This document shows, in pieces, positions 1 to 64,000 of a stretch of 64,000 bases of DNA. Made by a program: the position numbers and the translations under genes. Each line of letters starts with the position of its first letter. Position 1 is the first letter of the stretch. The notes beneath the pieces are model-generated. The model searched no databases. It had not been told where the DNA came from and worked only from the letters and a program-made list of their open reading frames with translations. Source of the stretch: Thiomicrorhabdus sp. 6S3-12 (GTDB taxonomy: Bacteria; Pseudomonadota; Gammaproteobacteria; Thiomicrospirales; Thiomicrospiraceae); assembly GCF_017571475.1 (NCBI RefSeq), contig NZ_JAGETW010000005.1, forward strand, positions 1-64,000, in the 5' to 3' direction.

Positions 1-1
1 T

Positions 2-2788
2 ATTCTGGCCAATCAGTTCTCTGGCAGTACCTCCGTTACTATTGATGAATCAGAGTTCGAAGATGTGTATGTGGACAGTGACAGTATTGATGTCAATGTA
101 AGCGGCACGACTGGCGGTAATTATGAAAATGTTGATTACAGCGGTGCCAGTGCCTCAACGCTGATTGTTGATTCAATTGACACAACAACTGTGAGTATTT
201 CCGGTCCTGCCTCTGTGGTAGAAGGTGAAGCAGCCGTCTATCATTTGAGCGTTGATAATCCTCCGGAAACAGACATGACGGTTACAGTGGTGAGCAGCCA
301 TATCGATACGGATTCAGGCGATCTTGTCACCGAATCTCAGAACTTTGTCATCAAAGCCGGCGATACCTATCCGACAGATGGAAATGGTGACGAGGTGACT
401 TTCAGCGTACAGACGCTGGATGATCCGAATTCGGAAAATCCCGAAGACTTTATGGTGAGTATTTCGGATGCCTTTGGTGGTAATTTTGAAAATGTCTCCA
501 TCGGCAGCCCGGTTACGACAACCATATTGGATGATTCGGACAATCCATCCGTTACGGCTGAAGCTGTTTCTGTTGATGAAGATGATATTGGCACTATCGG
601 TAATCCGGGTGGGGTTGGCGATATTATTCCGGATACAACGGGGTCACTGGCTTTCGTCTTGGGTAACGATACGCTAGGCAGTGTTGCTCTTTCAACAACT
701 TACGCCAGTGAGCTAAATGCGACCGGCATTATGACGCTGGATGGTGCTCGTGTTCTGACTACTTGGGATGAAGTGAGCCATACTCTAATCGGTTATAAAG
801 AGGGCGCCAGCCCGGGTGATGAAGGTTACCTGGTCTTTACGATTGAGTTGTACAACATTGATAACTCCGGCGCTGACTATGAGGTTTCACTCTATCAGGC
901 GGTTCGTCATCATGATGTAAATCTGGCTGATGATACCGAAGAACTGAATCTACTTGTTCCTATTGATGTCTTGGTTGAAGATTCCGACGGTTCTCCGGCG
1001 ACAACATCATTCGATCTGACGATTAATGATGATACACCAATTGATTTTATGCCGGAAATCTCCGTAGTAAGCCCAGGCGAAACGGTTGCAGACGTATCCT
1101 TGAACTTCTCAGCCGGTGCCGATAGAGCTGCTGTAAACGGCTATAACCTGGATATCAGTAACTACAGTGACGGTGGCCAGGTGACAACTGCGGATGGTCA
1201 GCTGCTATATTTTGGTAATGACTTTGATCCGGTAATGTGGAATCAGGTGAGTGCGACCGAGGTTCAAGGGATAGCTGACGGCTCGGTTGTGTTTACGCTC
1301 TCGATTGATTCAAGTGACGGTACTTATGATTTCTATGCAGTAGATGGCTTATTTGTGGTGCAGGATGACGATGTACCGTTTGAAAATAATCAGGATGTTT
1401 CCGGTGGTAACGCCGATTACTTCGGTCTAACCAATTTGGGTAGCACAGACACTGATCCTATCGGTTCTGGAGTCGATGTTATCGTCAGCGCGAGTTCGAC
1501 AGTTAATACCGACTCACACGAGTTTGGTGCAGGTAGCGGTCAATCGTTAAATAGCGGCGAATGGCTGCAATTCGACTTCTATGAAAACTCCGGACTCAAC
1601 GGTTCAAGCAATACGGTTATCGATGATCTTGGGGTTACCGTTGCGTCTCCTGCGGATTTGACAGAGAGTGTGATCAATAACTTTGCGTTCATCATTCCGG
1701 GCGGCCCTTCGATTGCAAGCGATCTGAACGGCGCAACCTTTACGGTTGAAGCCTATGATTTGGACGGCAATTTGGTAGATGTTGACGTTCGGATCGAAGA
1801 TACTTTGGGGAATGTCTCGATTGATACCGACGGAGCAGGTATCTTGGTTGCAGCAGATTACATCTACACGGTAATAGGTGAAGATAACTACGCTTACGTT
1901 CGAGTAATCGCCGATACCGGTGTCGGTAATGTCACCGGTAAAAACTTCGGTATCGTCGTGGACGGCTTTAGTGCACTGTATCCGAGTGATGTCGCTTTGG
2001 GCTTCGATGCGACTGGAACGGATCAGGATGGCGATAGCGCCAGCGGTACGATATTGGTCGGTATTGACCAGGTCAATGAAGACAATGACGATACGATGTT
2101 CGAAGACATCGGTGAATCTGTTATTGTTGAAGAAGGTACTGTTTTGACGGGTAATCTACTGGACAATGTCATTGATAACGATAGTGACCAAACTCATGAA
2201 GTAAGTGACTTTACCGTTGAAGGAACCACCTATGATGCAGGCGATACTGCGGTAATGAGCGGTTACGGAACAGTGACGGTCGAGTCCGACGGTAACTACA
2301 GCTTTACGCCGGAAGCCGGCTATGTCGGCGATGTGCCTGAAATCAGCTACAGCGTGGTTGATGTGAATGATGCTTCGCCTCAAGACACGGATACTTCGAT
2401 ACTGAGCATCGAAGTCATTTCGAGTGCAGATGCAGCCATGATGGCGATGGATGAATCCTTTGATTTCGAAGCGCTTGCCGGGGCCGAAGCGATGATGGTT
2501 CCTCAGGCCAGTGTCAGAGTTGAAAGTGTTTCTATGGAAGATCTGGTTCAGGCTGAAGGCGAAGGAGATGTTTCGGTATCCGCTGAAGTTCCGGTTGAAG
2601 AAACGCCTGATGAAGCCGGTCAAGATCTTCTTGCCGAAGAGTCTGGCGGCAGTACGCCTGAGGCAACACCTGATGGTGTTACTGGGGAAAATGCTCCAGA
2701 GGGCGTCGTTGTCGAGTCTCCTGTACCAGATGAAACTCTGAAAGAGATTATCGAAAGCGAACTGGAAGATGACTTAACAAATAAATAA
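2..2788 (+). CDS. C-terminal part of a large repeat-containing secreted/adhesin-like protein (5' truncated)
   Basis: The reading frame is open from the first complete codon of the window, so the gene starts upstream; 928 residues are visible. The sequence is acidic, Asp/Gly/Thr/Ser-rich and nearly cysteine-free, typical of giant type I-secreted adhesins. Approximate domains, counted from the first visible codon: end of one Calx-beta/Ig-like repeat (1-60), a second one (60-178) with the VSISGPASVVEGEAAVYHLS and TTTILDDSD signatures, two stretches resembling the T1SS-143 repeat family (about 180-350 and 353-566), and a cadherin/tandem-95-like domain (about 697-806, with FTPEAGYVGDVPEISYSVVD). 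The last 120 residues are a Glu/Pro/Ala-rich acidic tail ending ELEDDLTNK. I see no RTX nonapeptides, which usually precede the secretion signal in this class. A role in surface attachment is inferred from domain type only. Confidence 0.85.
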   Translation: MLANQFSGSTSVTIDESEFEDVYVDSDSIDVNVSGTTGGNYENVDYSGASASTLIVDSIDTTTVSISGPASVVEGEAAVYHLSVDNPPETDMTVTVVSSHIDTDSGDLVTESQNFVIKAGDTYPTDGNGDEVTFSVQTLDDPNSENPEDFMVSISDAFGGNFENVSIGSPVTTTILDDSDNPSVTAEAVSVDEDDIGTIGNPGGVGDIIPDTTGSLAFVLGNDTLGSVALSTTYASELNATGIMTLDGARVLTTWDEVSHTLIGYKEGASPGDEGYLVFTIELYNIDNSGADYEVSLYQAVRHHDVNLADDTEELNLLVPIDVLVEDSDGSPATTSFDLTINDDTPIDFMPEISVVSPGETVADVSLNFSAGADRAAVNGYNLDISNYSDGGQVTTADGQLLYFGNDFDPVMWNQVSATEVQGIADGSVVFTLSIDSSDGTYDFYAVDGLFVVQDDDVPFENNQDVSGGNADYFGLTNLGSTDTDPIGSGVDVIVSASSTVNTDSHEFGAGSGQSLNSGEWLQFDFYENSGLNGSSNTVIDDLGVTVASPADLTESVINNFAFIIPGGPSIASDLNGATFTVEAYDLDGNLVDVDVRIEDTLGNVSIDTDGAGILVAADYIYTVIGEDNYAYVRVIADTGVGNVTGKNFGIVVDGFSALYPSDVALGFDATGTDQDGDSASGTILVGIDQVNEDNDDTMFEDIGESVIVEEGTVLTGNLLDNVIDNDSDQTHEVSDFTVEGTTYDAGDTAVMSGYGTVTVESDGNYSFTPEAGYVGDVPEISYSVVDVNDASPQDTDTSILSIEVISSADAAMMAMDESFDFEALAGAEAMMVPQASVRVESVSMEDLVQAEGEGDVSVSAEVPVEETPDEAGQDLLAEESGGSTPEATPDGVTGENAPEGVVVESPVPDETLKEIIESELEDDLTNK

Positions 2789-2816
2789 CGGATTTTGCTT
2801 AAGTTATAACGTTTAA

Positions 2817-2843
2817 GCCTCGACGTAAGTCGGGGCTTTTTTG
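2817..2843 (+). terminator. Intrinsic terminator after the adhesin-like gene
   Basis: An 8-bp stem (GCCTCGAC / GTCGGGGC, with one G-T pair) and a GTAA loop are followed by seven T residues. It lies about 30 bases after the stop codon. Confidence 0.85.
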
Positions 2844-2869
2844 TGGACGCTTGAAATGCCCCGCAGAAA

Positions 2870-2897
2870 AATAAAAAGCCGCGCATAATAGCGCGGC
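2870..2897 (-). terminator. Probable minus-strand terminator
   Basis: Stem CCGCGC / GCGCGG with an ATAATA loop; read on the minus strand it is followed by a T-rich run (the AAAAATAAAAA block on the plus strand). It could stop minus-strand transcription coming from the deaminase gene and would shield the convergent adhesin-like gene. Confidence 0.55.
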
Positions 2898-3266
2898 GGT
2901 TGAGTAACGTTATTGTGATTGGCACAAAAAATATCGTTCGATCAGTGTGGCTTAACCATCTTGGTTGATCTTGATATTTTCAGCCCGGTGTAGATATGGC
3001 CGGAGCAGTTATTATTAAACTGTTTTCGGCAGCCTATTAAGGCTTAATTAGGGCTGAATTCGTGCCTCAATAACTTTGTAGCCAGCTTACCCATATATTG
3101 CTTTATTTGGATCAATTCCGTTGAAAGCGATCCTTTTAAATCACTATATTATGCGCGGCTTTTTAAAAGTAAAGGAATTTTACAAGTAAATTCTAATAAT
3201 TTTTATATTAGGTGAATTTAGTATTTGCCTCCATGTGTTTTTAACTATGGAGAATGCTGAAGTTTT
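2898..3266. other. AT-rich intergenic stretch, no gene seen
   Basis: AT-rich sequence between two convergent genes, with many stop codons in all frames. There are short imperfect inverted repeats (for example AGCCTATTAAGGCT near 3031), but no recognisable RNA gene or coding sequence. Confidence 0.5.
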
Positions 3267-3749
3267 TTAATAAAGAACTTTATCCGGTTTGTTCTGCCAC
3301 TCTTTAAAAGCTTCGAGTCCTTGTTCATGACCAATCTGTATACAAGGGATGCTTCTCTGTTCAATGGGCGTGCAAACCTCTTTATAAAAGTAGGCATCGT
3401 CAAAACCGATTTTCGCCGCGTCTTGTCGCGTATTGGCGTAGTAAATTTTGTTGAGACGAGCCCAATAGATTGCGCTTAAGCACATCGGGCAAGGCTCACA
3501 ACTGGTATAGATTTCGCAGCCGGACAAGTCAAAGGTGTTTAATGCTTCGCACGCGCTGCGGATAGCCGTGATTTCGGCATGTGCGGTCGGATCCATTAGA
3601 GAGGTGACTTGATTGTAACCCTGCGCAATAATTTTATTGTCTTTGACTATAACAGCGCCAAAAGGCCCGCCAAATCCGGCATTCATTTTTTCAAGCGATA
3701 AATCGATCGCTTTCTGCATCCATTTATGGTGATTGCAATCTCGACACAT
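3267..3749 (-). CDS. Nucleoside/guanine deaminase, cytidine-deaminase fold
   Basis: 160-residue zinc-dependent deaminase of the CDA/TadA/GuaD superfamily. The zinc site is intact: H57-A-E59 (HAE, with the catalytic Glu) and P86-C87-P88-M89-C90 (PCxxC). The glycine-rich AGFGGPFGAVIV segment (24-35) and the C-terminal part ending KVLY resemble bacterial guanine deaminases (GuaD type) more than tRNA-adenosine deaminase TadA, whose N-terminus is usually MxxAL-rich. The likely reaction is guanine to xanthine plus ammonia in purine salvage, but the substrate cannot be fixed from sequence alone. A CRDC motif at residues 2-5 is an unexplained extra cysteine pair. It is monocistronic and convergent with the adhesin-like gene. 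Confidence 0.85.
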   Translation of the reverse strand: MCRDCNHHKWMQKAIDLSLEKMNAGFGGPFGAVIVKDNKIIAQGYNQVTSLMDPTAHAEITAIRSACEALNTFDLSGCEIYTSCEPCPMCLSAIYWARLNKIYYANTRQDAAKIGFDDAYFYKEVCTPIEQRSIPCIQIGHEQGLEAFKEWQNKPDKVLY

Positions 3750-3994
3750 TTTGATTCCATTGCTGATTGTTTCGCTGACTTACTCGCACTATCGCATTTT
3801 TACCTGAGTTTTGCCAATCGTACTGTCCGTTTTAATTTACAAAAGTTGTTCATAGCCGTCTAAGTAACTCTTGGTCGAAGGGTGATTGTACTGTGTTAGG
3901 CTTCTTGAGAATTGCTCTGACAGCGATAAAGTGCAGCTGGTTGGCCGTAATCAAGTGAAAGGGAGTGGCCGATCTTACTTTTCTGAGAAAAAAA

Positions 3995-4023
3995 TTTTAA
4001 ACCAACCGGCAAACCCTTATAAT
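3995..4023 (+). promoter_or_regulatory. Promoter of tRNA-Arg
   Basis: A perfect -10 box TATAAT (4018-4023) lies about 17 bases before the mature tRNA 5' end. The -35 region, TTTTAA at 3995-4000 with a 17-bp spacer, is weak. Confidence 0.55.
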
Positions 4024-4039
4024 ACTGGCTTCTTTATTC

Positions 4040-4116
4040 GCGCCCGTAGCTCAGCTGGATAGAGCGTCCCCCTCCGGAGGGGAAGGCCGGGAGTTCGAAT
4101 CTTCTCGGGCGCGCCA
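4040..4116 (+). tRNA. tRNA-Arg (anticodon CCG)
   Basis: Complete cloverleaf: acceptor stem GCGCCCG / CGGGCGC with seven perfect pairs, D-arm GCTC...GAGC, anticodon stem TCCCC / GGGGA with loop CTCCGGA giving anticodon CCG (reads CGG), T-arm with TTCGAAT loop, discriminator G and an encoded CCA end. It is a stand-alone gene. Confidence 0.96.
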
Positions 4117-4242
4117 TTTTAGCTTTGCTTGTAAAGCTTCCTTTTCTTTTTTGAATCACTTTGCATCCTGCTTTCTATTTTTTCTCGGTTTCTGTATTAA
4201 TCCGCCGCCGAAAGTTTTTCCTTTATCGCCTTTAAACTGAGG

Positions 4243-4270
4243 TTGTTAAAAGATAGGATGGGTTTAATAT
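4243..4270 (+). promoter_or_regulatory. Candidate promoter of the ectoine-degradation cluster
   Basis: TTGTTA (4243-4248) and TAATAT (4265-4270) are separated by 16 bp. The predicted start lies about 65 bases before the first gene. This is pattern match only. Confidence 0.4.
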
Positions 4271-4344
4271 CTGGCTGTTATTTGGTGATTGATCACCCTC
4301 TTGTCTCCATTGGCAGTTCGTAACTCTATCGAAAGGAGGAATCT

Positions 4345-5514
4345 GTGGATTGGAAAGATGCTGTCCAACAAGCGGTTCAATTGCGTCACTGGTTTCATCA
4401 ATACCCGGAATTGACCTGGGAAGAAGAACAGACTGCTGAAAAAATTCGCAGCTTTCTTGATGAGTGGGGGATAGCCTGGCGATCCTGCGCGACTTTAGGT
4501 ACTGTCGCCACTCTAGGAATCGATTGTTCCGGTAAGCACATTGCGCTTCGAGCCGATATGGACGCCTTGCCGATCGCTGAACAAGCCGAGTCGGACTTCT
4601 GCTCAAGTCATCCGGGTAAAATGCATGCATGCGGTCATGATGGTCATATGGCGGCTCTGCTGGGAACGGCGCTCTGGTTGAAGAGCAAAGAAGCCGAGCT
4701 CAAAGGGCCGGTCAGCCTGATTTTCCAACCCGCCGAAGAGGGCGGGCACGGCGCCCAAAAAATGATCGAAGGCGGGGCTTTAGAGGGGGTCGACAAGATT
4801 TTCGGCTGGCATAATTGGCCGGCAATTCCTTTCGGCCGTGCAGTCTGCCCGGATGGCGCAGTGATGTCCGGTAATGGCAGTTTTCATATTAAGGTGCTGG
4901 GTGTCGGTGGACATGCATCTCAGCCGGAAGTGTGCCGAGATCCGGTTCTTGCCGCGGCGGCAATCACTTTAAACCTCCAGCAGATCGTCAGTCGACGATT
5001 GCCTCCGCAGGCCGCAGCGGTTGTCAGTGTTACCGGTTTAAACGCTGCTGAAGGCGGCGTAACAGTAATTCCTCAGACAGTACAACTTTCGGGAGGGATT
5101 CGGATTTCGGAGCCTAAATGGCGTCCGCTGATCAATCGCCTGATCCGGCAGATTGCTGAAGATACTGCGGCCGCTTATGGCGTTGCTGCCCAAGTTGAGA
5201 TTTTCCCTCGCTATGAAGCCACCATTAACCATGCTCATGAAGCTGCTGAGTTTCGTCATGCGTTGAAGGAAGAGTTGGGAGAAGAGTTCGATCGCACCGA
5301 TTTACTTGTCCCGATAATGGCTTCCGAAGACTTCAGTTACTATCTGCAGCAGTGTCCCGGTGCATTCGCTTTGATCGGTATGAGCGAAGATTTTAATGAC
5401 CAGCAAAAGTATCATTTTCCCTGCCACAATCCGTATTACGAATTTAATGATCGCCTGATTGAAATGGTAATGCGTCTGTTCTCGAAAATCGTCGGAATCA
5501 ATTCCGGCGTCTAA
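4345..5514 (+). CDS. doeB2: M20D amidohydrolase, probable N-acetyl-diaminobutyrate deacetylase (DoeB2 type)
   Basis: 389-residue metallo-amidohydrolase of the M20D (hippurate hydrolase/IAA-amidase) family. Metal-site motifs are visible: HACGHDGH (94-101), FQPAEEGG (127-134) and MASEDFSYY near the C-terminus; the central dimerisation domain contains GGHASQPE. Family knowledge gives hydrolysis of an N-acyl amino acid. From its position ahead of DoeD-, DoeA- and DoeC-like genes I infer that it removes the acetyl group from N2-acetyl-L-2,4-diaminobutyrate, the role of DoeB2. The classical DoeB is an unrelated M14-type protein and is not seen here. Start is GTG, chosen because a very strong ribosome-binding site (AAAGGAGGA) sits 4-6 bases upstream. 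A 12-bp hairpin separates it from the next gene. Substrate is inferred from context, so a generic amidohydrolase is the alternative. Confidence 0.75.
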   Translation: MDWKDAVQQAVQLRHWFHQYPELTWEEEQTAEKIRSFLDEWGIAWRSCATLGTVATLGIDCSGKHIALRADMDALPIAEQAESDFCSSHPGKMHACGHDGHMAALLGTALWLKSKEAELKGPVSLIFQPAEEGGHGAQKMIEGGALEGVDKIFGWHNWPAIPFGRAVCPDGAVMSGNGSFHIKVLGVGGHASQPEVCRDPVLAAAAITLNLQQIVSRRLPPQAAAVVSVTGLNAAEGGVTVIPQTVQLSGGIRISEPKWRPLINRLIRQIAEDTAAAYGVAAQVEIFPRYEATINHAHEAAEFRHALKEELGEEFDRTDLLVPIMASEDFSYYLQQCPGAFALIGMSEDFNDQQKYHFPCHNPYYEFNDRLIEMVMRLFSKIVGINSGV

Positions 5515-5549
5515 TCTATATTTTTACCTGGTATGTAGCCTGCTTGTTT

Positions 5550-5581
5550 AAATTTATTCGCACTAAAGCGAATAAATTTTT
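5550..5581 (+). terminator. Perfect 12-bp hairpin with U-tract between doeB2 and doeD (attenuator or terminator)
   Basis: AAATTTATTCGC pairs exactly with GCGAATAAATTT around an ACTAAA loop and ends in five T residues. The stem is AT-rich at its base. It sits 35 bases after doeB2 and just before the Shine-Dalgarno of the aminotransferase gene, so it should reduce read-through into the next three genes or stabilise the upstream mRNA. Confidence 0.65.
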
Positions 5582-5601
5582 CCAGAAAACTAGGGGGTTA
5601 T

Positions 5602-6858
5602 ATGGACTGGTTTGAAACCTACGAATCCGATATACGTGCCTACAGTCGCGCCTATCCATCAGTATTTGTCAAAGGAGACAATGCCCGTCAGATTGACGAA
5701 GAGGGTAAGGTCTATATTGATTTTTATGCTGGTGCAGGTGTGCTCAATTTTGGACACAACAATCCAAGAATGACGAAAGCTATGGTGGACTACTTACATG
5801 ACGGAGGCGTGATTCACTCTTTGGATATGATGACGCCGCCAAAGCGAGATTTCATTCAAGCTTTTGTCGAAACGATTTTAAAGCCCAGAAAAATGGATTA
5901 CAAACTCCAGTTTATGGGGCCGACAGGAACCAACGCTGTCGAGGCCGCGCTTAAGCTGGCGAGAAAGGTTACGGGTCGTGAGCTCGTGGTTGCTTTTACC
6001 CAGGGATTTCACGGTATGACCTTAGGCGCCTTGGCCTGCACGGCAAACCGTTATTTTCGCGATGCTGCGGGCGTTTCTTTGGAAAATGTCTTTCGCTGGC
6101 CTTTTGAGACGCATCCGGGTGGAGGCGAGGCGAGCCTTAAAACTTTGAAAGCCTTGTTCGACAACGCGTCCGGAGGTATCGGCATGCCGGCGGCTTTTGT
6201 TGTGGAAGTCGTACAGGCCGAGGGTGGGGTAAATGTTGCCAGTGCCGAATGGATGCAGTCTTTGCAGGCGATGGCGAAAGATCTCGGAGCCCTGTTGATT
6301 ATTGATGAAATTCAGGCCGGTTGCGGACGAACAGGGCGTTATTTCAGTTTCGAAGACATGGATATTGAACCGGATATTGTCACCCTGGCGAAAGGAATAG
6401 GGGGAATCGGTACTCCTATGGCTATGAACCTGGTCAAGCCGGAACACGACTGCCATTGGCAACCCGGCGAGCACACCGGCACCTTTCGCGGTCAGAACCT
6501 CTCGTTTATTGCCGGACGCGAAGCCTTGCGCTATTTCGAGGATGAGTCTCTGCTTGAGGCGGCTCGTGAGAAAGGTGAAGTCATGCGCTCCGAACTGCAG
6601 CAGATTGCCGACGCCTATCCCGATCAGGAGTTTAGCGTCCGTGGAAAAGGCATGATGCAGGCTCTGGATATCGGAGACGGGCAACTGGCTAAAAAAATCG
6701 CAAAAGATTGTTATGAAAACGGCATGCTTCTCGGGCCCTGCGGCGTGGGCGGAGAAGTCTTGAAATTAATCCCGCCGCTGACCATTCCCAAGGAGGATTT
6801 AAATACCGGACTGACCATTCTCAAAGAATCGATCGAACGTCAATTAAAGGCCGCTTAA
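5602..6858 (+). CDS. doeD: Diaminobutyrate:2-oxoglutarate aminotransferase, EctB/DoeD type
   Basis: 418-residue class-III PLP aminotransferase, full length for EctB/DoeD. Opening residues ESDIRAYSRAYPSVF and the FYAGAGVLNFGHNNP block (42-55) are hallmarks of EctB/DoeD proteins. The PLP-site residues are present: GPTGTNAVEAALKLAR (106-121), D235 in IIDEIQAGCGRTG, and the Schiff-base lysine K264 in TLAKGIGG. EctB makes L-2,4-diaminobutyrate from aspartate semialdehyde for ectoine synthesis; DoeD runs the reverse step. No ectA or ectC lies here, whereas deacetylase, hydrolase and dehydrogenase genes flank it, so I favour the catabolic role. Start is ATG after a GGGGG-type Shine-Dalgarno. Gap to the next gene is 18 bp. 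Confidence 0.85.
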   Translation: MDWFETYESDIRAYSRAYPSVFVKGDNARQIDEEGKVYIDFYAGAGVLNFGHNNPRMTKAMVDYLHDGGVIHSLDMMTPPKRDFIQAFVETILKPRKMDYKLQFMGPTGTNAVEAALKLARKVTGRELVVAFTQGFHGMTLGALACTANRYFRDAAGVSLENVFRWPFETHPGGGEASLKTLKALFDNASGGIGMPAAFVVEVVQAEGGVNVASAEWMQSLQAMAKDLGALLIIDEIQAGCGRTGRYFSFEDMDIEPDIVTLAKGIGGIGTPMAMNLVKPEHDCHWQPGEHTGTFRGQNLSFIAGREALRYFEDESLLEAAREKGEVMRSELQQIADAYPDQEFSVRGKGMMQALDIGDGQLAKKIAKDCYENGMLLGPCGVGGEVLKLIPPLTIPKEDLNTGLTILKESIERQLKAA

Positions 6859-6876
6859 GCTGCCAAAGGAAGAACT

Positions 6877-8157
6877 ATGCGAGAAAGAGATGATATGACA
6901 TTTCCGTTTGCGGAATATCAGCGCCGGATTGGCGAACTGCGCACCCGAATGGCCGAGCGTCTGCTGGATGCGGTGATTATTTCCGATGCGGAAAATATTA
7001 TGTATCTGACTGATTATCAGACGACCGGATACTCCTTTTTTCAGGCATTAGTGGTTCCGCTGGAAGGCGAGCCCTTTATGGTGACACGTAAACTTGAAGA
7101 ATCGAATGTGATTCATCGTACCTGGGTGGAAGTCACCCGCCCGTATCCTGATACCGGCGATGCGATTCAGATGCTGATCAGTTCTCTGGTGGAGTTCGGG
7201 CTGGCCGGCGGAACCATCGGTTATGAACGAAACTCCTATTATTTCAATGCCTACCATCAGGACGTTTTCCGTACCTCCTTTGTGCGTAGCCGCTTAATGG
7301 ATTGCTTCGGCATTGTTGAAGAGAGCCGTGTGTGCAAGTCCGAGTATGAGCTTGAAGCCATGAGAAAAGCGGCGGTTGCCACCAAAGCCGGGATGCAAGC
7401 TGGTCTAGACGCGGTACAGGCCGGCGTGACCGAAAATGAAATCGGCGGAGCGATCAGTCAGGCGATGTTTGCCGCTGGCGGGGAAATTCCAGCGGTAATG
7501 CCTTATGTCACATCCGGCCCGCGAACCATGATCGGTCATGCTTCCTGGGAAGGTAAAACCGTTCAGCCGGGTGAGCATGTTTTTCTGGAAGTCGGCGGCT
7601 GCTACCGCCGTTACCATACGGCGATGATGCGTACCGCAATCTGCGGTGAAATGTCCGATAGTATGTATCAGGCGCAAGAAGTGATGAAAAAAGCTTTGAG
7701 TTGGCTTCAGGCGGAACTGCGTCCGGGTATGACCGTGTCGGATGTGGATCGTATGGTGCGCAGCATTTTGCATGAAAACAAAGTCGGTGCACGTTTGATT
7801 ACCCGTTCGGGTTATTCCATCGGTATCGCCTTTCCTCCGTCATGGGATGAAGGCTATATTCTCAGCCTGAATCAAGGGCAGGCGGATATTCTCAAGCCGG
7901 GAATGACGTTCCACATTATTCCATGGTTGTGGGGAATCGATGGCGATAAGACCTGCGGTATTTCCGACACTTTCTATATCACCGAAGACGGTTGCGGTTC
8001 TTTCTTTCATGATTTTGGCCGCGATTTTGTGGTCAAACCGGCTGGTGAAAAACCAAAGGAGAAAATCGTAACCCCGATTGTCGGCAGCAAAGCTAGCGGC
8101 AAGGAGCCCTCAAAGAGCGGTAAACAGAACGATACAAGTGCCAGCAAAGCCAAATAG
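6877..8157 (+). CDS. doeA: Ectoine hydrolase-like M24 peptidase-fold enzyme (DoeA/EutD)
   Basis: 426-residue pita-bread-fold (M24) protein with an N-terminal creatinase-like domain (about 1-150) and a C-terminal catalytic domain (about 160-385). SGYSIGIAFPPSWDEGYI and MTFHIIPWLWGIDGDKT resemble DoeA/EutD ectoine hydrolases, which open the ectoine ring to N-acetyl-diaminobutyrate. Several usual M24 metal ligands appear replaced (EVGGCYRRYH where dipeptidases have a D-x-G-x...D pattern), as expected for non-metallo members. The last 35 residues are a Lys/Ser-rich tail (KPKEKIV...SASKAK) beyond the fold, which I do not associate with the family. Start is ATG at 6877, preceded by AAAGGAAG; a second ATG at 6895 has a poorer site. 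Confidence 0.82.
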   Translation: MRERDDMTFPFAEYQRRIGELRTRMAERLLDAVIISDAENIMYLTDYQTTGYSFFQALVVPLEGEPFMVTRKLEESNVIHRTWVEVTRPYPDTGDAIQMLISSLVEFGLAGGTIGYERNSYYFNAYHQDVFRTSFVRSRLMDCFGIVEESRVCKSEYELEAMRKAAVATKAGMQAGLDAVQAGVTENEIGGAISQAMFAAGGEIPAVMPYVTSGPRTMIGHASWEGKTVQPGEHVFLEVGGCYRRYHTAMMRTAICGEMSDSMYQAQEVMKKALSWLQAELRPGMTVSDVDRMVRSILHENKVGARLITRSGYSIGIAFPPSWDEGYILSLNQGQADILKPGMTFHIIPWLWGIDGDKTCGISDTFYITEDGCGSFFHDFGRDFVVKPAGEKPKEKIVTPIVGSKASGKEPSKSGKQNDTSASKAK

Positions 8158-8166
8158 GACTGTTTT

Positions 8167-9555
8167 ATGTTAATTTCCACCAACCCTTTTAATGGCGAAG
8201 AAGCGTATCGATTTGATTCAATGAACGAGATGCAGGTTTACACTGCGATTGATCAATCCGTTGAGGCGTTTAAAACCTGGAAACAGACGGATTTTGCTCA
8301 GCGAGGCAAGCTGTTAAAACGCGTTGCTGAACGTATGCGCGAAGATAAAGAGCGCTTGGCGATGCTTATGACGATTGAAATGGGGAAACCCATCAATGAG
8401 TCTTACGGCGAATTGGAAAAAGCAGCCTGGTGCGCCGAACATTATGCCGAGCACGGCGAAAGTTATTTGTCTTCGGTTGATTTGCCTTCCGATGCGACTC
8501 ATAGCTATGTTCAGCACCTTCCTCTGGGTACGATTCTGGGCATACTGCCATGGAATGCGCCTTTCTGGCTGGCGTTCCGTTTCGCCGCTCCGGCGATTAT
8601 GGCCGGAAACACCTGTTTGATGAAACATGACGAGCATGTTCCGGCCTGTGCTCAGGCTATTGCCGATGTGTTCGCCGAAGCCTGTGAGGAATTGGGCGCG
8701 CCACAGGGATTGTTGCAAAATTTGCCGATTCACCGTGAGCAGGTTGAAGCGGTTATCAAGCATGATGCCGTGCAAGCGGTTTCACTGACCGGATCCAGTC
8801 GTGCCGGCAGCCAGGTCGCATCGCTTGCAGCCTCACTGATCAAGCCAGCCGTTCTTGAACTCGGCGGTTCCGACCCCAGTCTGGTATTTGCTGATGCCGA
8901 TCTGGATGCCGCGGTCGAGGCCTTAAGCATTTCGCGGATTATTAATGCCGGACAATCCTGTATCGCGGCCAAGCGCTTGATTGTTATGCAGGAGGTTTAT
9001 GACGAGTTTGTCGCGAAGCTGAAGTCCCGTCTTGCGAGTCTTAAAATGGGCGATCCGAGCGATCCGCAAACTCAGGTGGGGCCTATTGCTCGTCCCGATC
9101 TGCGTGATGGATTGCACCGACAGGTGCAAATGACCATCGAACAGGGCGGGAAGTGTCTGCTGGGCGGAGAGATGCCGGATGGCCCGGGATATTTTTATCC
9201 GGTCACGCTTTTGGTGGATATCACCTCGGAGATGCAGGCTTCCTGCGAAGAGACCTTTGGGCCGATTGCAGTGGTGATGAAAGCCTCTTCGGAAGAAGAA
9301 GCATTGGAAATCGCCAATGATACGCCCTATGGATTGGCAGCGTCTATCTGGACTGCGGATACCGATAAGGCGATCAGAATGGTCTCTCGGATTGAGGCGG
9401 GGCAGGTAACCATCAATGGCTTGGTGAAAACCGATCCGCGTCTGCCGAGCGGGGGGATTAAACGCTCCGGCTACGGCCGCGAACTCGGGCCGCACGGCAT
9501 TATGGAGTTTGTTAATGTTCAGCAGATCTGGATAGGCCCTAAAGTTGGAGCTTGA
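8167..9555 (+). CDS. doeC: NAD(P)-dependent aldehyde dehydrogenase, probable aspartate-semialdehyde dehydrogenase (DoeC type)
   Basis: 462-residue aldehyde dehydrogenase of the succinate-semialdehyde-dehydrogenase (Sad/GabD) group. Visible elements: ILPWNAPFW (126-134), cofactor-loop SLTGSSRAGS (206-215), general base E231 in LELGGSDPSLV, nucleophile C265 in INAGQSCIAAKR, and EETFGPIAVVM. In ectoine breakdown DoeC oxidises L-aspartate semialdehyde to aspartate; the cluster supports this role, although sequence alone would allow succinate semialdehyde. The Shine-Dalgarno overlaps the doeA stop codon and the gap is 9 bp, so the two are co-translated from one message. It is convergent with the DUF2238 gene. 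Confidence 0.82.
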   Translation: MLISTNPFNGEEAYRFDSMNEMQVYTAIDQSVEAFKTWKQTDFAQRGKLLKRVAERMREDKERLAMLMTIEMGKPINESYGELEKAAWCAEHYAEHGESYLSSVDLPSDATHSYVQHLPLGTILGILPWNAPFWLAFRFAAPAIMAGNTCLMKHDEHVPACAQAIADVFAEACEELGAPQGLLQNLPIHREQVEAVIKHDAVQAVSLTGSSRAGSQVASLAASLIKPAVLELGGSDPSLVFADADLDAAVEALSISRIINAGQSCIAAKRLIVMQEVYDEFVAKLKSRLASLKMGDPSDPQTQVGPIARPDLRDGLHRQVQMTIEQGGKCLLGGEMPDGPGYFYPVTLLVDITSEMQASCEETFGPIAVVMKASSEEEALEIANDTPYGLAASIWTADTDKAIRMVSRIEAGQVTINGLVKTDPRLPSGGIKRSGYGRELGPHGIMEFVNVQQIWIGPKVGA

Positions 9556-9559
9556 GCAG

Positions 9560-9592
9560 AGCGTCATCTTCTGAAGATCGAACGATGGCGTT
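9560..9592. terminator. Possible hairpin between convergent doeC and the DUF2238 gene
   Basis: Imperfect stem (AGCGTCATCTTC with GAACGATGGCGTT, including G-T pairs and one bulge) around a short loop. There is no clean T-run, so function as an intrinsic terminator is uncertain. Confidence 0.3.
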
Positions 9593-9597
9593 TCAAT

Positions 9598-10215
9598 CTA
9601 TTCTTTATCGTTTTTTAATAGTCTCTGTAACTGTCGGTCGTGGGGTTTGCCAAGTAAAACGAGTGCAATGATCGCTCCGATCAGTGCGTAAAACATGTCG
9701 GATTGGGTATCCCATACATAGCCCTGTGTACCCAAAAAGGACTCGGCGGCCTGTTCCGAGAGCAGGGCAACCCACCACTCGATCAGTTCGTAGAAGGCAC
9801 TGATGGCCAGACAGACGCTGACGATCAGAAAATTACGCCAGGCATTTTTCAGAGGGTCGACGATTTCCAGGCGGATAAAGAGTTCGCGAGCGACCATCGC
9901 CGGCACAAACCCCTGTACAAAGTGCCCTACCTTGTCGTAATGATTGCGACTCCAGTCAAACCACTCCTGCATCCAGTTAAACAGCGGAACTTCGGCATAG
10001 GTGTAATGGCCGCCGATCATCAGAATAATGCAGTGCACCAGAATCAATTGGTAGATTAACGGCGTCAATGGAAAACGCCGGTAAGTGTATGCCAGTATCA
10101 CCAGCGCAATGAGAGCCGGAGCAACTTCAAGCCACCATGTATAGCGATCGGCCGGATTGATCGCCGACCAGATCAGCACACTAAAAAAAATCGTCAGCCA
10201 GATAAGTTTGCCCAT
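9598..10215 (-). CDS. DUF2238 (YjdF-like) integral membrane protein
   Basis: 205-residue polytopic protein with about six hydrophobic helices. The conserved GHYTYAEVP motif, the FDWSRNHYDKVGHFVQGFVP stretch and the AFYELIEWW segment identify the DUF2238/YjdF family, whose function is unknown. An upstream in-frame ATG at 10248 exists, but the ATG at 10215 (MGKLIWLT) has a well-placed GGAG, so I prefer it. It follows the sigma/anti-sigma pair on the same strand with a gap of about 100 bp, which suggests but does not prove that it belongs to that regulon. Confidence 0.8.
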   Translation of the reverse strand: MGKLIWLTIFFSVLIWSAINPADRYTWWLEVAPALIALVILAYTYRRFPLTPLIYQLILVHCIILMIGGHYTYAEVPLFNWMQEWFDWSRNHYDKVGHFVQGFVPAMVARELFIRLEIVDPLKNAWRNFLIVSVCLAISAFYELIEWWVALLSEQAAESFLGTQGYVWDTQSDMFYALIGAIIALVLLGKPHDRQLQRLLKNDKE

Positions 10216-10311
10216 AAAAGCTCCAAGTTCGACCTGTGAATTCGTCATCACCAATAATAACGGTTTTCGGCCCTGCTAAGAAACTAAACGCTCCTGAGCG
10301 CTATGAATGGT

Positions 10312-11109
10312 TTAATGATCTTTTGCCGGGTGAATCAAATCACTTGGTAGCAGTTTCCCTAAAAAAATCGGGGCCGTTGAGGGGGCTCCGCTGGGGGAAC
10401 CTCCGGCCGGCTCAATGGTGACGGATAAGTAGGTGGCATCATGCAACAGTTCGATTTCATACTGGCTTAAGGTTCGCTCATAATGCAGGGTTTCCGGCAT
10501 AAACCCGAGAGATTTGAGTAATTGCCCAGAGTCAGTAAGAAGCCATAACTGATAGGTGTGGTTACTGTCCAGAGGGGCGGCTTGAAGCATATAGATTCGT
10601 AAACTGCGGTTAATTTCGCTCGTTTCCACCAGCCAGCCCGGTCCTTTGATTGTGGAGGAGAGTACGCAAAGAGAGTGATGATGAGGACTCGCTCCTTTTA
10701 CTATGGCGTCCGAACCGACAGCAATATAGTGTTGGTAGAGGGTATACGGAAGCAGCGCGACCAGACTCAAAGTAGCGATCAGGCTCCATGCAATAAGCCA
10801 GCCTGCGGGTTTACGCGGCTGAGCTTCGGACAAGGAACCTAAATTATTTCTGAGGAAGGTAATCTCGTTCTGTTCGCTTTCTTCGAATAGGCGCTCGGAA
10901 ACCCGCAACCAGACCATCTTGGGTGGAATTTCATCCGGCACGGCGAGACCTAGGTTGTTCCAGAGCGCTTCACTTTTTTGCAGGGCTTCTCTCAGCAAGG
11001 GGTCTGTATGCAGTCTTTTTTCAAAGTTTCGTCGGGTTGCCGCTGTCATTAGACCGATCACATAGTCGTCTGCTAGCCTTTGACGTAATTCGGGGTTATT
11101 GATCTGCAT
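10312..11109 (-). CDS. Anti-sigma factor, RskA-like membrane protein
   Basis: 265 residues: an N-terminal cytoplasmic anti-sigma region (1-85), one transmembrane helix (about 104-125, LIAWSLIATLSLVALLPY) and a periplasmic anti-sigma-K-type domain (about 140-260) with the LDSNHTYQLWLLTDSGQ signature. The HxxxCxxC zinc motif of ZAS-type anti-sigma factors is absent, so it probably binds sigma in the zinc-free RskA manner. Its start overlaps the end of the sigma gene by 14 bp, showing translational coupling. The stimulus it senses is not visible. Confidence 0.85.
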   Translation of the reverse strand: MQINNPELRQRLADDYVIGLMTAATRRNFEKRLHTDPLLREALQKSEALWNNLGLAVPDEIPPKMVWLRVSERLFEESEQNEITFLRNNLGSLSEAQPRKPAGWLIAWSLIATLSLVALLPYTLYQHYIAVGSDAIVKGASPHHHSLCVLSSTIKGPGWLVETSEINRSLRIYMLQAAPLDSNHTYQLWLLTDSGQLLKSLGFMPETLHYERTLSQYEIELLHDATYLSVTIEPAGGSPSGAPSTAPIFLGKLLPSDLIHPAKDH

Positions 11110-11659
11110 CGCACTCGCTCCGAACTCTTTTTATCCCGCGACGAATCCAGGCTCGAAGCGTACCGACGGGATGCTTGAGTTTATTGACCATCTCATATTG
11201 CGAGTAGCCGTAATAATAGGAGAGCAGGATAGCGTGTCTCTGCGAGGGTTCCAGCTCATCCAGGCATCCCTGTAACTCCCTTAAAAGCGGATTGCTCCTG
11301 GCCTGATATTCATCAAAAAAACGGTCATTGCGCATATAGACTTCCCGTTCGCCGAGCAGAGAGTGATGACGCTTTTGTTGCGAGGTTTCCAGACGCATCA
11401 GTCTTAATGCCTGATTGCGGACAATACTGGTCATCCAGGCAAAGGGCCTGCCTTGATCCGGAGTATATTCAAAGGCTCGATACCATATATAGACAAAGGC
11501 TTCTTGCAAAGCTTTAGCTGCCTGATGATGACTTTGCAGCAGGCGACGGGCGACACCGTAGAGTTTGGGAGAAGTCAGCGTATAGAGTTCACTTAAAGCG
11601 GCTTGGCGCTGTTCGGCGCATTCGAATAGAAGTTGCTGGAGTTTATTTTCATCAAGCAT
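11096..11659 (-). CDS. ECF-family RNA polymerase sigma factor (SigK-like)
   Basis: 187 residues. Region 2 includes AAKALQEAFVYIWYRAF and GRPFAWMTSIVRNQALRLMR; region 4 includes LEPSQRHAILLSYYYGYSQ and LKHPVGTLRAWIRRGIKRVR, the recognition helix for the -35 element. Region 3 is absent, as in all ECF sigma factors. It pairs with the overlapping downstream RskA-like anti-sigma gene. Target genes may include the adjacent DUF2238 gene. Start is ATG, preceded by a GGGAATG element. Confidence 0.9.
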   Translation of the reverse strand: MLDENKLQQLLFECAEQRQAALSELYTLTSPKLYGVARRLLQSHHQAAKALQEAFVYIWYRAFEYTPDQGRPFAWMTSIVRNQALRLMRLETSQQKRHHSLLGEREVYMRNDRFFDEYQARSNPLLRELQGCLDELEPSQRHAILLSYYYGYSQYEMVNKLKHPVGTLRAWIRRGIKRVRSECDADQ

Positions 11660-11895
11660 GATTTATCATTCCCGCGAGGTTTAGATATTCATTGTATGAA
11701 TTTTTTACCAAAAAATAATGTCACATAATGACTATTTTAGTTACAAATTATCTAAGGGTAATATTTGCATACTGTTTTCGGGGTTTTTGCAGAGAATGCG
11801 GAAAAGGGGCGGGGCGGCGTTACGAGGTCGTTGCAGACGGGGTCGAGACACCGCAGGAGCGGTTATTCAATCCGCTCACAAATAGGTTCGTGGTT

Positions 11896-13170
11896 TTATT
11901 TGACTGCTTTAAACACAGACAGGCAAGGTTCGACAGGCGTAAAGTCAATCGGGCTGATTTCCGGAAGCCCGTTGCGGTAGTCGGGACGATGCTCTCCTTG
12001 AATCAGCGGGCGCAGGTAGTTCAACCCGGCTTCGCTGATATCCATACCATCTTCGCTGATAAACTCATCCGGCACTCTGAGTTCAAGGTTGGCAACCTCT
12101 TCCAGAGTCACCGACTCAAAAGTCCAGTTAAACGGGCTGTCGGAGGTTTTTACCACCACCGGCAAGGTGCCATGTTCGCCTTCAAGCGCAGCAAGTACGG
12201 CGGCTTCTCCCGCTCCGTATGCGATTTCCCAGTCGGTTAGAGAAACGCAGTGGCTGGCAGATCGCTGCAGATAATCCGGAATTGCGCAGTGGGTCTTACA
12301 GTCCAGATGATCGGCGGCAATTTGGGCGATTACTTGTCCGACGCCACCCAGTTGCGTGTAATCCTGTTCAATGGTGTGTTCCACGGCAGTGATATTGACA
12401 TAGTTACCGTTTTCATCCTGTAAACCTTCGGAAACCATACAGACACAATAACCTTTCTCTTCGACTAACTGTTCAAGGCGCTTGAGAAAGGCTTCACGTC
12501 GGAAAGGACGTTCGGCTGGCAATAACAGCAAGGGCGCGTCCGGAATCACCTCTTTGACCAGTCCGGCGGCCAGCGTTAGCCAACCGACGTTGCGTCCCAT
12601 CGCTTCCATGACGAAAAACTTGGTCGAGGTATCGTGCATCGAGAGAATGTCGATCGTTGCTTCGATGAAACTGGTTGCCAGGTATTTGGCGGCGCTTCCG
12701 TATCCGGGGCTGCAATGTGACAAGGCCAAGTCGTTATCAATGGTTTTGGCGACGCCGATACAGATCACTTCATGTCCCTGTTCGCAGCAGTAGTCGGAAA
12801 CTTTTTGCGCAGTGACCATTGAGCCGTTGCCGCCGTTATAGAAAAAATAGCCTATGTCGTAGTGTTTGAAAATTTCCAGAACGCGCTGGTACTGCTGAGG
12901 GTTATGTTCCAGCGGATCGAGATCAAAGCGGCAGGCTTTGAAGGCGGCTCCCGGCTGATATTTCAATTTTTCCAGTGTCGCCAGATCGATTTCGCTCAGA
13001 TCGACCAACTCCTCTTCAAGGACGCCTTTAATACCATTTATGGCGGCGTAGGTTTTGCCAAAGGTTTCGGGATGTTTCTGTACGGTTTCGATGACCGCTG
13101 CCGCACTGGCATTAATGACGGCGGTCACTCCGCCGGCTTGAGCATAAAGCACGTTTTTCGCTTTAGGCAT
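11896..13170 (-). CDS. 6-phosphofructokinase, PPi-PFK-like subfamily
   Basis: 424-residue phosphofructokinase of the long bacterial group usually annotated as pyrophosphate-dependent. Catalytic T-I-D-N-D lies at 143-147, with base D145. At the two phosphoryl-donor positions (E. coli PfkA 104 and 124) this protein has G116 in GGNGS and K142 in VAKTIDND. PPi enzymes normally have Asp plus Lys and bacterial ATP enzymes Gly plus Gly, so the donor is ambiguous here. The enzyme interconverts fructose-6-phosphate and fructose-1,6-bisphosphate. Start: ATG at 13170 has GGGAG nine bases upstream; an in-frame TTG at 13179 would overlap that site and is less likely. Confidence 0.85.
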   Translation of the reverse strand: MPKAKNVLYAQAGGVTAVINASAAAVIETVQKHPETFGKTYAAINGIKGVLEEELVDLSEIDLATLEKLKYQPGAAFKACRFDLDPLEHNPQQYQRVLEIFKHYDIGYFFYNGGNGSMVTAQKVSDYCCEQGHEVICIGVAKTIDNDLALSHCSPGYGSAAKYLATSFIEATIDILSMHDTSTKFFVMEAMGRNVGWLTLAAGLVKEVIPDAPLLLLPAERPFRREAFLKRLEQLVEEKGYCVCMVSEGLQDENGNYVNITAVEHTIEQDYTQLGGVGQVIAQIAADHLDCKTHCAIPDYLQRSASHCVSLTDWEIAYGAGEAAVLAALEGEHGTLPVVVKTSDSPFNWTFESVTLEEVANLELRVPDEFISEDGMDISEAGLNYLRPLIQGEHRPDYRNGLPEISPIDFTPVEPCLSVFKAVK

Positions 13171-13313
13171 GATTTTCAACTCCCGAAATTTAGCTGATCA
13201 ATGATTAGAGATTACTTAAGTTCCATTCTAATGCAAAATCTTTATAAAAATATTAAATGGCGTTAATTAATAAAGAATTGGATACCGTTCTGTGAACGAT
13301 TTTTGCAGAGAAC

Positions 13314-14525
13314 TTATTGAATCCGGATTTCTTGGCCTTCAAGTTTCAGGACGGAGCGGCCCTCCAGAAGCTTTTGTAGTGGAATTCCGATAAGCAGATG
13401 GCGCCAACCTGACCACGGCGAGTGATGTGGGTTGCGAATCAGCGCCAGCAGTTCTTCTTTATTTGTCAGGTTCGAGAGTTGCACCTTGTACTGCAAGCTG
13501 ATTTGCTGACAGACCGACTGGGTTAAGGCAAGCAGAATCTCTTCCTGTGGCGACGGGTGTTTATCGGCTTTTGGCAGAGTCGGGTAATTTTCCGGATGCT
13601 GTTCGAACACTCGGTCAATCAGAGCGATCCAGTTCTCGCCAAATTCTCGAACGCTGGAAGTTTTGATATTCGGTACCTTGTAGAGTGCCTGAACGGTTTT
13701 AGGCGGGCGCTTGGCAATCTGCAACAAAACCTCATCGCTAAGCGTCCACTTTTTAGGTTGATTATGTTTGATGGCGAACTCTTCCCGCCACTGAGCCAAA
13801 GCCTGCACGATGGCCAGCTGTTTCGGGTTGAAGCGTTTGAGGCCCTTGAGTTTCAGCCATGCCTGCTTCGGTTCGAGGTCGTACAGCTGAGGTTGCAGCA
13901 GTTGCTGACAGTCTTCCGTGACGGCGTGTAACTCGTCAGCGCTGAGTGTTTGCAGGCATTTTTGATAAAGAGAGGCCAGATAATCGACATCGTCCAGAGC
14001 ATATTCGATCTGTTCTTCGCTGAGTGGACGGGCGTGCCAGTTGGTACGTGTCTGGCTCTTCGGCAACTTAATTTTCAGCTCTGCTTCGATAACTCTGGCG
14101 AAGCCGGCCAGATCGCCATGGCCCAGAAAAATCGCGGCGATCTGCGTATCGAAAAGATTTTCCGGCATGCGGTTTTCCAGCTGATAGAGCACTTCAATAT
14201 CCTGTCGGGCGCTATGAAACACCTTGCAGATACGTTCGTTCTGCAAAAGGTCGACAAGCGGGCGGAGAGCGGAAGCTTGATTCGCGGAGGCGTCCTGATA
14301 TGACGTTTCGATGGCGAGAGGGTCGATCAGATAGAAATCGCGCTCCTGGGTCGCAATCTGTACCAGACTGAGCTGCGGGTAATAAGTGTCGACGCGGACA
14401 AACTCGGTGTCGATCGCCAGCCAGGTGAGATCGCTCTGATTACTTAAACGGGAACAAAGCTCCATCAACTGTTGGTGGCTGTCGATATATCGATAGGCGC
14501 GGGATTTTCTGTCTTGATTTGTCAT
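13314..14525 (-). CDS. rnd: Ribonuclease D
   Basis: 403-residue 3'-5' exoribonuclease that trims tRNA precursors. The DEDD exonuclease domain is visible: IDTEFVRVDTYYPQLSLVQI (first two acidic ligands), the KVFHSARQDIEVL segment, and EEQIEYALDDVDYLASLYQ (last ligands). It is followed by an HRDC domain (WREEFAIKHNQPKKWTLSDE) and a second HRDC-like region. I chose ATG at 14525 (MTNQDRKS) rather than the in-frame start 12 codons earlier, because the extra residues (MRRSRLLAKLRC) look unlike the family; neither has a clear Shine-Dalgarno. It diverges from mpl. Confidence 0.92.
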   Translation of the reverse strand: MTNQDRKSRAYRYIDSHQQLMELCSRLSNQSDLTWLAIDTEFVRVDTYYPQLSLVQIATQERDFYLIDPLAIETSYQDASANQASALRPLVDLLQNERICKVFHSARQDIEVLYQLENRMPENLFDTQIAAIFLGHGDLAGFARVIEAELKIKLPKSQTRTNWHARPLSEEQIEYALDDVDYLASLYQKCLQTLSADELHAVTEDCQQLLQPQLYDLEPKQAWLKLKGLKRFNPKQLAIVQALAQWREEFAIKHNQPKKWTLSDEVLLQIAKRPPKTVQALYKVPNIKTSSVREFGENWIALIDRVFEQHPENYPTLPKADKHPSPQEEILLALTQSVCQQISLQYKVQLSNLTNKEELLALIRNPHHSPWSGWRHLLIGIPLQKLLEGRSVLKLEGQEIRIQ

Positions 14526-14675
14526 ACAGCGAAGTTTAGCCAGAAGTCTGCTGCGGCGCAATTGCCTGATGCTGTTTTAATACGTATTTCATTCCACCGG
14601 TATCACTCTTTAACGGCTTTGCGTACAATAGCCCTTTGATTATTTTTCAGTATAAATGGATTAGGACGCACTCTG

Positions 14676-16037
14676 GTGAAGATTCATATTCTCGGAATTG
14701 CCGGTACTTTTATGGGCGGCATTGCGCAGCTGGCGAAAGCCAAAGGCGATCAGGTCAGCGGTTCGGATAAGGCGATTTATCCCCCGATGAGCACGCAGCT
14801 GGAACAGGCCGGTATCAACGTCGTCGATGACGAAGATACGGCATTTCTGCAGGAAGAACCGGATTGCGTCGTAATCGGTAATGCCAAAAGCCGTGGTCAA
14901 ACAACGGTAGAAGCCACATTGAACGCTCAGCAGAAATACCTGTCAGGTCCGCAGTGGCTGGCGGAAAATATTCTGCAGGATCGCTGGGTTGTCGCCGTTG
15001 CTGGTACCCATGGCAAGACTTCAACTTCTTCGATGGTCGCCTGGATTTTGCAAGACGCGGGATTGGACCCGGGCTTTCTGATCGGCGGCGTTCCTGAAAA
15101 TTTCGGTGTCTCGGCTCGACTGGGATCAAGTCCGTTTTTTGTGGTTGAAGCCGACGAATACGACACGGCTTTTTTTGATAAGCGTTCCAAGTTCGTTCAT
15201 TACCATCCGCGAACCTGTGTGCTGAATAATCTGGAATTTGACCATGCGGATATTTTTGATTCGCTAAAAGATATCCAGAGACAATTCCACCATCTGGTCC
15301 GCACCGTTCCGCAGAACGGACTGATTGTCATGCCCAAAGAGGATCAGGCTTTGCAGGAAGTCATCGACCAGGGGTGCTGGACACCGATCGAGCGGCAGGG
15401 CGGTGGCGCCGAATGGAGCTTCCGGCTCTATCAGGAAGATGGCAGCGAATTCGAGGTTTTGTATAAAGGAAGCTGTCTCGGCAGCGTGAAATGGCCTTTA
15501 ACCGGATTGCATAATGTCCGCAATGCTTTGAGTGCGATCGCGGCCGCTGTTCACTGCGGCGTGCCGGCACGTATTGCGGTTGAAGCGCTGTGTCGTTTCA
15601 AAGGTATCCGGCGTCGCATGACTCTGGTTGGGGAGACTTGTGGAATTCGCATCTACGATGACTTTGCGCATCACCCGACTGCGATTGAGACGACCCTTAA
15701 AGGGGCCAGGCAGTCGATGCTTAAGGAATCCGAAGATGGTCGTCTGATTGCGGTTTTCGAGCCGAGATCAAATACCATGCGTATGGGAATCCATGCTCAG
15801 ACACTGCCAGATGCTTTTGCCGATGCCGATGCGGTGTTTGCATTTATCGATCCGCAGTGGAACTGGCAGCTTGCCGCAGAGAATTTTTCCCAGCCGTTAC
15901 AGGTTGCCGACTCTTATCAAGCGCTGCTTCAGAAATTGCAGCGTTTTCTTGAGCCGGGTGACCGGGTGGTGATTATGAGTAACGGGGCTTTTGACGGTAT
16001 TCACCAGAAACTGTTGGATGCACTCGGACAGTCCTGA
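14676..16037 (+). CDS. mpl: UDP-N-acetylmuramate:L-alanyl-gamma-D-glutamyl-meso-diaminopimelate ligase
   Basis: 453-residue Mur-ligase family enzyme that reattaches the recycled tripeptide to UDP-MurNAc in peptidoglycan recycling. N-terminal Rossmann region KIHILGIAGTFMGGIAQLA, ATP-binding P-loop VAGTHGKTSTSSMVAW (108-123), EADEYDTAFFDKRSKF, and RIYDDFAHHPTAIETTL are all diagnostic of Mpl. Start is GTG; the KIHILGIAGTFMGG beginning matches the family N-terminus, and an AGGA element lies about 11 bases upstream. Its stop codon overlaps the ATG of a 26-codon ORF (TGATG). Confidence 0.95.
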   Translation: MKIHILGIAGTFMGGIAQLAKAKGDQVSGSDKAIYPPMSTQLEQAGINVVDDEDTAFLQEEPDCVVIGNAKSRGQTTVEATLNAQQKYLSGPQWLAENILQDRWVVAVAGTHGKTSTSSMVAWILQDAGLDPGFLIGGVPENFGVSARLGSSPFFVVEADEYDTAFFDKRSKFVHYHPRTCVLNNLEFDHADIFDSLKDIQRQFHHLVRTVPQNGLIVMPKEDQALQEVIDQGCWTPIERQGGGAEWSFRLYQEDGSEFEVLYKGSCLGSVKWPLTGLHNVRNALSAIAAAVHCGVPARIAVEALCRFKGIRRRMTLVGETCGIRIYDDFAHHPTAIETTLKGARQSMLKESEDGRLIAVFEPRSNTMRMGIHAQTLPDAFADADAVFAFIDPQWNWQLAAENFSQPLQVADSYQALLQKLQRFLEPGDRVVIMSNGAFDGIHQKLLDALGQS

Positions 16038-16117
16038 TGTGGGCCTTGCTTGAAGTTGGGCTGCTGGCGATACTGGTTATTGTGGTTTGGTGGCTGATTA
16101 AGCCACCAAAAACATAG
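16037..16117 (+). CDS. 26-residue single-span membrane peptide overlapping mpl
   Basis: An ATG overlaps the mpl stop as TGATG, the classical arrangement for translational coupling. The predicted peptide begins MWALLEVGLLAILVIVV and ends WWLIKPPKT: one strongly hydrophobic helix followed by a short positively charged tail, the form of many bacterial small membrane proteins. No separate Shine-Dalgarno is obvious, so it would depend on terminating mpl ribosomes. No family is recognised. A chance hydrophobic ORF is possible in so short a stretch. Confidence 0.45.
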   Translation: MWALLEVGLLAILVIVVWWLIKPPKT

Positions 16118-16121
16118 ATGT

Positions 16122-16418
16122 TTAACAGTCGTCGCTATAACCGGTGCCTCTATCCATAATGGTGAAGATCAGGTCTTTCTCGATCTGTTTGAGCATAATT
16201 TTGTTAATGCCGGTGATATCGAGCAAATCTCGCGGTTTTCGGCAGGTGATATATTGGCAGTGAATGGATATTCGTTCCGCCAGTCGTTGCTCGACGTGAA
16301 GGGATTCGGCAATTTCGTAGGAGGTTGCCAGATTGACGTTTACCGGAGTTGCCAATAAAACGCTTGAGAAGCTCAGCAGGCAGCTGCCAGCCAATGTTTG
16401 GAAAGAATGTTGGGACAT
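16122..16418 (-). CDS. Secreted helix-hairpin-helix (ComEA-like) protein
   Basis: 98 residues. The N-terminus (MSQHSFQTLAGSCLLSFSSV) looks like a signal peptide with cleavage near LLATP. The mature part starts VNVNLATSYEIAESL, the opening of the ComEA-type helix-hairpin-helix repeat, and continues with a second half, PRDLLDITGINKIMLKQIEK. ComEA proteins bind DNA in the periplasm, but this one is short, carries two cysteines (C76, C81) between the helices and has a non-canonical hairpin. Start at 16418 was chosen over an upstream in-frame start because AGGAG lies seven bases ahead and the signal peptide begins there. Confidence 0.65.
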   Translation of the reverse strand: MSQHSFQTLAGSCLLSFSSVLLATPVNVNLATSYEIAESLHVEQRLAERISIHCQYITCRKPRDLLDITGINKIMLKQIEKDLIFTIMDRGTGYSDDC

Positions 16419-16667
16419 ATTCAACTCCTGATATCTAAAGCCCAAAGGCTGTAAATGAACCGGAATTGAAGGGGTTGATTCCTCCAACCAAGATAAGTGC
16501 CGTCGACACTGTTATCTGAATTCGTCCCTGAATAACGACAATTGCATAAAAATTCAGCTTACTGTAAGTTGGTGTTTTTTTAAAGGGTAAACTCTTTTGC
16601 TGTTACGGGAATGCCTTGCTCTGATGTGTTTCCACAGGCGAAATTTCTGCGATGCAGCCAGCCGCCC

Positions 16668-17201
16668 TCAACATTCAGCAATCAATTCAATCAGATCGGT
16701 TTCGCCAAAGTCGACACCACATTGCGACAGCAAAGTCGTCACTTGCCCCCGGTGATGCACTTGGTGCAGGAAGAGGTGGGTGATCAGGCATGGCAAAGGT
16801 TTTGAAAAACGCTCTCCTGCCATATTGGTATAGGAAATACATTCCCGCATTGCCTCTTCGTCCAGGTTGCCGATCCAATCAATAATGACGGCATCTATTT
16901 TTTTCCGCTCTTTATGAAGTTTACTTAAATCTGCAAACAAACAGCTGTCCAATGACGCTGGTTTAGCCAATTGATTGACGTAAGCGAGCGCTTTTTGCGA
17001 AGATGGATGGGCGCCGAAACGTTTTAACCAAATAATGTCACCGACGAGAATATGATTCAAAGTCCCCAGGATGGATTTGAAAAAAGCCCCTTGATCTTGC
17101 TTCAATTGCGCTGCGGATAAGTTTGCACAGGCTTCGTATTGACGTTGATTCATTAAACGGTTGTAGTCGGCCTGAAGGGCAAATTCGTTTAGTTGTGACA
17201 T
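16668..17201 (-). CDS. DinB/YfiT-like putative metalloenzyme
   Basis: 177 residues, a four-helix-bundle DinB-superfamily protein. Candidate metal-binding histidines are the His in LGTLNHILVGDIIWLKRF and those in ITHLFLHQVHHRGQ, the expected triad. The Bacillus DinB founder is DNA-damage-induced, and relatives act as thiol-dependent transferases; the substrate here is unknown. Monocistronic. Confidence 0.85.
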   Translation of the reverse strand: MSQLNEFALQADYNRLMNQRQYEACANLSAAQLKQDQGAFFKSILGTLNHILVGDIIWLKRFGAHPSSQKALAYVNQLAKPASLDSCLFADLSKLHKERKKIDAVIIDWIGNLDEEAMRECISYTNMAGERFSKPLPCLITHLFLHQVHHRGQVTTLLSQCGVDFGETDLIELIAEC

Positions 17202-17393
17202 GAGGGAATCCTTGTAGGCAAGAGGTGAGCTCGTTGTTTTTGTCTAAAATGCCCTGACCTTGAGGTTTGCCATGTGGCGCTTAAAGAAGTTAAGAATCCA
17301 TTCTAACAAGAGACGGTTGTGTATTTTGCAATCCCCGAAGGAATACTTTAATGGCAAGACTCCTTCATCTCTGGTCGCCAGATTTGGCAATGC

Positions 17394-17927
17394 TCAAAAT
17401 TCGTTAAGCTGGAGAGTGCTGTTATGCGCACGATAGTGTTTGACGAGTGCATTTTTCCAGATTTCCGCATCACGCGGTAAGCCACCGGAAAGATAAGTTT
17501 CCACTTGTTTGCGAACGTTTGTCGTAAATTCTTCAGAAATCGCAAGACCGGCTTCCAAGTTGTCCGCACTGAAATGGAACTGATGATTGCTGGCAACCGA
17601 AAATATCCATTCCAAAGCTTGCGGTTTGACTTCTACGCGTTCAAATTCGGCCTGACGTTCGACTGTTCTTCCGTCCGGTTCGTACCAATAGCCGAAATCT
17701 TCTAATAACCGGCGTTCGTCCCCGGCAATGCACCAATGCGCTATTTCATGCAGCGCCGAAGAGAAGAATCCGTGGGCAAACACTATCCGGTGATGGGGAT
17801 AGCTCTGATCCGCTGGTCGGTATATGGGTTCTGGCTCGCAGCAGACCAGTTCGGTGTTATGCGTCTCGAGAAAGGTTGTATTAAACAGTTTGATGAGCGT
17901 TTTGATATCGCTTGATGTGTTGTTCAT
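17394..17927 (-). CDS. epmC: Elongation factor P hydroxylase
   Basis: 177 residues matching EpmC/YfcM, which hydroxylates the beta-lysylated lysine of elongation factor P. The metal motif HEIAHW (H60-E61...H64) and FGYWYEPDGRTVERQAEFE are characteristic. EpmA and EpmB, needed for the prior lysylation, are not in this window. Confidence 0.92.
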   Translation of the reverse strand: MNNTSSDIKTLIKLFNTTFLETHNTELVCCEPEPIYRPADQSYPHHRIVFAHGFFSSALHEIAHWCIAGDERRLLEDFGYWYEPDGRTVERQAEFERVEVKPQALEWIFSVASNHQFHFSADNLEAGLAISEEFTTNVRKQVETYLSGGLPRDAEIWKNALVKHYRAHNSTLQLNEF

Positions 17928-18139
17928 AAGATAAGTTATAAAAAAAGAGAATTTAGATTAATCCGTTCAGCTTTGCCTGGGTTTTGGGTTCAGTTTATCC
18001 GCTTGTCCAGATATCGCTGTTTCAAGGCGTAATGGTCATCTTCTAACCGGGTAATCCATTCAAAGCGCGTAGACGTGCGGACTTCTGATAGGCCTCGACT
18101 CCTTCACGAGTCTTTCTCGACACCAGAACGGACGCTATT

Positions 18140-19021
18140 TTAGCGATCCGGTGTTTTGAGCTTACGGTAGAAATAGCTGCCGAAGTGCATTTGTGAAACG
18201 GCATCTTCCTGTCCCTGGTCTTTCTGCTGCAACTGGCTTGCCATCTGATTAATTTCCAGCAGGGTATTCAGGGCGCTTTCCTTGGCTTTGTTTTCGAGTA
18301 TTTCCACCGATTTCGGGGTCAGATTTTTGTAATATACCGAACGATCGAACATTGGCGCCGCTGCTGCAGCTTGCAGAGGATCTATCGGTTCATTGCTGTT
18401 CAGGCGCTGCAGATGCAGGTTGTGGTTGATGATTTCGATGTGATAGTGGATATTGCGACCGGCGAAAAAGATTTTCTCATCTTCGTCCTTGTCCGGAATA
18501 AAACTTTCAACACACAGGCTGACCTGGTTGTTCTTATCCTGTGTTACCAGACCTTGATGGAGCCAGTCATCGAGAACGGAACGGAAGTGCTTATCCTTGG
18601 ACACATCGTAAACCAGACTTTCAAAAGAGGGCTTGTCACCGCTGCGTGGCAGAACCCGCGGTTTATGGTTTTCATCGGTATAATCTTCGGATGCCTGCCA
18701 CAATGCAATGATCGCCGCACTGACTCCGGCTTTGATTTCCGGTTCACTGAGTTCGTCGGAGAGATTTTCCCGCAGACGTTTGACTTCTTTACGGTGAATT
18801 CCGGTCAAGAGACTGATGCGACTGTCCGTTAAGCGTTTTTCTTCCAGCTTGAAGGACTCTTCTGCAACCTCAATATAGATCTGTTTGAGCGCCTCGAGCA
18901 ATGACGTGTAGGTGATTCCTTTACTCAGAAGTAACTTGATTAAAGGCTTCAAAATGCTCTTTAGGGCGTGTTTAAAAGCACTGCTCAGTAAGGTTGGAGT
19001 TGCAGCTGTCTGTTGAGGCAT
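18140..19021 (-). CDS. DUF6502 family protein
   Basis: 293 residues, resembling DUF6502. The N-terminal half has a winged-helix look (TDSRISLLTGIHRKEVKRLR, residues about 64-83), consistent with DNA or protein binding. The C-terminal half includes YHIEIINHNLHLQRLN and a helical segment rich in Gln and Glu. No signal peptide or membrane span, so it should be cytoplasmic. Function unknown; a regulatory role is inference from the helix-turn-helix-like part. It diverges from hrpB. Confidence 0.7.
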   Translation of the reverse strand: MPQQTAATPTLLSSAFKHALKSILKPLIKLLLSKGITYTSLLEALKQIYIEVAEESFKLEEKRLTDSRISLLTGIHRKEVKRLRENLSDELSEPEIKAGVSAAIIALWQASEDYTDENHKPRVLPRSGDKPSFESLVYDVSKDKHFRSVLDDWLHQGLVTQDKNNQVSLCVESFIPDKDEDEKIFFAGRNIHYHIEIINHNLHLQRLNSNEPIDPLQAAAAAPMFDRSVYYKNLTPKSVEILENKAKESALNTLLEINQMASQLQQKDQGQEDAVSQMHFGSYFYRKLKTPDR

Positions 19022-19332
19022 ATAGATTTCAAAAAAATGTAAAAATTATTCTTATTTTAGCGTGTTGTAGATCGGGTAAGGTTAAATAAAATCTTATTGT
19101 GATACAAGTTTTTTTAATGCCTGAAACTTAAGTACCTGTAATGGCTGAAGTTTGTTTCCGGAAACGGTGACGGCAATTTCGCCGATGACGCTAAAAAGTG
19201 GTTTTCAGGTTAATTAAGAGGGCTTTGAGATAACAAAAAATCGAAATCCTGACCCTCTTGAAGTCATTAAAAAGTAAAATCACCGCGCAGAAACAGCCAA
19301 ATTTCCCATTTTACAGCGATTACCCGATTGTT
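19022..19332. other. Intergenic region between divergent DUF6502 and hrpB genes
   Basis: AT-rich, no coding sequence. AAGAGGG (19216-19222) can pair with CCCTCTT (19253-19259) across a 30-base loop in the hrpB leader; this is the only structure noted. Promoters for both genes must lie here but none is clear. Confidence 0.4.
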
Positions 19333-21831
19333 ATGAATCTACCGATTGACGCCATTATCCCAGATTTACTTGAACAGCTTAAAGGTGTTCAACAGCTTGT
19401 GTTGCAGGCCGAACCCGGGGCCGGTAAGTCGACTCAGGTGCCTTTGGCTCTGTTAGCGTCGCCGCTCTTCGAGAACAAGAAAATTCTGATGTTGGAACCG
19501 CGTCGTCTGGCGGCAAAACGACTGGCGGAATTTTTGGCTCAGCAGCTCGGTGAAGACGTCGGTCACAGAGTCGGCTATCGGATTCGCAACGAGAATAGGG
19601 TTTCAAAACAGACCCGTCTGGAAGTACTGACCGAAGGGGTGTTGACGCGTCTGATCCAAAAAGATCCTGAAATGGAAGGCGTCGGTCTGGTTATATTCGA
19701 TGAATTCCACGAGCGAAATCTGCAGGCTGACTTGGGATTAAGTCTGTTATTGGAGATACAGCAGGGATTGCGCGATGATCTGAAATGCCTGATTATGTCG
19801 GCTACGCTGGATCAGGAAGAAATCGGGCGCTTCTTGCCGGTCGCCGGCTTCATTTCCTGTCCCGGGCGGACTTTTCCGGTGGACATCTTCTATCATCCCG
19901 CGCCATCGCAAACCCCATTGCATCGTTTTCCGCAGCTTCCAGGTGTGCTCTCGCGAGCATTACAGGAATCGGATGGAGACATATTGCTATTTCTGGCCGG
20001 GCAGGGCGAGATTCTCAAGGCGATACAGGAATGCGAATCGATCTGTAACCGGTTTGAAGCACTTGCTCTGCCTCTGTACGGGAGTCTGAACAGTAAACAG
20101 CAGGACGAGGTTTTTAAGAAGACCGCGCAACGAAAAGTGATTTTCAGCACTAATATTGCCGAAACATCAATTACCTTGGAAGGTATTACGGCAGTGATCG
20201 ATTCTGGGTTGCAGAAAATAGTGAATTATGACCCGAACGTCGGCATGAGCCGTCTGCAATTACAGCGCGTCAGTAAAGCGTCGGCGACTCAGCGAATGGG
20301 ACGCGCCGGGCGTGTTCGAGCAGGTCGCTGTTATCGTCTTTGGAGCGAAACCCAACAGCAGGGACTGAATGAGCACGATGCTCCGGAGATTTGTCGCGCG
20401 GATCTGGCGAGCCTGCGAATGGAATTGGCGCAATGGGGGGGGGCGACAGCTGAGGAAATCGACTGGCTAACCCCTCCTCCCAAAGCACATATTGCTGCGG
20501 CGGAGACGACTTTGCTGCAACTGCAATTACTGACCGAGCAGGGCCGGCTGACTGCACAAGGGGAGGCGGCAATAGCTCTGCACCCGGAACCGCGTTTGGC
20601 TAAATTACTGTTAGTAGCACGGGAAAAAGAGTGCCTCGCTTTAGGTTGCGATCTGGTGGCCCTGTTACAAGAGGGCGATCCTGCTCGGGATCGTAATCAA
20701 GCGGATACAGTAGATATTGAATTGCGATTGCATTGGCTGTGGCAGGCGATGAAAGATAAGACGGCTGCTAAGCGACTGCATTATGCCCGCTGGCAGAATT
20801 TTCAGCGCACCAGAAATCGTCTGTACCGTCGTTTTGATTTGGATGAGAACCTTTCCGGCGAAACACAGGTTGATCAGGCAGGTGTTCTGCTGGCGTTGGC
20901 ATTTCCCGATCGAATCGGTAAGCAGAGAGGGCGAAGCGGTCATTACAAGCTGGCTAATGGGCGCGGTGTGGCTTTGCCGGAGAACGACGCTTTGCAGAGT
21001 GAGTATATTGTCGCTTTACAGGTCGATGCCGCCACTGATAGTAGAACTCAGCAAGGAAGAGTCTTCTCTGCCGCCGCATTAGATTGGCTGAGCGTTGCTC
21101 CTGAATTGCCGTTGCACGAAGAATGTTCGGTGTATTTTGATTCTCAAAAACAGCGGGTTGTCGCGCAGCAGGCGCTTTGGCTGGGTCAGCTGCTGGTTAA
21201 ATCCCGCGAGTCCCGGGAGGTTCCAAACGATGCAGCGCAAGCCTGTTTATTACAGGCGGTGCAGAAAGATCTGAGTCTGCTTCCCTGGAAAAAATCGGCA
21301 CAGTCGCTGCTCGAAAGAGCAGGGTGGCTGGCACAGTTTCCCGGATTTGAGTCGCTGGATGTATTAAGCGAGAAAGCGTTGAGCGAGTCGATGGAATGGC
21401 TCGAACCTTATACGCTAGGTATGAGCAGCGTGGCCGAATTGCAAAAACTCAATCTGGCGCAGATTTTACAATCGATTCTGGCGTACAGCGATTTGCAACT
21501 TTTGGAGAAGGAAGCGCCGGAGCACTATACTGCTCCCACGGGGCGTGATTACGTTATTGCTTATTCGCAATCTCAGGCCAAAGTCTCTTTACAACTGCAA
21601 CAGTTATTCGGTGAACTGGCTTCGCCAAGGCTGGCCGACGGACAAGTCGGGCTGACGTTTGAACTGCTTTCTCCGGCGCAGAGACCGATTCAGACTACGG
21701 CGGATCTGGCCAATTTCTGGCAAACTTCCTACTTCGAGGTGGCTAAAGAGATGCGTGGCCGCTATCCGAAGCATCGCTGGCCGGATGAACCTTTAAAAGA
21801 AAAAGCGGGCGCTTCAATTAAAAGAAAGTAG
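19333..21831 (+). CDS. hrpB: ATP-dependent DExH-box RNA helicase HrpB
   Basis: 832 residues from the chosen start. Helicase motifs in order: EPGAGKSTQVPLALL (motif I), LEPRRLAAKRLA (Ia), DEFHER (II), MSATLDQEEIGRF (III), STNIAETSITLEGI (V) and QRMGRAGRVRAGRCYRLW (VI). These are followed by the HA2 domain and the HrpB-specific C-terminal region ending ELLSPAQRPIQTTADLANFW...MRGRYPKHRWPDEP. I chose ATG at 19333 because MNLPIDAIIPDLLEQL matches the family N-terminus; an upstream in-frame TTG at 19258 adds 25 unrelated residues. The cellular role of HrpB is poorly defined. Monocistronic. Confidence 0.93.
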   Translation: MNLPIDAIIPDLLEQLKGVQQLVLQAEPGAGKSTQVPLALLASPLFENKKILMLEPRRLAAKRLAEFLAQQLGEDVGHRVGYRIRNENRVSKQTRLEVLTEGVLTRLIQKDPEMEGVGLVIFDEFHERNLQADLGLSLLLEIQQGLRDDLKCLIMSATLDQEEIGRFLPVAGFISCPGRTFPVDIFYHPAPSQTPLHRFPQLPGVLSRALQESDGDILLFLAGQGEILKAIQECESICNRFEALALPLYGSLNSKQQDEVFKKTAQRKVIFSTNIAETSITLEGITAVIDSGLQKIVNYDPNVGMSRLQLQRVSKASATQRMGRAGRVRAGRCYRLWSETQQQGLNEHDAPEICRADLASLRMELAQWGGATAEEIDWLTPPPKAHIAAAETTLLQLQLLTEQGRLTAQGEAAIALHPEPRLAKLLLVAREKECLALGCDLVALLQEGDPARDRNQADTVDIELRLHWLWQAMKDKTAAKRLHYARWQNFQRTRNRLYRRFDLDENLSGETQVDQAGVLLALAFPDRIGKQRGRSGHYKLANGRGVALPENDALQSEYIVALQVDAATDSRTQQGRVFSAAALDWLSVAPELPLHEECSVYFDSQKQRVVAQQALWLGQLLVKSRESREVPNDAAQACLLQAVQKDLSLLPWKKSAQSLLERAGWLAQFPGFESLDVLSEKALSESMEWLEPYTLGMSSVAELQKLNLAQILQSILAYSDLQLLEKEAPEHYTAPTGRDYVIAYSQSQAKVSLQLQQLFGELASPRLADGQVGLTFELLSPAQRPIQTTADLANFWQTSYFEVAKEMRGRYPKHRWPDEPLKEKAGASIKRK

Positions 21832-21869
21832 GCGAGCCATTGCGGTTTGCAATGTCATTAAAGATGGGC

Positions 21870-21909
21870 AAAAAAAGAGCCGCTTCCCGGAGAGAGAAAC
21901 GGCTCTTTG
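21870..21909. terminator. Bidirectional terminator between hrpB and hemL
   Basis: AGAGCCG (21876-21882) pairs with CGGCTCT (21900-21906). A-run on the left and T residues on the right allow it to serve both convergent genes. Confidence 0.75.
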
Positions 21910-21940
21910 AGCATAATAGCGATTAACTTTTTAAGCGCAA

Positions 21941-23221
21941 TTACAGCGTTTTCATTACTTTGGCTGCGGCATCGATGGTTGCCTGAATATCTTCTTCGCT
22001 GTGCGCCAGAGAGACGAATCCGGCTTCGAAAGCGGATGGTGCCAGATAAACGCCTTCGTTCAGCATGCCGTGATAGAACTTTTTAAAACGTTCCATATCA
22101 CCCTGTGCAACCTGAGCGAAACGGGAAATGTTTTTCTCGTTGCTGAAGAAGTAACCGAACATGCCGCCAACCTGATTGGTTGTGAACGCAATGCCTGCAT
22201 CATCTGCCGCCTTTTGCAGTCCTGCGCAAAGTTTGGCGGTTTTCGCGCTTAAATCTTCAAAGAAGCCTGGAGCGGAAATCAATTCCAGCGTTTTCAGGCC
22301 GGCCGCCATGGCCAGAGGGTTACCGGAAAGGGTTCCGGCCTGATAAACCGGGCCAAGCGGTGCGATGTGCGACATAATCTCTTTTTTACCGCCGAAGGAA
22401 CCGACCGGCATTCCGCCGCCGATAACTTTACCGTAAGTGGTCAAGTCCGGAGTAATCCCGTAATAGCCTTGCGCACCTTGCAGGTGAACGCGGAAGCCGC
22501 ACATAACTTCGTCGAAAATCAATACACTACCGTGCTCGTCGCATACCTCGCGCAAGGTCTGTAGAAACCCTTCTTCCGGTGGAATGCAGTTCATATTCCC
22601 GGCAACCGGCTCAACGATAATACAGGCGATCTGGTCGCCGATCTCGGAGAAGACTTTTCGGACTTCATCGGCGTCGTTATGGGTCAGCGTCAAGGTCGAT
22701 TCTGCCAATGCTTTTGGCACGCCCGGCGAGGACGGAACGCCCAATGTCAGGGCTCCGGAACCTGCTTTTACCAATAGCGAGTCGGAGTGACCGTGGTAAC
22801 AGCCTTCGAATTTAACGATTTTGTCACGCCCTGTATAACCACGCGCCAGACGGATTGCCGTCATGGTTGCCTCGGTTCCCGAGCTGACCATGCGCACCAT
22901 GTCGATTGACGGAATCAGGTCGCAGACCAGATCCGCCATAGTGGTTTCGATTTTGGTCGGTGCGCCGAAGCTTAAACCGTCAACCGCGCGTTCCTGGACA
23001 GTCTGGATCACTTCCGGATGTGCGTGCCCCAGAATCGCCGGACCCCATGAGCCGACATAGTCGATGTATTGCTTGTCGTCTTCGTCGGTCAGATAGGCGC
23101 CTTTTGCCGCCTTGAAAAAGACCGGATCTCCGCCGACGCTCTTGAAAGCGCGAACCGGAGAGTTGACGCCGCCGGGAATATGTTTCTGGGCTGCAATAAA
23201 CAGGTCGTGTGATTTGCTCAT
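21941..23221 (-). CDS. hemL: Glutamate-1-semialdehyde 2,1-aminomutase
   Basis: 426-residue PLP enzyme, full length, making 5-aminolevulinate for heme by the C5 pathway. K265 in [18 protein letters not shown] is the PLP lysine; [20 protein letters not shown] and [16 protein letters not shown] are family landmarks. It lies 65 bp after thiE on the same strand, a common pairing in proteobacteria. Start ATG is preceded by a weak AAAGGAT element. Confidence 0.97.
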
Positions 23222-23286
23222 AAAAATATCCTTTGTTAGTTGCGCTGTCCGGAAGTCGGGCGCGGCAGATTTCTGAAGTGGCGCTA

Positions 23287-23934
23287 TTATAACGTGAATT
23301 GTGCGCTGATTTGTCGGCTTGCCTCGGTAATCGCTGTTTGTGTGCCGTGTGCAAAGACAGCTTGAATAACGGCAACCGAATCGGCGCCGTTCCGGATTGC
23401 CTGACGAGCGTTATGCCGGTCGATACCGCCGATGGCGACAATCGGGATTGTCAGTAGTTCTCTGGCCTGGATTAAAGTGTCTAAGTCGGCCTGAGGGGCG
23501 CTGGGTTTGCTCTTGGAAGGAAAGAAACGGCCAAAAGCGACATAATCCGCACCGGCCAGCTGCATCTGTTGCGCGCGCTGCAGACTGTTGTAGCAGGAGA
23601 TGCCGATAATGGCGTTTGGGCCGAGAATCTCTCTGGCCGATTCGATGGCCGAATCGTCTTTACCAAGATGAACACCGTCCGCCTGCACGGTTTTCGCCAA
23701 CTGAATGTCATCGTTAATAATAAAACAGACGTTATGCTGCCGACACAGGGTGGCCAGACGGTTGGCCATTTTGATCTGAACTTCGGCACTTTGCGTTTTG
23801 TCGCGATATTGGAGGACTCTGGCTCCGCCCTCAATGGCGGCTTCAGCTTTGGCAAGCAGCAGGTTGTTCGGGCAGAGCGCCGGGTCGGTGATGGCATACA
23901 GCCCTTGAATTTGAGGTTTGCTATCTGTGTTCAT
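23287..23934 (-). CDS. thiE: Thiamine-phosphate synthase
   Basis: 215-residue TIM-barrel enzyme that couples the pyrimidine and thiazole moieties to thiamine phosphate. Signatures: LQYRDKTQS (40-48), [20 protein letters not shown], and [18 protein letters not shown], with the terminal [12 protein letters not shown]. First gene of a pair with hemL. No TPP riboswitch is recognisable upstream. Confidence 0.94.
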
Positions 23935-23960
23935 GGAATTCTTTACAGAGACTTTAAATA

Positions 23961-23984
23961 AAAAAAGCCTCAGTTGCGAGGCTT
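23961..23984 (-). terminator. Terminator after the TlpA-family gene
   Basis: GCCTC (23967-23971) pairs with GAGGC (23978-23982). On the minus strand it is followed by a T-run (plus-strand AAAAAAA). It separates the TlpA gene from thiE. Confidence 0.75.
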
Positions 23985-24003
23985 TTCGGCGTTAAGCAGC
24001 AGC

Positions 24004-24507
24004 TTAAAACTGCGGGCTCATCTGTTTTATACGTTCGGTGACATCCGCAAAATGCAGCTCACCAACCTGTTTGTAGACGATTTTGCCGTTAGGGGCGATC
24101 AGAAAGCTGGTCGGAGTCAGAAGGACGTCACCAAAGGATTTGGCGATTTTACCGTCTTTATCCATCACGAAAACAAACGGGTAGGGGTTGGCCTGAACGA
24201 ATTTCTGTACCTGCTCCTGCGGATCATACTCCATAGAGATGGCAATCAATTCGAAACGGTCGCCCAGCTCCTGTTTCATTTTTGCCATATCCGGCATTTC
24301 CTGAATACAGCTTGGACAAGAGGTCGCCCAGAAATTGACCAAAACCGGTTTTTTCGGTTTGTTAAGGGCAATCTCCTCGCCTTGGTTATTAGTGACCATG
24401 ACTTCCGGGGCTTTTCCGAGACCGTCGGAAAAAACCGTGACGTAAACCAGAGTCGCTAAAAGGCCGATTACGACCACGCCAAATAGCTTACTACCAATAT
24501 TCTGCAT
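24004..24507 (-). CDS. TlpA/ResA-like membrane-anchored thiol-disulfide oxidoreductase
   Basis: 167 residues: an uncleaved N-terminal membrane anchor (about 7-27), then a periplasmic thioredoxin fold with active site WATSCPSC (C64, C67) and FLIAPNGKIVYKQVGEL near the cis-Pro region (PTSF). The CPSC dipeptide differs from the common CPPC. Likely reduces disulfides in periplasmic proteins, for example during cytochrome c maturation. Good Shine-Dalgarno AAGGAG. Confidence 0.88.
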   Translation of the reverse strand: MQNIGSKLFGVVVIGLLATLVYVTVFSDGLGKAPEVMVTNNQGEEIALNKPKKPVLVNFWATSCPSCIQEMPDMAKMKQELGDRFELIAISMEYDPQEQVQKFVQANPYPFVFVMDKDGKIAKSFGDVLLTPTSFLIAPNGKIVYKQVGELHFADVTERIKQMSPQF

Positions 24508-24590
24508 TTTTCACTCCTTAAAGCGGAAGGGACGCGAGTAATCCGCGGACCTCACTCTGGGTTGTACAGCTATTATATTTCTCTGCTCAA

Positions 24591-25253
24591 TTAAGCGGTG
24601 ATGGTTTCAACGCCGTCTTTGGTTCCGCATAGGAAAATATCCGCTTTGCGAGCGGCAAACAGTCCGTTGGTAACTACGCCGACGATGCTGTTCAGTTCGG
24701 TTTCCATTGCGACCGGGTCAACGATTTGCAGACCGTGGATGTCCAGAATGACATTGCCGTTGTCAGTGGTGAAACCGTCACGCAGAACCGGTTCGCCGCC
24801 GAAACGCTTGACGATTTCACGCGCAACATAGCTGCGAGCCATCGGAATAACTTCGACCGGAAGCGGGAATTTACCCAATACGTCGACTTTTTTCGAATCA
24901 TCAGCGATACAGACAAATTTATCGGCTACCGCCAGCACGATCTTCTCGCGGGTCAGCGCGCCGCCACCACCTTTAACCAGGTGCAGGCCAGGATCGGCTT
25001 CGTCCGCGCCGTCGATGTATACCGACATTTGATCTACACTGTTCAGATCAAAAACCGGAATGCCATGACCTTTCAAGCGTTCAGCCGTTGCTTCCGAACT
25101 GGCAACCGTACCTTTGATTTGCCCTTTGATCTTGGCCAGCTCATCGATAAAGAAGTTGGCAGTTGAACCGGTACCGACGCCGATAATGGTGTCCGGAACG
25201 ACATATTCAATGGCTGCCTGTGCGACTTTCAATTTCAATTCATCTTGTGTCAT
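24591..25253 (-). CDS. rpiA: Ribose-5-phosphate isomerase A
   Basis: 220 residues, full length. [17 protein letters not shown] (substrate-phosphate loop), [24 protein letters not shown] (catalytic region) and [14 protein letters not shown] are diagnostic. Interconverts ribose-5-phosphate and ribulose-5-phosphate in the pentose-phosphate and Calvin cycles. The Shine-Dalgarno is AAGGA. Confidence 0.97.
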
Positions 25254-25375
25254 GGTCGAGAATCCTTCATCAAAGTTATTATTTTATTTTCGTGTTTTTT
25301 AAAGCTAACTGGCTATTGTAATCAAATCCGGATGCATTGTATAGCGCCTGATCGAGGTGCAATTTTTATCCGGAT

Positions 25376-25413
25376 ATAAAAAAAGCCGGTAATTTCAATG
25401 GATTACCGGCTTT
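25376..25413 (-). terminator. Terminator after the Met-rich secreted protein gene
   Basis: Perfect 12-bp stem AAAGCCGGTAAT / ATTACCGGCTTT (25382-25393 and 25402-25413), preceded on the plus strand by an A-run that becomes the T-run on the minus strand. Confidence 0.85.
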
Positions 25414-25430
25414 ATCGAAGCAAACGCAGT

Positions 25431-25910
25431 TTAATGGTGCTTCAGAGTCGGTGATGGCTCAACCTCAGGGGCTGCAACTTCCAGCTCAGGAGGCAAAGCG
25501 CCCGGCTTACGTTCGTAAGTGGCAACCACCATTCCGGATTGCGTTACAAGGTACATATCTTCGTAGACATGCACTGTTTTGAATGTCATCGGACGGATCT
25601 GGCGTGACTGTTCGGCCATCGGTTTACCTTTGGCCATATACATTCCGCACATGGTCATACTGTTTTCCACTTTGCCCTGTGATACCAGCTTATGATCTTT
25701 AACGCTTAGCTGTCCGCGGATTTCCAACTCTTTGAAATACGCCTGACGCTGTTCGTCATTTGCTAGTGTTGAATACTCTACGCAAAGATCAAGCGTTTTT
25801 TTCTGTGGCAGTTCGCCGCCGCGATTCATTGGCGAATTTCCTGAAGCCATTGCCGACCCCATCGTGAAAGAGCCGATTAAAAGGGCAGTTGAAAGAATGC
25901 CGTTTTTCAT
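25431..25910 (-). CDS. Secreted Met-rich protein of unknown function beside copper chaperones
   Basis: 159 residues. Signal peptide MKNGILSTALLIGSFTMGSA, with cleavage likely after AMA. The mature protein has two cysteines (in LDLCVEY and MTMCGMYM) and a Met-rich central run (MTMCGMYMAKGKPM), then an acidic Pro-rich tail ending LKHH. I do not recognise a family. It lies last, about 90 bp after the PCu(A)C gene and on the same strand; Met, Cys and terminal His residues would suit copper binding, but that is inference. A strong terminator follows. Confidence 0.75.
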   Translation of the reverse strand: MKNGILSTALLIGSFTMGSAMASGNSPMNRGGELPQKKTLDLCVEYSTLANDEQRQAYFKELEIRGQLSVKDHKLVSQGKVENSMTMCGMYMAKGKPMAEQSRQIRPMTFKTVHVYEDMYLVTQSGMVVATYERKPGALPPELEVAAPEVEPSPTLKHH

Positions 25911-26001
25911 AATGCTTATCCTTGTTTTATGCAGGCAGTTGATTTTAAAGACTTTTAAAATATCAGTAAAGCCTTATTTAATTATCTCCCGATAATTCCG
26001 A

Positions 26002-26502
26002 TTAATGCATGCCGCTACCGCAGCGGTGCTGGCCCTTTTGCTGATTCTGCATGCCCATTCCCATAAAAGATTTTACCGGCATATCGACCTTTTTATGACT
26101 GCCGTCGGCGAATTTCAGGTCGACTGTGACGGTCTGTCCGACCTTGATCGGATTGTGCGGACCGATCAGCATAATGTGCAGACCGCCGGGTTTGAGCTCA
26201 GCGGTGCCGTTTGCAGGGATGGTGATTTTGTCAATCTGACGCATACGCATGACACCATTATCGTTGGTGTGGGTATGCAGCTCTACCGCTCTTGCGACTT
26301 CCGAGTTCGCCTGTACCAGATTAATATCTTCCGCGGAACTGTTTTTCAGTGTCATAAAGCTGGCCGATGCAGGTGCCGTTGGCGGAACTTCACGGGCAAA
26401 CGGGTTTTCGACAGTGATGTTATCCGCCTGTGAAGCCAGAGCGGCAAATGATGACAGGCTTGTGATAACACCGAAGGAGAGTGCGGCAAGTGTTTTTTTC
26501 AT
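26002..26502 (-). CDS. Periplasmic copper chaperone PCu(A)C
   Basis: 166 residues with signal peptide (1-23, cleaved near ALA-SQ). The full copper motif is present: H76-x10-M87-x21-H109-x-M111, inside a cupredoxin-like domain. It ends in a second His/Met-rich tail (QHRCGSGMH) that may add a metal site. This family delivers Cu(I) to the CuA or CuB centre of cytochrome oxidases, usually with Sco. It is 18 bp after the Sco gene, so the two are co-transcribed. Confidence 0.93.
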   Translation of the reverse strand: MKKTLAALSFGVITSLSSFAALASQADNITVENPFAREVPPTAPASASFMTLKNSSAEDINLVQANSEVARAVELHTHTNDNGVMRMRQIDKITIPANGTAELKPGGLHIMLIGPHNPIKVGQTVTVDLKFADGSHKKVDMPVKSFMGMGMQNQQKGQHRCGSGMH

Positions 26503-26520
26503 AAAAAGAGTTCTCGCTTT

Positions 26521-27126
26521 TTAGTTCAAATATTTTTCGATGGTTGCGACAAACTGCTGCGGAGATGTCGCGTGCGGCAATTGCTCCTGAAGCACGCCTT
26601 TCTGATCGACCACATAGGTAAATGCGCTGTGATCGACCGCGTAATTGGTACCGTTGTTCGGATCGTCCACCTTATGGTAGACCACTCCGTAACGCTTTGC
26701 TATCTCGCGCAAGGTTTCCGGTGAACCGGTCAGGCCGAGAATATTGGCTTCGAAATAGTTGGCATACTGTTGCAGACGTTCCGGTGTGTCGCGTTCAGGG
26801 TCAACCGAGACAAACAGAATCTGCAGCTGGTCTTTCTGCTCTTGAGTCAGGTTTCGGTAAGCAACGGAGAGATTTCCCAGATTAGTCGGGCAAATATCCG
26901 GACAGAAAGTGTAGCCGAAATAGACCAGTACCAGTTTGTTTTTAAACTCGCTGAGAGCGTGTTGCCCATCGTACGCGGTTAATGTAAAGTCACCGCCCTG
27001 CGGTTTGTCATCGAGTACCAGATGAGCCTGCGAATGGGTGCCGCTCTCTTGCATTGGCGTACTCAGGAGCACGAAGCCGAGAAGGGCGCCGATTAAAACA
27101 ATAGCCAGTGTCAGTTTGTTGCTCAT
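26521..27126 (-). CDS. Sco1/SenC family copper chaperone
   Basis: 201 residues with one N-terminal membrane anchor (5-22) and a periplasmic thioredoxin-like domain. The copper ligands are intact: C75 and C79 in FCPDICP and H166 in AVDHSAF. It transfers copper to, or reduces the cysteines of, the CuA site of cytochrome oxidase. First gene of a probable three-gene copper operon (sco, PCu(A)C, Met-rich protein). No oxidase subunit gene is in the window. Confidence 0.94.
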   Translation of the reverse strand: MSNKLTLAIVLIGALLGFVLLSTPMQESGTHSQAHLVLDDKPQGGDFTLTAYDGQHALSEFKNKLVLVYFGYTFCPDICPTNLGNLSVAYRNLTQEQKDQLQILFVSVDPERDTPERLQQYANYFEANILGLTGSPETLREIAKRYGVVYHKVDDPNNGTNYAVDHSAFTYVVDQKGVLQEQLPHATSPQQFVATIEKYLN

Positions 27127-27550
27127 ATTATTTCACGTCGTTTTTTGTATGATTTTTGAATCGGTTCACACTCGTTCAAAGTGCGCTCAAAATTTCTCTG
27201 GATGACTACAGACAGGCGAATGTAGGTCCGACGCGAGTATATTGACTCCGATAAGAGAACAGAGCGTTGAGATTTCCTTGAGAATTATATATTCAATACA
27301 AAACAGTGTTTTAAGTATTCTTAATCGTGATTTTTATGTAGTTGTTGATTTAAATTTTCAGGGTCTAATTTTCTGTTTTATATGATGTTATAAACGATGC
27401 TCCATTTCTCCGATAAACACCCTTAATTGAATCCTTGATGAAAAGCTCTATGCAAGAGGTGTGAAAACGGATTGCACTGGGATTTTCATTGCTGCCTTCT
27501 CTGCTAGCAGCGCAGGGGTTTTATTGCCGTAAAACAAGGAGGCTTTAGGA

Positions 27551-27610
27551 ATGAGAATTTGCCAATACTTTGGCTTAATCGCTTGTCATTTCTATATTCG
27601 GGTATTGTGA
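27551..27610 (+). CDS. Possible 19-residue leader peptide upstream of ilvA
   Basis: AAGGAGG ends 9 bases before an ATG that opens MRICQYFGLIACHFYIRVL and stops, ending 55 bases before ilvA. It is enriched in Ile (3), Leu (2) and Val (1), suggestive of a branched-chain amino-acid leader. I find no downstream terminator/antiterminator pair, and a TATAAT box just after it could start the ilvA transcript independently. Weak evidence apart from the ribosome-binding site. Confidence 0.3.
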   Translation: MRICQYFGLIACHFYIRVL

Positions 27611-27615
27611 TGTTC

Positions 27616-27621
27616 TATAAT
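27616..27621 (+). promoter_or_regulatory. Candidate -10 box of ilvA
   Basis: TATAAT about 45 bases before the ilvA start codon. No convincing -35 box at the usual spacing (TATATT at 27593-27598). Confidence 0.4.
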
Positions 27622-27665
27622 GGTCGCTTGTTTGATTTTTTTAACCGTAACCCTAATGGATTCTC

Positions 27666-29195
27666 ATGCCCGAACAGATTTTACGACGTGTTTTAAGTGC
27701 TCCGGTTTACGATGTGGCTCAGGAAACGCCCTTTGAACCGGCTCCGTTATTGAGCAAGCGCTTTCAAAACCAAGTATGGCTTAAACGCGAAGATTTACAG
27801 CCGGTTTTCTCTTTTAAGTTGCGTGGTGCTTACAATTGTATGATCCACCTGAGTGAAGAGCAGAAAGCGCGTGGTGTGATTGCAGCTTCGGCGGGAAACC
27901 ATGCGCAGGGGGTGGCTCTGTCGGCAGCGAAACTTGGGGTCGAGGCGACGATTGTTATGCCAAATACGACACCGCCGATCAAATACAATGCGGTTGAGCG
28001 TCTTGGAGGAAAGGTTGTCCTGCACGGTGACTCTTTTGACGAAGCGTCCGCTTACGCTCAAGAACTGATGCAGGAAAAGGGGCTGACGTTTATTCACCCA
28101 TACGATGATATGGATGTGATTGCCGGGCAGGGAACCATTGCCTTGGAAATTCTTCGTCAGCATCCGAAGCCTTTGGATGTGATTTTTGTAGCCGTTGGCG
28201 GAGGGGGGCTTATCGCAGGGGTTGCCGCTGTGATTAAACAGGTATGGCCGAAAACGCGAATCGTCGGGGTCGAGCCGGAAGATGCCGCTTGTCTGACTGC
28301 GGCCTTACAACATAACGAGCGTGTCACCCTTAAACAGGTTGGTTTATTTGCTGACGGTGTCGCGGTAGCTCGGGTCGGTGAAAAACCGTTTGAAATCGCC
28401 AAGAGCTGTGTCGATGAAATGATTAATGTCACCACGGATGAAATCTGCGCCGCGGTTAAGGATATTTTCGAAGATACCCGAGCCATTTCCGAGCCGGCCG
28501 GTGCTTTGGCGGTCGCGGGGATGAAGCGCTTTGTCGAGAAGTATAACTTCAGCGGCTTGAGTCTGGGGTGCATTGTGTCCGGAGCCAATATGAATTTCGA
28601 TCGCCTGCGACATATTTCCGAAAGAACCGAGCTCGGAGAGAAGCGCGAAGCGATCTTTGCCGTTACGATCGACGAACGTCCCGGCAGCTTTAAGCAGTTC
28701 TGCGATATTCTTGGCGGTCGCCGTTCGATTACCGAATTCAATTACCGCTTTTCCGATGATAATCAGGCAGTGGTGTTTGTCGGTGTTCGCACCGAAGGCG
28801 GCAAGCCGGAGAGAGAAGCGATCGTTCAGGAACTTCGGGAACGGGGTTATCCGGTAGAGGATATGACCGATAACGAAATGGCCAAGCTGCATTTGCGGCA
28901 TATGGTCGGCGGGCATGCCAACGGTTTGCCTGACGAGTTGTTATACCGTTTTGAATTCCCGGAACGACCAGGTGCGCTTCTGAATTTCCTGACGCATATG
29001 AGCGAAGAGTGGAATATCAGCCTGTTCCATTACCGGAATCACGGTGCGGCCTATGGCCGGGTTTTGGTCGGGATTCAGGTGCCTTCGCACGAGCAGCAGG
29101 ATTTTGAAGTGTATCTGGAAAATCTGGGGTATCCTTATGCGAACGAGTCCGGAAATCCGGGTTATAAACTGTTTTTAAAACCGCTTAATGGCTAG
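27666..29195 (+). CDS. ilvA: Threonine ammonia-lyase, biosynthetic (threonine deaminase)
   Basis: 509 residues, full length for the allosteric biosynthetic form. PLP domain: SFKLRGAYNCM with the Schiff-base lysine, AASAGNHAQGVALSA, and the glycine-rich AVGGGGLIAGVA phosphate loop. Two C-terminal ACT-like regulatory domains start near EAIFAVTIDERPGSFKQFC and LLYRFEFPERPGALLNFL; these bind isoleucine (inhibitor) and valine (activator). It makes 2-oxobutyrate for isoleucine synthesis. The Shine-Dalgarno is weak. Confidence 0.96.
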   Translation: MPEQILRRVLSAPVYDVAQETPFEPAPLLSKRFQNQVWLKREDLQPVFSFKLRGAYNCMIHLSEEQKARGVIAASAGNHAQGVALSAAKLGVEATIVMPNTTPPIKYNAVERLGGKVVLHGDSFDEASAYAQELMQEKGLTFIHPYDDMDVIAGQGTIALEILRQHPKPLDVIFVAVGGGGLIAGVAAVIKQVWPKTRIVGVEPEDAACLTAALQHNERVTLKQVGLFADGVAVARVGEKPFEIAKSCVDEMINVTTDEICAAVKDIFEDTRAISEPAGALAVAGMKRFVEKYNFSGLSLGCIVSGANMNFDRLRHISERTELGEKREAIFAVTIDERPGSFKQFCDILGGRRSITEFNYRFSDDNQAVVFVGVRTEGGKPEREAIVQELRERGYPVEDMTDNEMAKLHLRHMVGGHANGLPDELLYRFEFPERPGALLNFLTHMSEEWNISLFHYRNHGAAYGRVLVGIQVPSHEQQDFEVYLENLGYPYANESGNPGYKLFLKPLNG

Positions 29196-29249
29196 CGGTG
29201 AGAAGATGCCGCTCTTTCGGAGACGTCGACCAGCGTTTTAAGCGGAAAA

Positions 29250-29282
29250 TAAAAAAAGGGGCTCTTTCGAGCCCTTTTTATT
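29250..29282. terminator. Bidirectional terminator between ilvA and the gshB-like gene
   Basis: GGGCTC (29259-29264) and GAGCCC (29269-29274) around a TTTC loop, with a long A-run on the left and a T-run on the right. It serves both convergent genes. Confidence 0.88.
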
Positions 29283-29298
29283 TTGTCTGAGATCCGCG

Positions 29299-30342
29299 TT
29301 ACTGGTCGTTTTGGCGCAGATCGCTTAGACGCTTAAGCAGGTATTCCAGTTCGGCGTGTTTTTCCTGCTTTTCATGAACTTTTTCTTCAATAAAATCAAC
29401 AACCTGAATCTGTAATTTAGATTTGTCCAGTTTGTTGATATTGCTGATTCCACCCGGATTCAGAACATTCACTTCCAGAATCTTGTCGCCGATCATATCG
29501 ACCCCGACAAAATACAGCCCGTCGGCAGCGAGACGGGGACCGATCTTACGGCACACCTTCATCTGGGATTCGGTCATAGTGTATTTATGCGCAGTACCGC
29601 CGACCTGAATATTCGCGCGGATATCGCCTTCCGGAGGGCGGCGGTTATAAGCGCCGAGGAATTTGCCGTTAAGCATCAGTACACGAACGTCGCCCTGTTC
29701 CGCACCTTCGATATATTCCTGAATAATGATGTAGTTACTGTCGCCTTTACCGGAAATATAGAAGTCCAGAATCGAGCTGATATTCGATTGGGCATTTTTC
29801 TCTAGTACGATTACACCATGCCCGCCGGAACCAACCAGCGGTTTGAGGATAACCTTGTCCCCCGGCATTTCGTTGATTGTCTGGCGAATATAGTCCTTGT
29901 CTTTGGAAACATGGGTGATCGGCAGATAGTCGTTGTTCGGGTCGCTGAAGGTAGTGGTGAACAGTTTATTGTTCGCTTTGCGAATGCCGTCGATTCCGTT
30001 AATGATGACGCATTCGTTTTTGATCGAATCCAGGAAGTTAAAGACAATCGGATCGATCGGTGGATCTTTACGAATCATCAGGCTGTCCAGACTGTGCAGT
30101 GGAGAGCTCAGCGTTTTGAATTCTACTTTTTTATAGAATTGGGTAATGTTTTCCGGAATCTTCTCCATCGTCTGAATGCGCAGAAGACTGCCGTAAACGA
30201 CATTGTTTTTCACCCTTAGGTTCTCGGGATAAAGTATCGATACTTTATGTCCGCGGCGAAGACATTCCCGAATGACTAGGATTGTCGAATTTTTACTCGG
30301 AGTCAACTCCGACCAGTTTGCGATCATAAATCCGATATGCAT
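29299..30342 (-). CDS. Glutathione synthetase-like ATP-grasp ligase
   Basis: 347 residues. The N-terminal preATP-grasp region, the MIRKDPPIDPIVFNFLD motif and KLFTTTFSD match GshB. The ATP-grasp core has VILKPLVGSGGHGVIVLE and a metal-ligand region GVDMIGDKILEVNVLNPGG. E. coli GshB reads EINVTSPTCIRE at the last site, so this belongs to a divergent branch. An extra 30-residue charged helical tail (EEKVHEKQEKHAELEYLLK) is present. Likely adds glycine to gamma-glutamylcysteine or a related dipeptide; no gshA is nearby, so the acceptor is unproven. Shine-Dalgarno AAGGAG. It follows dcd after a terminator and so is probably a separate unit. Confidence 0.8.
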   Translation of the reverse strand: MHIGFMIANWSELTPSKNSTILVIRECLRRGHKVSILYPENLRVKNNVVYGSLLRIQTMEKIPENITQFYKKVEFKTLSSPLHSLDSLMIRKDPPIDPIVFNFLDSIKNECVIINGIDGIRKANNKLFTTTFSDPNNDYLPITHVSKDKDYIRQTINEMPGDKVILKPLVGSGGHGVIVLEKNAQSNISSILDFYISGKGDSNYIIIQEYIEGAEQGDVRVLMLNGKFLGAYNRRPPEGDIRANIQVGGTAHKYTMTESQMKVCRKIGPRLAADGLYFVGVDMIGDKILEVNVLNPGGISNINKLDKSKLQIQVVDFIEEKVHEKQEKHAELEYLLKRLSDLRQNDQ

Positions 30343-30475
30343 GCTGACTCCTTAGGCAACCAGGGCAAAAAAAGGGTGGATAAACGCTTGGTACTTTTTC
30401 GTAACAGTGAACTTATTTATAAGCGCGAATTATCGATTTTTTCGCGTGCTTGGTAAAGGGAATTTTGTGCTTAAA

Positions 30476-30508
30476 CGGCAAAAAAATGCGCATAAATAAA
30501 TTATGCGC
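30476..30508 (-). terminator. Terminator after dcd
   Basis: GCGCATAA (30488-30495) pairs with TTATGCGC (30501-30508); on the minus strand a long T-run follows. Confidence 0.85.
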
Positions 30509-30524
30509 CTGTTGCGGGGATTCT

Positions 30525-31151
30525 TCAATCCGAAAGGAGGTCAAGTTGCGGGGAGTTGGTCTGTTCTTGCTGATCTTGATTGATTCGGCTGGCAGTAGGC
30601 CCTTTCTGATTGCGGTATTTGGCATCGAGACGCTTGTTGTATGGCGTGGTTGAAGCGCTGGAAAGGGTTTCAAAGTTGATTGCGCAGATATCCATGCCCG
30701 GACGCAGTGCCAAAGGTAATTTTCCGCTGTTGAATATTTCCAGAACGATCTGTCCCTGCCAGCCCGGATCAATACGGTGTGCGGTGACGTGAACCATCAG
30801 TCCGAGGCGGGCAAGGCTCGATCGGCCGTCAAGCCAGCCGACCAGATCATCCGGAATGGTTACCGATTCAAAAGTGGCGGCAAGAGCCAGTTCACCGGGA
30901 TGCAGGAAAAAGGCTTCGCCTTCAGCGATCTCGATTTCATCGCCCATCACGGTATCCATTATGCGTTGAACTTCGTCTTTTGGTCCACTCAGGTCGATAA
31001 AAGGTGCAGTATGATCGTTGAATACGCGGAATTTATTGTCGAGGCGTAAATCGACGCTGATCCCTTTGATTTTGCTCTCGGGTGGCTGAGGATCAATACT
31101 GATCTTACCGGATTCAAGTTGTTTTTTTATATCGCGATCGCTTAATTTCAT
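30525..31151 (-). CDS. dcd: dCTP deaminase
   Basis: 208 residues of trimeric dUTPase-fold dCTP deaminase, producing dUTP for thymidylate synthesis. [30 protein letters not shown] and [20 protein letters not shown] (with the catalytic Glu) are diagnostic. The C-terminal 20 residues (rich in Gln/Asn/Ser) extend a little beyond typical length. It lies 32 bp after the DUF3108 gene. Confidence 0.96.
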
Positions 31152-31183
31152 GTTGTTTGTCTTTGATAATTAAATAAGGCAAA

Positions 31184-31963
31184 TTAGGAGGTCCGCAGTT
31201 TTGGCGCTTTTTCCAAAACAAGTACGATGGTTTTGTCTTCTTCCCGATCATAGATGCGAAGTTTGCCGGGGAAATAGTGTTTTTCCGGCAGCAGCCATAA
31301 GTCTATCTCAAAACGCTGATTACCAAAACGATATTTCTGGCTCGGCTCTTTGCCGTATTCCAGCTTGAGAGTTTCAGGGTGCGCCAGAATGCTGAATTTA
31401 ATCGGGTACTGTTCCTTTGTGGTCTGCAGGATCAGTTGCGCGGTCGCCAAATCTTTGTGATTAAGCGCATACCATTGAATTGCATAAGCAATCGAAGTGG
31501 CGTCGAAAACGCCCGGATGCCACGGCCATTGGCGTTTTTTCTCAAGATAAACGATCTGTTGGCCGCTGGATTCCAGCTCGAAAGTGGTTGATTTGATTTT
31601 TGCATCGTCGCCTTTATGGCGAGTCGCCTGTTTTTGATAGCCTTGCCACAGGATGCTCTGCGCAGTCTGCTGTAATTGAATTTTTTCTTGAGCACTGTCT
31701 TTAAAAAAGATCTTTACCCAACCTTCCGGTTTGGAGAGCGTCTCCAAGACGCAATCCCGTTGTTCGCAATGCAACTGGTGCCGACTTTTGCCGAGGTCGA
31801 CGCCATAAGCATGGACGAGAAAGGTTGCGTCGAAATCGGGGATCGGCTGTGCCTGTTCCGAGGCAAACGCCTTGTTTAGCAGAAGTGGGAGGCTAAGCAG
31901 TAGGGCACCAATAATATAGACGAACTTTCCTGCGCGGCTTTTTGGATAGAGTCGATGCTTCAA
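31184..31963 (-). CDS. DUF3108 periplasmic protein
   Basis: 259 residues from the preferred start. N-terminal signal/anchor (about 12-35, YIIGALLLSLPLLLNKAFA), then a beta-rich DUF3108 domain with WPWHPGVFDATSIAYAIQWY and the ending KLRIYDREEDKTIVLVLEKA. Function unknown; the family typically sits after purN, as here. I chose TTG at 31963 because GGAGG is five bases upstream; an in-frame GTG at 31975 lies before that site and has no Shine-Dalgarno of its own. Confidence 0.82.
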   Translation of the reverse strand: MKHRLYPKSRAGKFVYIIGALLLSLPLLLNKAFASEQAQPIPDFDATFLVHAYGVDLGKSRHQLHCEQRDCVLETLSKPEGWVKIFFKDSAQEKIQLQQTAQSILWQGYQKQATRHKGDDAKIKSTTFELESSGQQIVYLEKKRQWPWHPGVFDATSIAYAIQWYALNHKDLATAQLILQTTKEQYPIKFSILAHPETLKLEYGKEPSQKYRFGNQRFEIDLWLLPEKHYFPGKLRIYDREEDKTIVLVLEKAPKLRTS

Positions 31964-31990
31964 AGGTGCCTCCACAAACTTGTTTACGTT

Positions 31991-32671
31991 TTACTGGTCC
32001 CGGCTTTGATCAAGCTGGATCGGTTCCTGTAAAGTTTTGTTCTGATATTGCACGTGATTATCCTGCAGTGCTATTTTTCCTTCGCAGAACCAGCGCACCG
32101 CCAATGGGTAAGCGATATGTTCCCGCTGATGGATTTTCTGCTGCAGGCTCGCGGCGGATTCGCTCGGCTCGATATTGACCTTGTCCTGCAGAATTACCGG
32201 ACCACCGTCCAGTTCCGGAGTGACAAAGTGAATGCTCAAGCCATGCTCCGAATCCCCTGCGTCAATCGCGCGCTGATGAGTGTTCAATCCGGTGTATTTC
32301 GGTAACAGCGAAGGATGGATATTGAGCATCTTACCAAGAAAATGCTGCGTAAAACCTTGAGTCAGAATGCGCATAAATCCGGCAAGAACGATCAAGTCGA
32401 CGTCGCTTTGATCCAGCTGTCGCTGTAACTCGGCATCGAAACTTTCCCGATCGGTATAGTCGGTGTGGTCGATAACAAGCGTTGTGATGCCGGCCTGCTC
32501 GGCTCTTTTGAGGCCGTAAGCGTTTGGGCGGTTGCTGACGACCAGTGCAATCCGGTATAGCTGGGGGTGTTTTTGCTGATCATCGATGATCGCCTGTAAG
32601 TTTGAACCGTTGCCGGATATCAAAACGGCGATTTTTTTAGGTTGGTGTTCGGAAGGGGTCTTTAGGGTCAT
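31991..32671 (-). CDS. purN: Phosphoribosylglycinamide formyltransferase
   Basis: 226 residues. KIAVLISGNGSNLQAIID (GAR-binding loop), IVLAGFMRILTQGF, and NIHPSLLPKYTGLNTHQRAI with the catalytic Asn/His are diagnostic, and VTPELDGGPVILQ carries the catalytic Asp. Third step of purine synthesis. About 130 bp after purM and 16 bp before DUF3108. Confidence 0.97.
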   Translation of the reverse strand: MTLKTPSEHQPKKIAVLISGNGSNLQAIIDDQQKHPQLYRIALVVSNRPNAYGLKRAEQAGITTLVIDHTDYTDRESFDAELQRQLDQSDVDLIVLAGFMRILTQGFTQHFLGKMLNIHPSLLPKYTGLNTHQRAIDAGDSEHGLSIHFVTPELDGGPVILQDKVNIEPSESAASLQQKIHQREHIAYPLAVRWFCEGKIALQDNHVQYQNKTLQEPIQLDQSRDQ

Positions 32672-32802
32672 TTACAGAAATGCTCCAGAAAGCAAATTGG
32701 TCGGCTTGATAAGCCGGGTTTGAATATAGAGGGACTGAAGTTGTGTCTGCCGTAGCCGGGCCGGGCGGCCGGTTACGACATTATCGAATGCAAGAGGACT
32801 GC

Positions 32803-33852
32803 TTATTCCGCAGTCAGCTGAACGCTCGGTTCTTCCTGTTCAGAAGATTCGATGGTTCCGATTACCGAAACCGTTTCGCCTGCGGCTTCAAGCGATTGAA
32901 TCGCTTTGTCTTTATCGTTGGCGTCTACAACGATTACCATCCCGATTCCGCAGTTTAGGGTACGGTGCATCTCTTCATAGTCAACGTTGCCTTTTTCGGC
33001 AATCCAGTCAAATACCGCCGGACGGTTCCAGGCGTTAGTGTTGATTTTCGCACGCGTATTGTTTGGCATAACGCGAGGCAGGTTTTCCAGAAGTCCGCCG
33101 CCGGTAATGTGCGACAGAGCGTGGATTTCAATCTCTTTCATCAGTTCAAGCAGAGGCTTGACATAGATGCGGGTCGGGGCCATCAGTGCGTCGATCAGCG
33201 GCTGACCGTCGATTTCCTGATTAATGTCGGCATTATTGACTTCAATGATTTTACGAATCAGCGAGTAGCCGTTCGAGTGAGGGCCGCTTGAGCTTAAACC
33301 CAGCATGACATCGCCGGCTTTTACTTTAGAGCCGTCAATCAGATCCGACTTTTCGACAATCCCGACGCAGAAACCGGCCAGATCGTAATCGCCTTGCGGA
33401 TACATACCCGGCATTTCTGCGGTTTCTCCGCCGATCAGTGCGCATCCGGCCTGAAGGCAGCCGTCACCGATACCTTTAACGACGTCGGTCGCAACGTCCA
33501 GCTCCAGTTTTCCAGTGGCATAATAATCCAAGAAGAAAAGCGGTTCTGCGCCTTGGACAATCAGGTCGTTGACACACATTGCAACCAGATCAATTCCGAC
33601 TTGGTCATGTTTTCCGCTGTCGATCGCCAGGCGAAGCTTGGTGCCGACACCATCGGTACCTGAAACCAGAATCGGGTTTTTGTACTTTGCCATGTCCAGT
33701 TCAAACAGCGCACCGAAACCGCCAAGAGAGGCAGGTACTTCAGGACGGGTTGTAGCTTTGGCAATCGGTTTGATTGCTTGGACAAGGGCGTTACCGGCGT
33801 CGATATCGACACCGGCGTCTTTATAACTAATCGATTGGTTGTTCGTGGTCAT
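32803..33852 (-). CDS. purM: Phosphoribosylformylglycinamidine cyclo-ligase
   Basis: 349 residues, full length. [16 protein letters not shown] at the N-terminus, [29 protein letters not shown] and [16 protein letters not shown] are family landmarks. First gene of a purM-purN-DUF3108-dcd series. It diverges from the DUF2066 gene, as in other Gammaproteobacteria. Confidence 0.97.
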
Positions 33853-33886
33853 AACTTTTACTAACTCTAGATAGTCTGTTACCCGC

Positions 33887-33892
33887 TATAAT
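33887..33892 (+). promoter_or_regulatory. Candidate -10 box for DUF2066-hda, inside a small hairpin
   Basis: TATAAT lies between CCCGC and GCGGG, which can pair. No good -35 box is visible at 17 bp. It is in the divergent purM/DUF2066 intergenic region. Confidence 0.35.
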
Positions 33893-34049
33893 TGCGGGAG
33901 GTAAATTGAGTTTTGAATTGGCGTTTTTATGTGCTGTGCTTCGGTGTATCACGTTTCCCGGAAACGGGGTGTCTACACTGCCGACAAAAAACGCCAAAGG
34001 CTTCCTAAAAAAATATTATGATATTGTAACGAAATTTTTAGGTCGCCAT

Positions 34050-35231
34050 ATGAGAAGTTTTCAGCAAATACTACTCTATTCCGCTATGGCTTTGTCAGCC
34101 AGCGGGCTTACGGCTCAGACTGCTTTAGCCGTTCCGGAAGATTCCACCCAGTCAAGCGTCTCAGATAATGTTGTTCCGACGGTTCTTGAAAAAGACCTCT
34201 ATGCGGTAGAGTTGGATAATCCAAATCCGGAAGCCACCACTGAATATAAATTGTCCGAACCAGTTTTGAATCAGCTGGCCGAAGAGGGGATGCGTTTGTT
34301 GTTGGTACGTTTGACCGGCAAACGTTCGTTACTTTCGTCACCGCGTACAGAGTCGCTGTTGAGTAATTCCCGACGCTGGTTGAAGAGCTATGCCTATGTT
34401 CCTGTAATGCAGGAAGGGGTTAAGGTCGGTCTGAAAATCCGTCTTAAATACGATGAAGTATTACTGAAGCAGGCTCTGGCCGAAATGCAGATTAAAGTCT
34501 GGCCGCTGAACCTGCGTCCGAAACTGTTGGTCATGGGGACGCTTGTAGAGAGTAATACCATTACAAAACTCGATCAGGAAGCGCTCGGCTATCGCGTCGA
34601 TATCAATTTGCAGGATTACGCGAAACAGTTAGCCTTGCCGGTTTCGTGGCCGCAGGAAACCATGCCGTGGATCTATCCGATCAACCCGGTAAACAATATC
34701 ACTCCTTTGCAGGACGTGTTGGTACAGTCGGATCAGAACAATCTGCTGAGTTTCAAATTGGTTCGACGTGAGCAGGGGTATGAGTTGAGCTGGCATCTGT
34801 TTGCCGATAACGGTTCGATTCTGGCAAAAGGTAAAACGCTTGATGGCGAACGACAGGTGCTGTTGCACAATATGCTGGATATGGTGATGGCGCGGCTGGT
34901 AGAGATTAACCGGCAGATACTGGACAGTCGCGATCAAATCAGTATCAACCTGAGCAATATCGGCGATATTAAATCTCTGCAACAGGCAAAGACTCAGCTG
35001 CAACAGGCGTTGCCGACAGTGACTGAGATTCAGCTGGTAACGGTCGAGCAAGATTCTGCGCGTCTTGAAGTCGCCTATCGCGGGGATTACGCAAACTTTA
35101 TCGGCTGGTTGGAACGCCTGTCGCAATTTTCCATTACTTCGTCTTCCGAAATGTTGCGCCAGATCGATATGCGTTTCCAATATGTCGAGCCGGTGGAAGA
35201 GGTTCCGGATTTGCCGGAAGTCGCACAATAA
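34050..35231 (+). CDS. DUF2066 domain protein with signal peptide
   Basis: 393 residues from ATG at 34050, where a signal peptide begins (MRSFQQILLYSAMALSASGL, cleavage near ALA). The DUF2066 domain covers most of the mature part (LAEEGMRLLLVRLTGKRSLL through VEINRQILDSR), and the C-terminus has a ferredoxin-like feel (IQLVTVEQDSARLEVAYRGD). Periplasmic, function unknown. An in-frame TTG at 33906 adds 48 non-signal residues and is rejected. Upstream of hda, a conserved neighbourhood. Confidence 0.82.
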   Translation: MRSFQQILLYSAMALSASGLTAQTALAVPEDSTQSSVSDNVVPTVLEKDLYAVELDNPNPEATTEYKLSEPVLNQLAEEGMRLLLVRLTGKRSLLSSPRTESLLSNSRRWLKSYAYVPVMQEGVKVGLKIRLKYDEVLLKQALAEMQIKVWPLNLRPKLLVMGTLVESNTITKLDQEALGYRVDINLQDYAKQLALPVSWPQETMPWIYPINPVNNITPLQDVLVQSDQNNLLSFKLVRREQGYELSWHLFADNGSILAKGKTLDGERQVLLHNMLDMVMARLVEINRQILDSRDQISINLSNIGDIKSLQQAKTQLQQALPTVTEIQLVTVEQDSARLEVAYRGDYANFIGWLERLSQFSITSSSEMLRQIDMRFQYVEPVEEVPDLPEVAQ

Positions 35232-35308
35232 ATGCAATGTTTAAGCATCTTAAACATTCCTCTCAATAATTAAAAAATGCCTGTAAAAAGCTTTAGGAGA
35301 CAGTAAAC

Positions 35309-36022
35309 GTGTATGTTCAAATGCCATTAAAAATGGGGTTGCGAGACGACGCCAGTTTTGAGACTTTTGTTGCCGAACAGGAGTCTGTTGCTTTGGCATT
35401 GAATGTGTTGCAGAAGAATCTTTCCCAGCCGCGCGGAAGTGCATTTTATCTGGGCGGAGAGCAGGGGGTTGGTAAGACGCACATCCTTCAGGCGGCTTGC
35501 CGTTATATGACTGAGCGCAATCAGGACAGTGTTTATCTGCCCTTGGGGGATGCCAGTCTTCCGCTGATTCCGGATGTCCTGTACGGATTGGAGCAAACTT
35601 CACTGGTCTGTTTGGATGATGTCGATTCGATTATCGGAAAAAAGGCTTGGGAAACCGCTTTAGCCAATCTGATTACCAAATCCAGCGTGCAAGGGAATAC
35701 ATTATTGTTCGCCGGCAATACGTCGATCGGAAAGTGGCAGATCGCTTTGCCGGAATTGGCTAAGGCTCTGGTGAGTGTTCTGCCGGTTGAACTGTTGCAC
35801 TTGAGTGATAAAGACGAGCTGATTACGGCACTGCAGCGACACAGCGTCAAACGCGGATTCGAACTGCCGGACAATGTCGGCGAGTTTCTGGTTAAGAACG
35901 TTTCCGGCGAATTGCCACAGTTGATGAATGTTCTGCGTATACTCGAAGAGGCTTCGCTGGTGGAGAAACGACGTCTTACTCTGGCATTTGTGAAATCCAT
36001 TCTGTCCGATGCCGGGGCGTAA
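35309..36022 (+). CDS. hda: DnaA regulatory inactivator Hda
   Basis: 237-residue AAA+ protein, a shortened DnaA homologue that with the sliding clamp promotes hydrolysis of DnaA-bound ATP. The N-terminal clamp-binding segment MYVQMPLKMGLRDDASFETF (QMPLK) is intact; the P-loop is GGEQGVGKTHILQAA and Walker B is LVCLDDVDSI. Start is GTG, chosen because AGGAGA lies eight bases upstream and the QMPLK motif must be near the N-terminus. Confidence 0.94.
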   Translation: MYVQMPLKMGLRDDASFETFVAEQESVALALNVLQKNLSQPRGSAFYLGGEQGVGKTHILQAACRYMTERNQDSVYLPLGDASLPLIPDVLYGLEQTSLVCLDDVDSIIGKKAWETALANLITKSSVQGNTLLFAGNTSIGKWQIALPELAKALVSVLPVELLHLSDKDELITALQRHSVKRGFELPDNVGEFLVKNVSGELPQLMNVLRILEEASLVEKRRLTLAFVKSILSDAGA

Positions 36023-36036
36023 TCGCTTTTCGGAGT

Positions 36037-36067
36037 GACGGCGCTTGCCGCCGTCGCGATCCCTTTT
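36037..36067 (+). terminator. Possible terminator after hda
   Basis: GACGGC / GCCGTC stem (36037-36042 and 36050-36055), with a T-run displaced by seven bases. Weak intrinsic form. Confidence 0.4.
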
Positions 36068-36159
36068 TCCTCCCTTGTTAAGAAATCCTTTCCGTTAACT
36101 ATGGCTAAACTCTGGCTTGATGGTTTAAGAGGTTCGTTTTGGGCCGTGATTTGGATACA

Positions 36160-36178
36160 ATGCCGACAGTTTCGGCAT
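36160..36178. other. Small perfect hairpin upstream of the TlpA-like gene
   Basis: ATGCCGA / TCGGCAT with CAGTT loop, 50 bases before the start codon. Could be a 5' UTR structure or an operator. Confidence 0.3.
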
Positions 36179-36230
36179 AGTGTGGCATTAAATTGAACCT
36201 GCTTGAATCAATATTAATTTGGACTGAATT

Positions 36231-36749
36231 ATGAAGTATTTACAAAATCGACTATTAAAACAACTGGTTACCGTTTTTTTGGCCTCGGCGGTATTTTTAG
36301 GCTTCAGTGCACCGGTGCAGGCCGAAGAGAGCAAAGAGATTACATTTATTGATCTGGACGGAAACAAAAGCAAATTATCCGACTATCGCGGTAAATGGGT
36401 AGTCGTTAACCTTTGGGCGACCTGGTGTCCGCCATGTTTGAAAGAGATTCCGGACCTGGTGATGTTCCATGAAGCGCATGCAGAGAAGGACGCAGTGGTT
36501 ATCGGTGTGAACTATGAAGATATCGATCCGCAGAAAGTCAAAAACTTCGCCGAATCGCAAATGGTGAACTATCCGATCGTTCGTTTTGAAGGAAAACCGG
36601 ATGGCAAGACCTCGCCGTTCGGTAACTTGCGCGGACTGCCGACGACTTATATGGTGACGCCGGAAGGACAGATTGTCGCCGCCCGTACCGGAATGGTTGA
36701 CGGCGCAATGCTTGAGGATTTTATTAAAAACTTCAGTCAGTCCCGCTAA
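36231..36749 (+). CDS. Periplasmic TlpA-family thioredoxin-like protein
   Basis: 172 residues: signal peptide (about 1-31, ending PVQAEE) and a thioredoxin fold with WATWCPPC (C66, C69) and the cis-Pro segment GLPTTYMV. CPPC is the classic TlpA/ResA active site, used to reduce periplasmic disulfides. A hairpin terminator follows, so it is probably transcribed separately from the next gene. Confidence 0.88.
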   Translation: MKYLQNRLLKQLVTVFLASAVFLGFSAPVQAEESKEITFIDLDGNKSKLSDYRGKWVVVNLWATWCPPCLKEIPDLVMFHEAHAEKDAVVIGVNYEDIDPQKVKNFAESQMVNYPIVRFEGKPDGKTSPFGNLRGLPTTYMVTPEGQIVAARTGMVDGAMLEDFIKNFSQSR

Positions 36750-36764
36750 ACGCCAGCTAATCGA

Positions 36765-36817
36765 GGGAGAATGGGTTTTGCCGGGAACGGAAAGTCCGTT
36801 CCACTCCCTTGGTTTTT
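36765..36817 (+). terminator. Two-tier hairpin terminator after the TlpA-like gene
   Basis: Inner stem GGAACGGA / TCCGTTCC (8 perfect pairs, AAG loop), outer pairing GGGAG / CTCCC, followed by TTGGTTTTTA. Confidence 0.65.
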
Positions 36818-36833
36818 AATACTACAGAGTACT

Positions 36834-36861
36834 TTTACTTAGTTTCAAAGCCTGCTATATT
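36834..36861 (+). promoter_or_regulatory. Candidate promoter for the SoxW-like/TolC/fusion-protein genes
   Basis: TTTACT (36834-36839) and TATATT (36856-36861) separated by 16 bp, 55 bases upstream of the first gene of the series. Confidence 0.45.
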
Positions 36862-36915
36862 GCACCGGTCCTGTTACAAAAAATAGATACAAAAGGACTC
36901 TAAAGAGGAGGTATT

Positions 36916-37452
36916 ATGCAGTTGTTCAGATCTGCCGCACTGCTGGCAGCCGTTTCCATTTTCAGTGTTTCTCTATTCAGCACTTCCGCTCAAGCGCAAG
37001 ATCCGTTTTTTGACGAGTCCTTCGGTAACTATCAAGAAGATTTGGTTACTGCCGAAGAGGACGGCAAAAAAGGGATTTTCATGTTTTTCTATATGGATGA
37101 ATGTCCGTTCTGTCATCGCATGCGAACCACAATTATGCAGGAACCGGATGTCATTAAGTTGTATCGGGATAATTTCCTGACTTTTATGCACGATATCGAA
37201 GGCAGTAACGAAGTGGTCGATTTCCAGGGGAATCGGATGACTGCGCAAGAACTGGCGGAAAAAGTCTTTCGGGTTCGCGCGACGCCGGTAATGATTATTT
37301 TCGGTTTGGACGGCAAGCCGATTGTACGTTATACCGGTCCGACCAGAACCAAAGAGGAGTTCAACTGGCTGGCGGAGTATGTTCTGGATGGAAGTTACCA
37401 GAAACAGTCTTTTACCGCCTATAAACGCGAACGCAAGAAAGCCGCCCGTTAA
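36916..37452 (+). CDS. Periplasmic thioredoxin-fold protein, SoxW-like
   Basis: 178 residues: signal peptide (1-27, cleaved near AQA-QD), thioredoxin-like domain with ECPFCHRM (C63, C66) and cis-Pro P124 in RATPVMIIF, and a basic C-terminus (KRERKKAAR). The CPFC site and FYMDECPFC layout resemble SoxW/thioredoxin_2 proteins of sulfur oxidisers; soxW itself is normally in sox clusters and none is here. The TolC gene follows by 19 bp, so co-transcription is likely. Shine-Dalgarno GAGGAGG. Confidence 0.82.
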   Translation: MQLFRSAALLAAVSIFSVSLFSTSAQAQDPFFDESFGNYQEDLVTAEEDGKKGIFMFFYMDECPFCHRMRTTIMQEPDVIKLYRDNFLTFMHDIEGSNEVVDFQGNRMTAQELAEKVFRVRATPVMIIFGLDGKPIVRYTGPTRTKEEFNWLAEYVLDGSYQKQSFTAYKRERKKAAR

Positions 37453-37471
37453 TCAGCTTGAGGTGAAATGA

Positions 37472-38890
37472 ATGAACAAGCCATTTAAGCTGAAACTGTA
37501 TTCTTTATTTGCTGCTCTACCGTTGACTCTGGGATCGGTTGTCGCGGCACAGGATTCGGCTAATGAGTCCGTTCAAGGGCCGCAAAAACCGGCGGTTGAG
37601 AACTGGTCCGTGCACAGCCAGACTTTGCAGGAGCCGTTGCCGAATCCTTTGACTTTGCAATATCTATTGAATGATTTTCCACTGAAGTCGGGTGCCAATC
37701 TGCTGTCTGAAGCGCAAAGCAGAGTGGCTTTGGCGCAAGCGCAGACGCTGAATTCAACCAACGGTTTCAAACTCGATCTGGAAGGGCGTTTAACGCGTCG
37801 CGAATTTACAGAAGAGCCGCAAAACCACAACCTTCTGGCGTTGCACTTCGGGAAAGTTCTGTATGACGGCGACTTGAACCGAATTTATCAGGAAAGTTTG
37901 TATGCACTTTCCGATGCAGCACAGATCAAACAGCAGGCACAGCTGGAAAACCATAAACTTCAGGTGATGAGTGCTTTCTTCGATGCGTTGCTGGCCGATT
38001 TTCAATACCGCATCGACAACGAAGCGATGGCGGTTGAGTATATCGCTTTCGACAAAAGCAAGGATCAGCATAGCTTGAGTCGTCTTTCCGATGTACAGCT
38101 TCTCGAAGCGGAAAATACCTATCAAAAAGCGTTATTAAAACGTTCCCGATCCGAGCAGAATCTGTTGAAAATGCGTCTTTATCTGGCCAATATTATCGGC
38201 TATGCCGATGCTCGACCGGACAAACTGGCATTTCCCGACCTTTCCTCTTTTGATCAACGCGATCCAAAATCGCTTGCTTTGACCGAACTACAGCAACAGG
38301 TAGAGCAGCATCCTTTGCTGCGTGCGCTTAAGACTCAGTGGGACGGACAACTCAAGCAAGTTCAAGCGGCGCATCAATTGAATCGTCCAAAATTACGTGC
38401 AGACGCTTGGGTTGGCCAGCTTTCCAGTCATCCTGAGTTGCGCGAGGGTCGTTGGCGTGCCGATTTGAGTCTTGCGATGCCGCTTTACGATTCGGGTCTG
38501 CAGCAAGCCCGAGTCGAAGAGGAAAAGGCAAAGTTGATTTCTTATCAGGCGCAGTATGAAGAGCTCGCACAGGCATTGCGTCAAGAAGTGACCGATCTGT
38601 ATTTCCAGATTCAAATGCTCGCCGCTGAGGAGAAATCCAATAATTTATTTGCCGACTATGCGGACCTTTATCTTGACTACAGCCGTGCCTTGTATGAAAA
38701 CGAATCCGCTACGGATTTAGGGGATTCGATGGTGCGTCTTTCTCAGGCGAACTACAATCAGGTTGAGTGGCAGTTCCGAAAAGCGCTGCTGTGGGCGAAA
38801 CTGGATTATCTGCTTGGTAAACCGCTTGAGTCCTTTAGCACCAAAGCGGCTAAGGGAAGTGATACCTTGTCTCAGGCGACGCAGATGTAA
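37472..38890 (+). CDS. TolC-family outer membrane efflux/secretion channel
   Basis: 472 residues: signal peptide (about 1-26, ending VVAAQ) then two coiled-coil-rich halves typical of TolC (LLSEAQSRVALAQAQTLNS; YQAQYEELAQALRQEVTDLY). Repeat glutamine/alanine heptads fit the periplasmic helical barrel. It is a divergent member. Next gene is a short fusion protein, but no pump gene follows. Shine-Dalgarno GAGGTG. Confidence 0.82.
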   Translation: MNKPFKLKLYSLFAALPLTLGSVVAAQDSANESVQGPQKPAVENWSVHSQTLQEPLPNPLTLQYLLNDFPLKSGANLLSEAQSRVALAQAQTLNSTNGFKLDLEGRLTRREFTEEPQNHNLLALHFGKVLYDGDLNRIYQESLYALSDAAQIKQQAQLENHKLQVMSAFFDALLADFQYRIDNEAMAVEYIAFDKSKDQHSLSRLSDVQLLEAENTYQKALLKRSRSEQNLLKMRLYLANIIGYADARPDKLAFPDLSSFDQRDPKSLALTELQQQVEQHPLLRALKTQWDGQLKQVQAAHQLNRPKLRADAWVGQLSSHPELREGRWRADLSLAMPLYDSGLQQARVEEEKAKLISYQAQYEELAQALRQEVTDLYFQIQMLAAEEKSNNLFADYADLYLDYSRALYENESATDLGDSMVRLSQANYNQVEWQFRKALLWAKLDYLLGKPLESFSTKAAKGSDTLSQATQM

Positions 38891-38926
38891 AGTGTTGCCT
38901 AAAGAATTTTAAAGAGAGTTTGTGTT

Positions 38927-39454
38927 ATGAATCATTTTTCGAAAACCCCTTTCCGTTCTTTGTCGCCTTGGGTTCTGGGCGTCAGTCTGGGCCTGGTTTC
39001 TTGTGCGGGATGGGCGCAGAATGTTGTCATCGGTTCGCTGGTTAGCAGTCAGGTCAATAAGCTCTACGTCAGTGAAGGGCAGCAGGTGAAGGTCGGTCAG
39101 AAGCTGCTTGATCTGGATGCGAGTCGATATCACGCCAAATTGAAGTCGTTGCAGGCGCAGGTCGGCATGGCGCGAGCCAAACTGGCCGACGCTCAAATTG
39201 AATTGGATCAGGCACAGGATCTGTTTGATCGTACGGTAAGCACCCGTCGTGCTTTGGATGCGGCCAAGTTGGCGTTTGATCTTGCCAAGTCGGAAGTCGA
39301 TTACGCCGCAGCTCAGGTTGCGATGCATCAGTCCTGGAGCAAGTACCTGTATATAAAGTCGCCGATAAACGGTAAAATCAGTAAAATCCACGCGCCGGTC
39401 GGCACGACGGTGTTTAAAGAAAACACGCCGATGATCGAACTGGCGCCAAACTAA
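38927..39454 (+). CDS. Minimal HlyD-like periplasmic adaptor (membrane fusion protein)
   Basis: 175 residues, about half the usual length. Signal/anchor (about 14-30, VLGVSLGLVSCAGWA), first half of a lipoyl domain (LYVSEGQQVKVGQKLLDLD, 46-64), a coiled-coil hairpin (about 65-145), and the second lipoyl half (KSPINGKISKIHAPVGTTVF, 149-168) ending at ELAPN. The beta-barrel and membrane-proximal domains of normal RND/ABC adaptors are missing. A cysteine at the end of the hydrophobic stretch (LVSCAGW) could be a lipobox variant. The frame is intact, so this seems a natural short form, not a truncation. Confidence 0.78.
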   Translation: MNHFSKTPFRSLSPWVLGVSLGLVSCAGWAQNVVIGSLVSSQVNKLYVSEGQQVKVGQKLLDLDASRYHAKLKSLQAQVGMARAKLADAQIELDQAQDLFDRTVSTRRALDAAKLAFDLAKSEVDYAAAQVAMHQSWSKYLYIKSPINGKISKIHAPVGTTVFKENTPMIELAPN

Positions 39455-39472
39455 ACGCTTCGGGAGAATTTT

Positions 39473-39736
39473 ATGTGGTCGACTCGCATAAAGTACGGGA
39501 TGAAATATTGGCGTCTGGCCGTTCATCTGATTTTTAAGACCAAACACTTCGGCGTCAATAATCTTTGGTGGGCTTCTCAGCCTTCTTCGATCGGTTGGCA
39601 TTGGTATCAGATTCTGTGGGGCGTCGTGACGATTCTGCCGATACTGCGAAATTATCAGTCACTTAAAGTCCGCAGTTGTCTGGGCTGGCTACCTGAAGCG
39701 GAATGTCTGGCATTAGGCTTCAAGCCTAAGTCCTGA
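39473..39736 (+). CDS. 87-residue hypothetical protein in the TolC/fusion-protein operon
   Basis: Unrecognised. Trp-rich (9 Trp), with one moderately hydrophobic segment (WYQILWGVVTILPIL, about 44-58) that could be a membrane helix or amphipathic. Good Shine-Dalgarno GGGAG and a gap of 18 bp after the fusion protein make translation likely. Confidence 0.65.
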   Translation: MWSTRIKYGMKYWRLAVHLIFKTKHFGVNNLWWASQPSSIGWHWYQILWGVVTILPILRNYQSLKVRSCLGWLPEAECLALGFKPKS

Positions 39737-39769
39737 TGATTAGTTGACAATCCTTCTACAAGGAATCGC

Positions 39770-40630
39770 ATGTTTCAACTGGAAATGGATCAACGCCAGT
39801 CCTGTCGTGTCGAACGACGTTTTCTGGTTACCGATTTCGACGATCTGGCGTTTTCCGAACCGTTTGACGGCCATGATGTTAATTTAACCGGGCTGGGTTT
39901 CTGGATAAACGATGCAGACTGGTTTCTGCCCGGGCAGGAAATCAGTCTGCGGGTGCGAAATCTGGACGACGGTGAAATCTATAGTCTGAACTCTGTAAAG
40001 GTCGTTCATATCCAGCAGGAAGGTGAGCGCTTTCTTTGTGGTTGTCATATTGTGCAGATAACCAGTTCTCAACTGCTCAGCCATCATCGTCTGGTGATAA
40101 CCGATGCGGCTACGGCGGAATCTTCGCTTAACAGTAGCGAAATGGATGAATTCAATTTCATTGAAGAGGGTTCTCCTCTGTCAACTGATCCGTCCGATCT
40201 GCAGGAAGCCTCTTTGGCGTTGGATCTGGCTGTAGCGGAAATGCAGGCTCAGCAAAGCGATGGGGATCAAGTTGTCGCAGATCTGGTGCAGCAGCTCAAG
40301 TGGCGTCTGCAACCGCAAGCGGAACCTTTAAGTGCTTCACAACAGCAGGATTTATTGCGCTATATTATCGAGCAAATTGAAAGTTTCGGACTCTTTTTTA
40401 AGCATTCGGGCCAATCTGCAATGGCGCTAAGTATTCTGGCGAAACTCATTGCTCATACGCCGCTCAAAGTCGAGGACAGAGAGGACTGGAAAACAATGCT
40501 CAGTGATTTTGAGCGCCGTTTTATTTCCGAAAAAATGCAAGTGGCGTTTGATTTTATGCATCAGGGTGTTGCGCCGCACGATGCGATGCTGATGGCAGAA
40601 AAATATTTGCAGGATAAGAAGATAGACTAA
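39770..40630 (+). CDS. PilZ-domain-like protein, possible c-di-GMP receptor
   Basis: 286 residues. The N-terminal 110 residues look like a PilZ domain: a basic patch RQSCRVERRF (8-17) in place of RxxxR, and DVNLTGLGFWI (36-46) in place of (D/N)xSxxG, with Thr for Ser, followed by beta strands. The C-terminal 160 residues are helical with Gln-rich stretches, function unknown. c-di-GMP binding is plausible but not certain. Last gene before a strong terminator, good AAGGA Shine-Dalgarno. Confidence 0.65.
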   Translation: MFQLEMDQRQSCRVERRFLVTDFDDLAFSEPFDGHDVNLTGLGFWINDADWFLPGQEISLRVRNLDDGEIYSLNSVKVVHIQQEGERFLCGCHIVQITSSQLLSHHRLVITDAATAESSLNSSEMDEFNFIEEGSPLSTDPSDLQEASLALDLAVAEMQAQQSDGDQVVADLVQQLKWRLQPQAEPLSASQQQDLLRYIIEQIESFGLFFKHSGQSAMALSILAKLIAHTPLKVEDREDWKTMLSDFERRFISEKMQVAFDFMHQGVAPHDAMLMAEKYLQDKKID

Positions 40631-40700
40631 ATAAAATTTGGCTAAAGACAGCTTGTGTGGAAGGTGGTCAAAGAGACGGTTCAGGAATTCTGAACCAAAT

Positions 40701-40732
40701 AAAAAAGGCAGAGAATTTCTCTGCCTTTTTTA
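40701..40732. terminator. Strong bidirectional terminator after the PilZ-like gene
   Basis: GGCAGAGA (40707-40714) / TCTCTGCC (40718-40725) with ATT loop, A-run before and T-run after. Serves the convergent PilZ-like and porin genes. Confidence 0.9.
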
Positions 40733-40749
40733 TTTGCACTGGATGCGGG

Positions 40750-42054
40750 TTAGAATTTAACCACGGCCGCCAGACGGGTATGGGCCTGAGTACGGTCATT
40801 GCTATCCGTGTCGTATTCGCTGGTACGGCTTGAATGGAATAGCTTGAAAAGGGTGTTTTTGTTCATTTTCCAAACCAGCGTGACGTTCGCTTCCGTTGCA
40901 TCGGATGATGGCGTCAAAGTCGCCGTTGAAGTATCGGACTGACCGTAATCGGCATAGCTTGCAGACAGAATCCATTTCGGCGTGATTTTATACTGTGCGC
41001 CGATTTTATAGGCGGTCACGTTTTCACGATAAGCGTTGCGCGAGAAAATGCTACTGGTATAAGCCGGATCTCCGCCCCAAGCATTAAGCATTTTCGTATC
41101 GCCAAAGCTGTTGTTCGCTGCAACATAGGCAGACCATTTCGGCGTGATATAGGTCGCTTTGGCACCGGCAAGACTGTAGTCCAGATCACCGGCCAGATCG
41201 GCACCGACGTTTGTCTGGTTCAGATATTGCAACTCGACTTTGATCGCTCGCTTGTCAGCCAGCGGGAATTTATTATCGGCAGAAAGATAAACGTTGTTGC
41301 TGATATCTTCCGCATAGTAGTTCCAGACACTGATGTTCGCGTTTTTCCCAAGCTTGTAACTTGCGTTTAAAGTGGTGATGCCATTGGTACTTTCAGTGTT
41401 GTTAGTAATGGTTGCATCGGCAATATCAAGGAATTCGGCCTGTTTATCAAGCGGGTTGATTGCTGTGCCCGCGGTTCCGGTACCTTCCCCTATGAGACCC
41501 CATTCTGTCGCAGCACGTGCGCCAAAGGCGATTTGGGTGATTTGCGCCAGACCGACTTTAAAACTTTCGTTGACTTTAAAGGTGGCACCGGCCCCGGTAT
41601 GGAAATTCGGCATGGTGCTGACTGCAGCGGTGGTCAATGGAGAATCGTAGATGACGCGACCGGCAAACCAGTCAAACGAACCGTGTTGACCTTTCAAGTG
41701 CAGTTCGCCCAGAAGTTGTTCTGCGGACTGATCGTTTGTGACATACATGCCTCGCGCCAGCTTCTGGTCGGCATCAAGAGTGTTGTCGTTCGTGCCCAGA
41801 AGGTCGCCGGTGATGTAGGATCCAGCAGAGAAGCGTACACCGTTAAAAGACGGAGTGGTGTACTTCATTTTCAATAATTCGGAGGTCCCGTAGTTCGGAT
41901 CGAAACCGTTATCTTTACCATCGACAATCGTCATTACCTTGAACATCAGATCAAGGTTGCCTTTGTCCTCACCGTCAATTGTGATGTTTTTTGCATAGGC
42001 GATATTACTTACCAGGCCAAGTGCGACTGCCGCTATAACAGGTTTCAATTTCAT
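40750..42054 (-). CDS. Outer membrane porin
   Basis: 434 residues from ATG at 42054. Signal peptide MKLKPVIAAVALGLVSNIAYA, then an alternating beta-strand protein ending in VVKF, the C-terminal Phe signal for BAM assembly. Motifs such as WFAGRVIYDSPLTTAAVSTM and WILSASYADYGQSD suggest an Opr-like porin; which solutes pass is unknown. Shine-Dalgarno AAGGAA. An in-frame TTG one codon upstream is disregarded. Confidence 0.85.
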   Translation of the reverse strand: MKLKPVIAAVALGLVSNIAYAKNITIDGEDKGNLDLMFKVMTIVDGKDNGFDPNYGTSELLKMKYTTPSFNGVRFSAGSYITGDLLGTNDNTLDADQKLARGMYVTNDQSAEQLLGELHLKGQHGSFDWFAGRVIYDSPLTTAAVSTMPNFHTGAGATFKVNESFKVGLAQITQIAFGARAATEWGLIGEGTGTAGTAINPLDKQAEFLDIADATITNNTESTNGITTLNASYKLGKNANISVWNYYAEDISNNVYLSADNKFPLADKRAIKVELQYLNQTNVGADLAGDLDYSLAGAKATYITPKWSAYVAANNSFGDTKMLNAWGGDPAYTSSIFSRNAYRENVTAYKIGAQYKITPKWILSASYADYGQSDTSTATLTPSSDATEANVTLVWKMNKNTLFKLFHSSRTSEYDTDSNDRTQAHTRLAAVVKF

Positions 42055-42124
42055 CAATAAGTTCCTTGTTCAAAAGAGAAAGTTATCAGCAAAGTATAGA
42101 GTAAACCCTGTGCTTTTGCTCGGA

Positions 42125-42143
42125 AATGCGGTGTTTCCGCATT
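42125..42143. other. Hairpin in the porin leader
   Basis: AATGCGG / CCGCATT, 7 perfect pairs with TGTTT loop, 70 bases upstream of the porin start codon. Could lie in the mRNA leader or be an operator. Confidence 0.35.
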
Positions 42144-42324
42144 CAAAACTTTTGATATTCAAACTAAAAAATTGTTTATAACTATGTTTTATTTATGGAT
42201 AAGTAAAAATAAGTCGTGCTTTGTTACGGTCGATGGGGGGTTGAATTTTTGACTGTCTAAATTACCGGAATGCGGCTCCCTTCACTTTTTTGTATAAGTC
42301 TCCTTGTTTGGCGTCCATTAGCGC

Positions 42325-43242
42325 TTAGCTTTGTTCCGGACAACTTTCCGGGTTGAACAGCATTTTGACGATGTTTTCGGTAATCAGCATCTGTGCCGGT
42401 GTCGCCTGAAAGCTGCTGATCGTTTGCCCGTCAACTTCGATACTGCAGGTGTTTTCGGTATTCATGTTCTTGGCGATGGTTTCGCCTTCTTTGGTGACGA
42501 TGGTTGCGCCCAGGTTTCGGACCCGTTTTTGTTCTTTTATCAGATGGGTATAGAAGTTGATCCAGATAAGCGAGATGACTACTTCGCCGATACTAAAGAA
42601 GCCGAAATAGTAATAGCTGCCTACTTCATCCTGAGCAGCGATATCGTTCAATGTCAGCTGATCGATAGTGATCGAAAAGTTAATGACTTTTTCGAAGGCT
42701 GGCGCCGTGAGTTTCAAAGCAAAGAAGTGCCCGTAGTAGTCGCCCATGTAGTCGCAGATTGAAAAATAATTTGCGGGATGTTCAGCCAGCATCTGATGCT
42801 GCTGTTCGCTGAAATTGGAACCATAGAGTTCTTTAAGAATAAGGTAGTTTTTTCTGACGGCGGTCTGTTGATGGCAGGAGTCCTGAAAAAGCTGAATCCG
42901 AAAGAGGTTGATATCCATGCTCTGGGTCGGAAAATCCATGACCATTTTATGCCGACCAAGCAGTTTGGAGAAACCGATGGCACAGAAGCTTTTTTCGATT
43001 TTGATCGGCTCCGCTTCTTCCAGAAAGGGGTAGACTCTTCCAAAGTAGTTGGAAAAGTATTTGATGATTAAGGTTTGCTTGCTTAAGGCAGGCTTTGATA
43101 CACCGCGTTCCCAGCGACTTAATGTCGTGGCGTCCAGGGAATGGAAAACTGAATCTGCTGCGATTAATTCGTCCACTAATTCAGTTTGCGTTACCCCTTT
43201 GTTTTCACGGCATATGCGTAGATAGTCACTAAATCTAAACAC
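42325..43242 (-). CDS. XRE-type transcriptional regulator with an unknown C-terminal domain
   Basis: 305 residues. The N-terminal helix-turn-helix (about 1-70) shows DYLRICRENKGVTQTELV and DATTLSRWERGVSKPAL, the XRE consensus. Residues about 85-300 form a large domain I do not recognise, with aromatic-rich YYYFGFFSIGEVVISLIWI and TIDQLTLNDIAAQDEVG; it might sense a ligand. It lies just upstream of the porin on the same strand, which makes the porin a possible target, inferred from position only. Confidence 0.78.
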   Translation of the reverse strand: MFRFSDYLRICRENKGVTQTELVDELIAADSVFHSLDATTLSRWERGVSKPALSKQTLIIKYFSNYFGRVYPFLEEAEPIKIEKSFCAIGFSKLLGRHKMVMDFPTQSMDINLFRIQLFQDSCHQQTAVRKNYLILKELYGSNFSEQQHQMLAEHPANYFSICDYMGDYYGHFFALKLTAPAFEKVINFSITIDQLTLNDIAAQDEVGSYYYFGFFSIGEVVISLIWINFYTHLIKEQKRVRNLGATIVTKEGETIAKNMNTENTCSIEVDGQTISSFQATPAQMLITENIVKMLFNPESCPEQS

Positions 43243-43438
43243 TCTGATTGCCCCGTCTTTTTGTAACTTGACTGAATTGTAGCTGTGGTACAGAACAACT
43301 CTGTGCCTTCTTATTTTGCCTGTTCAGTAGGAATATTACTATTTTTTGCACCCCGCTTAGAGCGGGTTGTCGGGTGATTAGGCATATTTTTTCAAAAAAA
43401 ATTTTTTACATGCCCTTTCGTCCGAGGTGCGTACTTCC

Positions 43439-43444
43439 TACAAT
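43439..43444 (+). promoter_or_regulatory. Candidate -10 box of the 43.5-kb small RNA
   Basis: TACAAT, with no good -35 at 16-18 bp. It would start transcription near 43451, just before the Shine-Dalgarno of the small ORF. Confidence 0.3.
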
Positions 43445-43474
43445 AGTTTGCGTAGTTAAGAAGGCTTCTTTTGC

Positions 43475-43555
43475 ATGACAGAGTATGGCAAAAGCAGACA
43501 TCTGGCTATGTCGAGAAGAGTAATTGAAAGATTAATCAACTCGAACTCGCTTTGA
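43475..43555 (+). CDS. Possible 26-residue small protein inside the candidate small RNA
   Basis: ATG preceded by AAGAAGG (43458-43464, ten-base spacing). The peptide starts MTEYGKSRHLAMSRRVIER and ends LINSNSL; basic and likely helical. The ATG lies in the loop of the CTTTTGC/GCAAAAG hairpin, which could regulate translation. No homologue is recognised. Confidence 0.28.
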   Translation: MTEYGKSRHLAMSRRVIERLINSNSL

Positions 43556-43668
43556 TTAGTGAGTGACCCGGTTTCTCGTAAGCTAGTCTTATTGGCGTTT
43601 GAGTGGCTTAAGTGGGCTAGGTCGATCCAATTTGTTTATTTCCCAAAAGGCTTTGCGCCTGATTGATA

Positions 43669-43714
43669 CCTGAGTATCACTTTTCTGATTTGGAAGAGTG
43701 ACTCAGGTTTTTTT
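43669..43714 (+). terminator. Strong plus-strand intrinsic terminator without an upstream ORF of normal size
   Basis: CCTGAG (43669-43674) pairs with CTCAGG (43702-43707) and, after a TA bulge, TCACT pairs with AGTGA; seven T residues follow. It faces the end of the convergent GTPase gene and is the best evidence for a transcript in this gap. Confidence 0.8.
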
Positions 43715-43786
43715 ATGCCCGTGTTTTTTTATGTGATATTTATTTTAAGGACTTAAAGGGCGCATATAAAATTAAAACGGCAGTTA

Positions 43787-44731
43787 CTAACGCTTATTTT
43801 TTTTGTGACGGGATCTACGCGCTTTCTTTTGCTCTTCTTTGGCTTTACGCTTTTCTTCCTTGATCTGGCGCTGGATTTCGACCTGTTTTAATTCTTCGAG
43901 CATCATTTCAGGTGTTTCCAGTGTGATGTCGCCGAAATAACGGTCACGATATTCCATAATGAACAGACGCGATACCTTTTCCAGGTCAACCATTCCTCCT
44001 GAGCGCAGGCAACCGCGTTTACGTCCGATAATTTCCAGCAGTTCGATATCGGTATGCGGTAATTCATCGAGTTCGAAACGATTCATAAGGGCATCCGGAT
44101 AAGCCTGCATCAGGTACTCGCAGGCATAGGATGCAATATCCGGAAGCTCGAATGCAGTTTCCTTGATGCCGCCGGTAATCGCCAGACGATAGCCGCTGTT
44201 CTCATTTTCGATATTCGGCCACAGCATCCCCGGAGTGTCGATCAGAATAATATTCTCTTCCAGCTTGATTCGCTGTTGTTGTTTGGTGACGGCGGGTTCG
44301 TTACCGGTTTTAGCGATCGTTCGGCCCATAATGTTATTGATCAGGGTCGACTTACCGACGTTCGGTATACCGATAATTAAGGCATGAATGGTTTTGATGG
44401 TATCGGCTTTAGTTGGCGCCATTTTCTTGATCAACTGGATGATCTGTTCGCGCTTATCGGATTGCTGGGCGTTAAAAGCCAGAGTTTTTACGCTCTGTTC
44501 CTGCTCAAGGTATTCCTGCCATTGTTCGGTTTTTTGCGGGTCGGCCAAGTCGGTTTTATTGAGAATTTTGATGGTCGGCTTGTCACTGCGGATCTGTTCG
44601 ATAAGCGGGTTTTGGCTGCTGAAGGGAATTCGCGCATCGAGCACTTCGATAAAGACATCAACCTGATTGAAAATCTCACGGACTTCTTTTTGTGCCTTAT
44701 GCATATGGCCCGGATACCATTGAATACCCAT
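43787..44731 (-). CDS. Circularly permuted ribosome-biogenesis GTPase, YlqF/RbgA type
   Basis: 314 residues. G-motifs occur in the permuted order G4-G1-G3: KILNKTDLADP (about 53-63), then GIPNVGKSTLINNIMGR (117-133), then IDTPGMLWP. The opening MGIQWYPGHMHKAQKEV is the YlqF signature. Helps assemble the 50S subunit. The C-terminal 40 residues are extremely Lys/Arg-rich (RRSRHKKNKR), an RNA-binding tail. Start is ATG at 44731. Confidence 0.92.
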   Translation of the reverse strand: MGIQWYPGHMHKAQKEVREIFNQVDVFIEVLDARIPFSSQNPLIEQIRSDKPTIKILNKTDLADPQKTEQWQEYLEQEQSVKTLAFNAQQSDKREQIIQLIKKMAPTKADTIKTIHALIIGIPNVGKSTLINNIMGRTIAKTGNEPAVTKQQQRIKLEENIILIDTPGMLWPNIENENSGYRLAITGGIKETAFELPDIASYACEYLMQAYPDALMNRFELDELPHTDIELLEIIGRKRGCLRSGGMVDLEKVSRLFIMEYRDRYFGDITLETPEMMLEELKQVEIQRQIKEEKRKAKEEQKKARRSRHKKNKR

Positions 44732-44880
44732 AAATTTCTCCCTAATCGAATGCAGGGCTGATTATAGCTGTTTTCGTGCTGGTTTGCCTTATGAAGGGTG
44801 AGGAAGGGAGGTGGTTTTGAGAAGGGGGTACAGAGGGTAGAAGGTCCGTAGAGGCACGGACCAGCTTTTAGATGAAGGAA

Positions 44881-45594
44881 TCAGGCGACTTCAAGGTAAT
44901 CCTGTTTGGATTGCTCATAAAGATCGATCAAACTCTGCATCTTGACCTTGTCATACTCGCGAAGCCCGCCAAGCGTCATAGTTTTTCGGCCCGTACCGAC
45001 TAGAATGTCGTTTTCCAGAATGTCGAAGCTGAGTGTGACCAGACCGCGTTTGCCGTCTACCTGAAGACTGCTGTCGGTCAATTTAAGCTGTGGCTTGTCC
45101 AGATTCAGATCATGCAGCTCAAATGCCATGCTTTCATAAATCACCATCGGACGCTCCGGATTGATCATGACCTTGTTTTTTTCCATCAGCGGCACAAGGA
45201 TGTGCGGGAAGCTGAGTCCGGAAAAAGCGACATAAGCGCGTGCGAAATTTTCAATCAGCGTTTGATCGTCCGAGGTTGCGCCGGAACAGCTGACTTCAAG
45301 ATAGCTTTTGTCGTTCAGGTCGCAGATGGCAAATTCGCCGTCTCCGGCTTGCGGAAATTTTAAAGCGGCGCCTTTGCCGACCATTCCGGTATATTTGAAG
45401 GTCATGTTCTGCGATAAGCCCATGGTGCTTAAAACCAGAGAGAAAAGCAGATCGCCGGGCACGCAGAAACGTTTGGCATCCGGATTGTGCAATGGATTGA
45501 AGTCATTGGCGACTTCTTTAGCAAAGCGACTTCCTTGTTCCGGTGTAATGGTAATCAAGCCCTGATCCATTTGATAAAAACTGTCTAAAAACAT
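44881..45594 (-). CDS. DUF3581 family protein
   Basis: 237 residues matching the DUF3581 family. The opening FYQMDQGLITITPEQGSRFA and ANDFNPLHNPDAKRFCVPGD recall MaoC-like hotdog dehydratases (D-x-N-P-x-H motif), suggesting a hotdog fold. No enzymatic activity is known. Runs 35 bp after proS on the same strand, perhaps co-transcribed. Confidence 0.82.
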   Translation of the reverse strand: MFLDSFYQMDQGLITITPEQGSRFAKEVANDFNPLHNPDAKRFCVPGDLLFSLVLSTMGLSQNMTFKYTGMVGKGAALKFPQAGDGEFAICDLNDKSYLEVSCSGATSDDQTLIENFARAYVAFSGLSFPHILVPLMEKNKVMINPERPMVIYESMAFELHDLNLDKPQLKLTDSSLQVDGKRGLVTLSFDILENDILVGTGRKTMTLGGLREYDKVKMQSLIDLYEQSKQDYLEVA

Positions 45595-45629
45595 ATTTGT
45601 TGTCTCGTCTTTTTCTTCTATTTCGGGGC

Positions 45630-47345
45630 TTAGTTTTTTAACTGCGCTAGCAGGAAGTCCATGAATTCAGCTTGCGCGATGTCCTGCGCCTTCTCGTCAC
45701 GACGGTATTTATATTCAATCATGCCATTATCCAAACCGCGTTCGCCAATCACGACACGGTGCGGGATACCGATCAGATCCATATCGGAGAACATTACACC
45801 CGGACGTTCCGGGCGATCATCAAGCAGCACGTCGATGCCTTTGGCCATTAAATCGTCATACAGCGCCTGTGCCGCTTCGGCGACGCGTGGCGATTTATGC
45901 ATCTGCATCGGAACAATACAGACTTGGAACGGGGCAATCGAATCTGGCCAGATGATTCCGCGATCATCGTGATTCTGCTCGATGGCTGCGGCCACAACAC
46001 GAGTGACGCCGATACCGTAACATCCCATCTCCAATACCTGAGAGCGGCTGTTCTCGTCCTGGACGGTTGCATTCAATGCTTTTGAGTATTTATTGCCGAG
46101 CTGGAAGATATGACCGACCTCGATTCCTTTGAAGATTTCCAGTTTGCCTTGACCACATGGGCTAGGGTCGCCTTTTACCACGTTGCGCAAGTCAATGACT
46201 TCGCTGATTTGAGCGTCGCGTTCCCAGTTGGCGCCTTTATAGTGATAGCCGTCTTCGTTTGCACCACAGATAAAGTCGGCACTGGCCGCGGCAGTGCGGT
46301 CAACCAATACCGGAATTTGCAATCCGACCGGTCCTATTGAACCAGCATTACAACCCGCAGCAGCCTGGATCTCTTCATCGGTTGCCAGAGTGAAAGGCGT
46401 TGCAATCAGAGGGTGTTTTTCGGCTTTAAGTTCATTTAATTCATGGTCTCCGCGAACCACAAGTGCAATAACCGGTTGCTCTTCGGTTGCACCCTTGACC
46501 AGCATGGTTTTAACGGTTTTCTTGCGTTTGACCTGCAGATAGTCGCTGACTTCTTCAATCGAGTGCTGGTTCGGCGTGGCGACTTTTTCCAGTGCTTCGC
46601 TTGCCTCTGCACGAGGTTTTCCTGGCGCAACCGCTTCGGCCAATTCGACATTGGCGGCATAGCCGGATTCTTTACAGATGGCAATATCATCTTCACCCGA
46701 ATCAGCCAATACGTGGAATTCATGCGATCCTTCTCCGCCGATGGCTCCGGTATCCGCCTGTACCGGACGGTACTCAAAACCGATGCGGCTAAAGATACGG
46801 TTATAGGCCTCGAACATGGTGTCGTAAGTTTCTTGCAGAGATTCCTGCGACAGATGGAAAGAGTATGCGTCTTTCATAATGAACTCGCGCGAACGCATTA
46901 CGCCGAAACGTGGTCGGCGTTCATCGCGGAATTTAGTCTGTACCTGATAAAAATTAGCCGGTAGCTGTTTGTAGCTGCGAATTTCGCGACGTACCAGATC
47001 GGTGATAATCTCTTCATGCGTCGGACCGAGTACGAAAGGGCGGTCGTGGCGGTCAGTAAAACGCAGCATCTCCTGTCCCATATCTTCGTCGCGCCCTGAC
47101 TCTTCCCATAGTTCCATCGGTTGCACTACCGGCATCAGCAATTCTTGTGCGCCGGCGCGATTCATTTCGTCCCGTACAATCGCTTCCACTTTGCGCAAAA
47201 CTCTAAGCCCCATCGGCAGCCAGTTATAGAGTCCTCCGGCCAGAGAGCGGATCATGCCGGCACGGATCATTAGCTGATGGCTGGCGACTACGGCGTCAGA
47301 AGGGGTTTCACGCGTTGTTGCAAGAAGTAGATTAGAGGTTCTCAT
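45630..47345 (-). CDS. proS: Prolyl-tRNA synthetase
   Basis: 571 residues, full length bacterial type with an editing insertion. Class II motifs: [20 protein letters not shown] leading into motif 1, [20 protein letters not shown] (motif 2), and [20 protein letters not shown] (motif 3). The inserted YbaK-like editing domain spans about 225-385. The C-terminal anticodon-binding domain ends [10 protein letters not shown]. Confidence 0.97.
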
Positions 47346-47537
47346 CTTGGGCAGTTACCTTCAAAATTCATGGTTCAAATCGGCGTATTTTAGCATGACA
47401 CTGAACGAAGTTGCCGAGGAAGTTAGCTAGCAGATTAAGCATTGTGCAGCAGGGCGCTTGTCTGACATCGGAAAAGCCGCGATTCCGCTTGTGATCGAGA
47501 GTCCGTAGCTTGTTTACGGTTGGGGGGAGTTTGCGGG

Positions 47538-47567
47538 GGCGGCCCGTTTCGCTTGTTATGGGCCGCC
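47538..47567. other. GC-rich perfect hairpin between DUF2062 and proS
   Basis: GGCGGCCC (47538-47545) pairs with GGGCCGCC (47560-47567). No T-run on either side, so not a canonical intrinsic terminator; it may be a Rho-linked 3' structure of the DUF2062 gene. Confidence 0.4.
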
Positions 47568-47598
47568 TGACTTAAGGTGTTGTTAAAGTGCCGTTGGC

Positions 47599-48120
47599 TT
47601 AGGCGCGGTTTTTCTTGCTGAAGAGGTTGCGCAGGTAATGCCAGTTAAAGTGACCGATAATGACATATAGAGTTGTTCCGAAAATCAGGCCCAGCGTCGA
47701 ATTACCGATAAAGAACGGTTGCCAGATATACGGAAAGACGTTTTCAAACCATTCCGTAGAGCCGATGACAATTCCCTGAGAAGCGTGGAAAAGATCCGGT
47801 GTGCCAAGTATCCAGGTTCCGAAAATGTAGCCGCCATACCAGATTGGCCACATGGTTAAAGGGTTGGTAATCCACGCCAGGGCCGTTGCCAAAGGGATAT
47901 TGGCTCTGGCGTAATAGGCGAAAATGGAGCCGAGCACCATTTGAAAAGGCACCGGAAGCATCATGCAGAAAGCGCCGATAAATCCGGCGCGGGCAAAAGA
48001 GGCCCGGTCCCCGGCCCAATAGACGCGATCGCGGAAACGGGGGAAGTATTTATTTAGAAACGTCGAGCGTTTCGTGGCGCGACCGATCTGATGTAGTTTT
48101 AATCGAAGATAACGAATCAT
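47599..48120 (-). CDS. DUF2062 membrane protein
   Basis: 173 residues of the DUF2062 family. Features: RVYWAGDRASFARAGFIGAF near the N-terminus, ANIPLATALAWITNPLTMWP, and two to three hydrophobic helices. Function unknown. Monocistronic, with an AT-rich region upstream. Confidence 0.85.
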   Translation of the reverse strand: MIRYLRLKLHQIGRATKRSTFLNKYFPRFRDRVYWAGDRASFARAGFIGAFCMMLPVPFQMVLGSIFAYYARANIPLATALAWITNPLTMWPIWYGGYIFGTWILGTPDLFHASQGIVIGSTEWFENVFPYIWQPFFIGNSTLGLIFGTTLYVIIGHFNWHYLRNLFSKKNRA

Positions 48121-48383
48121 TTCTTCCTGGAAACCTCGGTAGTTTATCCGGAAATCAATATAGTGGAGTTGAGTATTTTTTCCGGTTTTATGCGATCTAT
48201 CTTACGAAACGATCTAATGAAATCGCAAAGCGATTATTGCAATAACGCAATAAAACGATATTTTATAACGAATTGATAATATTAGCGTATTTTGATTTTC
48301 TGTGTCTGTTTTTCCTCAGGCGTGCGAGTACATACGTAAGTCAGGGACAGTGGCTAAAGAAAGGACGGAGTGACTGCAGAGAT
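48121..48383. other. AT-rich intergenic region upstream of DUF2062
   Basis: Contains a 12-bp palindrome TTATTGCAATAA (48234-48245) and an AT-rich stretch (TATTTTATAACG), likely promoter/operator DNA. No gene seen. Confidence 0.4.
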
Positions 48384-48418
48384 AAAAAAGCCCCGGCATT
48401 GCAATACACGGGGCTTTT
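48384..48418 (-). terminator. Terminator after the AsmA-family gene
   Basis: AAAAGCCCCG / CGGGGCTTTT (48386-48395 and 48409-48418), giving a T-run on the minus strand. Confidence 0.85.
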
Positions 48419-48437
48419 GAGGAGGGGATAGTTTGTT

Positions 48438-50930
48438 TTAGAAGCCGAAGCCTTTAAGCGCGTCTTTCAGCTTGTCTTCAACTTTTTTCTTGGTGTCTTC
48501 AATGACTTCTTCTTTTTTCTCCTCGACTTGCGCCTTAGCTTTCTCTACCGCTTCGGCTTTTTTCTTTTCCAGCTCCATTTTGGCTTTCTCTTCAAACAGC
48601 GATTTCAGATCCAGTGAAATATTCGGATCAAGCCAATTTCCCTTGAGGCGGACCGGAATCGTCAGACCCTTCAAGTCGTCGAGCTCTTTCCCTCCCTGAC
48701 CCTTATCGGTGCCGACAATTTTGGTATTGACCAAATAGTCGAGCTGTTCCTTGCCGAGGTTGATGGTACCTTCGCCGTTGATGCGCATATAAGGCGCCAG
48801 CGCACTCAGCGTTTCAGTGGTCACCAAACCGTTGACAATATTGGCTTTGGCGATCAGCGAGCTGAAATCGGTTTGTTTCGGTTCGTTGCTTTCAGGCAAG
48901 GTTTCGCCTTTAAGTTTTGCGCGTGCTTCACGGATGCTTTGCGCCAGGTTAAAACCTTTAACAGCTCCGTCGGTCAAATCAACATCGGAGCGTCCGTTGA
49001 GATTAGCCATAAACTGTTTGATGGTTTTTCCCTGCGTATTCAGATCGAGATTTACGCTTCCCAGACCACTCAGTTTGTCGTCGCCGGTAAAGGCCAGAAG
49101 GACATCGCCGACCGGGACTTTAGGGGCTTGAGTCTGCAGGCTGTATTTAGGGGTATCTCCGGTGACATCCAATCCGGCTTTGGCATTTACGGTGGTTTTA
49201 AAGATGTCTGCTTTAAGCGGGGTGATATTGACCTTGCCGTCTTTCGCCGTGACGGTCACCAGAATATTTTTCGGATTCAGTTTATCGACGATCAGGTCTC
49301 CGACCTTAAGTGTGCCTTTGATATCCAGAGAACGGATCAGCTCGTTAGGCAGTTCGATAACCAGTTCTTCATCGCTTTGAGTACCACCTTCAGCGGTTTC
49401 GGTTTTAGGCGGAAGATAGGCGTTCAGATCGATTTTATCTAAAGCCAGATCGTAGCGGATCTGCGGTTTTTCAAAATTCGCCAGCGAACCGTTCCCTTTA
49501 ATCGTGCTGTCGTCAAGGGTGAGGTTTTTCAGGTTAAGTCGAGCGGACTGTTTGCTCGCATCGAAGTTGACGTCCATAGCAGCGGCGACTTTTTGCAGAC
49601 GGTCGCTTCCCGACATCGCCGGCAGTTCAACGCCCATCGCCGTCAAAAGCTGTTTTAGATTGAATTCCGCGATTTGCAGGCTGCTGCTGATAACCGGTTC
49701 GGCAAGGATCTGCTGTCCTTTAAGCTGTCCCGAAGCCTGCAACCCCATGGCCTGTAATTGCAGCTGCTCGATATTAAGTGTCTGTTGCAGAAGGTCGAGT
49801 TGGATCCGGCTGTTGAGTTTCGCTTGCTTGATGCCTTTTGGCAGGGCAGGGCCACTGGCGTCGGTGCTGCTATTTACGGATGCACTCAATTGTTGTTTGT
49901 TGATATCGAAGCTCAAGCCTTCAATCGTTTGCTGGCTGTTCAGATCGGCAATGGCAAAATCGGCTTGACCCTTCGCTTGGGTGGTAATGGCGATTTGCGG
50001 GATCTGCAGCAGCATGTCGTTCAGGTTGAGTTGCAGTTGGCCCATTTTGATCTGGTTGTTGATCGTTGCCAGAGGGAAGTCTTTGGCTCCGCTTGTTTCA
50101 ACGTCAAGCGTCATATCGGACAGCTTGATCCGATTCTCCTGTAGCGCGAGATTCAGTGACGGGATATTGAGTTGTGCGATAACCTGCTGAACAGGCAGTT
50201 CCGAACTTTGCGTCTGGTTGTTCAGCTGCAGATTGCGTAACTCGTAGGAACCGTTTTTTTCGACTTTGGCTTCGATGCTCAGATCGACCGTGGTTTTCAA
50301 CTGCGGTTGTTTCAGACTGGTCGAGGCGTGAACATTGATCGGGAAGTAGCTGCCGAAGCTGACTTCGCCCGTGGCAATATTGAGGTCCTGAACGGAAATA
50401 TCCTGACCGGTTGTTGCATCCTGCCAGGTGATCTGCCCATTTTGAATATCCAGACCGCCGAAACTAAGTGCCGCCAGATCCATTGCGTGCTCGGAGTCGT
50501 GCTTTTCCTCATGCTGATCGTCTTGATCCTCGGTGCCAACCAGATCGTCCCAGTTAGTTTTACCGTTTTCGTCTTTCTGCAGATGCAGTTTTAAATCTTT
50601 CAGCGTAAGGGTGTCGATTTCAAGACGTTTCTGTAGCAGCGGCAGGATTTCCGCGCCGACACTGATAACTTCGGCCTGCAACATCTCTTTTTGCGAGAAG
50701 CCCGGTGCATTACTGAGTTTTGCCTGCTCGAGATTGATTCCGATATGCGGGTAGATCGAAAGGCTCATATTGCCAATGGTCAGTTCCCGTCCGGTCTGCT
50801 TTTTGACCAGTTCGGTGATCTCCTGGCGATAATCGTTGGGCTCGACTAAGACGAACAAGGCTCCGATGCCGATAACCAGCAGAAGTATCAAGGCTAAAAG
50901 GATTTTCAAGAGCGTTTTAATCAGGTGCAT
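48438..50930 (-). CDS. AsmA-family protein
   Basis: 830 residues: one N-terminal membrane helix (about 5-28, LLKILLALILLLVIGIGALF) followed by long beta-rich periplasmic AsmA/DUF748-type sequence. Landmarks: KKQTGRELTIGNMSLSIYPH, PLLQKRLEIDTLTLKDL, and the C-terminal AsmA_2 block INGEGTINLGKEQLDYLV. The tail is a long charged coiled coil (EEKAKMELEKKKAEAVEKAK). AsmA-type proteins act in phospholipid transport to, or biogenesis of, the outer membrane. Monocistronic. Confidence 0.88.
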   Translation of the reverse strand: MHLIKTLLKILLALILLLVIGIGALFVLVEPNDYRQEITELVKKQTGRELTIGNMSLSIYPHIGINLEQAKLSNAPGFSQKEMLQAEVISVGAEILPLLQKRLEIDTLTLKDLKLHLQKDENGKTNWDDLVGTEDQDDQHEEKHDSEHAMDLAALSFGGLDIQNGQITWQDATTGQDISVQDLNIATGEVSFGSYFPINVHASTSLKQPQLKTTVDLSIEAKVEKNGSYELRNLQLNNQTQSSELPVQQVIAQLNIPSLNLALQENRIKLSDMTLDVETSGAKDFPLATINNQIKMGQLQLNLNDMLLQIPQIAITTQAKGQADFAIADLNSQQTIEGLSFDINKQQLSASVNSSTDASGPALPKGIKQAKLNSRIQLDLLQQTLNIEQLQLQAMGLQASGQLKGQQILAEPVISSSLQIAEFNLKQLLTAMGVELPAMSGSDRLQKVAAAMDVNFDASKQSARLNLKNLTLDDSTIKGNGSLANFEKPQIRYDLALDKIDLNAYLPPKTETAEGGTQSDEELVIELPNELIRSLDIKGTLKVGDLIVDKLNPKNILVTVTAKDGKVNITPLKADIFKTTVNAKAGLDVTGDTPKYSLQTQAPKVPVGDVLLAFTGDDKLSGLGSVNLDLNTQGKTIKQFMANLNGRSDVDLTDGAVKGFNLAQSIREARAKLKGETLPESNEPKQTDFSSLIAKANIVNGLVTTETLSALAPYMRINGEGTINLGKEQLDYLVNTKIVGTDKGQGGKELDDLKGLTIPVRLKGNWLDPNISLDLKSLFEEKAKMELEKKKAEAVEKAKAQVEEKKEEVIEDTKKKVEDKLKDALKGFGF

Positions 50931-51219
50931 GCTACAACTCCAAGGGACAATCAGTGGGGGATGCGCGACAAGTGATCTCTTTGCCCGTTATAGGGGCAGG
51001 AGCAATTGACAGCGATTCAGATATTTTTCTGAAAGGTTAAGTATAAAACAGCATTCTGCAAATCGCGAAGTCTTGTCCTTCAAGAGGATAACTTTTTCGC
51101 CTTTATTTTGATTGATATCGGTTTTTGCTTCCTGTAGAAGGCTTGTTTTGTGGAAATAGTGACTTTTTTTACCTTTTTAGGGGGAAATAGTTGGAATATG
51201 TTTTAGAAAATTATTTAAT

Positions 51220-52629
51220 ATGTTTGATTTTAAAGAAGTTTCTAACCCTTTTACCAAGAGTGTGCCTCCGATGTTAGAGCAAATGGAATGGACTCAGCGT
51301 TACACCGATTTTCTTTCCGGAAAAGATTCCCGCCCGGCCAGAATCGTCTATCAACGAGATCGGGCCAGAGTGATTCACTCCGCTTCTTTTAGACGACTAC
51401 AGGCGAAAACGCAGATATTCGGTCTGAATGAATCCGATTTTTTCCGCACACGTCTGACCCATTCCATGGAAGTAGCGCAGATCGGTTCCGGCCTGGTTGA
51501 GCAACTGATTACGGTTGGAACAGACGAGTCAGGCCGCGAAAAAGAGTATGTTCAGTGGCTGCCGTCAATGTATCTGATTGAAGGGATCTGCCTGGCGCAT
51601 GATCTCGGTCATCCTCCGTACGGGCATGGCGGAGAGGTTGCGCTAAATTATATGATGCGCCATTACGGTGGTTTTGAAGGTAATGCGCAGACTTTGCGGA
51701 TACTGTCCAAGCTGGGTGAATACACGCGGGAAAACGGTCTGGATCTTTCGCGCAGAGCGACATTGGGGGTAATGAAGTACCCGGCGGTCTATGAAGATGT
51801 CCTCTCGAAACATGCGGACTATCAGAAAAAATTGCAAAGTCCCGAAACCAGCGATTTCCGGGTTCTGGACTTCAATAGCTGGCTGCCTCCGAAAAGCATT
51901 TACAAAGAGGAACTGCCGATTCTGGAATGGGCTCTGGAGCCTTTCAACGAATCGGATCGAACGCTGTTTACCAGAGCGATCGAGAGTGACGGCGGGCATA
52001 GCCGAACGCAATATAAAGCGCTGGATACCACGATTATGGAGTTGGCAGACGATATCGCTTACGGCATCCATGACCTGGAAGATGCTGTGGCGATGAAGAT
52101 GGTCGGTCGCGAAATCTGGCAAAAGGAAGTTATGGATAGTGACGAGTTGAAGCGCTACCCTTTGTGGGGTGATGAAATGACTGAAAGACTGTTCAGTAAC
52201 TCTTCCAAAGGACGTAAACACGCGGTCAGCCAAATGGTGGGGATCATGGTCGAAGCCATTTATATGGATGAAAATCCGAATTTCAGTCACCCGCTGCTTG
52301 CTTATCAGGCTCGACTTGAAGAGGGCGCGATGGCGGTTCTGGAATTGCTTAAGCGATTTGTCTTTAAAAACGTGATTACTATCGCGGAGGTTAAGCAGAT
52401 GGAGTACAAAGGGCAATTGATTGTTCTTGAACTGTTTAAATCTTTGCGTGCAAATCCGGGCGCGCTTCTGCCGGCCAAACATTTTGCCAAGTATCAGGCA
52501 CAGAAAACCGAGCAGGAGAGGCAAAGGGTGATTTCCGATTATATCGCAGGTATGACCAATACCTATGCCTCGCGACTTTATGCCAAGCTATTTACCGCGA
52601 CGCAGGGATCGATTTTCGACATGTTGTAA
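51220..52629 (+). CDS. dgt: Deoxyguanosinetriphosphate triphosphohydrolase-like protein
   Basis: 469-residue HD-domain dNTPase. The metal site is intact: H in RLTHSMEV, HD in CLAHDLGHPPYGHGGE, and D in ELADDIAYGIHDLEDA. FRRLQAKTQIFG is the family N-terminal motif. It converts dGTP to deoxyguanosine and tripolyphosphate; longer members of this family have been linked to antiphage dNTP depletion, not tested here. Start is ATG after a poor Shine-Dalgarno; the AT-rich leader has no clear promoter. Convergent with queG, only 7 bp apart. Confidence 0.92.
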   Translation: MFDFKEVSNPFTKSVPPMLEQMEWTQRYTDFLSGKDSRPARIVYQRDRARVIHSASFRRLQAKTQIFGLNESDFFRTRLTHSMEVAQIGSGLVEQLITVGTDESGREKEYVQWLPSMYLIEGICLAHDLGHPPYGHGGEVALNYMMRHYGGFEGNAQTLRILSKLGEYTRENGLDLSRRATLGVMKYPAVYEDVLSKHADYQKKLQSPETSDFRVLDFNSWLPPKSIYKEELPILEWALEPFNESDRTLFTRAIESDGGHSRTQYKALDTTIMELADDIAYGIHDLEDAVAMKMVGREIWQKEVMDSDELKRYPLWGDEMTERLFSNSSKGRKHAVSQMVGIMVEAIYMDENPNFSHPLLAYQARLEEGAMAVLELLKRFVFKNVITIAEVKQMEYKGQLIVLELFKSLRANPGALLPAKHFAKYQAQKTEQERQRVISDYIAGMTNTYASRLYAKLFTATQGSIFDML

Positions 52630-52636
52630 ACCTTGG

Positions 52637-53860
52637 TCAGTTTGATTTGCGGTTTTGCGGGTAGTGGTATTTACGGACTTTGAAAGGACGGATATCTTCG
52701 GCGGGCTTGAGTTCGACGGCAATCGACTCCAGTGGTTGTTTTTCGGCGAGACGTTGTTGTAGACCGATACGGAGACGCTCGGAGGCCCAGCGCAGGTGAA
52801 TATCGACTGTCTCGTTGAGTAGGCCGATTTTACCGTCGACCGCTTGTTGGGCGTTTTGCAGAACTTGTGTCGAGACGGCGTTATGATGCGTCTGCACCAG
52901 ATTGCCAAGGGCGATGGCGAGGTTGCGAGTCCATTTTGCATAACCGATACGCCGGATCGGAGAGCCCTCGAAATGCTTTAGAAATTGGGCTTCGCTCCAG
53001 GAAAAAAGCGGTAGTAGTTCGCTGTTGTCCAAAGGAGCTCGATGGGCAAAAGCCGCTTCATCGGTAAAGGTGCTGAAACGGTTCCATGGACAGACCAGTT
53101 GACAGTCGTCGCAGCCGTAGATGCGATTGCCGATCAGTGGGCGTAGCGATTCGTCGATAACGCCGTCGTACTCAATGGTCAGATAGGAGATGCAGCGCTG
53201 CGCATCGACCTGATTGTTGTCTATGATCGCCTGGGTCGGGCATTCACGGATACAGGCGTCGCAAGGGCCGCAGCCTTGCTTTTCGAAAGGGGCGTCAACG
53301 GGAAGAGGCAGATTGACATAAAGTTCGCCGAGAAAGAACCAGGAACCTGCACGTGGATGAATGATCAAACTGTTTTTGCCGATGAAGCCCAGACCGGATT
53401 TTTCGGCAATCGCCTGTTCAAGAACTGGAGCGCTGTCGGTAAAAGCTCTGAATTGTAAATCGGGTACCTGGAGACGAATTTTTTCGGCCAGCTGCTGCAG
53501 TCGCTTACGAAGGAGTTTGTGGTAGTCCTTGCCGAGTGCATAGCGGGATATATAGGCCCGTTCAGGCGCGTGAAGCTGTTGCAGGGCATTGGCGGCCGTA
53601 CCGTCGAAATAATTCATGCGGACTGAAATCAAACGGAGAGTGCCCGGTACCAGTTCCTGAGGGCGAGTGCGCTTGGTTCCATGAGCCTGCATATAGTCCA
53701 TTTCGCCGTGAAAGTGCTTGTCCAGCCAGCTAAAATAGCCGCCTTCGTAGGCGCTTAGATCGCAGTCGGTAATGCCGACATCGGCAAAACCGAGTTCGGT
53801 TCCCCAGGTTTTGATCTTCCTGGCGAGTTGTTCAGGGTCGTAAGCGGTCAAATTATTCAT
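52637..53860 (-). CDS. queG: Epoxyqueuosine reductase
   Basis: 407 residues, a cobalamin- and Fe-S-dependent enzyme that reduces epoxyqueuosine to queuosine in tRNA. Two [4Fe-4S] cluster motifs are seen: CGPCDACIRECPTQAI and YGCDDCQLVCPWN, preceded by KSGLGFIGKNSLIIHPRAGS. The C-terminal HEAT-like part ends at the LAEKQPLESIAVELK region. Diverges from tsaE. Confidence 0.95.
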   Translation of the reverse strand: MNNLTAYDPEQLARKIKTWGTELGFADVGITDCDLSAYEGGYFSWLDKHFHGEMDYMQAHGTKRTRPQELVPGTLRLISVRMNYFDGTAANALQQLHAPERAYISRYALGKDYHKLLRKRLQQLAEKIRLQVPDLQFRAFTDSAPVLEQAIAEKSGLGFIGKNSLIIHPRAGSWFFLGELYVNLPLPVDAPFEKQGCGPCDACIRECPTQAIIDNNQVDAQRCISYLTIEYDGVIDESLRPLIGNRIYGCDDCQLVCPWNRFSTFTDEAAFAHRAPLDNSELLPLFSWSEAQFLKHFEGSPIRRIGYAKWTRNLAIALGNLVQTHHNAVSTQVLQNAQQAVDGKIGLLNETVDIHLRWASERLRIGLQQRLAEKQPLESIAVELKPAEDIRPFKVRKYHYPQNRKSN

Positions 53861-53967
53861 TGCGAGACATAAAAGCGATTAGGGCGTTTTGGTTTTGGGC
53901 CGATGAGAAATCGGGTACGTAACCGATATTCTATCAGAGACGTCCTGGTGCAGATAAAGGAGTTGGT

Positions 53968-54480
53968 ATGACGCAGAGCGCGAATCTCGTGCAGCGGTTT
54001 TTAGAGGATGAGGCGGCTTCCGTCTCTTTTGCCCAAAAGTTGGCGCAAGCGCTCAAGGATGTGCTTGGCTGCGAGAAAGAAAACGGAATTGTCGTTTATT
54101 TGAATGGCGATCTTGGGGCCGGAAAATCTTTCCTTTCCCGAGCGTTGATTCAATCTTATGATTCGCGGTTAAAGGTTAAGAGCCCGACCTATACGCTGGT
54201 CGAAAGTTATGAGGTGGATTTGGGACTTTGGCCCGCGCAGGTTCATCATTTTGACCTTTACCGTTTATGTGATCCGGAGGAGCTGGAGTTTCTTGCTATC
54301 CGGGATCTGTTTCAGGGGCGTTATATCGCTTTGGTCGAATGGCCGGAAAAAGGTCAGCCAGTTCTTCCGGCTGCCGATATTGTCATTGACCTGCAACATC
54401 AGGAATCCGGTAGGAACCTGAATTTGCAAGCCTATACGGCAATTGGTCGCGAAATCGTTAAGCACCTTAGATCAGCATAG
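53968..54480 (+). CDS. tsaE: tRNA threonylcarbamoyladenosine biosynthesis ATPase
   Basis: 170 residues. Walker A GDLGAGKSFLSRALIQ (about 50-65), the SPTYTLVESYE motif, HHFDLYRLCDPEELEFL and the ALVEWPEKG segment identify TsaE, the ATPase partner of TsaB/TsaD in t6A synthesis. Shine-Dalgarno AAAGGAG. The amidase gene follows, a conserved gammaproteobacterial order. Confidence 0.95.
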   Translation: MTQSANLVQRFLEDEAASVSFAQKLAQALKDVLGCEKENGIVVYLNGDLGAGKSFLSRALIQSYDSRLKVKSPTYTLVESYEVDLGLWPAQVHHFDLYRLCDPEELEFLAIRDLFQGRYIALVEWPEKGQPVLPAADIVIDLQHQESGRNLNLQAYTAIGREIVKHLRSA

Positions 54481-54602
54481 GTCAAAAACTGGCAAGCAGT
54501 TTGCTTAAGCTTTTTTAATCGGCTTTTAAAACCCGAAAAGCCGGGTGCATTGAAATGCAATGGAGTGACGATTGACGGGTTGCTGTTATTCGGAGGTCGA
54601 AA

Positions 54603-56240
54603 ATGATACCGACATCAGGAGTTTGCGAAATGTTATTTAGATCGATAAAGCAGGTAAAGCGACAGGCGGAGTTACTGACTTCCGCTGTTTTGCTGTGCGC
54701 GCTTTTAGGATCTTCTTCGGTCTGGGCCAAGGGGGCCATCGATAAGATTCGCGTCGGTCAGGATTCGCATAAAACCCGTGTGGTTTTTGATCTTAAGGAT
54801 CGTGTCGATTACAAAGTCATGCGTCTGAGCAACCCGTCCCGTGTAGAAGTGGTGTTTAAGCAGGCCGAAAGCCGGATTAGTTTCGAAAACAAAACTCTGA
54901 ATGATCCTCGGTTGTATCAGCTGAATGTCGATTCGAACCCGCAGGTGACGAAGGTTACCTTGAAATTGCACCGATCTTTGGATGTTTCCAGTTTTCATTT
55001 GGCTGAAAATGCGCAGGGCTTTGAACGTCTGGTGGTCGACTTGCGCGAGGCAAAACCAAATAAACAGCCTTCTTTGGAAGTGGCTGAGAAAAGTGTCAAA
55101 AAAACGACAGGCTCTTCGGGGCAAGTCGCCAAGCAAAGTGAAGCGCGTGGTGATGTGAGTGAATTTGCAGCGCAAAGCGTGAAATCTTCACCAAAGAGCG
55201 TTAAATCCAACGAAGTGACACAGAAAAAAGCGAGCGTTGTCGAACGTAAGACGTCCGATACGGTGGCAGAAAAAACGCTGCAGCAATTAGCCCGAGAGCT
55301 GTCCGATCAGTTGACAAATCCGCTTCACCTTCCTGAAAAAGGCGTTAAAGAAGTGGTGATCGCTCTGGATGCCGGTCATGGTGGTAAGGATTCCGGTGCG
55401 ATAAATCGTCAGAAAAAAATAATGGAAAAAGACGTTACCTTACAGCTGGCGAAGCAACTGAAAAAGAAAATTGATGCCGAGCCGCATATGCGTGCCGTTT
55501 TAACGCGTGATCGAGATGTTTTTATTCCTTTGCATGAACGGGTTAAGATTGCCAAAGAGCAAGGGGCCGATATTTTCATTTCCATTCATGCCGATGCTTT
55601 CAGTGATCACCGCGTTCGTGGCGGTTCTATCTACGTCCTGTCCCGCCGGGGAGCAAGCAGTACCATGGCGCGACTTTTGGCAAAGCGGGAAAACGCTTAC
55701 CTGCAGGATGTCAGTTTGAAAGGGTTCGATAATGATGTTGCTTACGCTTTGAGCGACTTGTCGCGTCAGGCAAATGTTGAACACAGCCGAAAACTGGCGA
55801 ATTCCGTATTGGCGGAGATGAAAGGGCGAGTGTCGCTGCATAAAGAGCAAGTTCAATCGGCTGGATTCGCAGTGCTTAAATCGATTGATATTCCGTCCAT
55901 GCTGATCGAAACCGCTTTTATTTCCAATCCGCATGAAGCGCGAAATCTGGTAAATCCCAAGTTCCAGAAAAAAATGGCTTCGGCGATTGTGAAAGGCTTG
56001 AACCGTTATGTTGTCGACAACATCAATAATTCGCCGGACACTATGCCTGATACGCTGTTTGTACGCTACAAAGTCCAGTCAGGCGACACGCTGAGCGGTA
56101 TTGCACGCCGTTTTAACGCCGAGGTTTCCCGTATCAAACAGGTAAACCGAATTAAAAATGCCGATCACCTTTATCGCGGTAAGGTGTTGCGTATTCCGGT
56201 TACAGAGCAGCTGTTAGCTCGTCTGGATAATATGACCTGA
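54603..56240 (+). CDS. amiB: N-acetylmuramoyl-L-alanine amidase with AMIN and LysM domains
   Basis: 545 residues: signal peptide (about 10-42, LLCALLGSSSVWA), AMIN domain (about 45-150), a Lys/Ser-rich linker, the Amidase_3 catalytic domain (about 250-470) with ALDAGHGGKDSGAI (zinc His), HERVKIAKEQGADIFISIHAD and the catalytic Glu in MLIETAFISN, and a C-terminal LysM (YKVQSGDTLSGIARRFN). Cleaves septal peptidoglycan in cell separation. GGAGG five bases upstream supports the start at 54603; a second ATG at 54630 is nearby. AmiB versus AmiC cannot be separated with certainty. Confidence 0.92.
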   Translation: MIPTSGVCEMLFRSIKQVKRQAELLTSAVLLCALLGSSSVWAKGAIDKIRVGQDSHKTRVVFDLKDRVDYKVMRLSNPSRVEVVFKQAESRISFENKTLNDPRLYQLNVDSNPQVTKVTLKLHRSLDVSSFHLAENAQGFERLVVDLREAKPNKQPSLEVAEKSVKKTTGSSGQVAKQSEARGDVSEFAAQSVKSSPKSVKSNEVTQKKASVVERKTSDTVAEKTLQQLARELSDQLTNPLHLPEKGVKEVVIALDAGHGGKDSGAINRQKKIMEKDVTLQLAKQLKKKIDAEPHMRAVLTRDRDVFIPLHERVKIAKEQGADIFISIHADAFSDHRVRGGSIYVLSRRGASSTMARLLAKRENAYLQDVSLKGFDNDVAYALSDLSRQANVEHSRKLANSVLAEMKGRVSLHKEQVQSAGFAVLKSIDIPSMLIETAFISNPHEARNLVNPKFQKKMASAIVKGLNRYVVDNINNSPDTMPDTLFVRYKVQSGDTLSGIARRFNAEVSRIKQVNRIKNADHLYRGKVLRIPVTEQLLARLDNMT

Positions 56241-56257
56241 TATGACAGGTGAGACGC

Positions 56258-56857
56258 TTAAAACCACAGGGTTTCTTTTTCGCTAATAATTGCATTGAGA
56301 GGCACGTCCCACGGTTGACTGTCTAGGCGGTCAACCTCCTGACAGGCGTGTGCCCAGCCGATCAGATAAGGTGATTCTTCTTTGTATTCGTGTTTGAACG
56401 CGAAGGTTCGATCATAAAAACCTCCTCCCATACCCATACGGTTCCCGCAACGGTCAAAACCGACTAAAGGTGTTAGAACCCAATCCAGCTCATTTGCGCA
56501 TATAACCGTTTCATTTACCGGTTCCGGAATCCGGAAACGATTGTCCTGAAGTTCGGTTTCAGGGCGGTATTCACCGAAAAGCATATGATTGTCCTCGTCC
56601 AGAATCGGCAAGAAAACTTTGTGTTCGGTTTGCGACCACAGGTACTCGATTACTTTCCCTGTGCCAAGTTCACCATCCTGACTAAGAAAAAGTCCTATAT
56701 TGAGCGGTGTTTGCAAGGCTTTCTGCGCCAGAAGTTTTTGAACCTGAAGCAAAGCTTTCTCTTCGTTCTGTTTCTGTTGTTGGTGTGAAAGACGATTGCG
56801 ACGCTCTCGCAGAGAGGTTCGTATAAGTTTTGCAGGGGCTGCGGTTAAATCACTCAT
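56258..56857 (-). CDS. ygfA: 5-formyltetrahydrofolate cyclo-ligase
   Basis: 199 residues from ATG at 56857. Family features: RTSLRERRNRLSHQQQ, then GLFLSQDGELGTGKVIEYLW, and the C-terminal GFDRCGNRMGMGGGFYDRTF. Converts 5-formyl-THF to 5,10-methenyl-THF; E. coli YgfA is transcribed with 6S RNA, as appears to be the case here. An in-frame TTG at 56872 is the only longer start. Confidence 0.92.
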   Translation of the reverse strand: MSDLTAAPAKLIRTSLRERRNRLSHQQQKQNEEKALLQVQKLLAQKALQTPLNIGLFLSQDGELGTGKVIEYLWSQTEHKVFLPILDEDNHMLFGEYRPETELQDNRFRIPEPVNETVICANELDWVLTPLVGFDRCGNRMGMGGGFYDRTFAFKHEYKEESPYLIGWAHACQEVDRLDSQPWDVPLNAIISEKETLWF

Positions 56858-56921
56858 GGTTTTCGGAAGCAAAGCTGATAAGTCGGAAAGTCATTATACG
56901 AGTGAAGGAGGGGAAAGAGAA

Positions 56922-57091
56922 AGCATGCAGTCCGGGCTAAAATCCCTGAACCGTGAAGTTCAGGTGGCAGCCTCCTTAAGAAACTTAGGCTTCTCGGGCT
57001 AGCAGAGCTAGCGAGATGCGCACCGTTTCAAATATCTGGCCCCAAAGTCGTAATTATCGGAACGGGGTTTGAGCCCGTGACCACATGCCGT
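56922..57091 (-). ncRNA. ssrS: 6S RNA
   Basis: Lies between zapA and ygfA on their strand, the conserved location. Minus-strand sequence includes CCCGAGAAGCC and a stem CTGAACTTCACGGTTCAG, both present in the E. coli RNA in similar form. The 5' and 3' ends form a closing stem: GCATG...GGTC-CGGGCT against AGCCCGGAC...CATGC, with one bulge and two G-T pairs. It binds the housekeeping RNA polymerase in stationary phase. Ends are estimated to a few bases. Confidence 0.9.
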
Positions 57092-57097
57092 AGGTAC

Positions 57098-57103
57098 ATT
57101 ATA
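57098..57103 (-). promoter_or_regulatory. -10 box of 6S RNA
   Basis: TATAAT on the minus strand (plus-strand ATTATA), seven bases before the estimated RNA 5' end. The -35 region is weak. Confidence 0.65.
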
Positions 57104-57323
57104 GCAAAATAAGACTTTGGTGAAATGAGGTTTAAGGCGTGATTGTGAAAAATTGTCCGATAAGACGAAGGCGCGGATTGAAAAGTGATTAGATGGTAAT
57201 GAAAATCTCAATATAACTACGCGTTTAAAGGCGTTGAGCACTATTTACGGCAATTTTATTTAATTGAGTTATACCGTCGGATAAAAAGAATTTTGAGGAT
57301 AAGGGCAACCAATGATTGAATCC

Positions 57324-57337
57324 CGGCGAATTCGCCG
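57324..57337. other. 14-bp perfect palindrome after zapA
   Basis: CGGCGAATTCGCCG, just after the zapA stop codon. It could form a 3' hairpin, but only a weak T-content follows on the minus strand. Confidence 0.4.
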
Positions 57338-57344
57338 CAGCAGT

Positions 57345-57656
57345 CTAATTTTGACTTGAAGAGGCTTTGTTCTGCCCGTCAGATTCTTTTTCCTGAATGG
57401 CGTTGGTCAGAATCTTGTGGATAGCTTCAACCTTGGTTTTCAAATCGGAGCTGTTATGCATGGCTTCTTCTTTCAGCTGCAATAAGTCATAGGCGATATT
57501 GATCGATACCATGATCAGGTGGCGTTCGTTGCGACTTCCTTTAGGCAGTTCATTCATCTTCTGCTCAATCAGATTGGCGGCTTCTTGCAGACGCTTTCGT
57601 TCATCATCTTCGCATTGAAAGTTAAACCGATGCCCCATCACGTTGATTTCAACCAT
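57345..57656 (-). CDS. zapA: Cell division protein ZapA
   Basis: 103 residues. MVEINVMGHRFNFQCEDDER at the N-terminus and the C-terminal coiled coil (IAYDLLQLKEEAMHNSSDLK) match ZapA, which bundles FtsZ at the division ring. It is upstream of 6S RNA and ygfA and diverges from ygfB, as in E. coli. Confidence 0.93.
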   Translation of the reverse strand: MVEINVMGHRFNFQCEDDERKRLQEAANLIEQKMNELPKGSRNERHLIMVSINIAYDLLQLKEEAMHNSSDLKTKVEAIHKILTNAIQEKESDGQNKASSSQN

Positions 57657-57887
57657 GGGTGTAGCTCCTAAATGTTCTCGAACGCAAAATCCCTTGTCTC
57701 CAAAATCTGTTGAGAAAGGGGGTGGAATAGCTTGTGCTGCGGGGCCGGAGGCGTGTCCGGCTTCGATTTGCCCAGGCTTCGAGTATTTTATCTTGCCGAG
57801 CGTTTTTATTTAAATAGATGGCGTTTTGTATAACAGCAGATATGGTATTATTCCCCAATTAACCCGCTTTAACAAGAGATATTAAGT

Positions 57888-58478
57888 ATGGATTTTCAAA
57901 GCATCAATGAAGCCGTCGCGCCGTATCCCGAGTTGGAATCGCCCTCGTTTTTGCAGGGGATGCTGATCGGCTTGCTGTGTGTTGATAACGAAATTCAGGA
58001 AACCGTTTGGATTAAAAAATTGCTTGAAGAGGCGCAGGTTAAATCGATCAAGGAATCTTTTCTGATCGCCTTGCACGAAATGTATAACGAGACTAATAAA
58101 GGATTGAACGGGTCCGGTTTTGAATTGTCTTTGTGCTTACCTGACGATAATGAAGACATGGTATTGCGTGCCGCTATGCTGGGGCAACTGTGCGAAGGTA
58201 TTCTGTACGGTATCGGCTTGGCCGGCGGGCTTAACGAGATGGAAAAAACGCTTGGCGAAGAAGTCCGTGAGGTCATTAACGACCTGAGTGAAATCGCGCG
58301 CATTGACGTCAGTACACTTATCGACTTGGAAAAGGAAACGACCGAGCAGGTCGAGCAGGATTTGACGGAACTTTACGAGTTTGTCAAAGTCGGTGTGATT
58401 ATGCTCAATGAAGAGCTGAATCCGACGCAGGCCGCACCGATTATGGATCCACCGCAAGGACAGCATCAGATTCATTGA
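57888..58478 (+). CDS. ygfB: YgfB/YecA (UPF0149) family protein
   Basis: 196 residues. The all-helical UPF0149 fold shows PSFLQGMLIGLLCVDNEIQE and AMLGQLCEGILYGIGLAGG. Ends in a Pro/Gln-rich tail (QAAPIMDPPQGQHQIH). No SEC-C zinc tail is present. Precedes pepP by 38 bp in the conserved order ygfB-pepP-ubiH-ubiI. Molecular function is not settled. Confidence 0.92.
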   Translation: MDFQSINEAVAPYPELESPSFLQGMLIGLLCVDNEIQETVWIKKLLEEAQVKSIKESFLIALHEMYNETNKGLNGSGFELSLCLPDDNEDMVLRAAMLGQLCEGILYGIGLAGGLNEMEKTLGEEVREVINDLSEIARIDVSTLIDLEKETTEQVEQDLTELYEFVKVGVIMLNEELNPTQAAPIMDPPQGQHQIH

Positions 58479-58516
58479 TTCCGAATTCATGTGCACAAAT
58501 TTAATATGGAGTTTAA

Positions 58517-59836
58517 ATGCACGAACCTCTACACGGACCTTTAGAAAATCGTCAGAAACTGTTTGCCCAGCTGCCTGATAACAGTGCCGCTTTGGTTTTT
58601 TCCGGGGAAGAACAGATTCGCAACCGTGATGTCGAATTCCCGTTCCGTACGCACAGTGATTTCTGGTATCTGAGCGGCTTTGCCGAGCCTGACGCAGTTC
58701 TACTGTTGCTTAAGAATAACGGTAAAGAGGAAACCGCTATTTTTCTGCGCCCTAAAGATCTCGAGCAGGAAATCTGGCAGGGACGACGCCTTGGTGTTGA
58801 AGTCGCCGCAGAAAAATTGGGGCTGGATCAGGCATTCGAAATCGAGTCGTTGTTGGAACACTTGCCTGAACTGATTGGCGGCGTTGAAACCATTCTGGTC
58901 AGCTTTTCGGATTTTGCTCACTGGACAGAGGTTCTTACACCTTTGCTGGCGAGTCTCAAGGCTCAAGTCCGTAAAGGCATTGCCAGTCCGGCCGCAATTG
59001 CCGATCTCGATCAACTGTTGCACGAGCAGAGACTGATTAAAAGTGAGTCGGAAATAGAGGTAATGCGTCAAGCGGCGCAAATCAGCGTTAAAGGTCATCT
59101 GGCGGCAATGCGTGCGGCGGCGCTCTATACCACGGAGTCGGCGGTTCAGGCGGATCTTGAAGCGGAGTTTATTCGTCAGGGCGCGCAGCGAGTTTCCTTT
59201 AATACCATTAGTGCCAGTGCGGAGAACGCCTGTATCCTGCACTATACCGAAAACAGTGATGAGCTGAATCGAGAGGCGTTATTGTTGGTCGATGCCGGAG
59301 CCGAGTATCAAGGCTACGCCGGCGACATTACACATACATTTCCTCCCGGCGGTAAATTTTCGCAGGAACAGGCCGTACTCTATCGCCTGGTTCTCAAGGC
59401 ACAAAGACGTGTTATTGACGCAGTGAAGCCCGGCGTAACCTATGATGAACTACACCAGACCACCTTGCAGGTTTTGACCGAAGGCTTGGTTGAATTGCAG
59501 ATTTTGCAGGGGGATGTGGACGACCTTGTAAAAAGTGAGGCTTATAAAGATTTCTTTATGCACGGCACCGGGCACTGGCTTGGGCTGGATGTACATGATG
59601 TCGGGCGTTACAAAATAGATGGCGAATGGCGTCCTTTGCAGCCGGGTATGGTGCTGACCGTGGAGCCGGGGCTTTATATCTCCAGTCGCCATGCTCATGT
59701 GGATGCCAAATGGCATAATATCGGGATTCGTATCGAAGACGATGTGCTCGTGACTGCGGAAGGACATGAAGTTCTTACCAAAGGCTTGCCGCGAACGGTC
59801 GAAGAGATCGAAGCCTGGTTTGCAGAGAACGCATAA
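58517..59836 (+). CDS. pepP: Xaa-Pro aminopeptidase P
   Basis: 439-residue M24B metallopeptidase removing an N-terminal residue before proline. Metal ligands: D and D in LLVDAGAEYQGYAGDITHTF, H in MHGTGHWLGLDVHDVG, E in LTVEPGLYI and E in GIRIEDDV. The N-terminal creatinase domain starts NRQKLFAQLPDNSAALVFSG. Co-transcribed with ygfB and ubiH. Confidence 0.96.
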   Translation: MHEPLHGPLENRQKLFAQLPDNSAALVFSGEEQIRNRDVEFPFRTHSDFWYLSGFAEPDAVLLLLKNNGKEETAIFLRPKDLEQEIWQGRRLGVEVAAEKLGLDQAFEIESLLEHLPELIGGVETILVSFSDFAHWTEVLTPLLASLKAQVRKGIASPAAIADLDQLLHEQRLIKSESEIEVMRQAAQISVKGHLAAMRAAALYTTESAVQADLEAEFIRQGAQRVSFNTISASAENACILHYTENSDELNREALLLVDAGAEYQGYAGDITHTFPPGGKFSQEQAVLYRLVLKAQRRVIDAVKPGVTYDELHQTTLQVLTEGLVELQILQGDVDDLVKSEAYKDFFMHGTGHWLGLDVHDVGRYKIDGEWRPLQPGMVLTVEPGLYISSRHAHVDAKWHNIGIRIEDDVLVTAEGHEVLTKGLPRTVEEIEAWFAENA

Positions 59837-59873
59837 CATCGTTTCAGTGGCACTTTAACCTTAAGGAAAGCTA

Positions 59874-61109
59874 ATGAAGAGTGATCAATCGGTTCAAGGC
59901 GCGTCGCAAATTATGATCGTAGGCGGTGGTCCGGTCGGACTTCTGCTGGCACTGGGGTTGGCTAGACAGGGAATTTCCGTTCAGTTACTGGAGTCTCAAC
60001 CGCCCACACAGCAAAAAAACACCGACACGGAAAAAACTGAAAACGCATTCGACGGTCGCGTTCTGGCACTCTCTTTCGGGTCGATAGAAATTCTCCAGGA
60101 TCTTGGCGTCTGGCAGGCGTTAAAACCGTTTGCGACTCCGATAGAGCATGTTCATGTTTCGCAGAAAGGGTTTATGGGAATTACCACGATCGATGCCGAT
60201 GAAATGGATGTCAATGCGCTTGGCTTCAGTGTTCAGGGGCGTGATCTTGGTCAGATCCTGTGGCAGACGGTTCAGAATCACAAAGACCGGATTGAGGTTC
60301 TGGCGCCTGCGAAACTGGAAGATTTCACCGAGGATCAAGACGGAATTCAGGCTCAGGTAAGCATCGACGGAGAAGTTAAATCCTTTAAGGTTCAGTTACT
60401 GATTGGCGCCGACGGCACCGATTCTCAGGTTCGCAAGTCGCTCGGTCTGCCGTTGCAGAAAAAATCTTACGGCGCCCACGCGATTCTGGCGCAGATCGAA
60501 ACGGCTGAACATCCTCGGGGATGGTCGTATGAACGCTTTACGACCGAAGGGCCGGTAGCGCTTTTACCGATGCAGGGGCATTTTCATAAGGCTGTAATGG
60601 TCTGTCCGGATGAAAAGCTTAAAGACGTTATGGCATTGGACGATCAGGCGTATTTACGACTTTTCAGTGAGAAAATGGGCGACCGTTTGGGTGGTTTTGT
60701 TTCGGTTTCCAAGCGTTTGGCTTATCCGTTGCAGGAAACCTATGTCGAAAACTTTACCCGAGGACGTGCATTGCTGTTGGGTAATGCGGCGCACACCCAA
60801 CACCCGGTTGCCGCTCAGGGGTTGAATTTGGGGATTCGTGATATTGCGGTCTTTTTGGATGAGGTCGCTAAGCAAGGTGACGGAGCGAGTGCCGTAGAGA
60901 ATATTTCCCGGCCGGAATTTTTGCAGCATTATGCCGAACTTCGTGAACCCGACCATAAGAAAGTCATGGGCATGACCGATAGTCTGATTGATATTTTTCA
61001 GCACAAATCTGCTTTGGTCGGTCACTTGAGAGGGTTGGGGCTTATGGCCATGCAGGCTCTTCCCGGCGCGAAGAAGCGTTTTTCACGATTTGCGATGGGA
61101 AAATCCTAG
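59874..61109 (+). CDS. ubiH: 2-octaprenyl-6-methoxyphenol hydroxylase (UbiH)
   Basis: 411-residue FAD monooxygenase. IVGGGPVGLLLALGLARQG (FAD GxGxxG), FKVQLLIGADGTDSQVRKSL and LLLGNAAHTQHPVAAQGLNL are class-A hydroxylase landmarks. UbiH hydroxylates the ring in ubiquinone synthesis; assignment between UbiH and relatives rests on gene order next to ubiI. Shine-Dalgarno AAGGAAAG. Confidence 0.9.
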   Translation: MKSDQSVQGASQIMIVGGGPVGLLLALGLARQGISVQLLESQPPTQQKNTDTEKTENAFDGRVLALSFGSIEILQDLGVWQALKPFATPIEHVHVSQKGFMGITTIDADEMDVNALGFSVQGRDLGQILWQTVQNHKDRIEVLAPAKLEDFTEDQDGIQAQVSIDGEVKSFKVQLLIGADGTDSQVRKSLGLPLQKKSYGAHAILAQIETAEHPRGWSYERFTTEGPVALLPMQGHFHKAVMVCPDEKLKDVMALDDQAYLRLFSEKMGDRLGGFVSVSKRLAYPLQETYVENFTRGRALLLGNAAHTQHPVAAQGLNLGIRDIAVFLDEVAKQGDGASAVENISRPEFLQHYAELREPDHKKVMGMTDSLIDIFQHKSALVGHLRGLGLMAMQALPGAKKRFSRFAMGKS

Positions 61110-61165
61110 TTTTTCGGACCTTTCGAGATCTCATTATTCAGAATGCTAAAGTAGATTGTAAAGTT

Positions 61166-62422
61166 ATGAGTACAGAATCAAAATTCTCTCCGCCTGTGAA
61201 TGACGATGTTGTCTGGGACGCTATTATTGTCGGTGGAGGGATGGTCGGAGCCGCGGCTGCTATCGGCCTGGCTCGCAATGGTTTTGAAGTGTTGTTGCTG
61301 GAGCGTAAGGCGCCTCATTGGAGTGCGGATGAAGCATTGGGGATTCGGGTCAGTGCCTTGACGCGTGCTTCAGAGAATATTTTACGCAATCTCGGTGCCT
61401 GGGAGGCCATTTGTCAGCAGCGTTGTCATCCTTTTCGAGCCATGCGGGTATGGGATGAGTTTACCTCGGCCGAAGTGATATTTAATGCCGCCGATGTCGG
61501 CGAGGCAGATCTTGGGCATGTGATTGAGAATGATCTGATTCAATATGCACTTTGGCAGAATTTCGATTCCTGTGAAAGCCTTACGGTTCTGCTTGATCAA
61601 GAGATTACTGCTTTAAGTTTGCCTGCGGACGGGCAGCAGAATTCGAGTTTGACGCTCGCCGACGGAAGGGTTCTAAACGCCCGCATGATTATCGCTGCCG
61701 ATGGCGGGCGTTCCCTGATTAGACAGTTGGCAAAGATCGGTTTAAGTACGCAAGACTATGACCAGTGTGCCGTAGTTGGTACAGTGAAAACCGAATTGTC
61801 GCATCAGGATTGCTGCTGGCAGAGATACACGAAAGACGGACCTTTTGCTTTTTTGGCCATGCAGGAAAATTACAGTTCGATCGCCTGGTATCTGCCGAAA
61901 GAGAAATGCGATTGGGCCTTGTCCTTGGATGATCGACAGTTTGCTGCGGAAGTCGGAAAAGCTTCCGATTACCGTCTCGGACAGGTGGTCGAAGTTGGTG
62001 GCCGTGGTGCTTTTCCCTTAGTTCGTCAGCACGCAAATCACTATGTCAAACAAGGGTTGGCACTGGTCGGAGATGCTGCGCATACCATTCACCCGCAAGC
62101 GGGTCAGGGTGTCAACCTCGGATTGCTGGACGCTGCCGCGCTGGTCGAAACGCTGTGTCAGGCCAAATCCGCAGGACGTAACTTCGCCTCTATGCCGGTA
62201 TTGCGGCAATATGAACGCTGGCGCCGAGGCGACAATGCGATTGTGCAACGCTCAATGGAATGGTTTGCCTGGCTGTATCAGGATAATCCGCTCAAAAACG
62301 GTTTTAGACAAACGCTGCTTCCGCTTGCAGAACGCCTTAAACCCGGCAAGAATTGGTTGATGGAGCAGGCCTTGAATGGACGTGAAGCACTTCCCGAAAT
62401 GGCCAGAAAGTATTCGCTCTAG
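61166..62422 (+). CDS. ubiI: Ubiquinone-synthesis FAD hydroxylase, UbiI/VisC type
   Basis: 418 residues, the second class-A FAD hydroxylase in tandem with ubiH. FAD motifs AIIVGGGMVGAAAAIGLARN and ARMIIAADGGRSLIRQLA, and the GDAAHTIHPQAGQGVNLGLL box, are present. In E. coli this position holds UbiI (C5 hydroxylase); UbiF and UbiM are alternatives. 56 bp after ubiH. Confidence 0.88.
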   Translation: MSTESKFSPPVNDDVVWDAIIVGGGMVGAAAAIGLARNGFEVLLLERKAPHWSADEALGIRVSALTRASENILRNLGAWEAICQQRCHPFRAMRVWDEFTSAEVIFNAADVGEADLGHVIENDLIQYALWQNFDSCESLTVLLDQEITALSLPADGQQNSSLTLADGRVLNARMIIAADGGRSLIRQLAKIGLSTQDYDQCAVVGTVKTELSHQDCCWQRYTKDGPFAFLAMQENYSSIAWYLPKEKCDWALSLDDRQFAAEVGKASDYRLGQVVEVGGRGAFPLVRQHANHYVKQGLALVGDAAHTIHPQAGQGVNLGLLDAAALVETLCQAKSAGRNFASMPVLRQYERWRRGDNAIVQRSMEWFAWLYQDNPLKNGFRQTLLPLAERLKPGKNWLMEQALNGREALPEMARKYSL

Positions 62423-62573
62423 CTAAGACAGTAGTTAATTGCGTTCGAGCAAGTCTGTCGAAAATTTTCAATCGAGCACTGTTTTCCCGTGCGTACCTTA
62501 GGTAAGCTTTCTCTAATAAAGTCGATATTTGGGCTCTGGACCCAGTAATTCAAGCGAAATTTTAGGATGCCGA

Positions 62574-63548
62574 ATGAAGATTAAAGCGCTTTTGGGTGTT
62601 GCGGGCGTACATGAAAGAGAAAATAGCCGTGCGCTTAGGGTCGGGAAAATTTTTGAATACCTGGTCGCTTTTGCGCTTCTTCTGGTCTTTGTCCAACTTA
62701 TCCTTGCATTAAGTGATTATCCGATCGATTCCCCTTGGTTGAATGCGGTTCTGTGGAGTGTTTTCTTCTGCGAACTGGTCGTCAATCTTTCTCTGGTAGA
62801 CAAGAAACGTCGCTACCTTGCTGAAAACTGGTTAAATCTTCTGATCGTGATGCTGGCGGTGCCATGGGTCAATTGGCAGGGGGATTGGGCGATGATTTTC
62901 CGTTCACTGCGTCTTGTCCTGCTGTTGCGTTTTATAACCAGTTTTTTTCAGGATGCGATGCTGCTGCTCGGCCGGAATCGTTTTGGACAGATTCTGATCG
63001 GTTTCGTGTTTCTGATAATCGGTGCCGGCAGTATATTTTCCTATATCGAAGATCGGCCGTTTATTGACGGGATCTGGTATGCGATTGTCACTATCACCAC
63101 GGTCGGCTATGGCGATGTGGTGCCATATACGGAAGAGGGGCGAATTTTCGGTACCGTCCTGATTGTTTTCGGAGTGCTGTTTTTCTCGCTGGTTACGGCA
63201 AACTTCTCGGCGTTTCTGATCGGTTCGGATCAGCGAAAGCTGGAAAAAGATATTCTGAACTATGTGCGCCAGACCGAAAAACGTCTGATCAAGCAGAGTA
63301 TGGATATCGAAAAGCATGTGGAAAGCATTATGTTGCATTCGACTCAGGAAGTTGATCGTTTGCAGAAAGAGTTACAGCGTTATCAGCTTCTCGAGGAACA
63401 CTTGCAGCGACTGCAGAAGGAGAAGGATTCGGAAGAAGCGCTCTTTATGCATAAGCAGAGCAAAGAGTTAAGTGCCGGCGATAAAAACAGCGAGTCGGAT
63501 AAAAAACAGGAAGACGCCGTTTCTTCGGCTAAGCAGGATGATCTTTAG
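62574..63548 (+). CDS. Voltage-gated-type potassium channel protein
   Basis: 324 residues with six transmembrane segments: S1-S4 region about 28-122, S5 near 139-157 and S6 near 191-215. The selectivity filter TVGYGD is at 176-181. An S4-like segment FRSLRLVLLLRF (109-120) has three Arg at 3- to 7-residue spacing. After S6 comes a long charged coiled coil (about 220-310) and a Ser/Lys/Asp tail. No RCK domain is seen. ATG at 62574 has AGGAT upstream; an in-frame start at 62529 adds 15 residues without a good site. Confidence 0.87.
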   Translation: MKIKALLGVAGVHERENSRALRVGKIFEYLVAFALLLVFVQLILALSDYPIDSPWLNAVLWSVFFCELVVNLSLVDKKRRYLAENWLNLLIVMLAVPWVNWQGDWAMIFRSLRLVLLLRFITSFFQDAMLLLGRNRFGQILIGFVFLIIGAGSIFSYIEDRPFIDGIWYAIVTITTVGYGDVVPYTEEGRIFGTVLIVFGVLFFSLVTANFSAFLIGSDQRKLEKDILNYVRQTEKRLIKQSMDIEKHVESIMLHSTQEVDRLQKELQRYQLLEEHLQRLQKEKDSEEALFMHKQSKELSAGDKNSESDKKQEDAVSSAKQDDL

Positions 63549-63611
63549 CTTAGAACGCCCATTTCAGTTTCAAGGTTGATTTAAAGTATATTTATCCTAC
63601 GATTAATAGGA

Positions 63612-63640
63612 TTGACTTTTTCCGATTAAAAGCCTATATT
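63612..63640 (+). promoter_or_regulatory. Good sigma-70-type promoter for the LysR gene
   Basis: TTGACT (63612-63617), 17-bp spacer, TATATT (63635-63640). Expected start near 63647, about 34 bases before the start codon. Confidence 0.7.
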
Positions 63641-63680
63641 CACCGCTAATTTATAAAAATATGACAAAAGGACAGAGCGC

Positions 63681-64000
63681 ATGGCAGATAGACGTCTTCA
63701 GGTATTTCATACCGTTGCTAAGGTAATGAGTTTTACCAAAGCTGCAGAGACACTCCATATGACTCAACCGGCTGTTACCTTTCAGGTAAAGCAGCTTGAA
63801 GATTTCTTCAATACCCGTCTTTTCGACCGAACTCACAATAAAATCACCCTCACTGAAGCCGGTAAGGTTGTTTATGACTATGCCGATCAGATTCTTGAAT
63901 TGTACGAAAAAATGAATTCGGAAGTTCGAGAGCTAACGGGTGAAGTGACCGGGACTCTGGTGATTGGTGCCAGTACCACCATCGCTGAATATATGCTTCC
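63681..64000 (+). CDS. LysR-family transcriptional regulator, 3' truncated (CbbR/CysB-like)
   Basis: 106 complete codons are visible before the window ends. The N-terminal winged helix has FTKAAETLHMTQPAVTFQVK and LEDFFNTRLFDRTHNKITLT (about 18-60), then the linker helix and the start of the effector domain (GTLVIGASTTIAEYML). The latter resembles CbbR-type regulators of CO2 fixation, and also CysB-like and selenium-associated members. Which pathway it controls cannot be read from this part. Its start is supported by the promoter and an AAAGGAC Shine-Dalgarno. Confidence 0.85.
   Translation, partial: MADRRLQVFHTVAKVMSFTKAAETLHMTQPAVTFQVKQLEDFFNTRLFDRTHNKITLTEAGKVVYDYADQILELYEKMNSEVRELTGEVTGTLVIGASTTIAEYML

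Follow-up and report, generated by a model that had tools for sequence, protein, structure and literature searches.

A probable doeBDAC-type ectoine degradation operon in a RuBisCO-bearing relative of Thiomicrorhabdus

The window, which is the whole 64,000-nucleotide stretch of DNA analysed here (contig C15 of a 2.55 Mb host genome in 19 contigs), carries at positions 4345-9555 what is in all likelihood an ectoine degradation operon of the doeBDAC type, predicted from its sequence, and the four genes very probably break the salt protectant ectoine down to aspartate. The genes lie in the order doeB2-doeD-doeA-doeC as four intact open reading frames on one strand (+), with intergenic gaps of 87 bases (doeB2/doeD), 18 bases (doeD/doeA) and 9 bases (doeA/doeC). 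The features were as follows:

4345..5514, + strand: doeB2, GTG start, 389 aa; predicted M20D N-acetyl-2,4-diaminobutyrate deacetylase (NF038260)
5602..6858, + strand: doeD, 418 aa; predicted class-III diaminobutyrate transaminase of the catabolic type (NF006733)
6877..8157, + strand: doeA, 426 aa; predicted ectoine hydrolase with an M24/creatinase fold (NF038259)
8167..9555, + strand: doeC, 462 aa; putative aspartate-semialdehyde dehydrogenase, assigned from position (Pfam Aldedh)
4230..4259, + strand: candidate conserved promoter element CTTTAAA-N17-TAGGAT upstream of doeB, derived from an alignment
5549..5580, + strand: doeB-doeD intergenic hairpin, perfect and AT-rich, from RNA folding

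The four proteins were screened against Pfam and returned, in gene order, M20, class-III aminotransferase, M24 with Creatinase_N, and Aldedh. Gene order and the predicted families of DoeA, DoeB2 and DoeD can be read directly from the sequence. With all frames intact and both DoeA and DoeB2 above their NCBIfam cut-offs, the cluster of DoeB2-, DoeD-, DoeA- and DoeC-like genes recorded in the first-pass annotation was recovered, and the pathway to aspartate that it proposed is well supported, the DoeC step by position. The order of the reactions was borrowed from published work on M. alcaliphilum and Halomonas. DoeA would open the ectoine ring to give N-alpha-acetyl-2,4-diaminobutyrate, from which DoeB2 would take off the acetyl group; DoeD would convert the diaminobutyrate to aspartate semialdehyde by transamination, and DoeC would oxidise the semialdehyde to aspartate. 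Acetate and aspartate would then re-enter central metabolism.

All four proteins come from broad superfamilies, a point in favour of a different reading: the genes would handle some other N-acylated diamine or a dipeptide-like compound by means of a prolidase (the M24 protein), a general aminoacylase (M20D) and a biosynthetic EctB (the aminotransferase). We regard that reading as highly improbable. DoeB2 passed NF038260 (627.5 bits; cut-off 550), and its motifs MHACGHDGH and QPAEEG, together with H361, were kept in 89/89 aligned rows. Its closest solved relatives are IAA-amino acid hydrolase and YxeP, a point on the side of another substrate. Classical DoeB/EutE is an M14-type enzyme; its model, TIGR02994, was not passed anywhere in the genome, the top score being 79.6 bits on contig C11 with a cut-off of 402.7, in agreement with the earlier observation that an M20D DoeB2 stands in place of the classical enzyme.

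DoeA passed the DoeA_2 model NF038259 (757.9 bits; cut-off 575), and the two scores above curated cut-offs, for DoeA_2 and DoeB2, argue against another substrate. Among solved proteins the best match of DoeA was the ectoine hydrolase 6twk/6twj (3.6e-49), and the next distinct match was a proline dipeptidase (5.9e-23). At the five metal-ligand positions of the Pyrococcus prolidase 1pv9, which we take to be D, D, H, E and E, DoeA was aligned by eye with E238, A249, Y313, I348 and S363, and 6twk, also by eye, with E, P, Y, M and T; each of the five DoeA residues was invariant in 94/94 aligned rows. Altered ligand positions likewise speak against the prolidase-based reading. The first-pass annotation had named a grouping of the M24 protein with prolidases as one of several grounds that together would undo the pathway; with ectoine hydrolase 6twk as the nearest solved relative and the metal-ligand residues replaced, the prolidase reading was rejected.

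DoeD passed the diaminobutyrate transaminase model NF006733 (605.8 bits; cut-off 438) and fell short of the EctB model TIGR02407 by just 6.4 bits (545.8 bits; cut-off 552.2), a model which the host's own EctB exceeded with 632.6 bits. The NCBIfam list shown holds no DoeD-specific model, and DoeD was called by NF006733 and by its split from EctB. The nearest solved relatives of DoeD are EctB-type transaminases, as the reading with another substrate would have it. EctB was detected in 29/31 ectoine-synthesis loci and DoeD in 93/93 doe loci. In a tree of 117 rows (window included, duplicates removed), which was built by a quick method, has several long branches and takes its EctB rows from the host's bacterial family only, 89 DoeD and 28 EctB sequences were fully separated by one change with an SH-aLRT of 100. 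This split counts against another substrate, and a biosynthetic EctB was rejected for the aminotransferase, which missed TIGR02407 and stood apart on the tree while the host's own EctB passed; the grouping with EctB that had been named as the second ground for doubt was not found.

DoeC scored 466 bits with Pfam Aldedh. Its top NCBIfam model was NF006915 (488.8 bits; cut-off 730), and no cut-off was reached among the 25 families shown. It is similar to succinate-semialdehyde dehydrogenases, which again would suit another substrate. The homologous operon has published genetics (PMC7192451), which supports ectoine as the substrate of the four enzymes.

Related loci were collected by a scan of genome contigs, and the best 80 of 158 relatives were compared. 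DoeB-D-A-C were consecutive on one strand in 76 of these 80, and from its place in those loci DoeC was assigned as the putative aspartate-semialdehyde dehydrogenase. Five of the 76 have the first or last gene cut at a contig end, and one, L050, has 1.7 kb between doeB and doeD. Among the four exceptions, L046 begins inside doeD, and L026, L073 and L077 showed no DoeB in the 3.3-4.7 kb upstream of doeDAC. Six of the 80 loci recur in a set of 62 genomes of the host's family; 15 of these genomes have both DoeA_2 and DoeB2 above cut-off, and in the others neither model is passed. The order was linked in 14 of the 15, window included; the remaining genome, G013, has doeDAC with its DoeB2 present but unlinked, and the lack of a doeB just upstream of doeDAC in G013, L073 and L077 counts against the operon reading. 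By genus, DoeA was found in 8/11 genomes of the genus holding the Hydrogenovibrio records and in 7/32 of the host's genus. Unlinked DoeB2 proteins of a second type were seen in G013 (L179, 5004-6176) and G024 (L181, 5774-6952), near genes that by eye appear to be for molybdate transport.

The host, a Thiomicrorhabdus-like bacterium, probably grows autotrophically, judging from three matches to the RuBisCO large subunit in its genome, and has its own ectoine synthesis row. In that row ectA, ectB, ectC and aspartate kinase (ask) lie together, which answers the suggestion of the first-pass annotation that ectABC be sought elsewhere in the genome. The likeliest role of the operon would be the recycling of self-made ectoine when salinity falls, and we favour this over feeding on external ectoine because each of the 15 family genomes with DoeA carries ectoine synthase too. 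EctC was found in 44/62 family genomes, and the overlap of DoeA_2 with EctC had a chance probability of 0.0025 in the 62 genomes and 0.028 in the 50 of good quality, kinship ignored in both; co-occurrence in the good-quality set is weak. The pathway was missing from 29 of the 44 ectC-bearing genomes.

The same enzymes might instead serve mainly to supply an autotroph with nitrogen or carbon from ectoine taken up from sea water, a role we think unlikely. The genome has one BCCT match, on C18, and two matches to the TRAP binding protein DctP, on C12 and C11, so that the search for transporter genes elsewhere in the genome advised earlier did return candidates; the BetT-like BCCT and the TRAP binding proteins both count in favour of scavenging, as does the import of ectoine by M. 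alcaliphilum without a linked transporter (PMC7192451). Against scavenging, the six flanking proteins scanned include no transporter, the genome lacks an EnuR-type regulator, and ectoine synthase is present in every family genome that carries DoeA. The BCCT passed the choline BetT subfamily model (747.4 bits; cut-off 695), which also weighs against scavenging, although the name is compatible with ectoine all the same. For L197, one of this pair of TRAP binding proteins, a comparison with solved structures gave only a distant resemblance to 2vpn, presumably the ectoine-binding TeaA (3.3e-7; best match 5.1e-101). No BCCT or DctP match was found on the window's contig. At L196 1360-3513 there is a 717-aa protein in which a TRAP DctP domain is fused to a stretch resembling urea/branched-chain amino acid binding proteins.

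The six flanking proteins scanned (65-13179) are an adhesin-like protein, a deaminase, a DUF2238 protein, an anti-sigma factor, an ECF sigma factor and a phosphofructokinase. DoeX, EnuR and a transporter were absent among them, as the first-pass annotation had reported for AsnC/EnuR regulators and transporters in the vicinity. In the host genome the GntR family gave no match, hence no EnuR-type (MocR) regulator, and AsnC/Lrp gave a single match, on contig C18. The adhesin-like protein (65-2788), upstream of the doe operon, has a LapA domain. A tRNA-Arg adjoins doeB, and an Rfam search returned nothing but this tRNA. When eight flanking proteins of the window were tested, none was near the cluster in 14 other doe neighbourhoods, and the chromosomal place of the doe cluster therefore varies. 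In G026 a tRNA-Arg(ccg) lies beside the doe cluster as in the window, but at the doeC end.

The upstream element CTTTAAA-N17-TAGGAT was derived from an alignment of four upstream regions and tested afterwards. A relaxed pattern was present upstream of doeB in 4/14 linked clusters and in the relic of G020 (described below), and was not found upstream of doeB in the other 10/14, upstream of doeD in G013, or in two upstream regions of unlinked doeB; 5/637 overlapping stretches of the window also match it. In the 62 family genomes the strict pattern matched 8 times, with 5 of these hits immediately before doeB or the relic, and a reversed-pattern control matched 7 times; G067 is the sole independent case. 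In the host's own genome the strict pattern occurs once, upstream of doeB, and sharing of the element with ectABC regulation was found to be unsupported. A scan for consensus promoters located none upstream of doeB and 3 sites in the region, on the opposite strand, where 5.0 were expected from shuffles. Terminator-like sites numbered 10 in the region, with 7.1 expected from shuffles. The hairpin, folded within 5540-5601, had a z of -3.46 vs 200 shuffles, of which 1/200 was as good; at the doeB-doeD junction of relatives, hairpins with similar loops are present in some and absent in others. It is quite doubtful that the autotroph scavenges ectoine nitrogen through general BCCT/TRAP transporters with the CTTTAAA-N17-TAGGAT promoter and the doeB-doeD hairpin replacing control by DoeX/EnuR.

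The gene set and order are already in print as doeBDAC and are mostly ordinary; the additions made here are host range and small regulatory details only. PMC7192451 describes the doeBDAC operon in the methane-oxidising bacterium Methylotuvimicrobium alcaliphilum 20Z, in which doeA and doeB were mutated, and in most halotolerant methylotrophs; AsnC and EnuR genes are missing there, no transporter is linked, and the hosts grow on one-carbon compounds only. In that study soluble recombinant DoeA and DoeB of M. alcaliphilum were not obtained, and the doeA knock-out grew at an unchanged rate with only slightly higher ectoine, results that weigh against the present pathway reading; the authors proposed conservation of carbon and nitrogen, not growth. 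This published conservation reading is carried over to an autotroph in the recycling role proposed here. The window and M. alcaliphilum 20Z share the four genes, their order on one strand, and a lack of DoeX, EnuR and a linked transporter, and both hosts have ectoine synthesis genes. The present host differs from the methylotrophs in being Thiomicrorhabdus-like with RuBisCO. Identity to the proteins of Methylotuvimicrobium buryatense 5G (L093) was 73% for DoeA, 56% for DoeB, 62% for DoeD and 62% for DoeC.

By assignment the same four reactions are shared with Halomonas elongata doe and Ruegeria pomeroyi eutDE-ssd-atf, and 6twk, a solved ectoine hydrolase, is a homologue of the window's DoeA. 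Unlike those systems, the window has DoeB2, with the classical DoeB/EutE model below cut-off, and its genes have no adjacent DoeX, EnuR or transporter.

For Hydrogenovibrio marinus, which makes ectoine from CO2, it was suggested that cells degrade stored ectoine; the main text of that paper holds no word starting with 'doe' (PMC12129253). The doe operon is a candidate explanation for that degradation, on genus-level counts only. Within open-licence literature, as far as titles tell, there was no paper on ectoine degradation in Thiomicrospira, Thiomicrorhabdus or Hydrogenovibrio; the same literature gave none linking doeA, ectoine and sulfur-oxidizing, and none pairing the name 'DoeB2' with ectoine. 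The published methylotroph operon would extend to RuBisCO-bearing Thiomicrorhabdus relatives, and it is a possible deletion target for ectoine production.

One close relative in the host's genus, G020, retains ectC and has flanking proteins 91-96% identical to those of the window. At 8301-8663 of its locus L182, doeB codons 1-80 are joined out of frame to the last ~40 codons of doeC, with about 8 bases shared at the joint. This is probably the scar of a deletion of the doe operon, with loss in progress, and less probably an assembly error. Between the joint and the DUF2238 gene (L182, 3258-8236) lie genes for an ethanolamine permease, eutC and eutB, and an EutR-like gene scoring 194.8 bits, below the cut-off of 319.
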